Part shown: positions 1 to 64,000 of the stretch, piece after piece
Numbering within the stretch: position 1 is the first letter of the stretch
How the letters are laid out: every line of letters starts with the position of its first letter
Assembly: GCA_037043455.1 (NCBI GenBank)
Contig: JAWPHD010000281.1
Location: 124,001 to 188,000, forward strand
Reading direction: 5' to 3'
From: Cyrtodaria siliqua
Taxonomy: Eukaryota > Mollusca > Bivalvia > Adapedonta > Hiatellidae
Length of the DNA stretch: 64,000 nt
Position numbers and translations under genes: made by a program
The notes under the pieces: model-generated
Databases searched by the model: none
The model's input: the letters and a program-made list of their open reading frames with translations, nothing else
Told to the model about the DNA's origin: nothing

Positions 1-507
1 CAATTTTGGTTCATTTGATAAGGCCTGTCCAATACAACTTTTGTGCAAATCCAACATGTGTTTTGGTGTTGTTTTTTCTTCCTAAAATCAATGAATTGTC
101 AACACAGTTTTGTATTTAGTGCAGCTATTTGCTTTTTTTAAGTAAAAGTAAAGCTTGAAGCATTATATACTGCTATACCCTAGACACTGTTGAATATACC
201 AATGCTTTTCAAAGAGAAAACTTTACTTTACTGGAGCTAATCGGTCATGTAGCATGTTAGCTGTAAATAAACAAGCTTTTCGTGCCTTTTTATTGATCAT
301 TTCGTGTTGGGAAAATACGTCCTTAAAGTTACACAGTCCCTATTTTAACTGCTAATAACTCATGCATATGAATGAGTCACGTATGAAGTAGTTTCAAAGC
401 GACGAACACCCCAAAAGTCGGTATATAAGCAGAAACGATGCGTATAATTTCCGTACAGGTATCATCGATAAATATACGGCTTCAAAATATATATGATAAG
501 AAATAGT

Positions 508-588
508 TGCCCTGAACGGGATTTGAACCACAGTCTTGCAACTGTAAGTTTTGAAAGATGTACACTGAACCACTAGACCACGGCTATT
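508..588 (-). tRNA. tRNA-like sequence with A and B boxes (degenerate)
   Basis: Read on the minus strand it has an A-box (TGGTCTAGTGG) and a B-box (GGTTCAAATCC). Acceptor-like arms GCCGTGG and TCAGGGC pair at six of seven positions. Spacing between the D arm and a candidate anticodon hairpin (ACAGT / ACTGT) is too long for an ordinary tRNA, so this is a tRNA-derived element or decayed tRNA rather than a working gene. The same sequence sits at 32077-32155 and 58269-58347. Confidence 0.4.
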
Positions 589-863
589 TATTGGTATGTT
601 GTAGCATTTTTAACACTAAATAGGCATTACGTAATAACAAACACGCGCGCACAAACTCATTAAGTGCTAAATAACAAGTCGAGATCTGGTTGTTTTGAGG
701 CGAAGTATTAGTTTCATATTGATGACTACAGTATTACACCAGGCAATGTTAATTAACACGTGCGGCAAGATGGACTACATATTTGATCCATCTTGAGTTA
801 CGTTCCAATATGTTAAGTTTTTTTGCCTCATATTAAATGGTAGTTAGTATACCATCTCAAATA

Positions 864-936
864 GCGTTATAGTTCAGTGGATAGAGCACCGGACTTGAAA
901 TCAGAAGGTCGTGTGTTCGAGCCCTGATAGAGTCTA
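864..936 (+). tRNA. tRNA-like sequence, TGA at anticodon position (degenerate)
   Basis: An A-box (TAGTTCAGTGG, canonical TAGCTCAGTGG in unit C) and a B-box (GTTCGAGCCC) are present with near-tRNA spacing, and TGA occupies the anticodon position. The anticodon and T stems pair poorly, and there is no long variable arm as expected for tRNA-Ser. It is best called a tRNA-derived SINE head or pseudo-tRNA. Counterparts lie at 32429-32501 and 58631-58705. Confidence 0.4.
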
Positions 937-2623
937 ACTTCTTTTCTGTAAAAATTACTGTTACATGTGTATAGATGTGCACTGGGCGATGTATATACAG
1001 TAAATGATTTCCTGCGCTATATTTGCTCGCTTAAATACCCTATTTCGACATGAGCTGGTGAAAATGAAGTTACAAATAAAGACACGCCTACAAAGAAGAA
1101 ATCGATTGATATAGAGACTCTGTAGCTTTAAACAAATCATTCGGATAGTAATGGCCTGCTCGGAAATTTAAATTTTAGCTTCAAGGGCTGTCTTCAAAGA
1201 CTGGAGGAATAATGTAAATGGAGGGAAAACAATTTTAATGAGCATGTGGCCATAGACTTATTATATTTGGAACAGGTCACAGTATAGAAGATAAAAACGA
1301 ATACGAATAAAAATAGATAAATTGCTCACCTCTTTACAAACAAATTCATTTACACACAAATAATCGTATTGTACATAATAAGACTATTTGCGTATCATGT
1401 AAAGTGTTTTATTTATTGTTTGACAGTTATTGTTAATCAGTTGACCTGATGTGATAACGGATCTTTTAGTATTTCTTTTTTATTTGCGCTTATTAGGTGG
1501 ATACCCTTGGGTGCTTATTTACAAATTTCACAGTTTACCAAAACTAATTTTAATGAAATTTTAAACTTTGAGTATCATGTATGTGATACTCATAAGGTTG
1601 ATTAACAATAGTTGCCCAATTCTTATCACATGAAATGTATTATTAGTAACTCCTGTACAAGCCAAAATGATAATTATGCTTTGATATGAATTATTGAATG
1701 TAATATGTTAATGTGCAATAATATCGTCTTCTATAATTCTTTTAGAATGGTGTTTACAATTCATGTTTTATGTATGAAATGATGTACTAATGTATGCATA
1801 TTTGATTGTAAACAATGAGACGGAAATCACCTATTAAACAAACTGTTTACATACAATTACATATATACATAATGAAATACGCACATTGATAAAATGCAAA
1901 CATCATTCTTTACAGAATTATAAGAGACGATTCTTTAAATGTATTCACAGATCATAAATGAAAATGACATATCTCTAAAATATAATTAAGTATACATAGG
2001 AACTTGCATAGTAGTCCTATGGAATAACAACACTACCATTAAGTAAAATATACAATATAATGCAAATTATGAGTTTATCTCTTAGTATCGGAATCAATAC
2101 TCATTTTATATACATTATAAAACATGAAATGACATTCCTAATCCTGATTCCTGAATAATAAGTATAAGCTTATAATAATCTAACGTCTTAAAGTGTATTA
2201 CAACTTTAGATAATCCACCGCGTTGAAATATTGATAGCAAAAGGGCAAAATTAAAATATATGTATTAAAACATCATTTATCATCTCAAACCAGATTTGAA
2301 GTTATATTATTAACTGATTATACAATATATCAAAATCGTAAAGAAATTAACCCGCCAAATAACGGCAAAATTACACTACAAAACCGTTTATCAGAACTCT
2401 CTCTAGGTGTTCAGGTCATATACTAATGTATATCTTGCCCATTAAAAGTATAAAACTACCGTAATATGCGTGAAGTGAATTATGAGTTGGTAACTCTTAA
2501 TTCGACGCTCCAGTTTGTTGGCTTGGCTTGGCTGGTTAAAGCCGTTTATATTGTGTCTATAGAGTTTGTATTGCATTTTTTTTGCATTCATTATTTTTCG
2601 CAACTTTTATTTTCTGTTTCAAA

Positions 2624-2944
2624 ATGAATATTATCCCTTTAGAGCCCCTTTCAGAAACTATTAATTTACGTTTAAGAGAGTGTATTAAACAAGTGAAAAC
2701 AATCGTGTTGTTTCATTGAAATTCGCGCTTTAAAATAATTAGTGAGCATGCACAAAAAGTGCGTTACTTCAAAGTGTTCTATTACCAGAATTTAGAGAAC
2801 GTCATTCTTCAAAGGAAATGCCGCAAAAATGAGAAAACATTAAATAAACCTGGCATTTTTTTCATAGTTATACCATTAAACTATAGACATTTCTATAAAC
2901 ATATTAATATAATAATGACCTACCATTTATATATTTATTTATAA
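2624..2944 (+). other. 321-bp frame split by one TGA, same length in units A and C
   Basis: ATG at 2624 opens a 31-codon frame beginning MNIIPLEPLS that ends in TGA at 2717-2719. The same frame then stays open for 75 more codons, including RYFKVFYYQNLENVILQRK. Unit C has the identical arrangement at 62078-62398 with TGA at 62171-62173, and unit B has lost it. The two copies differ at only about four bases, without indels, but all four changes I find alter an amino acid, which argues against protein-level selection. I do not recognise the sequence. It may be an old transposon exon or a conserved intronic element. Confidence 0.3.
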
Positions 2945-3346
2945 TACGTATAACAGTACCGTACAGAAAGTAATTTTGGTGTATTTTGGGGGCGATATTT
3001 GAGGAAAAATCAAGAAACATTCTAAACCAGAAAACGCATTAGTGAAAATAGATTTTAGAATAAAACGTTTACTGTTTTAACGTTAAAAAATGCATGAATT
3101 TGAAAACAGTAAGTTGTAGGAAATATTTTGGATTTGGATTGTTATTTTAATAATCATGAACGGCAGCTGATTAGTTTGGCTGCGTATATATGTATTCTGT
3201 TTTTATGCTTTATTTCTATCTTCTCAATGGTTTCAATTTTCAAATGTAATTTTACTAGTTGTCATATTTCGCAAAGCCCTCTTTATAAATATTGTATTAA
3301 TAAGTAATTAAATATTCTTAAATTTGTAGATTGAAATAACACTTAC

Positions 3347-3374
3347 CGTCTATCTATTGATCTATCCTAGGAAT
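3347..3374 (-). other. 5'UTR exon of secreted Gly-rich gene, copy 1
   Basis: Minus strand. It starts at the A of an initiator match (TCATTC) and ends in GACG before the consensus donor GTAAGT. It contains no ATG. The identical arrangement occurs at 34819-34846 and 62795-62822. The acceptor that would receive it lies left of the window, three bases before the start codon in the other copies. Confidence 0.6.
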
Positions 3375-3406
3375 GATGCCGATTGAAGATTCGGCTCCGT
3401 TTTATA
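3374..3406 (-). promoter_or_regulatory. Core promoter (TATA + Inr) of secreted gene, copy 1
   Basis: TATAAAA reads on the minus strand from 3406 to 3400. An initiator-like TCATTC places its A at 3374, 32 bases downstream, the normal spacing for a TATA-driven RNA polymerase II promoter. The same TATA-to-Inr distance is found in units B and C, and a consensus splice donor follows 28 bases later. Sequence conservation across the units extends well upstream. Confidence 0.6.
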
Positions 3407-4639
3407 CACTTCCTTTGTAACAGGAAGTACGCATAATAGTTATTCCGCCGCTAGGTAACACATCCGTCGAATTTTGTTGACAGCTGAACTGAACTTTATG
3501 CAACTTTAAGACAGTTAAATTGTAAAAGGAGTGTATTGAAGAGTATTGGCTGATTAGTATCAAATTAATGAAGTGATACTTTATGTAACTACATACCAAA
3601 TGGGGCATATTTTGCTTAAAATTATATGGAAATTGAATCTACGAATATTTGAACGCGTTTTATCATATTGAAGGAGCATATGAAATATATGTTCTAAATG
3701 TTCTATGAGTATTTCAAAATATTGTTAAATATGCATATAAATACATAAATATACAACACAAACTTATTTAAAACTAAAAATTATTATTTTCTTGTATCGT
3801 AATAAAAAAGAAATAAAATGACGAGCTACTTCTAGTTAAATTGTAAAAAAAATATGTTGGGAATATTTTGGTTCAAACAAAACCAACGTTTTGATAAACT
3901 ATATATCTGTCATCTTTTAACCCTCTACCTATAGAAATGTATTACATTTGATTGATGTTCTGTTAACATCATCATTTTTACCCTACTCTGTTATGTTTTC
4001 TTTTTAATCTAACAACGCTATTTCGTTGATACGTAGTTTAAACAATATTGTATTCACAAATATTGTATAATTTATATGGTGTATTATATAGACAAAATGA
4101 TTCAAAAGGGAGCTATTAGCTTGTATCAATTTGTTTCCTTAACATAATGCTATAACTGAAACACTTTATTTCAAAATCAGTAAGCCACACGCGCATGTGG
4201 TCATACAATATATGCACCTATATTTGTAACAGACGTAGCAAGATTCGTAGATACAAGTATTAAAAAATATCAGATGCAAAATAAACACAGTTGTACTGTT
4301 TATTTCTTTTCAGAGAACAAAATCAAAAACAAAAAGTAAGAAAAAAGATGCGACACACATGAACACGTCAGGATTTCCATTTGAAATTTCACGGAGAAGG
4401 TGACTAAACATAAATAAACATATCAATATCCATGTTATGAACATATAAGCTCATGCACATACTTTTCAAACACAATGAAAAATGCTCTGGTTGCATTTTC
4501 AAACGTTACAAACCAATAAAAACAATGAAATGACATGGAAGACGTGGAATTACAATTACGTCAAATCAATTCATTAGCGTTTTCCTTATTTCAAATGCTT
4601 TAAAAATATACACACTTAATGTTTTTATTTCTTAAAAAC
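3407..4639. other. Upstream flank of copy 1 promoter, no gene seen
   Basis: This is AT-rich sequence shared with 34879-36160 and with 62855-63945 in unit C. Short open frames differ between the units and look incidental. The only notable content is close collinearity across the three units. Confidence 0.5.
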
Positions 4640-5225
4640 AGGGTATGTTGGTGCACCATAGAACCTGCTTTAAACCCCCAGCGGCCTTTTTTGCCACTGA
4701 CAGTTCGAAGGCGGTAGTCCTATTGTCAACCCTTTTGTGTTTTTGATGTCTTATTTATTCATCTTTAAAAGTCTTCTGTGTTTCTGTTTGCGTTTCTGGT
4801 TGACTGTCGTCCTTGAATGCTACTTTTACTTTCGATTTGTATATCTATATTTACTTATATTGCCTATTAATGCTGCCTCATTGTTTAGAGAATAGATTAT
4901 GGCGGGGATTTCTTTATTTACACTGTCCAGTTTTACTGGGATGACAGTAGGGTAAGTGTGAGGTTTGGTGCACCCTAGAACCTGGTTTAAACCCCCAGCG
5001 GCCTTTTTTGCCACTGACCAATGCGGTGGCCCTATTTCAACCCTTATTTTATTTGTGACGTCTGACATGCCTTTATTCCTTATTAACATTGCCACACATG
5101 TTGTTTTTTTGCGTGTTTTGGGGTTGACTGTGTTCTGTGAAAGCTGCATTTCCAGTTCGAGTTTTATCCTTATATGTATACTCGTGTTGCTCTGGTTTTT
5201 GCCAGTTTGTTAGGGGATAGGCGGG
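4640..5225. repeat. Two tandem copies of a ~320-bp retroelement 3' repeat
   Basis: The sequence GGTGCACC..AGAACCTG..TTTAAACCCCCAGCGGCC recurs at about 4654 and 4967, each followed by TTTTTTGCCACTGAC and related downstream sequence. The matching pair in unit B is at 38025-38585. Diverged single pieces lie at 19610-19690, 24420-24640, 47050-47130 and 51420-51640. They adjoin the RT-like fragments below and are probably the terminal or 3' noncoding part of that retroelement, possibly pseudo-LTR-like. Confidence 0.5.
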
Positions 5226-5459
5226 GGTTTATTAATGTACATTTCCTACTTTTATTTGGATGATATTTGGGTAAACCAAACATCTCCAAATATCACAACG
5301 TACTGTCATACCAATGTAAACAGTGGGACAGTGTAAATAAAGAAATCCCCACCATGAACTATGCAATAACCAACAAGACAGCATTAATAGGCAATATAAG
5401 TAAAACACAAAGATGCTCGTATTTAAATAAATACAAAACAAAATAGCCTAGAAAGCCAC

Positions 5460-6260
5460 AAGAATGTACTCAATGACTTGGCAGAAGCCAGAGCAACAAT
5501 AGAATAAACCATTGAGGGCACGACAAGACAAGATTACAGACAAACATCAAACATCACCGTCCTTGTCGGCTTTAGGTAGACGTCATCATAGGGTCCACAG
5601 CCTGTCCGGTCATCGCACAATTAAAGAGGAAAGAATAGAAGCGAACTGTAAATTGGTGCGCCATCAAGCATGCAGTGCGTTGCAAAATGATAGGTTCATA
5701 ACCTCTTTCGAAAAACCTTTTAACAAGTTAAACAAAGATAGTATGATAGTGATCAAGACCAAGGATCTTACGAAATTTGTAAATCACATCACTATAGAAG
5801 TCAGATTGTGATAGTCCTTGTCGCAGAAGAGTTCTTAAATTTCTTTTATATTTGGAAAGAAGATCAGGGTTACGATAATTAAATGTTGCAAAGGTTTGAC
5901 GAAGTGTATGGTATGGAGTAGCTTTTGAGACACATAGCCCCTTAAGAAGTTGCTTGTGGAACATCCCCGTCTAAGTGGGGATAATTAACAATAATCAAAA
6001 TTAAAATCAACTCTCTTGTCGTAGATTTTGCTAATTATTTCACCATTTTCAATAAACTTTGTTTAGTTGAAGTTCTTTAGGACCTATATTATTAACTATA
6101 GTAGAAAAGAAAGGGTTGTCAGTGTTTAATATGTCACCCAGATACCGAGAGGTGTCATTAAAGACTTCAATAACATCTGCCTGTGTATCTGGTGAAAGAC
6201 TCAACATGAAATCACTTTCATAGCAATATAAAAACAATTCTGCGACAGGCGGTACATACC
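5460..6260 (-). pseudogene. Penelope-like reverse transcriptase fragment (unit A)
   Basis: Two disrupted frames continue one protein. At 6237-6049 the motif SRYLGDIL corresponds to the YxDD catalytic box, with Asp replaced by Gly. At 5964-5728 a thumb-like region contains YHTLRQTFATFNYRN and FYSDVIYKFRKIL. The unit B plus-strand fragment has intact YLDD and a following FLDLHLSI..KIYDK stretch, which suggests a Penelope-type or related RT; I cannot see a GIY-YIG domain. The element is dead: frames are broken, the catalytic residue is lost and the 5' part is missing. Confidence 0.5.
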
Positions 6261-6451
6261 CATAGGTATACGAACAATTTGTCTATAAACGGTAGTTCCA
6301 TACCTGACGAAAATATTATCTAATAGAAAAATAAGTGATTCACAATCTCCATGACAAGTGCATATGGCGATCATCATCTTGCCATATTTGCTATTTATGA
6401 TCCATTTATCCTAAAATCCTGGAAAATGAAAGGAGAATAATGTAATGCATA

Positions 6452-7788
6452 CGAGGAGCGTTCAAATATGAATGCAGTTTGGTGCATTTTGATTAGTAGT
6501 AAACAAACAACGCCAAAATAATTATCTCATTCCTTCAAAATATTCACCACCATGTGATATACATAATTTCAGTCTTCTAATCCAATTTTTAAAGGAGTTT
6601 TCATAATCTTTTCTAGTTATACTGGGCAGATACTGGAAAATAGCTGAACCGAGATTTTTACGTGTTTGATATTTTCTTCCGGCAAGGTATATTTTGAGTC
6701 TTGGAAACAGAAAAAAGTCACAAGGGGCAAGGTCGTGCGAATACGGAGGGTGGGGAAGCTCAACAACCTTTTCCTGTTTCAAAAAGTCGCGTACAATGGC
6801 CGCCTTGTGTGAAGACGCCGCATTGTCATGCAACAGCCTGACATCCCGCACACCCGTTGCTGGTCGGCGTTTGTTAAAGTATTTCTTCAAATTGTGAAGG
6901 ACCTTGCCTTTGTAAAATTTGGCATTTACGCATTTTCCTTTTGGTACGGCAATTTGAATGGCAGGACCTTGATTTGTAAAGAAAATGGCATACATGACCT
7001 TTCTGGCGCTCATGGTACATTTTGCAAGGTCTTTTGCTTTCTTTGGTGGCCCATATTTTATTCTGGATCTTTCGCTTGGGCTCATACAAATGAACCCACG
7101 TCTCGTCACCGGTGACGACATTTGCAAAAGATCGAGTGTCGTATTTGGGGAACTGTTTCAACAATGTTTTGGCCATTTTAACACGGGCAAGTTTCTGGTC
7201 TTCTGTTAGCAGATGCGGTATCAATCTTGCACTTATCTTTCTCATTTTTAAATCTCGCTTGAGAATTGTATGAGCAGCTCCTGCTGAGATGCCAACGCAT
7301 CGAGCTATTTGCCTGGTTGTAAATCTTGCATCAGTACCTACAATTTCTTTGACTTTTGCAACCATTTTTGAGGATGTTGCAGTTTTTGGACGGCGTGCAT
7401 GAGGAGCATCTTCCAATGAAATTACACCACTTTTAAATTTCTTACACCATCGAGTAACTGATGAATAAGACATTTCATTATTTCCATAAACAGTACATAT
7501 TTCATGAAATATGTTCTTTGCCCCTATACCAAGAATACAACTGTTCTTTATATAGGACCGTATTTGATCAGTGAAAAGTGACCTTTTCCCAACCATTTTA
7601 GCATTAGTGTACACGAGAAGACAGTGTTAATCGACCTATTGTAACAGCTAGACTGAACGAATTTTAACATGTGCGATATCAATTGAAAGTTTACACAGGC
7701 CTCTATGCGATACAGTTAATTATCTCGTGAAAATGGTGGATACAAGCGAGATATAACTCCAGCTGCATTCATGTTTGAACGCTCCTCG
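6452..7788 (-). mobile_element. Full-length mariner-type transposon with TA target duplication
   Basis: Near-identical terminal inverted repeats of about 26 bp (CGAGGAGCGTTCAAA.ATGAATGCAG) bound a 1337-bp element flanked by TA at 6450-6451 and 7789-7790. The unit B counterpart at 39742-39743 is an empty TA site in otherwise matching flank, so the insertion followed the duplication or is polymorphic. One transposase gene fills the interior on the minus strand. Confidence 0.9.
6522..7614 (-). pseudogene. Mariner transposase, one frameshift
   Basis: The likely start is the Met before VGKRSLF (7596); an upstream in-frame Met exists at 7614. The N-terminal half carries a helix-turn-helix DNA-binding region (SSVTRWCKKF, then TTRQIARCVGIS), a linker of the GRPR-like class (ARRPKTAT) and the first catalytic Asp in VTGDETWVHLYEP (residue 170 from 7614). 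A single-base shift near 7020-7030 moves the protein to the next frame. That frame carries LLHDNA with the second Asp and PPYSHDLAPCDFFLFP with the third. I count 35 residues between the second and third Asp, one more than the usual DD34D. It is probably inactive because of the frameshift, but decayed little otherwise. Confidence 0.85.
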
Positions 7789-7790
7789 TA

Positions 7791-8005
7791 ATATTTTCAT
7801 TTAATGCACGTATCCATTATTCTTTTTCTAGACAAATATAACTGACTCTCTGTAGGGCCACCGAGGTAGTATTGATAACACAGAGCGCGTCTTATTCACG
7901 TGTTCTCTATCAAATTTAAGCCCACATATGCTCGAAAATGAACAAATTACTTATGAGAGATAATATCAGTAAACTGCATAATATATTTACATCGTCGAAA
8001 TTGCT
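7791..8005. other. Left flank of satellite array
   Basis: This is non-repetitive sequence conserved at 39744-39956 in unit B. It contains a short ATG-initiated frame at 7938 that runs straight into the satellite. Nothing else is recognised. Confidence 0.4.
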
Positions 8006-11000
8006 TATATTTGTCATATTAACATGTGTAACTGTATTGTTTATATGTGTCATATTAACATGTTTAACTGTATTGTTTATATGTGTCATATTAACATGTT
8101 TAACTGTATTGTTTATTTGTGTCATATTAACATGTGTAGCTGTATTGTTTATTTGTGTCATATTAACAGGTGTAACTGTATTGTTTATTTGTGTCAACAT
8201 GTGTAACTCTATTGTTTATTTGTGTAATATTAACATGTGTAACTGTATTGTTTATTTGTGTAATATTAACATGTGTAACTGTATTGTTTTATTTGTGTCA
8301 TTATAACATGTGTAACTGTATTGTTTATTTGTGTAATATTAACATGTGTAACTGTATTGTTTCTTTGTGTCATATTAACATGTATAACTGTATTGTTTAT
8401 TTGTGTCATATTTACATGTGTAACTGTATTGTTTATATGTGTCATATTAACATGTGTAATTGTATTGTTTATTTGTGTCATATTAACATGTGTAACTGTA
8501 TTGTTTATATGTGTCATATTAACATGTGTAACTGTATTGTTTATATGAGTAATATTAACATGTGTAACTGTATTGTTTATTTGTGTCATATTAACATGTA
8601 TAACTGTATTGTTTATTTGTATCATATTCAAATGTCTAACTATATTGTGTATTTGTGTCATATTAACAAGTAAACTGTATTGTTTATTTGTGTCATATTA
8701 ACATGTTTATCTGTATTTTTCATTTTTGTCATATCAACATGTGTAACTGTATTGTTTATTTGTGTCATATTAACATGTGTAACTGTATTGTTTATTTGTG
8801 TCATATTAGCATGTGCAACTGTATTGTTTATTTGTGTCATATTAACATGTGTAACTTTATTGTTTATATGTGTCATATTAACATGTTTAATTTAATTGTT
8901 TATTTGTGTCATATTAACATTTGTAACTGTATTGTTTATACGTGTCATATTAACATGTGTAACTGTATTGTTTATATGTGTAATATTAACATGTGTGACT
9001 GTATTGTTTATATGTGTCATATCAACATGTGCAACTGTATTGTTTATTTGTGTCATATTGACATGTGCAACAGTATAGTTTATATGTGTCATATTAACAT
9101 GTGTAACTGTATTGTTTATTTGTGTCATATTAACATGTCTAACTATATTGTGTATTCGTGTCATATTAACAAGTATAACTGTATTGTTTATTTGTGTCAT
9201 ATTAACATGTTTAACTGTATTTTTCATTTGTGTCATATCAACATGTGTAACTGTATTGTTTATTTGTGTCATATTAAGATGTGTAACTGTATTGTTTATT
9301 TGTGTCATATTAACATGTGTAACTGTATTGTTTATATGTGTAATATTAACATGTGTGACTGTATTGATTATATGTGTCATATTAACATGTCAAGCTGTAT
9401 TGTTTAGTTGTGTCATATTAACATGTGCAACAGTATAGTTGATATGTGTCATATTAACATGTGCAACTGTATTGTTTATTTGTGTCATATTAACATGTGC
9501 AACTTTATTGTTTATATGTGTCATATTAACATGTTTAATTTAATTGTTTATTTGTGTCATATTAACATGTCCAGCTGTATTGTTTAGTTGTGTCATATTA
9601 ACATGTGCAACAGTATAGTTGATATGTGTCATATTAACATGTGCAACTGTATTGTTTATTTGTGTCATATTAACATGTGTAACTTTATTGTTTATATGTG
9701 TCATATTAACACGTTTAATTTAATTGTTTATTTGTGTCATATTAACATGTCCAGCTGTATTGTTTAGTTGTGTCATATTAACATGTGCAACAGTATAGTT
9801 GATATGTGTCATATTAACATGTTTAACTGTATTGTTTACTTTTGTCATATCAACATGTGTCACTGAATTGTTTATTTGTGTCATATTAACATGTGTAACT
9901 GCATTGTTTATTTTAGTCATATTAACATGTGTAACTGTGTTGTTTATATGTATCATATTAACAAGTGTAACTGTATTGTTTGTATGTGTAATATTAACAT
10001 GTGTAACTCTATTCTTTATTTGTGTAATATTAACATGTGTAACTGTATTGTTTATTTGTGTCATATTAACATTTGTAACTGTTTTAGTTATTTGTGTAAT
10101 ATTAACATGTGTAACTGTATTGTTTATTTGTGTAATATTAACATGTTTAACTGTATTGTTTATTTGTTTAATATTAACATGTGTAACTGTATTGTTTATT
10201 TGTGATTTATTAACATGTGCAACTGTATTGTTTATTTGTGTCATATTAGCATGTGTAACTGTCTTGTTTATTTGTGTTATATTAACATGTGTAACTGTAT
10301 CGTTTATTCGTGTCAGTATTGTTTATTTGTGTCATATTAACATGTGTAACAGTTTTGTTTATATGTGTATGTGTCATATTAACAAGTGTAACTGTATTGT
10401 TTATTTGTGTCATATTGACATGTTTAACTGTATTGTTTATTTGTGTCATATTAACATGTTTAACTGTATAGTTTATATGTGTAATACTTACATGTGTAAT
10501 TGTATTATTTATTTGTGTAATATTAACATGTGTAACAGTTTTGTTTATATGTGTATGTGTCATATTAACAAGTGTAACTGTATTGTTTATTTGTGTCATA
10601 TTAACATGTTTAACTGTATTGTTTATTTGTGTCATATTACCATGTTTAACTGTATTGTTTATTTGTGTCATATTAACATGTGTAACTGTATTGTTTATTT
10701 GTGTAATATTAACTTGTGTAACTGTATTGTTTATTTCTGTCATATTAACATGTGTAACTGTATTGTTTATATGTATCATATTAACATGTGTAACTGTATT
10801 GTTTATACGTGTCATATTAACATGTTTAACTGTATTGTTTTTTTCTGTCATATTAACATGTGTAACAGAATTGTTTATTTGTGTCGTATTAACATGTGTA
10901 ACGGTATTGTTTATTTGTGTAATATTGACATGTGTAACTGTCTTGTTTATATGTGTAATATTAACATGTGTAACTGTATTGTTTATTGGTGTCATATTAA

Positions 11001-11576
11001 CCTGTTTAACTGTATTGTTTATTTGTGTCATATTAGCATGTGTAACTGTCTTGTTTATTTGTGTTATATTAACATGTGTAACTGTATCGTTTATTTGTGT
11101 CAGTATTGTTTATTTGTGTCATATTAACATGTGTAACTGTATTGTTTATTTGTGTCATATTAACATGTGTAACTGTACTGTTTATTTCTGTCATATTAAC
11201 ATGTGTAACTGTATTGTTTATATGTGTCAACATGTGTAACTCTATTGTTTATTTGTGTAATATTAACATGTGTAACTGTAGTGTTTATTTCTGTCATATT
11301 AACATGTTTAACTGTATTGTTTATATGTGTAATATTAACATGTGTAACTGTATTGTTTATTTCTGTCATATTAACATGTTTAACTGTATTGTTTATTTGT
11401 GTCATATTGACATGTGTAACTGCATTGTTTATTTGTGTCATATTAACATGTGTAACAGTATTGTTTATTTGTGTCATATTGACATGTGTAAAACTATTGT
11501 TTATTTGTGTCATATTAACATTTGTAACTCTATTGTTTATTTGTGTCATATTAACATGTGTAACTGTATTGTTTAT
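8006..11576. repeat. 36-bp satellite array, about 99 units
   Basis: The monomer begins CATGTGTAACTGTATTG and ends GTGTCATATTAA, with a variable TTTATTTGT or TTTATATGT middle. Point variants such as TTTAACTG, CTCTATTG and GTGTAATATTAA are scattered along the array. Because 36 is a multiple of three and the monomer lacks stops in two forward and one reverse frame, long open frames of up to 442 codons arise on both strands. A 180-bp (five-monomer) higher-order period is visible at 9421-9800. An irregular half unit (GTGTCAGTATTG) recurs at about 10313 and 11098. The unit B array at 39957-40969 has only about 28 units between the same flanks. Confidence 0.95.
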
Positions 11577-11802
11577 CGAATATTTAATGCAATCATTATA
11601 CCTTAGCGGTTGTGTAAAGGCCAGAGCCGTTATTTGATATCGGCACTTACGTATACATTGACTATTGTGTTTAAATTCGATCATTATTGATTGCATTATA
11701 TAAAGGTGACTTATAGGCCCATGGGTCCGGGTGTTGTTGTAACTGCTCTTGTAAAATGTATTATTTATATTGTTATACATATATGCCACTACAATAAATA
11801 CT
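11577..11802. other. Right flank of satellite array
   Basis: Sequence shared with 40970-41180 in unit B, starting GTTTATCGAA. No gene is seen. Confidence 0.4.
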
Positions 11803-12440
11803 AACGAGCCCAATATAGGTGGCTTTGAAATAGAATTCCGCTTAAGCCGGTGCTAGGGGGCGTGAGAAGTGTTGCTTCTCTCATCACTTCTAATGAACAG
11901 ACTTATTATGCTGCTTTATTCTCTTAATTGAGTTGGTGCTCCCAAAAGATCACCTTTATCAGTATTCGTTAACATTCACACTAGCGTTCCTTAAGTGCAG
12001 CGTGGCGGCTGTAAAAAGTCTCCCCGTACTACGAATCAGTAGTGTTAGCTTGACTAGTCCTTTGGGACCAACGAGCCCAATATAGGTGGCTTTAAAGTAG
12101 AATACCGCTTAAGCCAGAGCTAGGGGACGTGATAGGTGTTGCTTCTTTCATTACTTCTCATGAACAGACTTAATAAAACCGAGTCTGCTGCTTTATTTGT
12201 TGCTCCCAAAGGATCACCTTTATCAGTATTTATTAACATTCACACTAGCGTTCGTTTAGTGCAGAGTGTCGGCTGTAAAAAGTCTCCCCGTGCTACGAAT
12301 CAGTAGTGTTATTTTGGCTGGTCCTTTGGGACCAACGAGCCCAAAATAGGTGGCTTTGAAATAGAATACCGCTTCAGCCGGTGCTAGGGGGCGTGAGAGG
12401 TGTTGCTTCTTTCATTACTTCTCATGAACAGACTCAATAA
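11803..12440. repeat. Tandem ~266-bp repeat, 2.4 copies (unit A only)
   Basis: Units start with ACGAGCCCAA at about 11803, 12071 and 12335 (spacing 268 and 264). Each contains GGCGTGAGA..TGTTGCTTCT and CTCATGAACAGA. Unit B has unrelated sequence in the same interval (41520-41960). A diverged single copy of the same core lies at 23045-23165 and 48868-48960, so this is a dispersed repeat that tandemised here. Confidence 0.8.
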
Positions 12441-13639
12441 AGGAAAACAACACATATCACATCTAATGTTATTTCTTTAAAGTTTCCTTATTGATAGAAT
12501 ACGCGTTTGTTTCAAGCAGGTAAACAAAGGAATGCACAGTTTTCAAAGTCCAGTACTGAGTGACTCAAAATTTCAAAGCGGAAGTGCAACATTTATGAAT
12601 TTCGTGTTACAAAGCGCACTGTGATTAACAAATCTACAACATCACAGTTTTGTCCTTTCTCCAACTATCTGCAACCCGTTTTGTACCAAACATGTTTGTA
12701 TTTCTCTGGAAATTACGTGGAATTAAGTGTGCAGTATATACATTATACAGCGGAAATCCCCGAGTTGCGTTTCTTTTTTCCTTTAGTATACTTAATAACA
12801 TATATACGGAGCGGAAATAAAAGGTACATCTTTTTTCCCCCTTTATTATATAGACAACAAAACAGGAAATAATAAACGATCTATACAGAATAATTAGATC
12901 GACCACCACCAATAGTCCAAACAAAAGTTTTTTTAAAAAGTACAGTACACTATGGAGTTATCTCCCTTTTTCTTAAAACATGCATTTTTGATAGAAACAC
13001 ATAACATCTACAAACATTACCTCAATTTGTCCTAGATAATATTCTCTATACATTACTTTCGAAAAAAATCAGAGAAAAAACAACACCGATTGTGTAGGTA
13101 GCAGCTTTTGATTATCAACACTCATCAAATTAGCTCCCTTTAAGGTTTGCATATCACCCATAAAAGAGCATTGCTTGGCAAAATGATAAACTGTTCAAAC
13201 GAATATTTAGTACTCTTAGTAAATCAAACATTGTTTAATTAAAGCGTTGTTTATTAAGCGCTGTGAAATTTGCATTTTTATGGATACATTTGTACTGAGA
13301 GTATATTTGCAAAAAGTAAAATTTATTTATTGCCATTTTGGGGGTGAAATATTAAAGGCTGAAAGCATAACATTTCCCCGAATTTGCAGCTAATTTTAGA
13401 GTGCCTCAAAGATAGTTCTTTAAAAAGTTAGGTTTTATCATCCGTTCGATATACTAATAGGAATAGGTATTGTAGGCCAAAAGGCTCTATATGAGGCCTA
13501 TGGGAAAAGCAATAGTGGTGAAAATGGCGGTCTGTTGCACGTCTTGTACTTATATCAAGGAATTTATTAGTGTTGTCTTGTTCCTATTTACATATGATAT
13601 AATCAGCTTAAAGCTTCGTCAGAATAACATAACGTCTCG
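12441..13639. other. Unit sequence without recognisable gene
   Basis: Collinear with 41965-43190 in unit B. Short frames on both strands are not conserved in length between the copies. Nothing is assigned. Confidence 0.4.
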
Positions 13640-14170
13640 ATATGACATGTATCATGTTGGGGGGTGGGGGTGGTGGTGTGGGGGGGGGGGGGGGTTGGAA
13701 TTTCTAAGGTAACTGTGAATCACTGTTAGCCATGCAATTGCATGAGAACATTGTGATATTCAATTTTTATTCAGATTATGATGCCCACTAAGTAAAGGCG
13801 TTTTGTGTGAAGTAAAATACAAACACACAACAGAAAGTTGTTTTATTGATTTGCTATCATTCTTATTCTAGAAACAATAAAGAAATATCAGACAAGTTTT
13901 GTATTTAAACTAGCTAAATTATGAATATGCTTTTCTAAGTTACAAAGCTGTGTTTAGCTTTTCTTACATAAGACAATATCTAATATAGCAATGTAACACA
14001 AAGGAAAAACTACAAGCGGGCCTCAATTTATATATCGGAGTTGATCGGTCATGGAGCATGCAGTCCGTAAATAAACAAGATTCCCATTCTTTTTCAATGA
14101 GCAAGTAGCGATGGGAAATACTAGGAAATATGTCCTTAATTAAGCATGTGTAACCAAATAGTTTAAAGAG
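13640..14170 (+). repeat. Dispersed repeat with long G-run (unit A)
   Basis: A G-rich stretch at 13659-13694, ending in a run of about 16 G, is followed by GATATTCAATTTTTATTCAG and later by ATCGGTCATG.AGCATG..GTAAATAAACAAG. Related sequence in the same orientation lies at 31500-31960 (extending 1-345 in unit A and 57790-58130 in unit C) and at 43200-43425. In reverse orientation it lies at 25640-25790 and 52600-52760. The G-run could form a G-quadruplex. Confidence 0.6.
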
Positions 14171-14818
14171 TACATACACTTTATGAAATTTAACAAGCTT
14201 GGATCATTCGTTTAGCAATTTCTGTAACGATACAATCTATGCCATGGACTATCTTACTGTGTTAATTAAAATGGTTAAAGACACACTAACAAGGAACATT
14301 CTTCTTTCATAATCAAAGCCTTCATATCCGTTTAATTATTTTTATATCTTTATTTGATCATCCATATACACAATAGCAGCTATAATAAAGCATTTTAAGA
14401 CGTATCCACGTGAATTACATGTCCGTGTTGGCAGCAATTAAAAATTAACGACGATCTAAAGAAACATATAGAAATAACACATCTTAACAATCTATCGTGA
14501 ATCAGTTTCGAATCTCTTCTAAAAGCGCAAAATATGTCACAAACATAACAAGGAAAACACAATAGAAAAATGAATATAAACAATTCTAAACTTAGACAAT
14601 CGTTTTCATTATTAAACAAGCCAAAGTTGCACAAAGCAAAATATCCAAATACTGTATAAGAATCAATCAATTTTAAGTTATTGTGTACTGCTGGCTGTCA
14701 CAGTATTGTTCCCAGACGTGGTCCAATCACCAACATCAAGAATAGTTTTTTAGCTGTTCCGATTTCATTTTTACCCATCGTTCCCTTGACCGTCTGAAGA
14801 ACATGCCCTGGTTGCTCC

Positions 14819-15002
14819 TGTGGGCGTTTGCGGGTTTTCTAACTAGATGAAAGAGTAACGACGTCTCTGCGTTTCTATATCTAATTCTCAACTAACCAAC
14901 TATATCAAAAAACATCGGAAGTGACGTCAAACGACGCCACGCAACAACTCGCGTCAATAACGTCACATGATAATAACATGAAATTGCGCTAAATTCCCGA
15001 CA
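14819..15002 (-). repeat. 3' LTR of BEL/Pao element
   Basis: Bounded by TG...CA. It differs from the other LTR by one base that I can find (T versus C six bases before the end, at about 14996). It contains CGGAAGTGACGTCA at 14916-14929, an ETS-type site abutting a palindromic CRE, and a further ACGTCA half site. Immediately inside it, the coding strand reads GCGGCCCCCAGTA rather than a classical purine tract. Confidence 0.9.
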
Positions 15003-15371
15003 TACTGGGGGCCGCAAAATTCAAATGTACTGGCTGAAATTGTTTAAAGTCATAAACAATACTCTGAAGAAATGCATCAATCCTTAAATCAATTAAAGTT
15101 TATCGTTACTTATATCTCAAGAAGCTATGTTAAATACGGATCACTGCTGAGAATAACGTATTAAACATGTTAAAGTCCTTCAGATATTCTGAATCTAAAT
15201 GTCTCTCTGTGAATAGAAATTTACACTATAAGTATATATCTTGCAACATATAACTTAATGAAGACAATATTCTCAAACACTCGTAAAAATGTATGAATTT
15301 ACATCACTTGACGAAAGTTCATTGTCTTTAAAACTTCACTGCGAAATGTGAAAACTATCGCGATTTAAAAG

Positions 15372-16877
15372 TTAATGATCACTATTTTCAGTGATTTCAA
15401 GAGGGTATAACTTCGCTATAGGTCTTGTTGTATATCCATCACTGGTACGGATCTTCGCAGATCGTGTATATCCGTCTCTTCCGGGAGTAAGTTCTTCCAC
15501 GACAGCAAGTTTCCATCGCAACCTCGGAATCTCATCGTGCACCTGCACCACGTCACCGACTTGTATCGTCTGCTCATTTTTACCGGTTTTGTATGCCGTT
15601 CTCGTAAGGCCGTTAAGTATTCGTTTTTCCACCTAACCGAAAAACTCTGCAGTAATGTTTGTAGTTTTCGAGCCCGTTTGGAAATATTCTGCTGGTTGCT
15701 TCCAATTTCGAACTGGATGTCGTTCTGTGGTAACGATGTAAGTCTCCGCCCATGAAGTAGATGTGAAGGAGTGAGTGGCACGGGTTCCAACGAATCGCCG
15801 GAAGTGACGTAAGTCAGTGGTCTGTCATTAAGTACGGCTTCAGCTTCGGTTAACACCGTCTGGAGAGACTCGAACGTGACACAGGTACGGCCAAGTGTTT
15901 TCCTTTAGTGTGGTTTCAACAATGCCGATCATTCTCTCCCACCATCCGCCGAACCAAGGAGCTCTGTTTGGTATAAACCGCCATTCGGTACCTTTCTTGC
16001 TTAATGCGTCTCGTAAGACGGTTGATTCGAACATCTTCTTCAAAATGTTTGACGCTGCGTGGTATGTACTGGCGTTATCTGATATGATAAGTGTGGGTAC
16101 AGATCTTCTGCTAACAAACCGTCGGAAAGCTAGTAGAAATGATTCTATAGTTAAGTTGTGTACAAGCTCAAGATGGACTGCCCTTGTTGACGCACAGGTA
16201 AATAAACATATGTATGCCTTCGATTCTTTGCCGGAACCCGTGCGGACATAAAGTGCTCCACTGAAGTCTACACCGGTTACTGTAAATGGTGAAGATTCGT
16301 CAAACCGATATTTTTGTAGCGGGGGTGGTTCTGGTGTCAGGTAGGGTTTGGAAAAGATTTTACGGCATGTTACGCATTTTCGTAGAAGCGACTTCACAGT
16401 CTGGCGTATTCTTGGAATCCAAAACGTCTGTCTTAAATGACAAACTGTTGCGTTTGTTCCAGAATGAAGTTGATTTTCGTGAGCATTTAGTATAACTAAA
16501 CGTGTAAGAGGATGTTTGACTGGTAGAAGCAGGGGAAACTTCGTATTGTCTTCTAATGGTGCGTTGTGTATGCGACCTCCACATCTGATATCACCAGATT
16601 GATCAAGGTAAAGTCGTAATTGTCGTACGAGTGGTAGTCGTGATCGTTTGGAACGTAAGTTCAAGATTTCTTCCCTGTATGAAGACTGCTGACAATGTCG
16701 TACCCATGTCGTTTCTGCATCAGCAAGCTCTTGTATTGTCAGTGGCCCAGTACGTCTAGACTGGGTTTCAGCTTGGCAGTTGAAAATAAACCTTTTTACG
16801 AAGGCTGTAACTCTTACAAGTTTAAGAAGGTGACTAAATCGGTTGATATCGATTACATCATCTAAATAGCTCGTCAT
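15372..16877 (-). pseudogene. BEL/Pao integrase, frameshifted
   Basis: From the Met at 16877 the frame begins at the end of the RNase H-integrase linker (FSHLLKLVRVTAFVKRF). It carries an HHCC zinc finger (H133, H138, C168, C171) and the DDE core: D204 in TGVDFSGAL, D267 in IISDNAS, E314 in GGWWERMIG. A shift near 15895-15905 moves the frame, so the normal continuation LTEAEAVLNDRPLTYV is read from 15856. A second shift near 15610-15640 leads to the C-terminal GDVVQVHDE..PRLRWKLAVVEEL stretch, ending at 15372. All catalytic residues survive, but the polyprotein is broken in two places and lacks everything before integrase. Confidence 0.88.
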
Positions 16878-16885
16878 ATGTGTAT

Positions 16886-16961
16886 GGCCGTGATCGTATA
16901 GTGGTTAGTACTTCGCGTCGTGGCCGCGACAACCCAGGTTCGAATCCTGGTTACGGCACCA
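16886..16961 (+). tRNA. Full-length mature-form tRNA-His(GTG) copy in the PBS of BEL/Pao
   Basis: The cloverleaf is complete: acceptor GCCGTGA/TTACGGC, anticodon stem TCGCG/CGCGA around a loop with GTG, and T stem CCAGG/CCTGG. It is followed directly by CCA (16959-16961), which eukaryotic tRNA genes do not encode, and preceded by G at 16886, matching the G-1 added after transcription to tRNA-His. On the element's coding strand the CCA end lies three bases inside the 5' LTR, exactly where the primer-binding site belongs. It is therefore a reverse-transcribed copy of the primer, not an independent tRNA gene. Confidence 0.9.
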
Positions 16962-16964
16962 AAA

Positions 16965-17148
16965 TGTGGGCGTTTGCGGGTTTTCTAACTAGATGAAAGA
17001 GTAACGACGTCTCTGCGTTTCTATATCTAATTCTCAACTAACCAACTATATCAAAAAACATCGGAAGTGACGTCAAACGACGCCACGCAACAACTCGCGT
17101 CAATAACGTCACATGATAATAACATGAAATTGCGCTAAATCCCCGACA
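16965..17148 (-). repeat. 5' LTR of BEL/Pao element
   Basis: A 184-bp LTR, 183 of 184 bases identical to the partner by eye. The ETS-CRE composite is at 17062-17075. On the coding strand three T residues separate its CA end from the TGG that begins the tRNA-His-complementary segment. Confidence 0.9.
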
Positions 17149-18779
17149 TCTCCCGCCCAATAAATCCTGACTTGACTGTTTTAGTCCATCCGTTCCAATC
17201 ACCTTGAACTTTCCATTGCCCTGTGGCTTTATAAGTTGCATTGCTTTAAATCTTGCTAAAATGTATTCGCCGTTACCAAACGCTTTCCACCAGGCGTTAC
17301 TGGCCTTCGATTGTGATCCAGAACCTTGATTACCGCTGCTCAATCCACCTGTCCATGAACCCTTTCCGACTCCACCACTACCACCAGCCGAACCGCCTGT
17401 CCACGAACCTTGTCCGCTTCCACTAATTCCACCGGTGGAACCTCCTGTCCACGATCCTGTACTGCAACTTCCACTGACCCAACCTCCTATCCACGATCCT
17501 TGTCCACCACCACCATTATCACCTGCCGAACCTCTTGTCGACGATCCTTGTCCTCTGCCACCATTACCACCTTCTGAAACTTCTGTCCACGATACTTGTC
17601 TACTGCCACCATTACCACCTGTCGACCCTCCTGTCCACGATCCATGTCCACTGGCAGCATTACCACCGGCAGAACCTCCTGTCCACGATCCTTTTCCACC
17701 TCCACCTCCACCATTTCCAGCAGCAGAACCTTCTGTCCACGATCATTGTTCGCTACCACCAATTCCACCAGGAGAACCTCCTGTCCACGATCCTTGTCCA
17801 CTGCCACCAGTACCACCTGCCGAACCTGCTGTCCACGATCCTTATCCACTACCACCATTACCACCATTTGAACCTCCTGTCCACGATCCTTGTCCGCTAT
17901 CACCATTTCCACCGGCAAAACCTCCTGTCCATGATCCTTTTCTACTTCCACCATTTCCACCAGTTGAACTTCCTGTCCACGACACTTGTCCGGTACTGCC
18001 ACTTCCACCGGTCCAACTTCCTGTCCACGATCCCTGTACACTACTGCCACTACCACTGATCGAACCTCCTGTCCACGATCCCTGTCCGCTACTGCCACTA
18101 CCACTGGTCGAACCTCCTGTCTACGATCCCTGTCCGCTACTGCCACTACCACTGGTCGAACCTCCTGTCCACGATCCTTGTCCACTGCTGCCACTTTCAC
18201 CATTGGCCGCACCTCCTGTCCACCACTAACACTTCCACCGCTTGAACCTCCTGTCCAGGAGCCTTCCCCGTACCCAGCAGAACTAGTGGAAGTTCCAGTT
18301 CCAGCATTTGCATCATAACCGAATCCAATATTACCATAACCCTGACCATTACCATGTCCAAACCAGGATCCATCAAAACCAGCGCCGAAGTCAAGACCAG
18401 CATCACCTTCAGTGTTTGCGTGTCGAGCGTATTCTGCTGCCTTCCAAAGTTATTCACCGTCGATGTCTAATTCGTCGCCCAGCTGCTTAAAATCTACTAT
18501 GTTGTAGTCATCCTCTGTTATATTCATAACTATCACTGCTTTCACTGTCACTGTCATCATCGTTTCCCATTATAGCATTATTAACAGGTCCTACCTCGCC
18601 AAGTGGTATGAAAGTAATGTCCGTAATGCCGTCATTTTGACCTATAGGAAGGTTTTCAACAGATCCTACCTCGCCAAGTGGTGTGAAACTAATATCCTTA
18701 ATGCCGTCATTTTGACCTAATGGAAGGTTTTGTACCGATACTACCTCGCCAACTGGTGTAAAACTGTCTGTTCCATATA

Positions 18780-19388
18780 CTGCAATATATTTAAAAAATA
18801 AAGTATTACTTTTTTTTCAATTTACATCGACTGGTTAAAGACGTGTCACATGGTTTTCCGTGGCATACCTTGTTGTACATTTAATAATATTATTCCTTTT
18901 ATGTAAAATCAGTTTAGAGAATACTAAAAGAAACTAACCCGCCAAATAATGGCAAAATCACACTACAAAATCGCTTATCAAAACTCTATCCAGGTGTTCA
19001 GGTCATATAATAATGTATATGTGCTGATTAAAAGTAAAGGTTTTTTCACGGGTTCTTAAACATATTCGTTATTGAATACGCGTAAAATGAAACTCACAGA
19101 TTCCGAGTTTTGCCTGACTAGTTAAAGCCGTTTATATTGTGTCTAAAGTGTTCTGAAAATATGTAAATTATATATATACCTGGTCGTCAGTAATTTTAGA
19201 AAAGGTGTACATACTATGTAAAATTTGGCAGACATGTGTTTGGCACATTCTTTTATAAGCAAAAATCTATATTGCAATATCCGACAATATCCGACAAGTT
19301 GCGCACCAGTAAAATATGATAATAAATAATATTGAAAAAAATGTATAAAAGTAAAAAAATAAACAAAATAAACGTACAATATATATAT
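18780..19388 (-). promoter_or_regulatory. Upstream region of Gly/Ser gene with conserved TATA block
   Basis: On the minus strand ACAATATAAACGGC (around 19130) begins a roughly 200-bp block that also contains TATATGACCTGAACACC and TTATTTGGCGGGTTA. The same block occurs at 2349-2560, 46045-46275 and 61576-62020. A possible donor (AAG|GTATGCC) at about 18868 would join to the acceptor at 18780. It may be the promoter and first exon of the Gly/Ser gene, or a dispersed repeat; the evidence does not separate these. Confidence 0.35.
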
Positions 19389-19600
19389 TACAAGTAAAAA
19401 TAGAAGTAAACATAGAAGCAAAAGTAGAAGTAAAAATAGAAGTAAACATAGAAGCAAAAATAGAAGTAAAAATAAAAGTAAAAATAGAAGTAAACATAGA
19501 AGTAAAAATAGAAGTAAAATAGAAGTGAACATAGAAGCAAAAATAGAAGTAAAAATAAAAGTAAAAATAGAAGTAAACATAGAAGCAAAGTATGCGACAC
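19389..19600. repeat. AGAAGTAAAAAT minisatellite (unit A)
   Basis: This is a 12-bp motif with AGAAGTAAACAT and AGAAGCAAAAAT variants, purine-rich on the plus strand. The unit B counterpart at 46650-47025 is longer. Open frames across it (runs of FTSIF or YFYF) are repeat artefacts. Confidence 0.85.
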
Positions 19601-19792
19601 TATAATCATAAAATGACTGACCATGGTGTATCGCCTTGGAACGGTCTGTTGTAAGGGATTAAACCATGTTCTAGGGTGCTCCAAACTTCACTTTTACCCA
19701 ATTATCATACCAATAAAACGGAACAGTTAAAGTAAAGAAACACGTGCCAGGCTATATCTCCCGACACACTAGATAGCGTTAAAAGGCAAATA

Positions 19793-20994
19793 TACTTGGA
19801 GACTTTTCTAAGTCTACACTTTTTAAGACGGTTTTATTATTACCCTATTTTTGTATGGATTGGCCAAAAGTGTATTTGGTACACTTCATGTATGTATATT
19901 ATAATAAAAATAATCGAAAATATTACTCGTTAAGGTACATTATTTGATATGTGCTCTGAAAACCAAACCGTAACGTCGTTTTTTTGAAAACCAAAAGTCA
20001 CAAAATGGTGTTTCGAAATTTTCATAATTTCAATATTTTTAATAAAATTATGTTTTGTGTAAATATTTTGTATTAGGTGTAATCCTTATATCAAAATAAA
20101 TCAGGAATATGCAATTATGTTTGTGTTCCTTTAAAAATGTAATGGTATTCGGATATTTTATTTAAAAAGTCACAATATTATACAATTATGGACTTTTCAG
20201 CTGTTATACATGATGTGATATGCACCAAAAAAATCATAATTGACCGAGGCGATAGCCGAGGTCAATAATGATTTTTTGGTACATATCAACATCATGTATA
20301 ACAGCTGAAAAGTCCATAACTGTTTTATTATATAACCCTCAATTTACAATTATATAAAACAGGTCAATATCAAAAAAACAATTATATAAAACAGGTCAAT
20401 ATCAAAAAAACAGGTCAATATCAAAAAAACAGGTCAATATCGCTAGATATTTTTTCTAAAAAATTACTTTTTAGCCAATGAAAACGCGTCTATTTATAGG
20501 TTATATAATAATGTGAATTATGTAGCAAATATCGAGAAAAAATATTATAAATTATTAAATTAAAAAAAATTATGTTTTCTTTTCGCATCTTTTCAACTAC
20601 AAATAACGTTATAAAATTCTATTTAGATAATGGATGAAAACATCTTACCCCACCCACCCAAAATTATTTAAGACAAAACTGAAAATACATTAATTTCACG
20701 AACAATGAATGAATTATCAATATAATGTGTTTTTTCGGTTGGAAAGTTGTCTTAAACAATTAACTGTAAAGAAAGATAACATTGTTTGGACAAATTTTAA
20801 TTTTCTGACGTGAAAATGCATAAAGCACGCGCAATGCATGTTGCCTGTTTTCAGTAATTGAAATTGATATACTTTGCTTGGTTTAGCTGCACAATCGGTT
20901 TACATTATTACATGCATAATTTTGTAGAAATCGGTCTAGCAATAAAAAAGTTATTGAATTTCAAAAAGTGTAGACTTAGAAAAGTCTTCAAGTA
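19793..20994. mobile_element. 1.2-kb TIR element, non-autonomous (unit A only)
   Basis: Inverted ends of about 32 bp (TACTTGGAGACTTTTCTAAG at left, matching the reverse of the right end with one mismatch in this part) flank an interior without a transposase. The junction with unit B gives an empty site at 47221-47236 and a TA (or ATAT) duplication. Inside are a long palindrome (20186-20319) and a short tandem repeat built on AAACAGGTCAATATC (20350-20445). A Tc1/mariner-mobilised or foldback origin is likely. Confidence 0.7.
20186..20319. repeat. 134-bp palindrome
   Basis: Arms of roughly 55-60 bp starting TTATGGACTTTTCAGCTG and ending with its reverse complement flank the centre GACCGAGGCGATAGCCGAGGTC. 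A few arm mismatches are present. It could extrude a long hairpin. Confidence 0.85.
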
Positions 20995-21008
20995 TATTGT
21001 TAGTTATT

Positions 21009-21101
21009 GGGTTTGTTACTGACCCCCTACAGATAGCCGTGTCCCCCTGTACATCTGACTGACCCCAGATATTTCTGTAGGGGGTCAGTAACAAACCCAG
21101 T
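21009..21101. repeat. Hairpin with ~26-bp arms
   Basis: GGGTTTGTTACTGACCCCC and its reverse complement flank about 40 bp. The structure is shared, with arm mismatches, at about 47240-47332 in unit B, so it predates the duplication. Confidence 0.8.
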
Positions 21102-21551
21102 AACTGATTTATTGCATCGAGCATCCTTTTTACATGTTTTAAGGCAAACGCTTATATTTAACAAAATGTAATGGAGCGCCAACGTCATTGAGACGAAATG
21201 AAATCTAGTGACCCACTATAGAAAAATAGAGGGTCGCCAGGTGACCGCTCTAATCCAATGAAATTCCTAGGATTTTGTGCGGGGTGCAATAAAAGTATAA
21301 TATAACGATGATCATGTATATATGAATATAAAAGTACAAATGCATAGAAGGCCACAAGGCCAGGAATCAATCACTCAGCAGAATTGTCAGAACCCAGAGA
21401 AACACAATAATAGACCAAAGCATAAAACCTAATGGGCCCGACAAGACAATATCGAAGACAAACATCAAACGTTCCCATCCCTTTCAGGATTTAGGTTGAC
21501 GTCATCATAGGGTCTACACTTTGTACGTTCATCGCACAATGAAAGAGAAAA

Positions 21552-21869
21552 GATTGATTGAATGTTTTTTAACGGCTCATCAACACAGTATAGGTTATTT
21601 AGAGCAGCCCCATAGAGTGGGGAAGGATACATAGGAATCCGAGAACCGTGCCCTACTCTTATCGAAAATATCGTTATGGTTCTTTAACGTGCTCGGAGGA
21701 TAGACAGATACACGGGATCGCCGGGTTTACGTCCCTATCCGACAGACGAGGCTTAGGGTATGTGTCTTGCCCAAGAACACACCGACGAAACTCAGTGGCA
21801 ACACGGAGGATTGAACCCAGGGTCTCCGGTTACAAATCCGCCGCGCTACCGACTGCGCCACGCCAGCCC
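21552..21869 (-). mobile_element. tRNA-derived SINE (unit A, shared with B)
   Basis: On the minus strand a tRNA-like head (GGGCTGGCGTGGCGCAGTCG, then GATTTGTAACC) is followed by a central TTCTTGGGCAAGACAC motif typical of the metazoan MetaSINE class, and a tail ending in CATTCAATCAATC. Flanks carry an imperfect AAAGAGGAAAG duplication. The orthologous insertion is at 47903-48207, so it predates the unit duplication. Confidence 0.75.
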
Positions 21870-22145
21870 TCAAAGAGGAAAGCAAAGTGGCGAACTGGTC
21901 AAATACTAAACATGAAGTGCTTTACCAAATCATAACTCTGATAAATGTCCCAACATTGTTTCATTTGTATTATATTCCGTAACAGAGCTATATAAAAAAT
22001 CAACATTCGTATTGTCTGTATGAGCTCGAGGTGAAGAAATATAGAAAACAGATAGAATAAACACAATTACATACTCACCATATGACATACAACCTCAAAC
22101 GAAATCAAATGAAGCATCAAATTAAATGTATTTTTATGACTATAT

Positions 22146-22615
22146 AGGTGTAGCACACCTATTGCAAGACAAGAAGTGTCGGCCTGGGGTAGTCGCATAA
22201 GGGCATCAATAAATAATTCTCATTTCCTTTTGCAAAAAAGGCATTTTCACTCATTTAAAGTGCTATTTTTGGTTTATATCACATTGTTGATCTATTTGTT
22301 ACATTTTTCAGGCATTGCCATGTTAATATTGTGAGTTTTTAATTTATTTTGCTTATATGGAAATGAGTGTATGAATACAATTTTATGGCATCTCAGTGTT
22401 TATGTTTTTAAAGGGAACATTCTTTCATGAGACAAGTTCTTTCTTAGAAGATACATGACCCCCATTTTTCTGTGGATTTGTTGGCAGCATATGTGCCATT
22501 TGTGATGAGAATGTAAGTTATTCATTTTTAATTTGGGTTTATATATGAATGACATGGCATTTAAATTTAAGTTCACGCACAACTCAATGCAACAATCAAT
22601 GGGCGTGTTACACCT
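22146..22615. mobile_element. ~470-bp MITE (unit A only)
   Basis: Inverted ends AGGTGTAGCACACCTATTG and its imperfect complement (AATGGGCGTGTTACACCT) bound an interior with no coding capacity, at TA-rich target sequence. Unit B has the uninterrupted site CTATATACAAG at 48471-48482. Confidence 0.65.
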
Positions 22616-22946
22616 ATACAAGCCCAAACATAATATAAACTATACTGCAGATGTAGCAATATTATTCCTTGTTTTGTGAGTTTATGTTTAATTTCTTAAA
22701 TTGTGGTTTCTATTATGCACAGGATATGCATTATAGTGAATGTGGTTTGGCCAACTGTTTATAACTTACTGTATACTAAGGTTCAAACTGATTTGAAATA
22801 TTCTAAATAATATCGCTAAAGCCGGTGTTAGTTTAAACTTATTCGTTTTACATCGATTGTAACAAATGCTCTTTGAACTTATTTGAATCACTCTCGATGT
22901 ATTCCTGTATAGAAATAGTACTAAGCAACTGCAGATACATTATCTT

Positions 22947-23041
22947 GCTCAGGGACACAACGGATATGGCAATGGCGGGGATCGAACCCACGACTTTTCG
23001 ATCATGGGCCAAACGCTCTACCACTAGACCACAAGGCTCCC
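22947..23041 (-). mobile_element. tRNA-like SINE remnant
   Basis: Minus strand: TGGTCTAGTGGTAGAGCG (A-box), CAT at the anticodon position, GGGTTCGATCC (B-box), then TGTGTCCCTGAGCAAGAT resembling a decayed SINE central motif. The unit B counterpart is 48768-48848 and lacks part of the B-box region. Confidence 0.5.
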
Positions 23042-23339
23042 CATAAACGCCTGTGTTAGAGGGCGTGAGAGTTATTGCATCTTATTTTACCTCTCATGAA
23101 CAGAACCAATAACATCAGAGTCTATTTCTTTCTGTTCCTTTTTGTATTCGATGATTCTAAAGAATCACCTTCGCTGTATTTATTAAAATTTGCTTATAGA
23201 TTGATGTCTCATTTCTTATATGTTTGGGTTCATTTACAGTGTTATGTCTGGCATAGCGTCCGCAGACATGACACACTTAGCGTATTTCTTCATTGATAAG
23301 GTTATATCATTCTGAGCCTTGCTTCAAGCATTCTGCTTA

Positions 23340-23600
23340 TTGTAAAAAAAAAGGTATTTGAGGAAAAAAAAAAAAGCTTCTCCTACAATGCTACCATTAC
23401 CATAAATTTCGAAAAGCCATTGCAAACTCGTCTTGTCGTAACCATGATCTTCTTTTAAAGCGTAAATAATAAAATGTAATTTAAGATTTTTTTCTGCGAC
23501 AAGGACTACCACAACCTGACTTCTATGTTGCCGTGATTTATAAGCAGTAAAATCCTTGATTATGATCACTTCCGTACAATCGTTATTAAACCATTAAACG
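23340..23600 (+). pseudogene. Decayed Penelope-like RT fragment (unit A)
   Basis: Plus-strand fragments match the thumb region seen at 37380-37600: AGCTTCTCCTACAATGCTACC then TACCATAAATTTCG, corresponding to KLLHQGYRYHKLR, with many frameshifts. The counterpart is 49160-49410. Confidence 0.4.
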
Positions 23601-23829
23601 CGTTTATAATAAGAGTTTATGACTCTATTATTGTAAAACATACTGAATGTTTAGTGGTTGAACCATTTATAGTTAGCCACTAAACGGCTGGTAAACATTC
23701 CCTCCACAACCAAAAGGAGAACAATGAAAATTGAGCGAAAGCCACTTCCGGGAAGGAGCGAGATCGCGGTTTTCATCAACAAACGTGAGTATGATCTACT
23801 TTTATTTCTTTTAACAAGAACAACATAGA

Positions 23830-24262
23830 TTTTTTTCAAAAATCGGGGAATGTGTTTCCGTGTAGGCATATTTATACTTCATGTAGAATACAATTTCGCA
23901 TTTTAAAAATGTAAATTATAGCGGCTAGAACTTTTCTCCTGTCGATAGTTGGTGCAGGTTTCTCCACGGATCACACCTTCAACTTGTTTTTGGAACCTAT
24001 TTGCACTCAGGAAGTATCTCGATGGTGAAAATCACTCGAATACCGCCCATAAGTTGCTTATGCACTAAATGTGAATGGTAAAGTTTTAATCTAAGTGATG
24101 TATGGTCATTTTTCATGAGGTAGGGGAGCGAAAGAGCTGGGGGTAGAGCGAACGTCAAGGAGATAGAGTGGACGCCTGTTTAATTCCACAAACGACATAC
24201 TTTGACGATGTCGATTCGGATGCAGTTGCGCCATGAAAAGTTACTTTTTGTAGATGTTATTA
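23830..24262. mobile_element. Left arm of foldback element (unit A)
   Basis: Matches the left arm of the complete inverted-repeat element at 49665-51205 in unit B; the right arm and loop are missing here. Adjacent sequence resumes at about 24270 opposite 51248. No gene is present. Confidence 0.6.
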
Positions 24263-24640
24263 CGGTCTTTTTTTGCATCCCCCCTCATTTTTTCCCGTTC
24301 AAAAGTACCCAGACGTCATCAAATATACCCTGACGTCATCAAAAGAAGTTCACCTGACGGGACTGGAACGTTACTGCCGAGATAGGGTTTTATCTCAGTC
24401 ACCCTGTTTCTCGGCAGAATTATACAGATCGACATGATAAAAACGGTGTTTTTGTTACTGACTTTTCCAAGACGGTACTACCGTTGTTAAACAGTCTATG
24501 TTTGTGGTGTCTTTTACTTTGTTTCTATTTTTCATTGCAATTGTTTTATTTATATACGTGTCTGTGTTTGTGGTTGACTGTGTTCTGTGAAAGCTGAATT
24601 TCCTGTTTAACTTGTATACCTATATTTATATTATTTGATG

Positions 24641-26043
24641 CACTGATAAGTGCAACATTAAAAACAATAAAAGTACAGATAAAGTTCCAACAGAACAAAA
24701 AGTCGTCGTCACATCATAGAAAAAAAAAAGTCGGCATCACATCATTACTCTCCTTTTCTTCAAGGAATAACTAATAACTAATACTTTAATACCAAGTACA
24801 ATATTTATGGTGATACAAATCGCTACTCTCAAACCCTGATTCATTTCCGAAACGTGCTGTGTGGTTGTACGATTTTCTGAAAGAAAATATTAAGATTTAG
24901 TTTTAAAAACGGATGCGCAAGCTGACATTTAATATAAAGTAGATGATCATTGTCAAAGAATACACATTGTTTGTAGCGAAATTAAAAACATAACTAACGT
25001 AACTGTACTGAACTGTTCCTTTTTGATCAATATACGATTTAGCCACGTTTTGTTTTATTATTATTATTTTACGACAAAATGAAGAGGATACCTAATTAAA
25101 TAAAACCACGAAAGGAAAAACACATTCTTATTGCGATTCTAAAAACATATGTCTCAGTTTTAAAAATCGGTTCAAATCTTTGCAGCGAAAATGTTAATAC
25201 AAATAAACGATTTGAAAATGCAAATTTAAATCTTAAATCTAAAGTATATTGTCATTCTTGTCTATTTTTCAATGAATGTTTAATATAGACCCCGATTGGA
25301 AATTGTTAGGCTTCTTCAATATTGAGAAATTAGAAATATGTTCTTGTTAAATACGTTATACTACGAAAAACTTAAAAAACTAAACAATTGGATATTAACT
25401 ATATCGGCTTAGTTTTAATAGCAAACAAAGCCCGCTCTTAGTTTTTTATTTGTATAGCATTTCTATATTGAGGGTAAGCTTACCAACACTTTGTAATTTA
25501 CTTAAATGAAGAAATATAAGTTCATAATTTAGCTTTTGAATACAAAACTTATCTGGTATTTCTTAATTGTGTTTAGACCAAAAATTAGAACACAACACAA
25601 TAAATATATAACCTTCTTTAATGTGTTATATATGTGTACTGGTCACAAAATGCTTTATTGGGTGGGCCTCATAATCTGAAGAAAAAATGAATATCACACT
25701 TTGCTCATGAAATTATATGGCTAACAGTGCTGTTACCTATACAATTTCTACCCCACCCCCAAATACAACAGGCTTGAAATCTGTCCTTAATCAGTGACAG
25801 TGACAGTTTTATCAATTAACTTCCATTGCGGTATATTTTTATTTGATTAAAATTGGTTTGACATTACTTACGTTATTTATAATAGTATTTCATTGATAGG
25901 TTGATTGGTAAGTGACCGTGAATGACGTCACTTAACGTAAACGACTTCACTTAAAACTCGTATTGGCGAGTTTCTTCATATTGCCCTTGTTTTGTTCATA
26001 TTGGGCGACTTCCGGTACGTCGTATGATGTGTAGAGTTTCTAG
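24641..26043. other. Unit sequence, no gene; G-rich repeat in reverse at 25640-25790
   Basis: AT-rich sequence collinear with 51641-53030. The segment near 25640-25790 is the reverse complement of the dispersed G-rich repeat. The end of the block (25960-26040) resembles the right part of the foldback insertion at 27361-28032 (CGAGTTTCTT, TATTGCCCTTGTTTT, then GTACGTCGTATGATG). No coding region is supported. Confidence 0.4.
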
Positions 26044-26470
26044 TAAAACGCGGCTAATATACTTTAGTTAATTAATAATAAAACACTGCTAATATAGTTT
26101 AGTTAATTAATAATAAAACACGGCTAATATAGTTTAGTTAATTAATAATAAAACACGGCTAATATAGTTTAGTTAAATAATAATAAAAAACGGCTAATAT
26201 ATTTTAGTTAATTTATAATAAAACACGGCTAATATAGTTTAGTTAGCTAATAATAAAACATGGCTAATATAGTTTAGTTAATTTATAATAAAACACGGCT
26301 AATATAGTTTAGTTAATTAATAATAAAACATGGCTTATATAGTTTAGTTAATTAATAATAAAACACGGCTAATATTGTTTAGTTAATTAATAATAAAACA
26401 CGGCTAATATAGATTAGTTATTTTATAATAAAACACGGCTAATATAGTTTAATTAATTAATAATAAAACA
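26044..26470. repeat. 35-bp minisatellite, about 12 units (unit A only)
   Basis: The monomer contains TAATAAAACACGGCTAATA and TAGTTTAGTTAATTAA, with exact 35-bp spacing (for example CGGCT at 26121 and 26156). Unit B has a single monomer at about 53028-53070. The monomer resembles the terminal sequence of the foldback insertion at 28000-28032. Confidence 0.9.
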
Positions 26471-27360
26471 AATACATTGTTATGTAGAATATTTTTTATT
26501 TTATTTTGGGTAACAAATGATAACAGTTCAAATCAATGATACCAATACACACATTAATAACATTGCAATACAATAAGTCGTTGTTGTTGTTTCAGAATAG
26601 TGTTCGTGTACATGTTCTTTAATACTAAGACTGGCAATTCATAGAAGAAATAATCTTGTTCACAAAATACCATTTTAAAGCTTATTTTTTTAATAAAACT
26701 ACTGAATCATTATTAACGGCGTAAAGTGGGAAGAAATGAATGGCTTTAATAACACACAATGATCACGTGACCTCTGATATCCAAACTTATTAACATGTAG
26801 CCTATCCATCAAATAGTTATTTAATTGACTTTATTTTGGTGTGTCCGTTCGGCCCTTTAACAGCATGCAATCTGGAGCATTTGTTTACCGACGTTGTAAA
26901 GTGATATTGTGTGCAAAGTTTGCCCGTTGTGCTGGATATTAATTCGTCATCTATGCTGACCTATATTGGAGGTTAATATTCACAGAACAAAACATAACAT
27001 TTAACTTGGACGATTATGTATAGTTTCTTTATGTTTTTCTTTTTGCAATGTTTTTGTTAGTAGGCTGGTGCGTTCGAAATGTCAAGGTTTTGCCTACGGT
27101 ACGCCAGCAACAGTAACTGGCACCACAGTTGCACTATAAGAAGAAACATCTGTTGGAAATTTATTGACGAATTGATGTCTAGAGGTCACACTGAAAAGAC
27201 AAAATATGTTCAAGGATTATATAAGTAATGAAAAGAGAAGAAGAAGAAAAATAAAAAGAAGAAGAAGAATGAATAGCATGCAGTATAAGCTGCTAACTCG
27301 TGAGTAGAATGGTTGAAGCAAGTTTTTGTTAAATTGTTTAAAGTAACTGACTTTATAGTG
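26471..27360. other. Unit sequence, no gene; GAA-rich patch at 27235-27272
   Basis: Collinear with 53071-53930. A short GAAGAA microsatellite lies at 27235-27272. No conserved open frame is seen. Confidence 0.4.
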
Positions 27361-28032
27361 CTATTATATGATGTTATTAATTAAGTGTTTTCATATTGGC
27401 CGAGTTATTGGTCCAAGGACTGTCATATTGGCCCAAGGCCGAAGGCCGATGTCCAATATGACAGTCCGAGGACCAATAACTCTGCCAATATGAAAACACT
27501 TACTTAATGACATTTTTATTAATTAACTACTTAATATCTATCTTTATTCCTATGTTTTAAATATCATTTACAGGTAAGAAAAAACAAGAGATATATGTTC
27601 AATATAACATTTAATAACAAGTATCTGATTCAAATAAATCTTCAACTGTTACCGCTCGATGGCGCCTGGGAAAATCACACACGAACTTGATAATAGCTAT
27701 ATTTCAGCGAAGTCGATGTAACCGAATATACAAATAATCAAACCTTAATTATTTTGATTGTCTACATTATATAGGCGAACTAGTTTATCATCGAAAAGCT
27801 GCGACGTTGTGTTTTCTCTTCAAAATGACGTCCTTAAAGAAAACAAAGCCTTGGTCGTATTGGCCGTGTTGGCTTATCCAATAAGATTGCTTGAATTTCA
27901 TATTGGCCGAGTTTTTTCATACAGGCCGAGTTTCTTTCCATATTGGCCTTGTTTTACCATATGATGCGTGCAGTTTCCTGCAAATCACGGCAGATATTAA
28001 GTAGTTAATTTATAATAGTAAATATGGTATTA
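27361..28032. mobile_element. ~670-bp insertion with long palindrome (unit A only)
   Basis: Arms at 27383-27501 (AAGTGTTTTCATATTGGCC and its complement) form a hairpin around GGCCGAAGGCC. The remainder repeats motifs such as ATATTGGCCGAGTTT. Unit B is continuous across this point (about 53921-53930), with a possible TATAGT duplication at the junctions. No coding capacity is seen, so it is a foldback-type non-autonomous element. Confidence 0.6.
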
Positions 28033-28451
28033 TAGTAAAACAGCGTACATGGCTACGTTCGTATGCATAACACTTACGAGGAGTTAGTTTTATTTGAATA
28101 CTGACGTCACACTTCATCTCATCTCCCTCGGCCGTCGCTGTCCCAATATATAACATAAAATGATTTTTACACGAAGCTTAACCCCCGTACTGAATGCTCG
28201 TTCGATTAACGTTTTCTTATAAGTATTATTATTTCGTAGCATGGAGAATTTTATGATGTTTATCTATTTCAATAGCAGTTAACATGTTTAATGCTTACTT
28301 GTCCTGATGAGCTATTTATAGGAATTCCGCACTATATTTTTAGATATTACATGGTGGTCAGAAGAACTGTTTTCTGTAGCGTAGTTAAAAGGTAATTCAG
28401 CTTTGACGCGAAAAAAAATACAGGACTACATGTATATCATTTTTACTCACT

Positions 28452-28573
28452 TTAACCGGTCGACGACGCATTCACGATGGTGATTGTCGGTGTTATTGTG
28501 CTGCTGCTGCCGCCGAAGCCACCGTTGCTGAACAATAGCATCAAGAGGAACAGACAAGCCAGCAAACCCAATA
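28452..28573 (-). CDS. Secreted Gly-rich protein, second coding exon (copy 2)
   Basis: The acceptor TATTACAG precedes 28573. Two bases complete the split Leu codon and 39 codons follow to TAA at 28452. It encodes a hydrophobic segment (LLGLLACLFLLMLLF), then SNGGFGGSSST and a Ser/Thr-rich tail (ITPTITIVNASSTG) with one N-glycosylation sequon (NAS). A consensus donor (A|GTGAGT) lies two bases after the stop, so a 3'UTR intron is possible. I see no nearby AATAAA. Confidence 0.75.
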
Positions 28574-31294
28574 CTGTAATAGAACATTTATAATATAAAT
28601 ATCATACAAAGCTCTAGAATAAATATTTTACATTTTCACCTTTTTTTTTTTCTTCCTTTTTTTTTTTTACCCATATATTTTTCCTTATCAATATGATTAC
28701 CCTTCATTTGCTTACATTTGCTTTTTTACCCTTCCATTAATAAGAGTTATTGTAAATTGCACGTTTTCAACTAAATTGTCAAATTATGTGTGTATGTTTT
28801 GTTTTAGTTGTGTTTCTTTTTTCAACTTTGCAACAAGTTGTTCAATTAAATATTTGCTAAAGAATTGTCTCAGAAGAAACGTCTTCCTCCATGGAAAAAT
28901 AACTCGTAATTTTATGTTTGTAGTGATTGATGTTTATACTTTATTTCCGCCCGAGAATGCTTTTACCTATCGATATGTTTTCGTGCTTTTTACGCGAAAA
29001 ATTGGCAGGATCAAAATGCACAGACTGGATTACAGTACTTATCATGTATACATTATTTCAACACATTTTAAAACCCGAAACCCGTCTTTGAAATGTTCGT
29101 TTAATCAAGCGTAGATTTGCTCTGATTATGTTTAGATCGATTCCGGCAACACTTACTCCATGGACATATTCTACACACGAGTGGCGATTAGGGAACATTT
29201 GGACAATAGAACTAACCATCCATTCTGAAGATGGAAATTATCAAAGTGCTAAACGCTGTAAAATAATGTTTCGCTATGTTTTGTGTTTTTTCTTATATTT
29301 TTATTACGTTTTTAATAGGCATAAAATAAAATATGTTTCGTTTTTTTTACGCAGATGATCACCTTATCTATTGTTTGGGGCGCTTGATTCAGCCAAAGGT
29401 TTTTCAGCATTAACATGAGAAGTTTTATTAATATATATCTCCAGAATTGGAATTGATAGTGGCAAATGAAAATATCTTTCCCATGCAAAAATTGCTTTTG
29501 ATAGGGCATTTTCAGTGCAAAATTATTTTGCATCATAAATTTCCAAAAAGATGGGTTTTTTTATCATTTTTATCCAAAAATGGTTTCAATGTCTTAGATA
29601 AATGTAAATTAAGACACTGAAAGTTGTATAGCAAAGTATTAGGACTAACTGAAGATATTTGATATTTCTTAATGTTCTGCTGCCCCAGCAACATGGAAAT
29701 TTACATTGAAAAAGCCCCACCAAAAGGGCATTTTGATTGTAAAATAGTTATATTTCAACTGATTTTGAAAAATTTACCACTAAAAATTCCAGTTCTAATG
29801 ATATATAACTTATGTAAGTATTTATAACATTGTTCATGCTATTGCCGAAAACCCTTAGGCTGATCCGATCAGATGGATAAGACGCCTGGTGAACATATAC
29901 TCAGCGTTATAGATTAGCGTAATATATGAAAGATAGCCTTGCAAGGTTTAAAATGGATAACATGAATGACATGTTCGTACATTTATAGTAAAATAGCGCC
30001 TTTAATACAAATACGACAGTAACATTACCAATATTATACCTTGCTGCAAGTTATCTGTTTTCACATTTTTTGTTTCATATAACTGTATTGAATTATAAAT
30101 ACGGAATGAATAATAGAATTTCTGATAAGGAAGCAATAAGACCCAAACTGAGTGGCTCTCATTTATTGCAAACGAACAACACCCAACTTGTACCAGATAT
30201 ATTAATAATAAAAACAATAATGATGTGTCAGTCATTTTTTTTTTTTTTTTTTTTTTGTTGTTCTTTTTTCATTTCGGTAATTAAGCAAATAAGCATGTGC
30301 TTTTTATTTGGATATATTTGTTGGAAAATATGGTTCTTGCCATAGCTTTACATCCTATATAGTAGATTGAATATATCTTATAACTGCTTGTTTTCATGTT
30401 TTATATATTTGTGCTTTTTCACATGCATGGCACGTTTACCTTCGGGCTGGTATTTTTAATATTAGTACGGTAGGTATATGCATTTAGAGAAGTTTAATTA
30501 AGCCGTGTTGAGATTGTTGGTACTGTACTGAAGCAGAGGTTATAACGCAAAGTGGATATTTTCTATATTGTATTCTATATAGTGTGTATTGTATTTAAAC
30601 ATATTTACTTCAAGGTTTGAAATGAAGATAACAGAACATATGGTACAACAAGAAGCAGTAAATGTATTTTAGCCATCAGACTCACTTCAACACTTTTGCT
30701 CAGTATGTCTGACTCACTATAGGAACAAACTTAACAAGTAAAGCTCAGAGCTAATTTCCAATGAATAAGGAATAAATATAAAATAAATGTAACTATAGCA
30801 TGGATTATTGATCAGATACGAATCCGAAAGTTAATTAATTCAAGCATGCATTTAAGCTTATCCTCAGCCTATGATTGCATCGAACAACTCACTCATCAAC
30901 TATACTTGTTTCATTTTTTGAAAAAAGTGTCCGTCAAATAACATATATAGGCTAAAACGAGCATGTTCCGTTAGAAGTTTGGTTCAGAATATGTCTGATA
31001 AAACGATCATGTTACATTAGAAGTTTGGTTCAGTATATGTCTGATAAAACGATCATGTTCCGTTAGAAGTTTGATTCAGAATATGTCTGATAAAACGATC
31101 ATGTTCCGTTAGAAATTGGTTCCGAATATGTCAGATAAAACGATCATGTTCCGTTAGAAGTTTGGTTCAGTATATGCATGATTGAATGGACTAACGTATG
31201 ATACTTATAAATGTATTTGATATTAAATGTAGACAGATTTTATGTAATTTTGAAAATCAAAATTAAATAAGAAGTCGTAACTTATTTGACTTAC
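28574..31294 (-). other. Intron 2 of secreted gene copy 2
   Basis: A 2721-bp phase-1 intron (GTAAGT...TTACAG) with no coding exon recognised inside. It holds an old inverted-repeat element (29370-29830, shared with 55170-55700), a poly-T run at 30235-30256 and a 46-bp minisatellite next to exon 2 (30950-31180). Confidence 0.65.
30950..31180. repeat. 46-bp minisatellite, about 5 units
   Basis: The monomer contains AAAACGATCATGTTCCGTTA and GAAGTTTGGTTCAGAATATG. The unit B array at 57096-57440 has about seven to eight units. It lies in intron 2, 115 bp from the coding exon. Confidence 0.85.
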
Positions 31295-31427
31295 ATCCGC
31301 TGTTTCCAAAGCCGCCTCCGCCGCCGCCGCCTTGCGGGTATCCATAGCCGTAGCCGCCGCCGTAATTGGCTATGACGAGTCCCACAACGCAGAAAAGGGC
31401 AAGAATAGCTACTAGAAAGGTCTTCAT
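31295..31427 (-). CDS. Secreted Gly/Tyr-rich small protein, first coding exon (copy 2)
   Basis: ATG at 31427-31425 lies three bases after a strong acceptor (ATTCTCACAG). The exon encodes a signal peptide (MKTFLVAILALFCVVGLVIA, probable cleavage after residue 20) and a mature start NYGGGYGYGYPQ, followed by a run of seven Gly and FGNSG. It ends at the donor GGAT|GTAAGT, phase 1. Joined to 28452-28573 it gives 84 residues: signal peptide, Gly/Tyr-rich segment, hydrophobic helix, Ser/Thr tail. It is probably secreted or membrane-associated, and composition resembles mantle Gly-rich proteins such as shematrins, but I cannot assign a family. Copy 3 differs by three substitutions plus one inserted Ser codon, while introns differ far more. 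The promoter is at 34846-34878. Confidence 0.8.
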
Positions 31428-31430
31428 TGT

Positions 31431-34400
31431 CTGTGAGAATAATAGAGAGACATTATTATTTTAAACAAACTTTAATTAATGACCTATTATTTCCAGCCTA
31501 TTGTATTTGGTGTAGGGGGTGGGGTGAGAGGGGAATGGAGACATTCGACATAAAATTGCAGAAGCAAATGGTGGTATTCAATTTTGGTTCATTTGATAAG
31601 GCCTTCCCAATACAACGTTTGTGCAAATCCAACATGTGTTTTGGTGTTGTTTTTTCTTTCTAAAATCAATGAATTGTCAACACAGTTTTGTATTTAGTGC
31701 AGCTATTTGCTTTTTTTTTCTTCATAAAAGTAAAGTTTGAAGCATTATATACTGCTATTCCCTGGACACTGTTGAATATACCAATGCTTTTCAAAGAGAA
31801 AACTTTACTTTACTGGAGCTAATCGGTCATGTAGCATGTTAGCTGTAAATAAACAAGCTTTCCGTGCCTTTTTATTGATCATTTCGTGTTGGGAAAATAG
31901 GTCCTTAAAGTTACACAGTCCCTATTTTAACTGCTAATAACTCATGAATATGAATGAGTCACGTATCAATGCGACGAACACCCCAAAAGTCGGTATATAA
32001 GCAAAAACGATGCATATAATTTCCGTACAGGTAACATCGATAATACGGCTTCAGAATACATATGATAAAAAATAATTGCCCTGAACGAGATTTGAACCAC
32101 AGGTTTGCAACTGTAAGATTTGAAAGATGTACACTGAAACACTAGACCACGGCTATTTATTTGTATGTTGTAGCATTTTTAACACTAAATAGGCATTACG
32201 TAATAACAAAAGCGCGCGCACAAACTCATTAAGTGCTAAATAACAAGTCGATATCTGGTTGTTTTGAGGAGAAGTATTAGTTTCATATTGATGACATACA
32301 GTATTACACCAGGCAATAATAATTAACACGTGCGGCAAGATGGTCTACATATTTGATCAATCTTGAGTTACATTCCAAGTTTTTTTGCCTCATAATAAAT
32401 GGTAGTTAGTATACCACTTTCTCAAATAGCGTTTTAGTTCAGTGGATAGAGCACCGGACTTGAAATCAGAAGGTCGTATGTTCGAGCCCTGAAAGAGACT
32501 AACTTTTTGTTTCTGTAAAAAATACTGTTACATGTGTATAGGTACGATGTGCACTGGTCGAAGTATATACAGTAAATGATTTCCTGCGCTATATTTGCTC
32601 GCTTAAATACCCGATTTCGACATGAGCTGGTAAACATGAAGTTACAAATAAAGACACGCCTACAAAGAAGAAATCGACTTATATAGAGACTCTGTAGTTT
32701 TAAACAAATCATTCGGCTAGTAATGGCCTGCTCGTTGCTTGGAAATTTAAATGTTAGCTTCAATGGCTGTATTCAAAGACTGGAGGAATAATGTAAATGG
32801 AGGGTAAACACTTTTAATGAGCATGTGGCATTAGACTGACTATATTTGGAACAGGTCACAGTATAGAAGATAAAAACGAATACGAATAGAAATAGATAAA
32901 TTTCTCACCTCTTTACAAACAAATTCATTTACACACAACTAATCGTATTGTATATAATAATACTATTTGCGTATCATGTAAAGTTTTTTCTTTATTGTTG
33001 GACAGTTATTGTTAATCAGTTGACCTGATGTGATAACGGATCTTTTAGTATTTCTTCTTTATTTGCGCTTATTAGGTGGATACCCCCCGGGTGCTTATTT
33101 ACAAATTTCACAGTTTACCCAAACTCATTTTAATGGCATTTTAAACTTTGAGTATCATATATGTGATACTCATAAGGTTGATTAACAATAGTTGTCCAAT
33201 TCTTATCAAATTAAAAGTATTATTAGTAACTCCTGTACAAGCCAAAATGATAATTATGCTTTGATATGAATTATTGAATGTTATATGTTAATTTGCAATA
33301 ATAGCGTCTCCTATAATTCTTTTAAAATGGTGTTTACAATTCATGTTTTATGTATGAAATGATGTATTGATGTATGCATATTTGATTGTAAACAATGAGA
33401 CGCAAATAATCTATTAAACAAACTGTTTACATACAATTACATATATACATAATGACATTCACACATTGATAAAATGCAAACATCATTATTTACAGAATTA
33501 TAAGAGACGATTCTTTAAATGTATTCACAGATCATAAATTAAAATGACATATCTCTAAAATATATATAAATATACATAGGAACTTGCATAGTAGTCCAAT
33601 GGAATAACAACACTACCATTAATTATTATATACAATATAATGCAAATTATGAGTTTATCTCTAAGTATCGGAATCATGACTCATTTTATATACATTATAA
33701 AACATGAAATGCCATTGCTAATCCCGAACCCTGAATATTAAGTATAAGCTGATAATAATTAAATGAATTGAATTGAATGTTGTTTAACGGCTCATCAACA
33801 CAGTATAGGTTATTTAGAGCCGCCCCAGAGAGAGGGAAAGGATACATAGGAATCCGGGAACCTGCCCAACTCTTATTATCGAATAGATTCCTATGCTTCT
33901 ATAACGTGCTAGGAGGATAGACCGATACACGGGACCGCCCGGTTTACGTCCCCATCCGACGGACGAGGCTAAGGAAAAGTGTCTTGCCCAAGAACATACC
34001 GAAAGAACTCAGTGGCACCACGGAGGATTGAACCCGGGGCCTCCGGTTACAAATCCGCCGCGCTACCGACTGCGCCACGCCAGCCCGTGATAAGCTGATA
34101 ATAATCGAACGTCTAAAAGTTTATTAGAACTTTAGATAATCCATCGCGTTGAAATTTATGATAGTAAAAGGGCAAAATTTAAATATATGTATTAAAACAT
34201 CATTTATCATCTCAAACCAGATTTGAAGTTATTTTGATTAACAGATTATACAATATATCAAAATCTAAAAGAAATTAACCCGCCAAATAACGGCCAAATT
34301 ACACTACAAAACGTTCAGATCATATACTAATGTATATCTGCCGATTAAAAGTATAAAACTATAGACATTTCTATAAACATATTAATATAATAATGACCTA

Positions 34401-34818
34401 CCATTTATATATTTATTTAACGTATAACAGTACCGTACAGGAATTAATTTTGGTGTGTTTTGGGGCGATATTTGAGGAAAAATCAATAAACATTCTAAAC
34501 CAGAAAACGCATTAGTGAAAATAGATTTTAGAATAAAACTGTTAATGGTTCAACGTTAAAAAATGCATGAATTTGAAAACAGTAAGTTGTAGGAAATATT
34601 TTGAATTTGGATTGTTATTTTAATAGTCATGACAGCAGCTGATTAGTTTGGCTGCGTATATATGTATTCTGTTTGTATGCTTTATTTCTATTTTCTCAAT
34701 GGTTTCAATTTTCAAATGTAATTTTACTAGTTGTCATATTTCGCAAAGCCCGCTTTATATATATTGTATTAATACGTAATTAAATATTCTTAGATTTGTA
34801 GATTGAAATAACACTTAC
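31431..34818 (-). other. Intron 1 of secreted gene copy 2
   Basis: A 3388-bp intron between the 28-nt UTR exon and the start-codon exon. It contains the two tRNA-like sequences (32077-32155, 32429-32501), a SINE private to this unit, and a 427-bp deletion relative to unit A that removes the stop-split frame. No other gene is seen. Confidence 0.6.
33760..34089 (-). mobile_element. SINE with 16-bp target duplication (unit B only)
   Basis: The same family as 43439-43764, in reverse orientation: tRNA-like head at the right, TTCTTGGGCAAGACAC in the middle, ATTCAATTCAATTCATT tail at the left. It is flanked by ATAAGCTGATAATAAT (33744-33759 and 34090-34105). Units A and C have the single-copy empty site at about 2161-2180 and 61391-61412. 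Confidence 0.9.
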
Positions 34819-34846
34819 CGTCTATCTATTGATCTATCCTAGGAAT
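34819..34846 (-). other. 5'UTR exon of secreted gene copy 2
   Basis: A 28-nt noncoding exon ending GACG|GTAAGT. Spliced to 31430 it gives a 31-nt leader with no upstream ATG, ending ACG-ACA before the start codon. Confidence 0.6.
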
Positions 34847-34878
34847 GATGCCGATTAAAGATTCGGCTCCGTTTTATA
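34846..34878 (-). promoter_or_regulatory. Core promoter of secreted gene copy 2
   Basis: TATAAAA at 34878-34872 and TCATTC with its A at 34846, spacing 32. Identical in these elements to copies 1 and 3. Confidence 0.65.
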
Positions 34879-36160
34879 CACTTCCTTTGCTACAGGAAGT
34901 ACGATGCCTGATGCATAATAGTTATTCCGCCGCTAGGTAACACATCCGTCGAATTCGTTGACAGCTGAACCGAACTTTATGCAACTTTAAGACAGTTAAA
35001 TTGTAAAAGGAGTGTATTGAAGAGTATTGGCTGATTAGTTTCAAATCAATGGCGTGATACTTTATGTACCTGCATACCATATGGGGCATATTTTGCTTAA
35101 AAGTATATGGAAATTGAATCTACGAATATTTGAACGCGTTTTATCATATTAAAGGAGCATGTAGAAATATATGTTCTAAATGTTCTATGAGTATTTCAAA
35201 ATATTGTTAAATACGCATATAAATACATAAATACTCAACACAAACTTATTTAAAACTAAAAATTATTATTTTCTTGTATCGTAATAAAAAAAGAAATAAA
35301 ATGACGAGCTACTTCTAATTATATTGTAAAAACAAACATGACGAATATGTTGGGATTATTTTGGTTAAAACAAAACCAACGTTTTGATAAACTATATATC
35401 TGTTATATTTTAACATTTAACTATAGAAATGTATTACATTTGATTGATGTTCGGTTAACATGGTCTTTTTTACCCTACTCTATTATGTTTTCTTTTAAAT
35501 CTAACAACGCTATTTCGTTGATACGTAGTTTAAACAATATTGTATTCACAAATATTGTATAATTTATATGGTTTATTATATAGACAAAATGATTCAAAAG
35601 GAAGCTATTAGCTTGTATCAATTTGTTTCCTTAACATAATGATATAACTGAAACACTTTATTTCAAAATCAGTAAGCCACACGCGCATGTGGTCATACAA
35701 TATATGCACCTATATTTGTAACAGACGTAGCAAGATTCGTAGATACATGTTTTAAAAAATATCAGAAGCAAAATAAATACAGTTGTACTGTTTATTTCTT
35801 TTCAGAGAACAAAAACAAAAACAAAAAGTAAGAAAAAAGATGCGACACACATGAACACGTCAGAATTTCAATTTGAAATTTCACGAAGAAGGTGAACAAA
35901 CATAAATAAACATATCATTATCTATGGTATGAACATATAAGCTCATGCACATACTTTTCAAATACAATGAAAAATGCTCTGTTTGCATTTTCAAACATTA
36001 CAAACCGCGACATACAAAATAAACATAACTATGTGAAAATAAAAACAGTGCAATTACATGGAAGACGTGGAATTACAATTACGTCAAATCAATTCATTAG
36101 CGTTTTCCTTATTTCAAATGCTTTAATAATATACACACTTAATGTTTTTATTTCTTTTCC
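34879..36160. other. Upstream flank of copy 2 promoter
   Basis: Collinear with 3407-4630 and, apart from a gap there, with 62855-63945. No gene is recognised. Confidence 0.4.
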
Positions 36161-36164
36161 ATTT

Positions 36165-36700
36165 TTGCTGTAATAATGTTCTTTTAATTTGGACATGCTC
36201 GGTCGATTCCAAAAATACTTTTTAATATATATTTTTTTCGAATGTCTGTAAACAGATCACCATCTAAAATGAAATGAAATTCGTCTTCAATGTTGCTGCA
36301 AATTATACATATGCTACCTTCTAATGGTATAATTTCAGGTATATGTCATCTACCAGTCTCTATAGCAAGGCTGTGAGGGGAGACAATTAATCTGGTCAAC
36401 GTTATTCTAAATTTGGGTATGTTTATGCAATTTTTTAACATTCATTTTTAACCTCCATCTCTCGCAGTAATCAAGACCGTTTTGAAAAGACATTGAGCGC
36501 TTTCTGTGAAAATAACAATATCATCAGCATATAGCAGAAGAAATAGCTTTGTCAAGTTTACATCAAATTTATGTAAAATTAAATATCCCTCAATATCATT
36601 TAAGAACATTGCGGAAAGAAAAGGAGATAAATGGTCTCCTTGCCGCACTCCACGCATACAGGAACACTCGTTATGATTATTATTTACACTGTCTTGTCAA
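36165..36700 (-). pseudogene. Non-LTR retrotransposon (LINE) pol fragment
   Basis: At 36657-36448 the minus strand encodes RT motifs GVRQGDHLSPF and LLLYADDIVIFTESA (catalytic YADD). A deletion then joins this to the C-terminal part at about 36440-36185: VSPHSLAIETGR, CIICSNIEDEFHF and LFTDIR, the cysteine/EDE.HF tail common in LINE proteins. Stops interrupt it. The 3' end is also present at 63945-64000 in unit C. Unit A lost it together with 36165-38015. Confidence 0.75.
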
Positions 36701-36984
36701 TTTGAGTGCTGAAGACAGGATAATGGCGAGGTTGTGTTCACCTAAAATCGTTTTAAGCTAATCAGTCCTGGATATGTTTGAAATCTTACCGAAGACATCT
36801 GCTGAAGCCTATTGCACATTGGGTTAATCATGTATATATATAAATATAAAAATAAAAAAGCCCAGAATGATGGCTTCTTATACATTTATAAATATCAATT
36901 ATGATAAAATAGAGGAAAAAATGCTGTTGTTTATATAATAGACATATGATGGACCCAAAATTCTGAAATGACGGTAACGTCTGA

Positions 36985-38024
36985 TGTTTGTCGTCAATCA
37001 TGTGTTGTCGTTCCCTTAATGGTTTAGATACCCAAGCAGATGTCATTGAAGCCTTTAATGACACCTCTCGGTATCTGGATGACATGTTGAGCATTGACAA
37101 CCCTTTGATTTTTACTATGGTTAATAATATATATCCTAAAGAACTTAACAAAGATAATATTGCTGATAATAACGCTTCTTTTCTCGATTTACATCTCTCT
37201 ATTGAAAATGGTGAAATTATAAGCAAAATCTATGACAAGGGAGATGATTTTAATTTTGATATTGTTAATTATCCCAATTAAGATGGGGATGTTCCCCAAG
37301 CAACCTCTTACGTTATCGGGCCTATGTGTCTCAGCTTATTCGTTTTTATAGAGCTTGTACTCGAGGTTCGGACTTTAATATTCGTAATCTTTGTATAACT
37401 AAAAAGCTACTCCATCAGGGCTACCGTTACCATAAACTTCGTAAGACCTTTGCAAACTTTCATTATCGTAACTCTGATTTTCTTTCCAAATATAAAAGTA
37501 ATTTAAAAACACTTCTGCGACATTGACTATCACAAGCTGACTTCTATTGTGACGTTATTTACAAAATTCGTAAGATCCTTGGTCATGATCTCTTTCATAC
37601 TATATTTGCTAAACTTGTAAAAAGGTTTATCGAAAGAAGCTAGGATCCTATCATTTTGTAACGCACTGCAAGGCTGGTGATGGACCCTCAGGCTTTCCTC
37701 TTTAATTGTGCGATGAACGGACAGGCTGTGGACCCTATGATTACATCTACCTAAAGCCCAAAAGGACGGTGACGTTTGAAGTTTGTTTGGAATCTTGTCT
37801 TGTCGTGCCCTCAATGGTTTATTTTCTTGTTGCTCTGGCTTCTGCCACGTCACTGAGTACCTTCTTTGTGGCTTTCTAGGCTATTGTGTGTATTTATAAA
37901 TACACGAATATCTTTGTGTTTTTCTTATATTGCCTATTAATACTGCCTTGTTGGTTAGAGAATTGGTCACGGCGGGGATTTATTTGTTTAGACTGTCCCG
38001 TTTTATTGGGATAACAGAATATGT
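36985..38024 (+). pseudogene. Penelope-like RT fragment, plus orientation (unit B)
   Basis: From about 37019 the plus strand encodes SRYLDDMLSIDN (intact YLDD catalytic box) and FLDLHLSIENGEIISKIYDK. A frame change then leads to CITKKLLHQGYRYHKLRKTF (37395-37450) and FYCDVIYKIRKILGHD (37540-37585), followed by the 3' noncoding sequence. It lies tail-to-tail with the minus copy at 38640-39560. Absent from unit A. Confidence 0.5.
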
Positions 38025-38585
38025 GTGAGGTTGGTGCATGCTTTAAACCCCCAGCGGCCTTTTTTGCCACTGATAGTTCGAAGGCGGTAGCCCTATTGTC
38101 AACCCATTTGTGTTTTGATGTCTTATTTATTCATCTTTAAAATTCTTCTGTGTTTCTGTGTGCGTTTCTGGTTGACTGTCGTCCTTGAATGCTACTTTTC
38201 TTTTCGATTTTTATATCTATATTTACTTATATTGCCTATTAATGATGCCTCATTGTTTAGAGAATAGATGATGGCGGGGATTTCTTTATTTACACTGTCC
38301 CGTTGTACTGGGATGACAGTAGGGTAAGTGTGAGGTTTGGTGAACTCTAGAACCTGGTTTAAACTCCCAGCGGCCTTTTTTGCCACTGACCAAGGCGGTG
38401 GCCCTATTTTCAACCCTTTTTTTGTTTGTGACGTCTGACATACCTTTATTCCCTATTAACATTGCCATTCATGTTTGTATTTTTGTGTGTTTTGTGGTTT
38501 ACTGTGTTCTGTGAAAGCTGCATTTCCAGTTCGAGTTTTATCCTTATTTTTATACTCGTGTTGCTCTGGCTTTTGCCAGTTTATT
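38025..38585. repeat. Tandem ~320-bp retroelement 3' repeats (unit B)
   Basis: Counterpart of 4640-5225. CCCAGCGGCCTTTTTTGCCA recurs at about 38049 and 38367. It sits between the two oppositely oriented RT fragments. Confidence 0.5.
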
Positions 38586-38639
38586 AGGGGATAGGCGGGG
38601 ATTCATTAATGTACATGTCCCACTTTTATTTGGATGATA

Positions 38640-39560
38640 TTTGGGTAAACCAAACATCACCAAACATCACACCGTACTGTCACACCAGTGTAAATAGTGG
38701 GACAGTGTAAATAAAGAAATCCACATCATGAACTATGCACTAACCAACAAGGCAGCATTAATAGGCAATATAAGTAAAACACAAAGATGCTCGTATTAAA
38801 ATAAATAAAAAAAAAATAGCCTAGAAAGCCACAGAATGTACTCAATGACTTGACAGAAGACAGAGCAACAAGAGAATAAACCATTGAGGGCACGACAAGA
38901 CAAGATTACAGACAAACATCAAACATCCCCGTCCTTGTTGGCTTTAGGTAGACGTCATCATAGGGTCCACAGCCTGTCCGGTCATCGTACAATTAAAGAG
39001 GAAAGAATAGAGGCGATCTGTAAATGGGTCCACCATCAAGCATGCAGATTTTATATTTGGAAATAAGATCAGGGTTACGATAATAAAATGTTGCAAAGGT
39101 TTGACGAAGTGTATGGTATGGAGTAGCTTTTTAGTTATACAAAAATTACGAATATTAAAGTCCTCAACTCGAGTATAAGCTCTAGAAAAATGAACAAGTT
39201 GAGACACATCGGCCCTTAAGAAGTTGCTTTGGGAACATCCCCGTCTAAGTGGGGTTAGTTAACAATAATCAAAATTAAAATCATCTCTCTTGTCATAGAT
39301 TTTGCTAATTATTTCACCATTTTCAATAAACTTTGTTAAGTTGAAGTTCTTTAGGACGTATATTATTAACCATAGTAGAAAAGAAAGGCTTGTCAGTGTT
39401 TAATATGTCACCCAGATACCGAGAGGTGTCATCCAGATACAGAGAGGTGTCATTAAAGGCTTCAAAAACATCTGCCTGTGTATCTGGTGAAAGACTCAAC
39501 ATGTAATCTCTTTTATAGCAATATAAAAACAAATCTGCGACAGGGGGTACACAGTTCGTA
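38640..39560 (-). pseudogene. Penelope-like RT fragment, minus orientation (unit B)
   Basis: Counterpart of 5460-6260, with SRYLGDILNTDK (Asp-to-Gly at the catalytic box, as in unit A), a small internal duplication near 39420-39460 and a 170-bp deletion near 39050. It retains a stretch near 39130-39200 that is deleted in unit A. Confidence 0.5.
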
Positions 39561-39956
39561 TACCAACAATTTGTCTACACACGGTAGTTCCATACCTGAC
39601 GAAAATATTATATAATAGGCAAATAAGTGATTCACAAAATCCATGGCAAGTGCATATGGCGATCATCATCTTGTCATATTTGCTATTTATGATCCATTTA
39701 TACTAAAATCCTGGAAAATGAAAGGAGAATAATGTAGTGCATAATATATTCATTTAATGCACGTATCCATCATTATTTTCCTAGACAAATATAACTGACT
39801 CTCTGTAGGGCCACCGAGGTAGTATTGATCACACAGAGCGCGTCTTATTCACGTGTTCTCTCTATCACATTTAAGCCCACATATGCTCGAAAATAAACAA
39901 ATTACTTATGAGAGATCATATCAGTAAACTGCAAAATATAGTTACATCGTCGAAAT

Positions 39957-40969
39957 TGCTTATATTTGTCATATTAACATGTTTAACTGTATTGTTTATA
40001 TGTGTCATATTACCGTGTGTAACTGTACTGTTTATATGTGTCATATTAACATGTTTACCTGTATTGTTTATATGTGTCATATTAACATGTTTAACTGTAT
40101 TGTTTATATGTGTCATATTAACATGTGTAAGTGTATTGTTTATATGTGTCATATTAACATGTTTAACTGTATTGTTTATATGTGTCATATTCACATGTGT
40201 AAGTGTATTGTTTATATGTGTCATATTAACATGTTTAACGGTATTGTTTATATGTGACATATTAATATCTGTATCTGTATTGTTTATATGTGTCATATTA
40301 ACATGTGTAACTGTATTGTTTATTTGTGTAATATTAAAATGTTTAACTGTAGTGTTTATTTGTGTCATATTAACATGTGTAACTGTATTGTTTATTTGTG
40401 TCATATTAACATGTGTAACTGTATTGTTTATTTGTGTCATATTAACATGTGTAACTGTATTGTTTATTAGTGTCAGATTAACATGTGTAACTGTATTGTT
40501 TTTTTCTGCCATATTAACATGTGTAACTGTATTGTTTATTTGTGTAATATTAACATGTGTAACTTATTATTTATTTCTGTCATATTACCATGTGTAACTG
40601 TTTTGTTTATATGTGTCATATTAACATGTGTAACTCTGTTGTTTATTTGTGTCATATTAACATGTGTAACTGTATTGTTTATTTCTGTCATATTAACATG
40701 TGTAACTGTATTGTTTATTTGTGTCATATTAACATGTGTAACTGTATTGTTTATTTGTGTCATATTTACATGTGTAACTGTATTGTTTATTTGTGTCATA
40801 TTTACATGTGTAACTGTATTGCTTATTTGTGTCATATTAACATGTGTAACTGTATTGTTTATTTGTGCCATATTAACATGTGTGACTGTATTGTTTATAT
40901 GTGTCATATTAACATGTGTATCTGTATTGTTTATTTGTTTAATATTACCATGTGTAACTGAATTGTTTA
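39957..40969. repeat. 36-bp satellite array, about 28 units (unit B)
   Basis: The same monomer and flanks as 8006-11576, at less than a third of the length. Forward frames up to 229 codons are repeat artefacts. Confidence 0.95.
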
Positions 40970-43199
40970 TCGAACTTTTAATAGAATCATTATACCTTGT
41001 CTGGTGTGTAAATGCCAGGGTTGTTATTTGAGATCGTCACTTATGTATACATTGACTATTGTGTTTAAATTCGATCATTATTGCTTGCATTATATAAAGT
41101 TGACTCATAGGCCCAAGGGGTCGGGTGTTGTTGTAACTGCTCTTGTAAAATGTTTTATTTATATTGTTTTATCAAATAACGTACTGTGTGGGAGTTGAAT
41201 AGCACCAGTCGATATTTTTGATATATTAGTTGAATCGATAATGACTATGTGATCCATTTCCCACGGTTTATTATGACAATGTCGGCTTCGCTTGTTAAAG
41301 CGACAGGCAAAATGCAATAAAAGTCGATATGTGAGTTATGTGATAAATAAAATCTAACATTCGTTCTCATTCCTTATTGAATTTATTAAACACGTTAGCA
41401 AACATGATATAATGCTCGGCAAGAGCCTCGTATCATATCATTTTCACAACTCGTTTAATAAATTCAATGATGAATGAGTACTCTTGTAAGATCCTCTATA
41501 TACATATGCCACTACAATAAACTATTTGCTTACTATACCGTCTCAAATACTTCTATGTGGTTATCTTCTCTCAGTTATGAAACAAGTTTATTGACCTTCA
41601 TAAATGTGCACAAACTTATAAAACAAAAGAGATTAAAAGATATCAATTATCAAGATTTATAAATGAACAAGTCGGATGTTCAGCCTGTGTCGCAGCAGGA
41701 TTAGTCTTTGACATGTTAATATCATCTAACCTTGAATGTTTGTTTAACTTGCATGTGTTCTTAAAATGCAAGACAAAGTTCATATTCCACTTCATAGATT
41801 TTGATATACGTTTCAATTGTTCTACGAAAGATTTGTGTTTATATAAAGTTACTATTTACCTGTTACCTTAAAAAAAACTAAAAGAAAAAAACGTTACTCG
41901 GGGATTTCCGCTATATACTACATGTACAATTATTGTATGGCTACATCATACCTTTCTTTTCGGAGGAAAAGGCAAACAACACATATCACATCAAAAGTTA
42001 TCCATTCAAAGTTTCCTTATTGATAGAATACGCGTTTGTTTCAAGCAGGTAAACAAAGGAATGCACATTTTTCAAAGTCCAGTACTAAGTGACTCAAAAT
42101 TTCAAAGCGGACGTGCAACATTTATGAATTTTGTGTTACAAAGCGCACTGTGATTAACAAATCTTCAGCATCACAGTTTTGTCCTTTCTCCAACTAGCTG
42201 CAACCCGTTTTGTACCAAACATGTTAGGATTTCTCTGGAATATTACGTGGAATTAAGTGTGCAGTATATACATTATATAGCGGAAATCCCCGAGTTGCGT
42301 TTCTTTTTTTCTTTAGTATATAAAATATATACTGAGCGAAAATAAAAGTTACAACTTTTTCTTTTTCTTATTATATAGACAACAAAACAGTAAATAATAA
42401 ATGATGTATATAGAATAATTAGATCGACCACCACCAATAGTCCAAACAAAAGCTTTTTGAAAATGTACTGTACACAAGGGAGTTATCTCCCTTTTCCTTA
42501 AACCAAGCATTTTTGATAGAAACACATAAAATCTACAAACATTACCTCAATTTGTCCTAGATAATATTCTCTATACATTACTATCGAAAAAAATCAGAGA
42601 AAAAACAACACCGATTGTGTAGGTAGCAGCTGTTGATTATCAACACTCATCAAATTAGCTCCCTTTAAGGTTTCCATATCACCCATAAAAGAGCATTGCT
42701 TGGCAAAATGTTAAACTGTTCAAACGAATATTTAGTACTCTTAGTAAATCAAACATTGTTTAATTAAAGCGTTGTTTATTAAGCGCTGTGAAATTTGCAT
42801 TTTTATGGATACAGTTGTACTGAGAGTATATTTGCAAAAAGTAAAATTTATTTACTGCCATTTTGTGGGAGCCCATCTTCAGTGAAATATTAAAGGCTGA
42901 AAACATAACATTTCCCCGAATTTGCTGGTAATTTTTGAGTGCCTCAAAGATAGTTCTTTAAAAAGTTAGGTTTTATCATCCGTTCGATATACTAATAGGA
43001 ATAGGGATTGTAGGCCAAAAGGCACTATGTGAGGCGTATGGGAAAAGCAATAGTGGTGAAAATGGCGGTCTGTTGCACGTCTTGTACTTATATCCAGGAA
43101 TTTAATAGTGGTGTCTTGTTGCTATTTACATATTATATAATCAACTTAAAGGTTCGTCAGAATAACATAACCTCTCATTTTGATATGTATCATGTTGTA
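40970..43199. other. Unit sequence without recognisable gene
   Basis: 40970-41180 and 41965-43199 are collinear with unit A. 41180-41964 has no counterpart in A, where the 266-bp tandem repeat stands instead. A short inverted repeat (GAATTTATTAAAC / GTTTAATAAATTC) lies at 41378-41467. No coding region is supported. Confidence 0.4.
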
Positions 43200-43425
43200 G
43201 GACATTTTTCGAGCCTATTGTATTTTTTGTGGGATGGGGGTGGAGGTGTGGGGGGGGGGGGATTTTTAAGGTAACTGTAAATCACTGTTAGCCATGCAAT
43301 TGCATGAGAACATTGTGATATTCAATTTTGATTCAGATTATGAGGCCCACCCAATAAAGGCGTTTTGTGTGAAGTAAAATACAAACACACAACAGAAAGT
43401 TGTTCATCATTTAATTCTTTGCTTT
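43200..43425 (+). repeat. Dispersed G-rich repeat (unit B)
   Basis: Counterpart of 13640-13860, with a G-tract at 43230-43261. Confidence 0.55.
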
Positions 43426-43438
43426 CATTTTTTTCAGA

Positions 43439-43764
43439 GGGGGCTGGAGTGGCGCAGTTGGTAGCGCGGCGGATTTGTAACCGGAGGCCCCGGGTTCAGT
43501 CCTCCGTGGTGCCACTGAGTTCCGTCGGTGTGTTCTTGGGCAAGACACTTTACCTTAGCCTCGTCCGTCGGATGGGGACGTAAACCGGGCGGTCCCGTGT
43601 ATCGGTCTATCCTCCGAGCACGTTAAAGAACCATAGAAATCTATTCGATAATAAGAGTAGGGCAGTTTCCCGGATTCCTATGTATCCTTCCCCTGTCTCT
43701 GGGGCGGCTCTAAATAACCTACACTGTGTTGATGAGCCGTTAAACAACATTCAATTCAATTCAA
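43439..43764 (+). mobile_element. SINE with 15-bp target duplication (unit B only)
   Basis: A 326-bp element. The head is GGGCTGGAGTGGCGCAGTTG with a TGT-anticodon-like loop (GATTTGTAACC) and a B-box; the central motif is TTCTTGGGCAAGACACTTTA; the tail is (CAATT)n. It is flanked by exact TTCATTTTTTTCAGA copies (43424-43438, 43765-43779). Unit A has the empty site near 13856-13872. The head retains A and B boxes and this is the least decayed copy here. Confidence 0.9.
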
Positions 43765-44120
43765 TTCATTTTTTTCAGAAACAATAAAGAAATATCAGAC
43801 AAGTTTTGTATTTAAATTAGCTAAATTATAAATATGCTTTTCTTAGCTTTTCTTACCCAAGACAATATCTATTATTTCTATACCGCACGTTTACACTCCT
43901 GTATAAATTGAATTTTATCTTTATTGTTTATCATCTGATTTTGATAATTCTTTGGCCGTTTTCCAAATCTCTTTTAAAGGCGCAAATATTTCACAACCAT
44001 AACAAGGAAAACACAATAGAAAAATGAATATAAACAATTTTAAACTTAGACGATCGTTTTCAATATTACATACGCCAAATTTGCACAAAGCAAAATATAC
44101 AAATACTGTATAAGAATCAA

Positions 44121-45897
44121 TCAATTTAAGTTATTGTGTCCTGCTGACCGCCACAGTATTGTTCCTAGATGTGGTCCAATCACCAACTCCAAGAATAGTT
44201 TTTTAGCTCTTCCGATTTCATTTTTACACATCGTTCCCTTGACCGTCTGAAGAACATGTCCTGGTTGCTCCCGCCCAATAAATCCTGACTAGACTGTTTT
44301 AGTCGATCCGTTCCAATCACTTTGAACTTTCCATTGCCCTGTGGATTTATAAGTTGCCAGCATTGCTTTCAATCCTGCTAACAATTCTTCGCCCTTACCA
44401 AACGCTTTCCACCAGGCGTTACTGGCCTTCGATTGTGATCCAGAACCTTGATTACCGCTGCTCGATCCACCTGTCCATGAACCCTTTCCGACACCAATAC
44501 TTCCACCAGCCGAACCACTTGTCCACGATCCTTGTCCGCTTCCACCAATTCCACCGGTGGAACCTCCTGTCCACGATCCTGTACTGCCACTTCCACTGAC
44601 CCAACCTCCTGTCCTCGATCCTTGTCCACCACCGTCATTACCACCTGCCGAACCTCCTGTCCAAGATCCTTGTCCACTGCCACCATTACCAGCTGCCGAA
44701 CCTCCTGTCCACGATCCTTGTCCAATGCCACCATTACCACCTGCCGAACTTCCTGTCCACGATCCTTGTCCACTGCCACCATTACCAACGGCAGAACCTT
44801 CTGTCCACGATCCTTGTCCGCTACCACCACTTTCAACAGCAGAACCTCCTGTCCACGATCCTTGTCCACTGCCACCATTACCACCTGCCGAACCTTCTGT
44901 CCACGACCCTTGTCCACTACCACCATTACCAACATTTGAATCTCCTGTCCTCGATCCTTGTCCTATATCACCACTTCCAGCGGCAGAACCTCCTGTACAA
45001 GATCCTTTTCCACTTCCACCATTTCCACCAGTTGTTCTTCCTGTCCACGACCCTTGTCGGTACTGCCCCTTCCACCGGTCCAACTTCCTGTCCACGATCC
45101 CTGTCCACTACTGCTACTACCACTGATCGAACCTCCTTTCCACGATCCCTGTCCGCTACTGCCACTACCACTGGTCGAACCTCCTGTCCTCGATCCTTGT
45201 CCACCACCGTCATTACCACCTGCCGAACCTCCTGTCAACAATCCCTGTCCACCACTAACACTTTCACTACTTGAACCTCCTGTCCAGGAGCCTTCCCTGT
45301 ACCCAGCAGAACCAGTAGAAGTTCCAGTTCCAGCATTTGCATCATAACCGAATCCAACATTACCATAACCCTGACCATTACCATGTCCAAACCAGGCTCC
45401 ATCAAAACCAGCGCCGAAGTCAAGACCAGCATCACCTTTAGTGTTTGTGTGTCGCGGGTATTCTGCTGCCTTCCAAAGTAATTATCCGTCGATGTATAAT
45501 TCGTCGCCCAGCTGCTTAAAATATCCTATGTTGTAGTCATCCTAATCGAAACTATCTCTGTTATATTCATCACTATCACTGCTTTCACTGTCACTGTCAT
45601 CATCGTTTCCCATTATAACATTATTAACAGATCCTACCTCGCCAAGTGGTGTGAAAGTAATGTCCTTAACGCCGTCATTTTAACATATAGGAAGGTTGTC
45701 AACAGATCCTACCTCGCCAAGTGGTGTGAAACTAATATCCTTAATGCCGTCATTTTGACCTATAGGAAGGTTTTCAACAGATCCTACCTCGCCAAGTTGC
45801 GTGAAACTTATATCCTTGATGTCGTCATATTGGCCTATAGGAAGGTTTTGCACCGATCCTACCTTACCAAGTGGTGTAAAACTGTCTGTTCCATCAA
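44121..45897 (-). pseudogene. Gly/Ser/Trp-repeat protein gene (unit B), broken
   Basis: The same architecture as 14698-18779 without the retroelement. The acceptor TATTTAAATATATTGCAG comes before 45897, then acidic repeats (SFTPLGEVGSVDNLPI), DDDSDSESSDSDEYN, FGAGFDGAWFGHGNGQGYG, about a dozen GSWTGGSAGGNGGSGQ-type repeats and the WWKAFGKGEELLAGLKAML...QWKVQSDWNGSTKTV domain. Lesions differ from unit A: in-frame TAA near 45688, TAG near 45542, TAA near 45486, a 1-base deletion near 45058, TAG near 44298 and loss of the original terminal stop. An 807-bp open stretch (45095-44289) remains. Confidence 0.6.
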
Positions 45898-46649
45898 CTG
45901 CAATATATTTAAAAATAAATTATTACTTTCCTATCAATTTACATCGACTGGTCAAAAACATGTCACATGGTTTTCCGTTGCATACCTTGCTATACATTTA
46001 ATAATATGATACCTTTTATGTAAAATCAGTTTAGAATACTTAAAGAAACTAACCCGCCAAATAACGGCACTATCACACTACAAAATCGCGTATCAAAACT
46101 CTATCCAAGGTGTTCAGGTCATATAATAATGTATATGTGCTGATTAAATGTAAAGGTTTTTTCACGGGTTTTAAAATATTCGTTATTGAATACGCGTAAA
46201 ATGAATTATGAGTTTGTAACTCACACTTTCGGAGTTTTGCCCGACTAGTTAAAGCCGTTTATATTGTGTCTGAAGAGTTCTGAAAACATGTAAATTATAT
46301 ATACCTGGTCGTCAGTAATTTTAGAAATGGTGTACATACGATGTAAAACTTGGCTGTTGTTGGCGGGATATCTACTTTAAACAATATATATGTCACATGG
46401 CTAGATAATATTAAGCTTTATGGAAGTTCCAACCACGTTCAGTATTCATACTATAATATTACACTACTCCAGTTAAAACTTTTATACTATGCATTCAAGC
46501 GTTGATATGCAAACACGTGTTTAGCACATACTATTATAAGCAAAAATGTATATTGCAATATCAGACAAGTTGCACACCAGTAAAATATGATAATAAATAA
46601 TATTGAAAAAATGTATAAAAATAACAAAATAAGCGTAAAAAAATATATA
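45898..46649 (-). promoter_or_regulatory. Upstream region of Gly/Ser gene, unit B, with TATA block
   Basis: Contains the conserved ACAATATAAACGGC block at about 46045-46275 and a candidate donor at about 45988. About 140 bp at 46350-46490 has no counterpart in unit A. Confidence 0.3.
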
Positions 46650-47025
46650 GTACAAGTAAAAATATAAGTAAACATAGAGGTAAAAATAGAAGCAAAAATA
46701 GAAGAAAAAATAGAAGTAAAAATAGAAGTAAAAATAGAAGCGAAAAAAAAGTGCAATACAAATATAAGTAAAAATAAAAGCGAAAAGAGAAATAAAATTA
46801 TAAGTAAAAATAGAAGCAAAAACAGAAGAAAAATAGAAGTAAAACAGAAGGAAAAATAGAAGTAAAAATAGAAGCAAAAAAAGAAGCAAAATAGAAGTAA
46901 AATAAAAGTAAAAATAGAAGTAAAAATAGAAGCAAATATAGAAGCAAAATAGAAGTCAAATAAAAGTAAAAATAGAAGTAAAAATAGCAGCAAAAATAGA
47001 AGTAAAAATAGAAGTAAAAATACAC
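46650..47025. repeat. AGAAGTAAAAAT minisatellite (unit B)
   Basis: Longer version of 19389-19600, strongly purine-biased on the plus strand. Confidence 0.85.
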
Positions 47026-47239
47026 TATAAACATAATATGACTGACCTTGGTGTATCGCCTTGGAACGGTCTGTTGTAAAAAGCAATTGTAGGGATTAAA
47101 CCACATTCTAGTGTGTACCAAACTTCACTTTAACCAAATTGTCATCCCAATAAAACGGAACAGTTAAAGTAAAGAATCACGTGCCAGGCTATATTCTCCT
47201 ACACACTAGGCAGCATTAAATGGCAAATATTATTAGTTA

Positions 47240-47332
47240 TTGAGTTTGATACTGACCCCCTACAGATAGCTGAGACCCAGTATACATCTGACTGACCCCA
47301 TATATTTCTGTAGGGGGTAAATAACAAACCCA
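47240..47332. repeat. Hairpin, unit B counterpart of 21009-21101
   Basis: TACTGACCCCCTACAGATAG and the imperfect complement CTGTAGGGGGTAAATAAC form the arms. Confidence 0.65.
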
Positions 47333-47902
47333 ATAACTGATTTATTGCAAGAGCACCCTCTTTTAGGCAAACGCCGTTATTTAACAAATGTTAATGGAGC
47401 GTCAACGTCATTGAAACGTTGACGTCATGACCGGTACAGTTTGAAAACATTATTAAATTTTCTTATTATGTTTGTTACTAACGCCTTAAAGAACTATTTG
47501 CAAATGATTCAAACTTTGAATCGGAATTGTAGTCCATATTGTTTTAGTGACCCTCTATGAAATCTACTGACCCACTATAGAATAATAGAGGATCTCCATG
47601 TGACCACTCTAATCAAATGAAATTCCTAGGATGTTGTGCGAGGTGCAATAAAAGTATAATATAACCATGATCATGTATATATGAATATAAAAGAACGAAT
47701 GCATAGAAAGCCACAAGGCCAGGACCCAATCACTCAGCAGAATTGATAGAACCCAGAGAAATACAATAACAGAATAAAGCATAAACCCGTAATAGACAAT
47801 ATCGAAGACAAACATCTAACGTAACCATCCCTTTCAGGGTTTAGGTAGACGTCATCATAGGGTCCACACTTTGAACGGTCATCGCACAATCAAAGAGGAA
47901 AG

Positions 47903-48207
47903 ATTGATTGAATGTTATCTAGCGGCTCATCAACACAGTATAGGTTATTTAGAACCACCCCTGAGGGTGGGGAAGGATACAAAGGAATCCGCGAACTGTG
48001 CCCTATATATACTCTTATTATCGAATAGATTCCTATAGTTCTTTAACGTGCTCGGACCGATACACGGGAACGTCCGGTTTACTTCCGCATCCGACGGACG
48101 AGGCTACGGAAAAGTGTCTTGCCCAAGTACACACCGACAAAACTCAGTGGCACACGGGGCATTCGGTTACAAGTCCGCCGCGCTAGCAACTGCGCCACGC
48201 CAGCCCT
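47903..48207 (-). mobile_element. tRNA-derived SINE, old copy (unit B)
   Basis: Orthologous to 21552-21869, with several small deletions in the head and middle. Confidence 0.7.
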
Positions 48208-48767
48208 CAATGAAAAGAGGCGAACTGTAAGTAGGTCAAATATTAAACATATGCTTTCCTAAATAATCTCTGATACATGTTCCAACATTGTTTCATTTGT
48301 ATTATCTTCCGTAACAGAGCTATATAAAAAATCAACATTCGTATCGTCTGTATTTGCTCGAGGTGAAGAAATATAGAAAACAGCTAGAATAAACACAATT
48401 ACATACTGACCATATGACATAAAACCTCAAACGAAATCAATTGGAACATCAAATTAAATGTATTTTTATTACTATATACAAGCCCAAACATAATATAACC
48501 TATATTGCAGATGCAGAAATATTATTCCTTGTTTTGTGAGTTGCGTTTAATTTCTTAAATTATGGCTACTATTATGCACAGGCTATGCATTGTATGTTCT
48601 TATTGAATGTGGTATGGTTCAAACTGATTTGAAATATTCTAAATAATATCACTGAAGCCGGTGTTAGTGTAAACTTATTTATTTTACATCGATTGTAACG
48701 AAAGCCCTTTGAACTTATTTTAATCACTCCCAATCTCTTCCTCGATAGAACCAGTATTAAGCAAATG

Positions 48768-48848
48768 CAGATAAAGTGTCTTGCTCAGGGACAGAACCCA
48801 CGACAATTTGATCATGGGCCCAACGCTCTACCACTACACCACAAGGCT
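48768..48848 (-). mobile_element. tRNA-like SINE remnant (unit B)
   Basis: Counterpart of 22947-23041, with part of the B-box side deleted. Confidence 0.45.
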
Positions 48849-49159
48849 TCACATAAAAGCATGTGTTAGAGGGCGTGAGACGTATTGCATCTTATTTTAC
48901 CTCTCATGAACAGATCCAATAACATCAGTCTATTTCTTTCTGTTCTTATTTGTATTCGATGATTCTGAAGAATCACCTTCGCTGTATTTATTGAAGTCAC
49001 TTATAGATTGATGTCTCATTTCTTATATGTTTGGGTTCATTTACAGTGTTATGTATGGCATAGCGTCCGCAGACATGACACACTTAGCGTATTTCTTTAT
49101 CGATAAGGTTATATCATTATGAGCCTCGCTTCAAGCATACTGCTTATTGTAAAAAAACT

Positions 49160-49410
49160 AAGGTATTTGAGGACTTTTATATTCGTAAGTTTGTATAACT
49201 AAAAAGCTTCTCCTTCAATGCTACCATTACCATAACTTTCTAAAAGCCTTGCAAACTCGTCTTGTCGTAACCATGATCTTCTTTTAAAGCGTAAATGTAA
49301 TTTAAGAATTTCTTCTGCGGCAAGGACTACCACAACCTGACTTCTATGTTGACGTGATTTATAAGCAGTAACATTCTTGATTATGATCACTTCCGTTCAA
49401 TCGTTATTAA
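49160..49410 (+). pseudogene. Decayed Penelope-like RT fragment (unit B)
   Basis: Counterpart of 23340-23600. It additionally keeps TTTATATTCGTAA.TTTGTATAACTAAAAAGC, matching the IRNLCITKKL stretch of 37370-37410. Confidence 0.4.
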
Positions 49411-49664
49411 ACCGTTTAACTCGTTTATAATAAGAGTTTATGACTCTATTATTTTAAAACACACTGAATGTTTATTGGTTGAACCATTTATAGTTAGCCA
49501 CTACACGCCTGGTAAACATTCGTTCCACAACCAAAAGGAGAACAATGAAAATTGAACGGAAGCCACTTCCCAGAAGGAGCGAAAGCGCGTTTTTCATTAA
49601 CAAACGTGAGTATGATCTACTTTTATTTCTTTTAACATGTTTAACAAGAACACCAGAGATTTTT

Positions 49665-51205
49665 TCAAAAGTCGGGGCATGTGTTTCCGCGTAGGCATAT
49701 TAATACTTCATGTAGAATACAATTTCGGCTTTTAAAAGTGTAAATTATAGCGGCTAGAACTATTCTCCTGTCGATAGTTGGTGCAGGTTTCTCCACGGAT
49801 CACACTTTCAACATGTTTTTTTAACCTATCTGCATTCAGGAAGTATCTCGATGGTGAAAATCACTCGAATACCGCCCATTAGTTGCTTATGCACTAAATG
49901 TGAATGGTGAAGTTTTAATCTAAGTGATGCATGGTCATTTTTCTTGAGGTAGGGGAGCGAACGAGCTGGGGGTAGAGCGAACGTCAAGGAGATAGAGCGG
50001 ACGCCTGTTTAATTCCACAAACGACATAATTTGACGATGTCGATTCGGATGCAGTTTCGTCATGAAAAGTTACTTTTTGTAAATGTTATTACGGTTTCTT
50101 CTCCCATATATATATATATATGTGTGTATATATATATGTGTGTATATAAACAGTTTATTGCAGGAATCCACCACACTATTACATACAAAACCAGACAATT
50201 TGATTGGCAGGCTAAGAAATATTGCCCTCCCTCATAAAAAATCCTATTGTTTGATGGTGAAGGTGGTGAACATTTTCTAAAAATAAATATCATGAAATAT
50301 TGATGACAAACGGATTAATTTGAAATAACCTGAAACAAAGTTAGCATTTCCAGTGATAATTGAATGTAGTTGAGAAATGAGTTTATTTGATAATTCTACC
50401 TAATTCTACCCAATCTTAAAAAATATCTAAAAAAAGATGTATATAATTTATATTAGGAAAACAAAAAATAATATCAACTATGATAAATTGTGTTCAGGTT
50501 TGATACAAAATTGAACCTTAAATGGATATTGGACACGTGTATGTGTCAGAAATTTATCGTTTATTAGATCATCAAACATAAATAACCTAAATTTGAACGA
50601 TGTAAAAGAGCTTATTTCCAAAGTAAGTTGGTGCCGCATGAACATACAGTGACACCTAATCCACTGCTAAATGTGTTTTGGGCGAAGAAAAGGTAATACA
50701 ATCTATAAAAAGCATCAGTTCATGCCGCAACTGCGTTGGAGTCGAAATTGTCAAAGTACTTTGCTTGTGGAACTAAACAGGCGTCCGCTCTACCTCCTGA
50801 CGTTCGCTCTACCCCAGCTCGTTCGCTCCACTACCTCTAGAAAATTTACCATAAATCACTCAGATTAAAACGTCAACATTTACATTTAGGGTATAAGCAA
50901 TTTATTGGCGGTATTCGGGGGATTTTTACCATGGAGATACTTCTTTTGAATGCAAATAGGTTCCATGAAAACAAGTTGAAGGTGTGATCCGTGGAGAAAC
51001 CTGCACAACTATAGACAGGATTCGAGTGATATTCACAATCGAAATATTTCTTGAATGCAAACAGGTTCCAAAAACAGGTTGAAAGAGTGATCCGTGGAGA
51101 AACCTGCACCAACTATCGACAGGAGAAAAGTTCTAGCCGCTACAAATTACACTTTTATATTCTACATGAATGTACACGGAAACACATTCCCCGATTTTTG
51201 TGATA
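49665..51205. mobile_element. Foldback element with ~400-bp inverted arms (unit B)
   Basis: The left arm (49665-50090) and right arm (50740-51205) are inverted copies sharing CGGGG.ATGTGTTTCCG, TAGCGGCTAGAAC, GTGCAGGTTTCTCCACGG and GGTAGAGCGAACGTCA. The right arm has an internal duplication of the GTGATCCGTGGAGAAACCTG segment (50985 and 51090). The loop holds an AT/GT microsatellite (50106-50154) and no gene. Confidence 0.7.
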
Positions 51206-51640
51206 TTCTATTTATCATGTTGATCGTTTAAAATCATTTAATTTACCTTTTTTGCATACACACACCCCATTTTTTCCGTTCAAAAGTACACAGACGTCAT
51301 CAAATATACCCTGACGTCATCAAAACAGGTGCTGACGTCATAAAAACAAGTTCATCTAACGGAATGTAACGTAACTGCCGAGATAAGGTTTTATCTCAGG
51401 CACCCTATTTCTCGGCAGAATTATACAGATCGACATGATAAAAAAGGTGTTTTTGTTACTGACTTTTCCAAGGCGGTACTACCGTTGTTAAACAGTCTAT
51501 GTTTGTGGTGTCCCTTACTTTGTTTCTACTTTTCGTTGCAATTGTTTTATTTATATACGTGTCTTTGTGGTTGAATGTGTTCTGTGAAATCTACATTTCC
51601 TGTTTAACTTGTATACCAATATTTATATTATTTGATGCAC

Positions 51641-53930
51641 TGATAAGTGCAACATTAAAAACAATAAAAGTACATATAAAGTTCCAACCGAAAAACAAAT
51701 CCTACACAAATCCTACTCCCAAACCCTGATTCATTTCCGAAACGTGCATGTGTGGTTGTACGATTTTCTGATAGAAAATATTAAGATTTAATTTTAACGG
51801 ATGCGCAAGCTGACATTTTGGATGTCTTAATATAAAGTAGATGATCATTGTCAAAGAATACACATTGTTTGTAGCGAAATTAAAAAAAAAACTAACATAA
51901 CTGTACTGATCAACTATACGATTTTGCCACGTTTTGTTTGATGATTATTATTTTTACGACAAAATGAAGAGAGTACCTAATTAAATAAAACCACGTAAGG
52001 AAAAACACATTCTAATTGTGATTCCAAAAACATATATCTCAGTTTTAAAAATCGGTTCAAATCTTTGCAGCGAAAATGTTAAAACAAATAAACGATATGA
52101 AAATGCAAATTTAAACCTAAAATCTAAAATATTGTCATTCTTGCCTATTTTTCAATGAATGTTTAATATAGACCCCCACTGGATAATTTTGGAAAATTGC
52201 TCATGAAAAGTACAAATGAAGTCGGATACCAAAAACGGTACTAAATTGTTAGGCTTCTTCAATATTAAGAAATTAAAAATATGTTCTTGTAAATATGATA
52301 TACTACGAAATACTTAAAAAACTAATTAACAATTGGATATTAACTATATCTGCCTAATTTTAATAGCAAACAAAGCCCGCTCTTAGTTTTTTATTTATAT
52401 AGCATTGCTATATTGAGGGTAAGAATAGCTTAAGAACACTTTGTAATTTACTTTAATGAAGAAATATAAGTTCATAATTTAGCTTTGGAATACAAAATTT
52501 ATCTGGTATTTCTTAATTGTGTTTAGACCAAATATCAGAGCACAACAAAATAAATATACCACCTTCTTTAATGTATTATTATGTGTACTGGTCACAAAAT
52601 GCTTTATTGGGTGGGCCTCATTATCTGAAGAAAAATTGAATATCACTCTTTGCTCATGAAATTGTATGGCTAACAGTGATTTGCTGTTACCCATAGACTT
52701 TCTCCCCCCCCCCACCCACTCCCCCCCCTCCACCCCCAACCACCCCCAAATACAATTGGCTTGAAATATGTCCTTAATCAGTGACAGTTTTATCAATAAC
52801 TTCCACTGCAGTATTTATTTATTTTTTGATTAAAATTGGTTTGACATGACTTGCGTTATTTATGATAGAATTTCATTGATAGGTTGATTGGTAAATGACT
52901 CTGAATGACGTCACTTATCGTGAACGACTTCACTTAAAACTCGTATTGGCGAGTTTCTTCATATTGCCCTTGTTTTTTTCCGTATTGGGCGACTTCCAGT
53001 ACGTCGTATGGTGTGTATAGTTTCTAGTAAAACACGGCTAATATAGTTTTATTTATAATAAAACAAAAACATTGTTATGTTGAATATTTATTATTTTATT
53101 TTTTGGTAACAAATGATAACAGTTAAAATCAATGATACCAATACACACATTAATAGCATTGCAATAAAATAAGTCGTTGTTGTTGTTTCAGTACAGTGAA
53201 CGTGTGCATTTTCTTCAATATTCATAGAAGAAATAATATTGTACATAAAATACCAATTTAAAGCTTATTTTTTTGATGAAACTATTGAATCATTATTAAC
53301 GACGTAAAGTGAGAAGATATGAATGGCTTTAATAACACACAATGATCACCGTGACCTCTGATATCCAAACTTATTAACATGCAGCCTATCCATCAAAGAG
53401 TTATTTAATTGACTTTATTTTGGTGTGTCCGTTCGGTCCTTTAACAGCATGCAATCTGGAGCATTTGTTTACCGACGGTGTAAAGTGATATTGTGTGCAA
53501 AGTGTGCCCGTTGTGCTGGATATTAATTCATTAATTCTTTGCTGGCCTATATTGGCGGTGAATATTCACAAAACAAAACATAACATTTAACTTGGACGAT
53601 TATGTATAGTTTCTTTATGTTTTTCATTTTGCAATGTTTTTGTTAGTAGGCTGGTGCGTTCGAAATGTCAAGGTTTTGCCTACATTAACTGTCACCACAG
53701 TTGCACTATAAGAAGAAACATCCGTTGGACATTTATTGACGAATTGATGTCTAGAGGTCACACTGAAAAGACAGAATATGTTCAAGGATTATATAAGTAA
53801 TAAAAAGCGAAGAAGAAGAATAAAAAGAAGAAGAATAATGAATAGCATGAAGTATAAGCTCGTGAGTAGAATGGTTGAAGCAAGTTTTTGTTAAATTGTT
53901 TAAAGTAACTGACTTAATAGTGATGTAAAA
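51641..53930. other. Unit sequence, no gene; C-rich tract at 52689-52748
   Basis: Collinear with 24641-27360 minus the 35-bp minisatellite. 52600-52760 is the dispersed G-rich repeat in reverse, with long C-runs. A single 35-bp-like monomer lies at 53028-53070. Confidence 0.4.
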
Positions 53931-54315
53931 CAGCGTACATGGCTACGTTCGTATGCATAACACTTACGAGGAGTTAGTTTTATTTGAATACTGACGTCCC
54001 CCTTCACCTCATCTCCCTCTGACGTCGCTGTCCCAATATATAACCTAAATGATTTTTACACGAAGCGTAACATCCATACTGAATGCTCGTTCGATTAAAG
54101 TTTTCTTATAAGTATTATTATTTTGTAACAGAGAGAATTTTATGATGTTTATCTATTTCACTTGTCCAGATGAGCTATTTATAGGATTTTCGCAATATTT
54201 TTTATAGATATTACATGGTGGTCAGAAGAACTATTTTCTGTAGCGTAGTTAAAAGGTAATTCAGCTTTGACGCGAAAAAAAGTACAGGACTACATGTATA
54301 TCATTTTTACTCACT

Positions 54316-54437
54316 TTAACCGGTCGACGACGCATTCACGATGGTGATTGTCGGTGTTATTGTGCTGCTGCTGCTGCCGAAGCCACCGTTGCTGAACAAT
54401 AGCATCAAGAGGAACAGACAAGCCAGCAAACCCAATA
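54316..54437 (-). CDS. Secreted Gly-rich protein, second coding exon (copy 3)
   Basis: Same length and phase as 28452-28573, with one substitution changing Gly to Ser in the FGGSSS run (FGSSSS). The TAA is followed by the same A|GTGAGT. Confidence 0.75.
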
Positions 54438-57400
54438 CTGTAATAGAACATTTATAATATAAATATGTCATTACTCTGTACAATCATACAGAGCTCTAGG
54501 ATAAATATTTTACATTTTTACCCTTATTTTTTTTTTTTTTTTTTTTTTACTCATATTGTTTTTCCTTATCAATATGATTACCCTTCATTTGTTTACATTT
54601 GCTTTTTTTCCCTTCCATTAATAAGAGTTATTGTAAATTGTACATTTTCAACTAAATTGTCAAATTATATGTGTATGTTTGTTTTACTTGTGTTTGTTTT
54701 TACAACTTTGCAACAATAACTCGTAATTTTATGTATGTAGTGATTGATGTTTATACTTTATTTTCATCCGAGAATGCTTTTAACTATCGATATGTTTTCG
54801 TGCTTTTTACGCGAAAAATTGACAGGATCAAAATGCACAGCCTGGATTACAGTACTTATCATGTATATATTATTTCAACACATTTTAAAACCCGAAACCC
54901 GTCTTTGAAATGTTCGTTTAATCAAACGTAGATTTGCTCTGATTATGTTTAGATCGAGTCCGGCAACACTTACTCCATGGACATATTCTACACACGAGTG
55001 GCGATTACGGAACATTTGTACAATATAACTAACCATACATTCTGAAGATGGAAATCAGCAAAATGCTAAAGGCTGTAGAATTATGTTTCGCTGTGTTTTT
55101 CTTATATTTTGCTTACGTTTTTAATAGGCATAGAATAAAATATTTTGAGGTTGTTTTTTTTTACGCAGATTCGCAGTTTATCTAGTGTTTGGGGCGCTTG
55201 TTTCAGCCAAAGGTTTTTCAGCATTAACATGCGAAATTTTATTAATATATACATGTGTTATATATCGCCAGAATTGGAATTTATAGTGGTAAATGAAAAT
55301 ATCTTACTTTTCAAAATCGGTTGAGAAATAAAGATTACCCATGCGAAAATTGTTTTTGATAGGGCATTTTCAGTGCAAAATTCTTCTGCATCAAAAATTT
55401 GAAAAATATGTTTTTTTTATCATTTTTATCCAAAAATGGTTTCAATGTGTAGGATAAATTCAAATTAAGACACTGAAAGTTGTATAGCAAAATGTTAGGA
55501 CTAACTGAAGTTATTTGATATTTCTTAATTTTCTGCTGCCCCAGCAACACGGAATTTACATTGAAAAAGCTCAACCAAAAGGGCATTTTGGTTGTAAAAT
55601 AGTTATATCTCAACCGATTTTGATAAGTAAGGTATTGTTATTTACCAATAAAAATTCCAGTTCTAATGATATATAATTTATGTACGTATTCATAAAAATG
55701 TTCATGCTGTTGCCGAAAATCCTTAGGCTGATCCGATGCGATGGATAAGCCTCCTGGTGAACATATACTTAGCGATAATAGGTTAGCGTAATATACGAAA
55801 GATAGCCTTGCATGGTTTAAAATGGATAACATAAATGACATGTTCGTATATTTATAGTAAAATAGTGCCTTTAATACAAATACGACAGTAACATTGCCAA
55901 TATGATACCATTCTGCAGGTTATCTGTACTTTTTTTGTTTCATATAAATGTATTGGATTATAAATACGGAATGAATAATTGAATTTCTGATAATAAAGCT
56001 ATATGACCCAAACTGAGTGGCTCTCATTTATCGCAAACGAACAATACGCAACTTATACCAGATATAATAAAAATATAAACAATAATGATGTGGCAGTCAC
56101 TGTTGTTTTGTTTTTGTTGTTGTATTTTGTTGTTATTTATTTTTCATTTCGGTAATTAAGTAATTAACATGTGCTTTTTATTTGGATCTATTTGTTGGAA
56201 AATATGGTTCTTGCCTTGGATTTTACATCCTATTTAGTAGATCGAATATATATTTTAACTGCTTGTTTTAATGTTTTATATATTTATGCTTTTTCACAAG
56301 CATGGCACGTTTACCTTCGGGCTGGTATTTGTAACATTAGTACGATAGGTATATGCATTTGTAGCATGGTCGGTGACATTTCCTTTGATGAATGCAGAGC
56401 AGTAAATCGTTTAATTTAGGGTAACTAAAGGGGCGTGGCTATGCCGTACTACAACTACCGGATATTGAAATTTAGAGTACGGTCTCTATGACGTCACAGT
56501 GTTACTCAGAACACCATGCTACAAAAAAAAAAAGTCAGTCTCAGCTCGTTGTTTATTTAAACATATCGGTGTTTAAATAAGCCAACTCGCTGAGACCAGA
56601 CTCTATCTTTTACTTAGAGCAGTTTAATTAAGCCATTTTGAGATTGTTGGTACTGTACTGAAGCAAAGTTATACCGCAAACTGGATAATTTCGATATTGT
56701 ATTCTATATAGTGTTTATCACGTTTATTGTATTTAAACATATTTTACTTCAAGGTTTGAAATGAAGATAACAGAACATATGGTATAACAAGAAGCACTAC
56801 ATTTATTTAAGCCATCAGACTCATTTCAACACTTTTGCTCAGTATGTCTGACTCACTATAGGAACAAACTTAACAAGTAAAGCTCAGAGCTAATTTCCAA
56901 TGAATAAAGAATAAATATAAAATAAATGTAAATTTAGCATGGAATATTGATCAGATACGAATCCGAAAGTTAATTAATTCAAGCATGCATTTAAGCGTAT
57001 CCTCAGCTGATGATTGCATCGAACAACTCACTCCTCAACTATACTTGTTTCCATATCATTTTGAAATAAGTGTCCGTTAAATAACTTATATAGGCAAAAA
57101 CGAGAATGTTCTATTAGAGGTTTGGTTCAGAATATGTCTGATAAAACGATCATGTTCCGTTAGAAGTTTGGTTCAGTATAATGTCTGGTAAAACGATCAT
57201 GTTCCGTTTGAAGTTTGGTTCAGGATATGTCTGATAAAACGATCATGTTACATTAGAAGTTTGGTTCAGTATAATGTCTGGTAAAACGATCATGTTCCGT
57301 TAGAAGTTTGATTCAGAATATGTCTGATAAAACGATCATGTTCCGTTAGAAGTTTGGTTCAGAACATGTCAGATAAAACGATCATGTTCCATTAGAAGTA

Positions 57401-57580
57401 TGGTTCCGAATACGTCTGATAAACGATCATGTTCCGTTAGAAGTTTGATTCAGTATATGCATGATTGAATGGACTAATGTATGATACTTATAAATGTATT
57501 TGATATTAAATGTAGACAGATTTTATGTAATTTTGAAAATCGAAATTAAATAAGAATTCGTAACTAAGTATTTGACTTAC
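54438..57580 (-). other. Intron 2 of secreted gene copy 3
   Basis: A 3143-bp intron. It holds a poly-T run (54528-54549), the old inverted-repeat element (55170-55700), about 255 bp of extra sequence at 56358-56613 with a GTCTCAGC/GCTGAGAC-type hairpin, and the expanded 46-bp minisatellite (57096-57440). Confidence 0.6.
57096..57440. repeat. 46-bp minisatellite, about 7-8 units
   Basis: Same monomer as 30950-31180, with length variants (TATAATGTCTGG) and more copies. Confidence 0.85.
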
Positions 57581-57716
57581 ATCCGCTGTTTCCAAAGCCG
57601 CCTCCGCTGCCGCCGCCGCCTTGCGGGTATCCATAGCCGTAGCCGCCGCCGTAATTGGCTACGACGAGTCCAACAACGCAGAAAAGGGCAAGAATAGCTA
57701 CTAGAAAGGTCTTCAT
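57581..57716 (-). CDS. Secreted Gly/Tyr-rich small protein, first coding exon (copy 3)
   Basis: ATG at 57716-57714, acceptor CTCACAG immediately upstream (ending at 57720), donor GGAT|GTAAGT at the other end. Joined to 54316-54437 it gives 85 residues. Relative to copy 2 it has I19V in the signal peptide, one synonymous change and an extra AGC codon that inserts Ser into the poly-Gly run. The frame, splice sites, promoter and UTR exon are all intact, so this is probably a working paralogue. Its promoter lies at 62822-62854 across a 5.1-kb intron. The Gly-run length differs by a codon, as expected for a GGC repeat. Confidence 0.8.
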
Positions 57717-58902
57717 TGTCTGTGAGAATAATAGAGAGACATTATTATTTTAAACAAACTTTAATTAAGGACCAATTATTTCCAGCCTATTGTATTTGGT
57801 GTAGGGGGTTGGGTGAGGGAGGCATGGAGACATTAGTCATAAAATTGCGTGAGCAAAGGGTGGTATTCAATTTTGGTTTATTTGATAAGGCCTTCCCAGT
57901 ACAACTTTTGTGCAAATCCAACATGTGTTTTGGTGTTGTTTTTTCTTCCTAAAACCAATGATTTGTCAACACAGCTTTGTATTTAGTGCAGCTATTTGCT
58001 TTTTTTTCTTCATAAAAGTAAAGTTTGACAAAACAAACTTTCCGTGCCTTTTTATTGATCCTTTCGTGTTGGGAAAATAAGTCTTTAAAGTTACACAGTC
58101 CCTATTTTACCTGCTAATAACTCATGAATATGAATGAGTCGCGTATGAAGCAGTTTCAAAGCGACAAACACCCCAAAAATTGGTATATAAGCTTAAACGA
58201 TGCGTATAATTTCCGTACAGGTAACATCGATAAATAAACGGCTTCAGAATATATATGATAAAAAAAAGTTGCCCTGAATGGGATTTGAACCACAGTCTTG
58301 CAACTGTAAGTTTTGAAAGATGTACACTGAATCACTAGACCACGGCAATTTATTGGTATGTTATAGCATTTTAACACTAAATAGGCATTACGTAATAACA
58401 AACGCGCGCGCACAAACTCATTAAGTGCTAAATAACAAGTCGAGATCTGGTTGTTTTGACGCGAAGTATTAGTTTCATATTGATGACATACAGTATTACA
58501 CCAGGCAATGTTAATTAACACGTGTGGCAAGATGGACTGCATATTTGATCCATCTTGAGTTACGTTCCAATATGTCCAGTTTTGTTTTGCCTCATAATAA
58601 ATGGTAGTTAGTATACCATTTTCTCAAATAGCGTTATAGCTCAGTGGATAGAGCACAGGACTTGAAATCAGAACGGTCGTGAGTTCGAGCCCTGAAAGAG
58701 ACTACTTTTTTTTCTGTAAAAAAATACTGTTACATGTGTATAGGTACGATGTGCGCTGGTCGATGTATATACAGTAAATGATTTCCTGCGCTATATATAC
58801 CCGATTTTGACTCGAGCTGGTGAACATGAAGTTACAAATAAAGACACGCCTACAAAGAAGAAATCGATTGATATAGAGACTCTGTAGCTTTAAACAAATC
58901 AT

Positions 58903-60358
58903 ATTTAATCAAATTGTAAACCTTTTCTGTTAGAGTGCAGATAAACGTCGTATTTAACATTGTATAAACGTCATATGATTACTTATAGGTCTACGTAAGT
59001 AACAACATAATATATAAACTTCTTATGAATAACATGGGTCATGCTCAGTGCTGACTGCCACCTGGTTAGACGGTCGTTGCACTGGCTCTCTGGTCGGTAG
59101 GTAACACAGAGACGTACGTTATTCTTCATATGAATATTATAAACTACTTAACTGATACAGTTATGATATGGGACTGATCCGGTGGACGCGTTGGGGCGAA
59201 TTTTGAGTCTGATGACAAGGCAGGCAAAACGGTCCAGGACCAAACACATACTTTTATATATATAATGCGCCACGACTAAGTGAGTGTGGGGACTGCCCTA
59301 CCTCATGGCGTCGTGGAGTACTTATTAAACATGTCTAGCTGACTTTTTTTTAGGATGAGTGTGGGGGCAACCCTATACTTTTGGTGTCATGGAGATGCTT
59401 ATTAAATATGTCCTTAAAAATGTCCTAAATGTTTATCTCATAAACAATAATATTATTAAGTTACATATTTTCCCCAACTCCATCCACTCCATCCACTCCC
59501 ACGTACTTATGTCGTATAATTCCATGTAACACTACTTTGTATGCCTCCACCAGCCCCGGTGTGTGATTTTAATATTTAGTTGTTTTATATGAACAGTTAA
59601 GTTAATAGAAATTCCAGGCTGTCCTATTTAGTTTTATATGCTTTTTATTTCACATTGATTTTATATCGACAGCTGGGAAGATGCTATTTTTAGTTTGATC
59701 TGACGCACACATCGGGATAACGGGGGACATAATATTAACCTGTAAAACCTATGTATACCTCTGCTTCATGCCCTCCCCAGTGTGGCCTAACCATGGCTTT
59801 GGCGGAGGGACACACTCCATTTAACGTTTTTGCTCTAATAAGCGCAAAATTCATACTGAATTATTTTATATTGAGATATTTGGAGTGATGTCCTACTAAC
59901 AACACTGGACATTTTAACGATTTCCTTTTTAACAATATATGCTTATAATTATAAGAGTCCATTCCCTTTGGAAGGGAGCATGAAGCAGACACAACATGGA
60001 TTATGTATATATGTACATATTAAGTTAAATCATTTTTAACAAATGGTGACTCGCTGGCGCTGGAAAATAAATTTATTATTAATACATGTAATCCTCGATT
60101 GAATTTATAGACCAACATGAGCTTATTCCACCTTTGTTCCCATCACTCAGCCTCTGCCAAATTAATCTTCTTGTGTCCCTGCAAACCATCTATTGCCATG
60201 TCTTGCGTCTGCTTGGATCCTGCCATCCGTGTGAGATTGATAAGCATTAGTAACATTATTTAAACTACTAAGGTTATTATAAATAAACTACTATTGAAAA
60301 CCTCGCCAAAAGGCCTAGTTGCCTAAGGCGAGGGAAAATAAAACCTTATACTGCTACT
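58903..60358. mobile_element. 1456-bp insert with 11-bp target duplication; contains LTR-like segment
   Basis: AAACAAATCAT flanks it exactly (58892-58902 and 60359-60369) and is single at 1130-1140 and 32702-32712. There are no inverted ends; the duplication length suits LINE-type integration. Inside, TGTTA at 58928 and TAACA ending at 60041 could bound a 1.1-kb LTR, followed after AA by TGGTGACTCGCTGGCG, which looks like a primer-binding site. The 3' end has a CCTCGCC/GGCGAGG hairpin and AAAATAAAA about 20 bases before the junction. No coding frame is seen. The LTR reading is tentative. Confidence 0.5.
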
Positions 60359-61611
60359 AAACAAATCATTCGGCTAGTAATGACCTGCTCGTTGCTTGGA
60401 AATTTTAGCTTCAATGGCTGTATTGAAAGACTGGAGGAATAATGTAAATGGAGGGTAAACACTTTTAATGAGCATGTGGCCATAGACTCACTATATTTGG
60501 AACAGGTCACAGTATAGGAGATAAAAACGAATACGAATAAAAATAGATAAATTTCTCACCTCTTTACAAACAAATTCATTTACACACAACTAATCGCATT
60601 GTATATAATAAGACTATTTGCGTATCATGTAAAGTGTTTTATTTATTGTTAGACATTTATTGTTAATCAGCTGACCTGATGTGATAACGGATCTTTGAGT
60701 ATTTCTGTTTTATTTGCGCTTATTAGGTGGATACCCCCCGTGGTGCTTATTTAAAAATTTCACAGTTTACCCAAACTCATTTTAATGGCATTTTAAACTT
60801 TGAGTATCATATATGTGATACTCATAAGGTTAATTAACAATAGTTGTCCAATTCTTATCACATCAAATGTATTATTAGTAACTCCTGTACAGGCCAAAAT
60901 GATAATTATGCTTTGATATGAATGATTGAATGTTATATGTTAATGTGCAATAATATCGTCTCCTATAATTATTTTAGAATGGTGTTTACAATTCATGTTT
61001 TATGTATGAAATGATGTATTGATGTATGCATATTTGATTGTAAACAATGAGACGCAAATAATCTATTAAACAAACTGTTTACATACAATTACATATATAC
61101 ATAATTACATACACATTGATAAAATGCAAACATCATTCTTTACAGAATTATAAGAGACGATTCTTTAAATGTATTCACAGATCATAAATTAAAATGACAT
61201 ATCTCTAAAATATATTTAAATATACATAGGAACTTGCATAGTAGACCAATGGAATAACAACACTACTATTAAGTAAAATATACAATATAATGCAAATTAT
61301 GAGTTTATCTCTAAGTATCGGAATCATTACTCATTTTATATACATTATAAAACATGAAATGCCATTGCTAATCCCGAACCCTGAATATTAAGTATAAGCT
61401 GATAATAATCGAACGTCTAAAAGTTTATTATAACTTTAGATAATCCATCGCGCTGAAATATATGATAGCAAAAGGGCAAAATAAAAATATATGTATTAAA
61501 ACATCATTTATCATCTCAAACCCGATTTGAAGTTATATCATTAACTGATTATACAATATATCAAAATCTAAAAGAAATTAACGGCAATATTACACTACAA
61601 AACCGTTCATT

Positions 61612-61882
61612 CTCTCCAGGTGTTCAGGTCATATACTAATGTTTATGATTTAAACATATTTTATTGCCAATATTTTACAGACAGAATAATATCCACATAT
61701 ATACATTAGAAATATTATAATGACAAATGGGTCTGGTAACAAGTTCTACCAACATTAGTTTAAACCCTTCCCAGTTAACATCTTGAAATTACAAATGAGT
61801 ATGGCTGAGTGAAATCAATTACAATGGCAAATTATACAGTTCATCAGAACTCTCTCCAGGTGTTCAGGTCATATACTAATGT
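61612..61882. repeat. 31-bp direct repeat around a 209-bp insert (unit C only)
   Basis: CTCTCCAGGTGTTCAGGTCA plus the next 11 bases occur at 61612-61642 and 61852-61882. The other units have it once. The intervening sequence reads GCAATAAAATATG on the minus strand near its end, so it may be a retroposed piece. Confidence 0.55.
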
Positions 61883-62077
61883 ATATCTGCCGATTAAAAG
61901 TATAAAACTACCGTGATTGAATATGGCGTGTAGTGAATTATGAGTTGGTAACTCTTAATTCGATGCTCCAGATTTTGGGCTTGGCTTAGCTTGTTTCTAG
62001 CCGTTTATATTGTGTCTATAAAGTTTGTATCGCATTTTATTTGCATTCATAATTTTTTCGCAACTTTTCTATTCAAA

Positions 62078-62398
62078 ATGAATATTATCCCTTTAGAGCC
62101 CCTTTCAGAAAATATTAATTTACGTTTAAGAGAGTGTATTAAACAAGTGAAAACAATCTTGTTGTTTCAATGAAATTCGCGCTTTAAAATAATTAGTGAG
62201 CATGCACAAAAAGTGCGTTACTTCAAAGTGTTCTATTACCAGAATTTAGAGAACGTCATTCTTCAAAGGAAATGCCGCAAAAATGAGAAAACATTAAATA
62301 AACCTGGCATTTTTTTCATAGTTATACCATTAAACTATAGACATTTGTATAAACATATTAATATAATAATGACCTACCATTTATATATTTATTTATAA
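62078..62398 (+). other. TGA-split frame, unit C counterpart of 2624-2944
   Basis: 31 codons, TGA at 62171-62173, then 75 codons in the same frame, with the same total length as in unit A. Not recognised. Confidence 0.3.
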
Positions 62399-62794
62399 TA
62401 CGTATGATAATACCGTACAGAAAGTAATTTTGATGTGTTTTGGGGCGATATTTGAGGAAAAATCAATAAACATTCTAAACCAGAAAACGCATTAGTGTAA
62501 ATAGATTTTAGAATAAAACTTTTACTGGTTTAACGTTAAAAAATGCATCAATTTCAAAACAGTAAGTTGTAGGAAATATTTTGAATTTGTATTGTTAATT
62601 TAATAATCATGAACGGCAGCTGATTAGTTTGGCTGTGTATATATGTATTATGTTTGTATGCTTTATTCTTCTTAATGGTTTCAATTTTCAAATGTAATTT
62701 TACTAGTTGTCATATTTCGCAAAGCCCGCTTTATATATATTGTATTAATAAGTAATTCAATATTCTCAGATTTGTAGATTGAAATAACACTTAC

Positions 62795-62822
62795 CGTCTA
62801 TCTATTGATCTATCCTAGGAAT
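62795..62822 (-). other. 5'UTR exon of secreted gene copy 3
   Basis: 28 nt with the same ends as the other copies, donor GTAAGT at 62794-62789. Confidence 0.6.
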
Positions 62823-62854
62823 GATGCCGATTGAAGATTCGACTCCGTTTTATA
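62822..62854 (-). promoter_or_regulatory. Core promoter of secreted gene copy 3
   Basis: TATAAAA at 62854-62848 and TCATTC with its A at 62822, spacing 32. An AT-rich insertion (about 62883-62923) lies just upstream compared with the other units. Confidence 0.65.
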
Positions 62855-64000
62855 CGCTTCCTTTGCTACAGGAAGTACGAATAATACAAATATAATATAA
62901 TATAATACTATATAAGCATATTAGTTATTCCGCCGCTAGGTAACACATCCGTCGAATTTCGTTGACAGCTGAACTGAACTTTATGCAACTTTAAGACAGT
63001 TAAATTGTAAAAGGAGTGTATTGAAGAGTATTGGATTATTAGTTTCAAATAAAAAATTATTATTTTCTTGTATCGTAATAAAAAAGAAATAAAATGACGA
63101 GCTACTTCTAGTTATATTGTAAAAACAAACACGACGAATATGTTGGGAATATTTTGGTTAAAACAAAACCAACGTTTTGATAAACTATATATCTGTCATC
63201 TTCTAACATTTAACTATAGAAATGTATTACATTTGATTGATGTTCGGTTAACATGGTCATTTTGACCCTACTCTATTATGTTTCCTTTTAAATTCTTACA
63301 GCGCTATTTCGTTGATACGTAGTTTAAACAATATTGTATTCACAAATATTGTATAATTTATATGGTTTACTATATAGACAAAATGATTCAAAAGAAAGCT
63401 ATTAACTTGTATCAATTTGTTTCCTTAACATAATGATATAACTGAAACACTTTATTTCAAAATCAGTAAGCCACACGCGCATGTAGTCATACAATATATG
63501 CACCTATATTTGTAACAGACGTAGCAAGATTCGTAGATACATGTATTAAAAAATGCAAAATAAACACATTTGTACTGTTTATTTCTTTTCAGAGAACAAA
63601 AACAAAAACAAAAAGTAAGAAAAAAGATGCGACACACATGAACACGTCAGAATTTCCATTTGAAATTTCACGGAGAAGGTGACTAAACATAAATAAACAT
63701 ATCAATATCAATGTTATGAACATATAAGCTCATGCACATACTTTTCAAACACAATGAAAAATGCTGTTTGCATTTTCAAACGTTACAAATCGCCACATAC
63801 AAAATAAACAAAACTATGTGAAAATAAAAACAGTGCAATTACATGGAAGACGTGGAATTACAATTACGTCAAATCAAATCAAGCGTTTTCCTTATTTCAA
63901 ATGCTTTAAAAATATACACAATGTTTTTATTTCTTTTCCATTTTTGCTGTAATAAAGTTCTTTTAATTTGGACATGCTCGATCGATTCCAAAAATACTTT
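62855..64000. other. Upstream flank of copy 3 promoter and start of LINE fragment
   Basis: Collinear with 34879-36235, with a gap of about 200 bp near 63049. The last 55 bases match the 3' end of the LINE fragment at 36180. No gene is seen. Confidence 0.5.

Follow-up and report, generated by a model that had tools for sequence, protein, structure and literature searches.

A whole tRNA-His at the primer-binding site of a deleted BEL/Pao retrotransposon: a probable fossil of primer read-through

Why does an LTR retrotransposon carry an entire tRNA where a short primer-binding site (PBS) belongs? We addressed this question in the window, a 64,000-nucleotide stretch of the Cyrtodaria siliqua genome (contig C281), using the 2.88-Gb host assembly (G000) as the target of genome searches. 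ARAGORN called a tRNA-His(gtg) at 16887–16961 and Rfam matched RF00005 at 16887–16958 (55.2 bits), while base 16886 is a G and bases 16959–16961 read CCA. These calls uphold the description in a first-pass annotation of a whole mature-form tRNA-His in the PBS, joined to the integrase region. Unlike ARAGORN and Rfam, which call the 76 nt a tRNA, RNA folding did not return a cloverleaf for them, and the fold lacked significance (z −1.47; 16 of 200 shuffles were as good). The copied tRNA directly adjoins the 5′ LTR at the expected PBS position and meets the integrase region with its 5′ end at 16885/16886.

The tRNA is enclosed by a deleted LTR element on the minus strand, whose LTR pair and target repeats are both present within the window (Table 1). 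Its LTR termini read TGT...ACA, and the flanking target repeat matches at 4 of 5 bp (GCTCC/TCTCC); in two relatives the repeats match at 5 of 5 bp (L023 on C1289, ACCCT/ACCCT) and 4 of 5 bp (L024, ATGCT/CTGCT). Integrase_H2C2 was the sole domain that Pfam recognized in the window copy. The longer relative L024 (C13455) yielded DUF1759 (1e-39), DUF1758 (1.7e-6), Integrase_H2C2 (8e-11) and DUF5641 (7e-20), with RVT_1 below the cut-off. The occurrence of DUF1759, DUF1758, RVT, integrase H2C2 and DUF5641 in the family is what we take to be the hallmark of BEL/Pao elements, and the window element is a deleted copy of a BEL/Pao-type LTR retrotransposon.

Table 1 Features of the tRNA-bearing element, in window coordinates.
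Feature	Position	Strand	Basis or remark
Left target-site repeat GCTCC	14814..14818	.	4/5 identical to right repeat TCTCC
3′ LTR, 184 bp	14819..15002	-	1 mismatch vs 5′ LTR
Probable plus-strand primer region adjoining 3′ LTR, sense ...GCGGCCCCCAGTA	15003..15020	-	Suggested by position only
Integrase-region frame, C-terminal part, in a frame different from 15840..16877	15416..15856	-	ORF; no Pfam match
Integrase-region frame with Integrase_H2C2	15840..16877	-	ORF and Pfam
Template-switch junction, tRNA 5′ end/integrase region; 2 nt common (1 nt if the template tRNA was without G-1)	16885..16886	.	Comparison with relative
Whole tRNA-His(GUG), G-1 to CCA; complement on the element's sense strand	16886..16961	+	ARAGORN, Rfam
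12 nt equivalent to the family's ordinary PBS, TGGTGCCGTRAC	16950..16961	-	Junction comparison
TTT spacer (AAA on +), LTR to PBS	16962..16964	-	Sequence
5′ LTR, 184 bp	16965..17148	-	LTR pair
Right target-site repeat TCTCC	17149..17153	.	Sequence

The host's own tRNA-His genes provided the next line of evidence. A tRNA-only query gave at least 40 matches (40 of 83 candidates scored), namely the window, a locus on C12589, 36 places aligned over 72 nt (query 2–73) and two slightly shorter ones. In 28 of the 38 gene rows, which we read individually, the nuclear gene has A at position −1 and lacks CCA without exception; 22 of these genes represent one isodecoder and six another, characterized by A57 and T67. 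On both sides, the sequence next to the captured tRNA is unlike the flanks of these 28 genes. Judged against these genes, the captured tRNA corresponds to a mature form and not to a gene plus flanks. The earlier proposal to compare the −1 base with the host genes thus returned A in 28 of 28 against G in the window copy, although its argument that CCA and G-1 exclude gene capture stands only in part. CCA is absent from all 28 genes but is not independent evidence, because the PBS itself provides TGG, and G-1, while differing from every gene read, is ambiguous in both full copies because the integrase landing site also has a G there. The window tRNA combines T33C with T67, a pairing absent from both isodecoders read. 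The tRNA on C12589 differs from the commoner gene at a single position (37, G to T), and no perfect gene match to it was found among the best 40 of 107 candidates scored (best, 99%). Both captured tRNAs have the regular base at position 58. As a side observation, tRNA-His genes are clustered as many near-identical copies on few contigs (C3844, C14929, C4691, C1944 and C2309).

An LTR–tRNA query returned at least 41 matches (40 of 179 candidates scored), including C12589 as a second locus with the whole tRNA in the same LTR family (query from 16885 onwards, 97%; the 76 nt 96% identical). With these 76 nt adjoining one and the same LTR family at both loci, a 76-nt tRNA at this LTR is beyond chance. 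The suggested search for other copies of the tRNA–integrase junction therefore succeeded for the tRNA itself but not for the junction, which differs at C12589. This second, different junction, together with A at −1 and the missing CCA in the 28 host genes, sustains the original idea of copying to the tRNA 5′ end followed by a template switch.

We then took a census of LTR–PBS junctions in the window family, with a query built from L024 (LTR end, PBS and leader). At least 42 matches were obtained (40 of 60 candidates scored): 22 running on into the leader, five ending exactly at the PBS end (C281, C12589, C1130, C346 and C293) and 15 other LTR ends. Among the 22 of at least 27 LTR–PBS junctions that were read (C2860, C7443, C1621, C17305 and C9926 being left out), the tRNA-His complement beside the 5′ LTR measured 12 nt in 15 (with one mismatch each at C256 and C8630), 13 nt in one (C13455), 18 nt in one (C346), 19 nt in three (C293, C1130 and C1700) and 76 nt in two (C281 and C12589), and no end fell between 20 and 75 nt. 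The ordinary PBS of the family is thus 12 nt and not the 18 nt that had been expected, and the longest relative read, C13455, has a 13-nt site with no tRNA at it, which matches the anticipated parent with a short tRNA-His PBS. C1700 and C13455 continue into the ordinary leader; the other five non-ordinary junctions do not do so directly. Nucleotide 18 of the tRNA complement is the last base before A58, and the 19th may derive from the landing site (at C1130 the relative reads ATT). Under a uniform distribution of the seven non-ordinary ends over 13–76, this grouping, which was picked post hoc, would arise with a chance of about 9e-8.

In the window, the tRNA complement ...CACGGCC is followed by ATACACATATG, and the equivalent in L024 is ...CTAGCCCATACACATATG, at the end of the frame preceding the integrase; from this L024 sequence it follows that 2 nt are common and ~3.7 kb are skipped. 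At C12589 the tRNA is joined, inverted, at another site of the integrase gene: ...CACGGCC leads into antisense integrase, and the relative reads ACGGCC there, a 6-nt microhomology; after ~290 bp the sequence resumes in the leader, where 7 of 8 bases match, with an inverted LTR piece further on. At C1130, 19 nt give way to 28 nt derived from the RT region, after which the sequence jumps to an upstream position. At C346, 18 nt are followed by an inverted LTR, joined directly (L059:1567–1760), and L083 (C10767) similarly has 18 nt of tRNA complement, a few bases and then another LTR in direct orientation. At C293, 19 nt are followed by ~635 bp without a match to L024, holding an antisense frame. 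We infer from this patchwork that the junctions preserve traces of template switching during DNA synthesis. The fraction of 5553 sites reaching the shared length was 3.8% for the window (2 nt) and 0.036% for C12589 (6 nt) with G-1 counted, and 21% (1 nt) and 0.09% (5 nt), respectively, without it; these values lean towards a G-1 in the copied tRNA, short of demonstration. In the stretch read, neither a second direct LTR nor a target repeat was seen at C12589 or C293, so that clean integration is established for the window copy alone. The ~635-bp stretch of C293 (L022:5669–6303), lying between the 19-nt tRNA end and element sequence, has antisense open frames of 134 and 62 aa, neither of which gave a Pfam match above the cut-off; it is possibly a foreign transcript copied by a mis-transferred strand. 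Inverted LTR pieces were also noticed at the far ends of L021 and L022.

Taken together, the tRNA in the window very probably records a single round of reverse transcription in which the primer was read through and microhomology-guided template switching followed. Mature tRNA-His would prime minus-strand synthesis on the BEL/Pao element and, still attached to the minus strand, would serve as template for the plus strand. Plus-strand strong-stop DNA would then copy U3-R-U5, the PBS and the whole tRNA to its 5′ end without halting opposite A58, an act of which the endpoint is seen; A58 would have been unmodified or bypassed. Normal pairing of the new 3′ end with the minus strand's 12-nt PBS copy would not be possible, and the tailed strong-stop DNA would act as a primer elsewhere, re-priming at a short match. 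In the window copy this match would lie just past RNase H, so that gag to RNase H was skipped; at C12589 re-priming would have occurred on the sense integrase strand at the six common nucleotides, and a further jump would then have led back to the leader. With two LTRs completed, the window molecule would have integrated. The sequence endpoints, landing homologies, mature-form ends and LTR pair can be read directly, and the tRNA is represented by 76 collinear nucleotides from G-1 to CCA beside the LTR at two loci with different neighbors. Both full copies terminate at tRNA position 1/−1, as a read-through strong-stop (P1) product would. Counting against read-through are the G-1 that cannot be assigned with certainty at either junction, the mere 2 nt shared at the window landing, the unmatched T33C–T67 combination and the 13-nt end at C13455. 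Because the base at position 58 is regular in both full copies, a tRNA free of m1A58 or an accurate bypass has to be assumed. With a PBS of 12 nt, even a strand stopped by m1A58 ends in six 3′ bases that have no partner, and mis-transfer may therefore be frequent in the family.

Among the alternatives, the strong-stop DNA might have switched onto a free tRNA-His through the PBS match, without copying its own primer. Reverse transcriptase can copy other tRNAs, and insertions of tRNA-Asp, tRNA-Glu and tRNA-Gly in retroviruses are described in PMC12220202; nevertheless, an extra switch would be required and the copied tRNA is the cognate primer in the exact PBS register, which makes this route improbable. 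Slightly less probable still is a master element whose long antisense-tRNA leader dated from an earlier read-through and whose deleted descendants are the two full copies. Diverged antisense tRNA-His stretches are indeed common to many copies in other families of this genome, but the PBS is just 12 nt long in 15 of the 22 family members read, and the full copies differ in LTR variant (CAAACG and CAATCG) and in integrase break site while both breaking exactly at the tRNA 5′ end. Capture of a nuclear tRNA-His gene or precursor transcript by recombination is very unlikely: the tRNA is 97–99% identical to nuclear genes, but the −1 base, missing CCA and dissimilar flanks of the genes read led us to reject it, and both copies have their CCA end precisely where the PBS would lie. 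We likewise rejected an ordinary internal tRNA gene. An assembly chimera is the least credible reading, as the window junction is known from the assembly alone but two LTRs and target repeats surround it, a second locus exists and other families hold like structures. What supports primer read-through, the kind of event that the first-pass annotation rightly named, is less G-1 and CCA than the existence of a second locus, the sequences of the host genes and the bunching of ends at 18–19 and 76.

The window copy does not stand alone: other loci and other families also show 18–19-nt ends and antisense-tRNA stretches. A host-genome pattern of TTT plus 19 nt of tRNA-His complement (≤1 mismatch) found 57 places, 18 of them exact and all read, against none for the reversed control. 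Extending the pattern to position 25 (≤2 mismatches) found 40 places, six exact, again with no control hit; 34 of the 40 were read, leaving C265, C876, C2062, C4090, C5429:155733 and C14929:24338, the last of which overlaps a tRNA-His gene. We scored 69 loci past position 19 (52 and 12 from the two patterns and five of the window family), of which 36 beat 200 of 200 shuffles and 33 did not. The 36 comprise two of the window family, nine of family 2 (L070, L071, L072, L073, L074, L076, L078, L084 and L127), 19 of family 4 (among loci L085–L126), four of family 5 (L117–L120), the singleton L128 and, weakly, L099. The loci were selected by patterns that partly cover positions 20–25, but the alignments of family 2, family 4 and L128 extend to 54–74; that of family 5 is secure only to ~34–41. 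Thirteen loci were aligned in full. The family-2 locus L129 has an LTR pair of ~350 bp, 92% alike, and sequence common upstream of the PBS suggests that families 4 and 5 are also LTR elements. Two family-4 frames matched no Pfam family above the cut-off, and L087 has a family-4 LTR with no tRNA extension. In family 3, for which ends before 18 are invisible to the 19-nt pattern, L077, L080, L082 and L083 exit the tRNA at 18–19 nt into four different sequences, and L069 and L075 have one leader in common. Diverged antisense tRNA-His past the PBS appears to be inherited in other, mostly LTR-like, groups, which suggests that primer read-through occurred more than once and was sometimes passed on.

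Some of these copies may also retain traces of base modification. The G37-to-T change of C12589 recurs in L070 and L078 of family 2, all three aligned family-4 loci (L085, L092 and L095) are altered at 37, one of them to T, and all four family-5 copies found have A opposite A58. It is possible, though unproven, that G37-to-T and A opposite A58 are marks of methylated bases. The latter fits m1A misreading but is suggestive only, as the four copies share common descent; a tRNA-His gene with T58 could have supplied the A without misreading. G37 is kept in the window copy and L128, and the fresh copies, those of the window and C12589, have the regular base opposite A58, the window copy carrying T33C and T67; these points count against modification traces. 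According to PMC11574265, human tRNA-His carries m1G37 and zebrafish shows no detectable misincorporation there, which may not hold for this host. We give roughly even credence to a broader proposal, in which read-through is a recurrent, sometimes heritable route to whole or partial antisense-tRNA leaders in the LTR elements of this lineage, with the DNA keeping stops and misreadings caused by modification. Its expected marks, covered by the same even judgment, would be 18–19-nt ends (m1A58), A opposite A58 in one group, G37-to-T in two seemingly independent captures and 5′-end run-off.

Models of retroviral replication routinely include the m1A58 stop, and the evidence on its failure outlined in a 2026 review (PMC13191261) was obtained in cell-free systems, with mutant tRNAs and in mutant cells. 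In that review, the full primer copy made from unmodified tRNA is termed product "P1", and only the shorter products P2–P4, not P1, are described as active templates. The HIV-1 P1 product made with unmodified tRNA-Lys3 resembles the window copy in that the plus strand was copied past A58 to the tRNA 5′ end; it is no active template according to the review, whereas the BEL/Pao copy was apparently completed by template switching and resides in a genome (PMC13191261). In HIV-1 with an A58U tRNA, extra tRNA sequence was not found in proviruses, as stated with data not shown in PMC1785368. Mature tRNA-Gly has likewise been reverse-transcribed and joined to retroviral DNA, namely an MMLV circle recovered by cloning (Colicelli and Goff 1986, as described in PMC12220202) and an HIV provirus (PMC12220202); unlike the window copy, these tRNA copies are non-cognate, four or five bases short at the 5′ end, outside the PBS and from laboratory material. 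HITME recombination in HIV-1 (Konstantinova 2006, as described in PMC12220202) also placed 63–65 nt of tRNA in a viral genome via tRNA-mediated recombination, but at a hairpin experimentally inserted in nef and not at the PBS.

The PBS of Ty1 and Ty3 is short. In Ty3, plus-strand DNA runs into the tRNA and dead-end strong-stop DNA accumulates, and in both Ty1 and Ty3 the first plus-strand strong-stop DNA reaches into the tRNA, as in the window family; unlike there, the tailed DNAs of the window family were apparently used as primers elsewhere and retained (PMC5371799). Helenus TRIMs, which occur in molluscs among others, also hold tRNA sequence within an LTR element, but in the LTRs (PMC10886601), whereas the window tRNA occupies the PBS, external to the LTR, and runs antisense to the element. 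A Helenus-type TRIM was rejected on the position of the tRNA between LTR and integrase, outside the LTR repeat. Among the papers listed in literature searches, judged by title or abstract opening and with most subscription journals outside the scope, we met no LTR retrotransposon with a whole-tRNA PBS.

Rather than a new system, the locus is a natural record, of unusual clarity, of reverse transcription going wrong, a failure that has probably been inherited at times. The host genome holds a completed, integrated product of m1A58-stop failure, plus a second tRNA-tailed copy, with m1A58-length ends alongside. Since such products and ends are present in a genome, junction surveys might read plus-strand strong-stop ends, and perhaps tRNA modification, without experiments. 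Read-through also suggests how an element could come by a longer or altered primer-binding site.

Elsewhere in the window, a large 36-bp tandem array (~120 registers listed) runs from ~7850 to an end near 12500, as estimated from its spacing. A 48-bp repeat array at 17300–18280, beside the element, has more than one open frame (264 aa on the plus and 241 aa on the minus strand). At 22967–23038 on the minus strand, a weak tRNA match (Rfam, 32.1 bits) without an ARAGORN call perhaps marks a tRNA-derived repeat.
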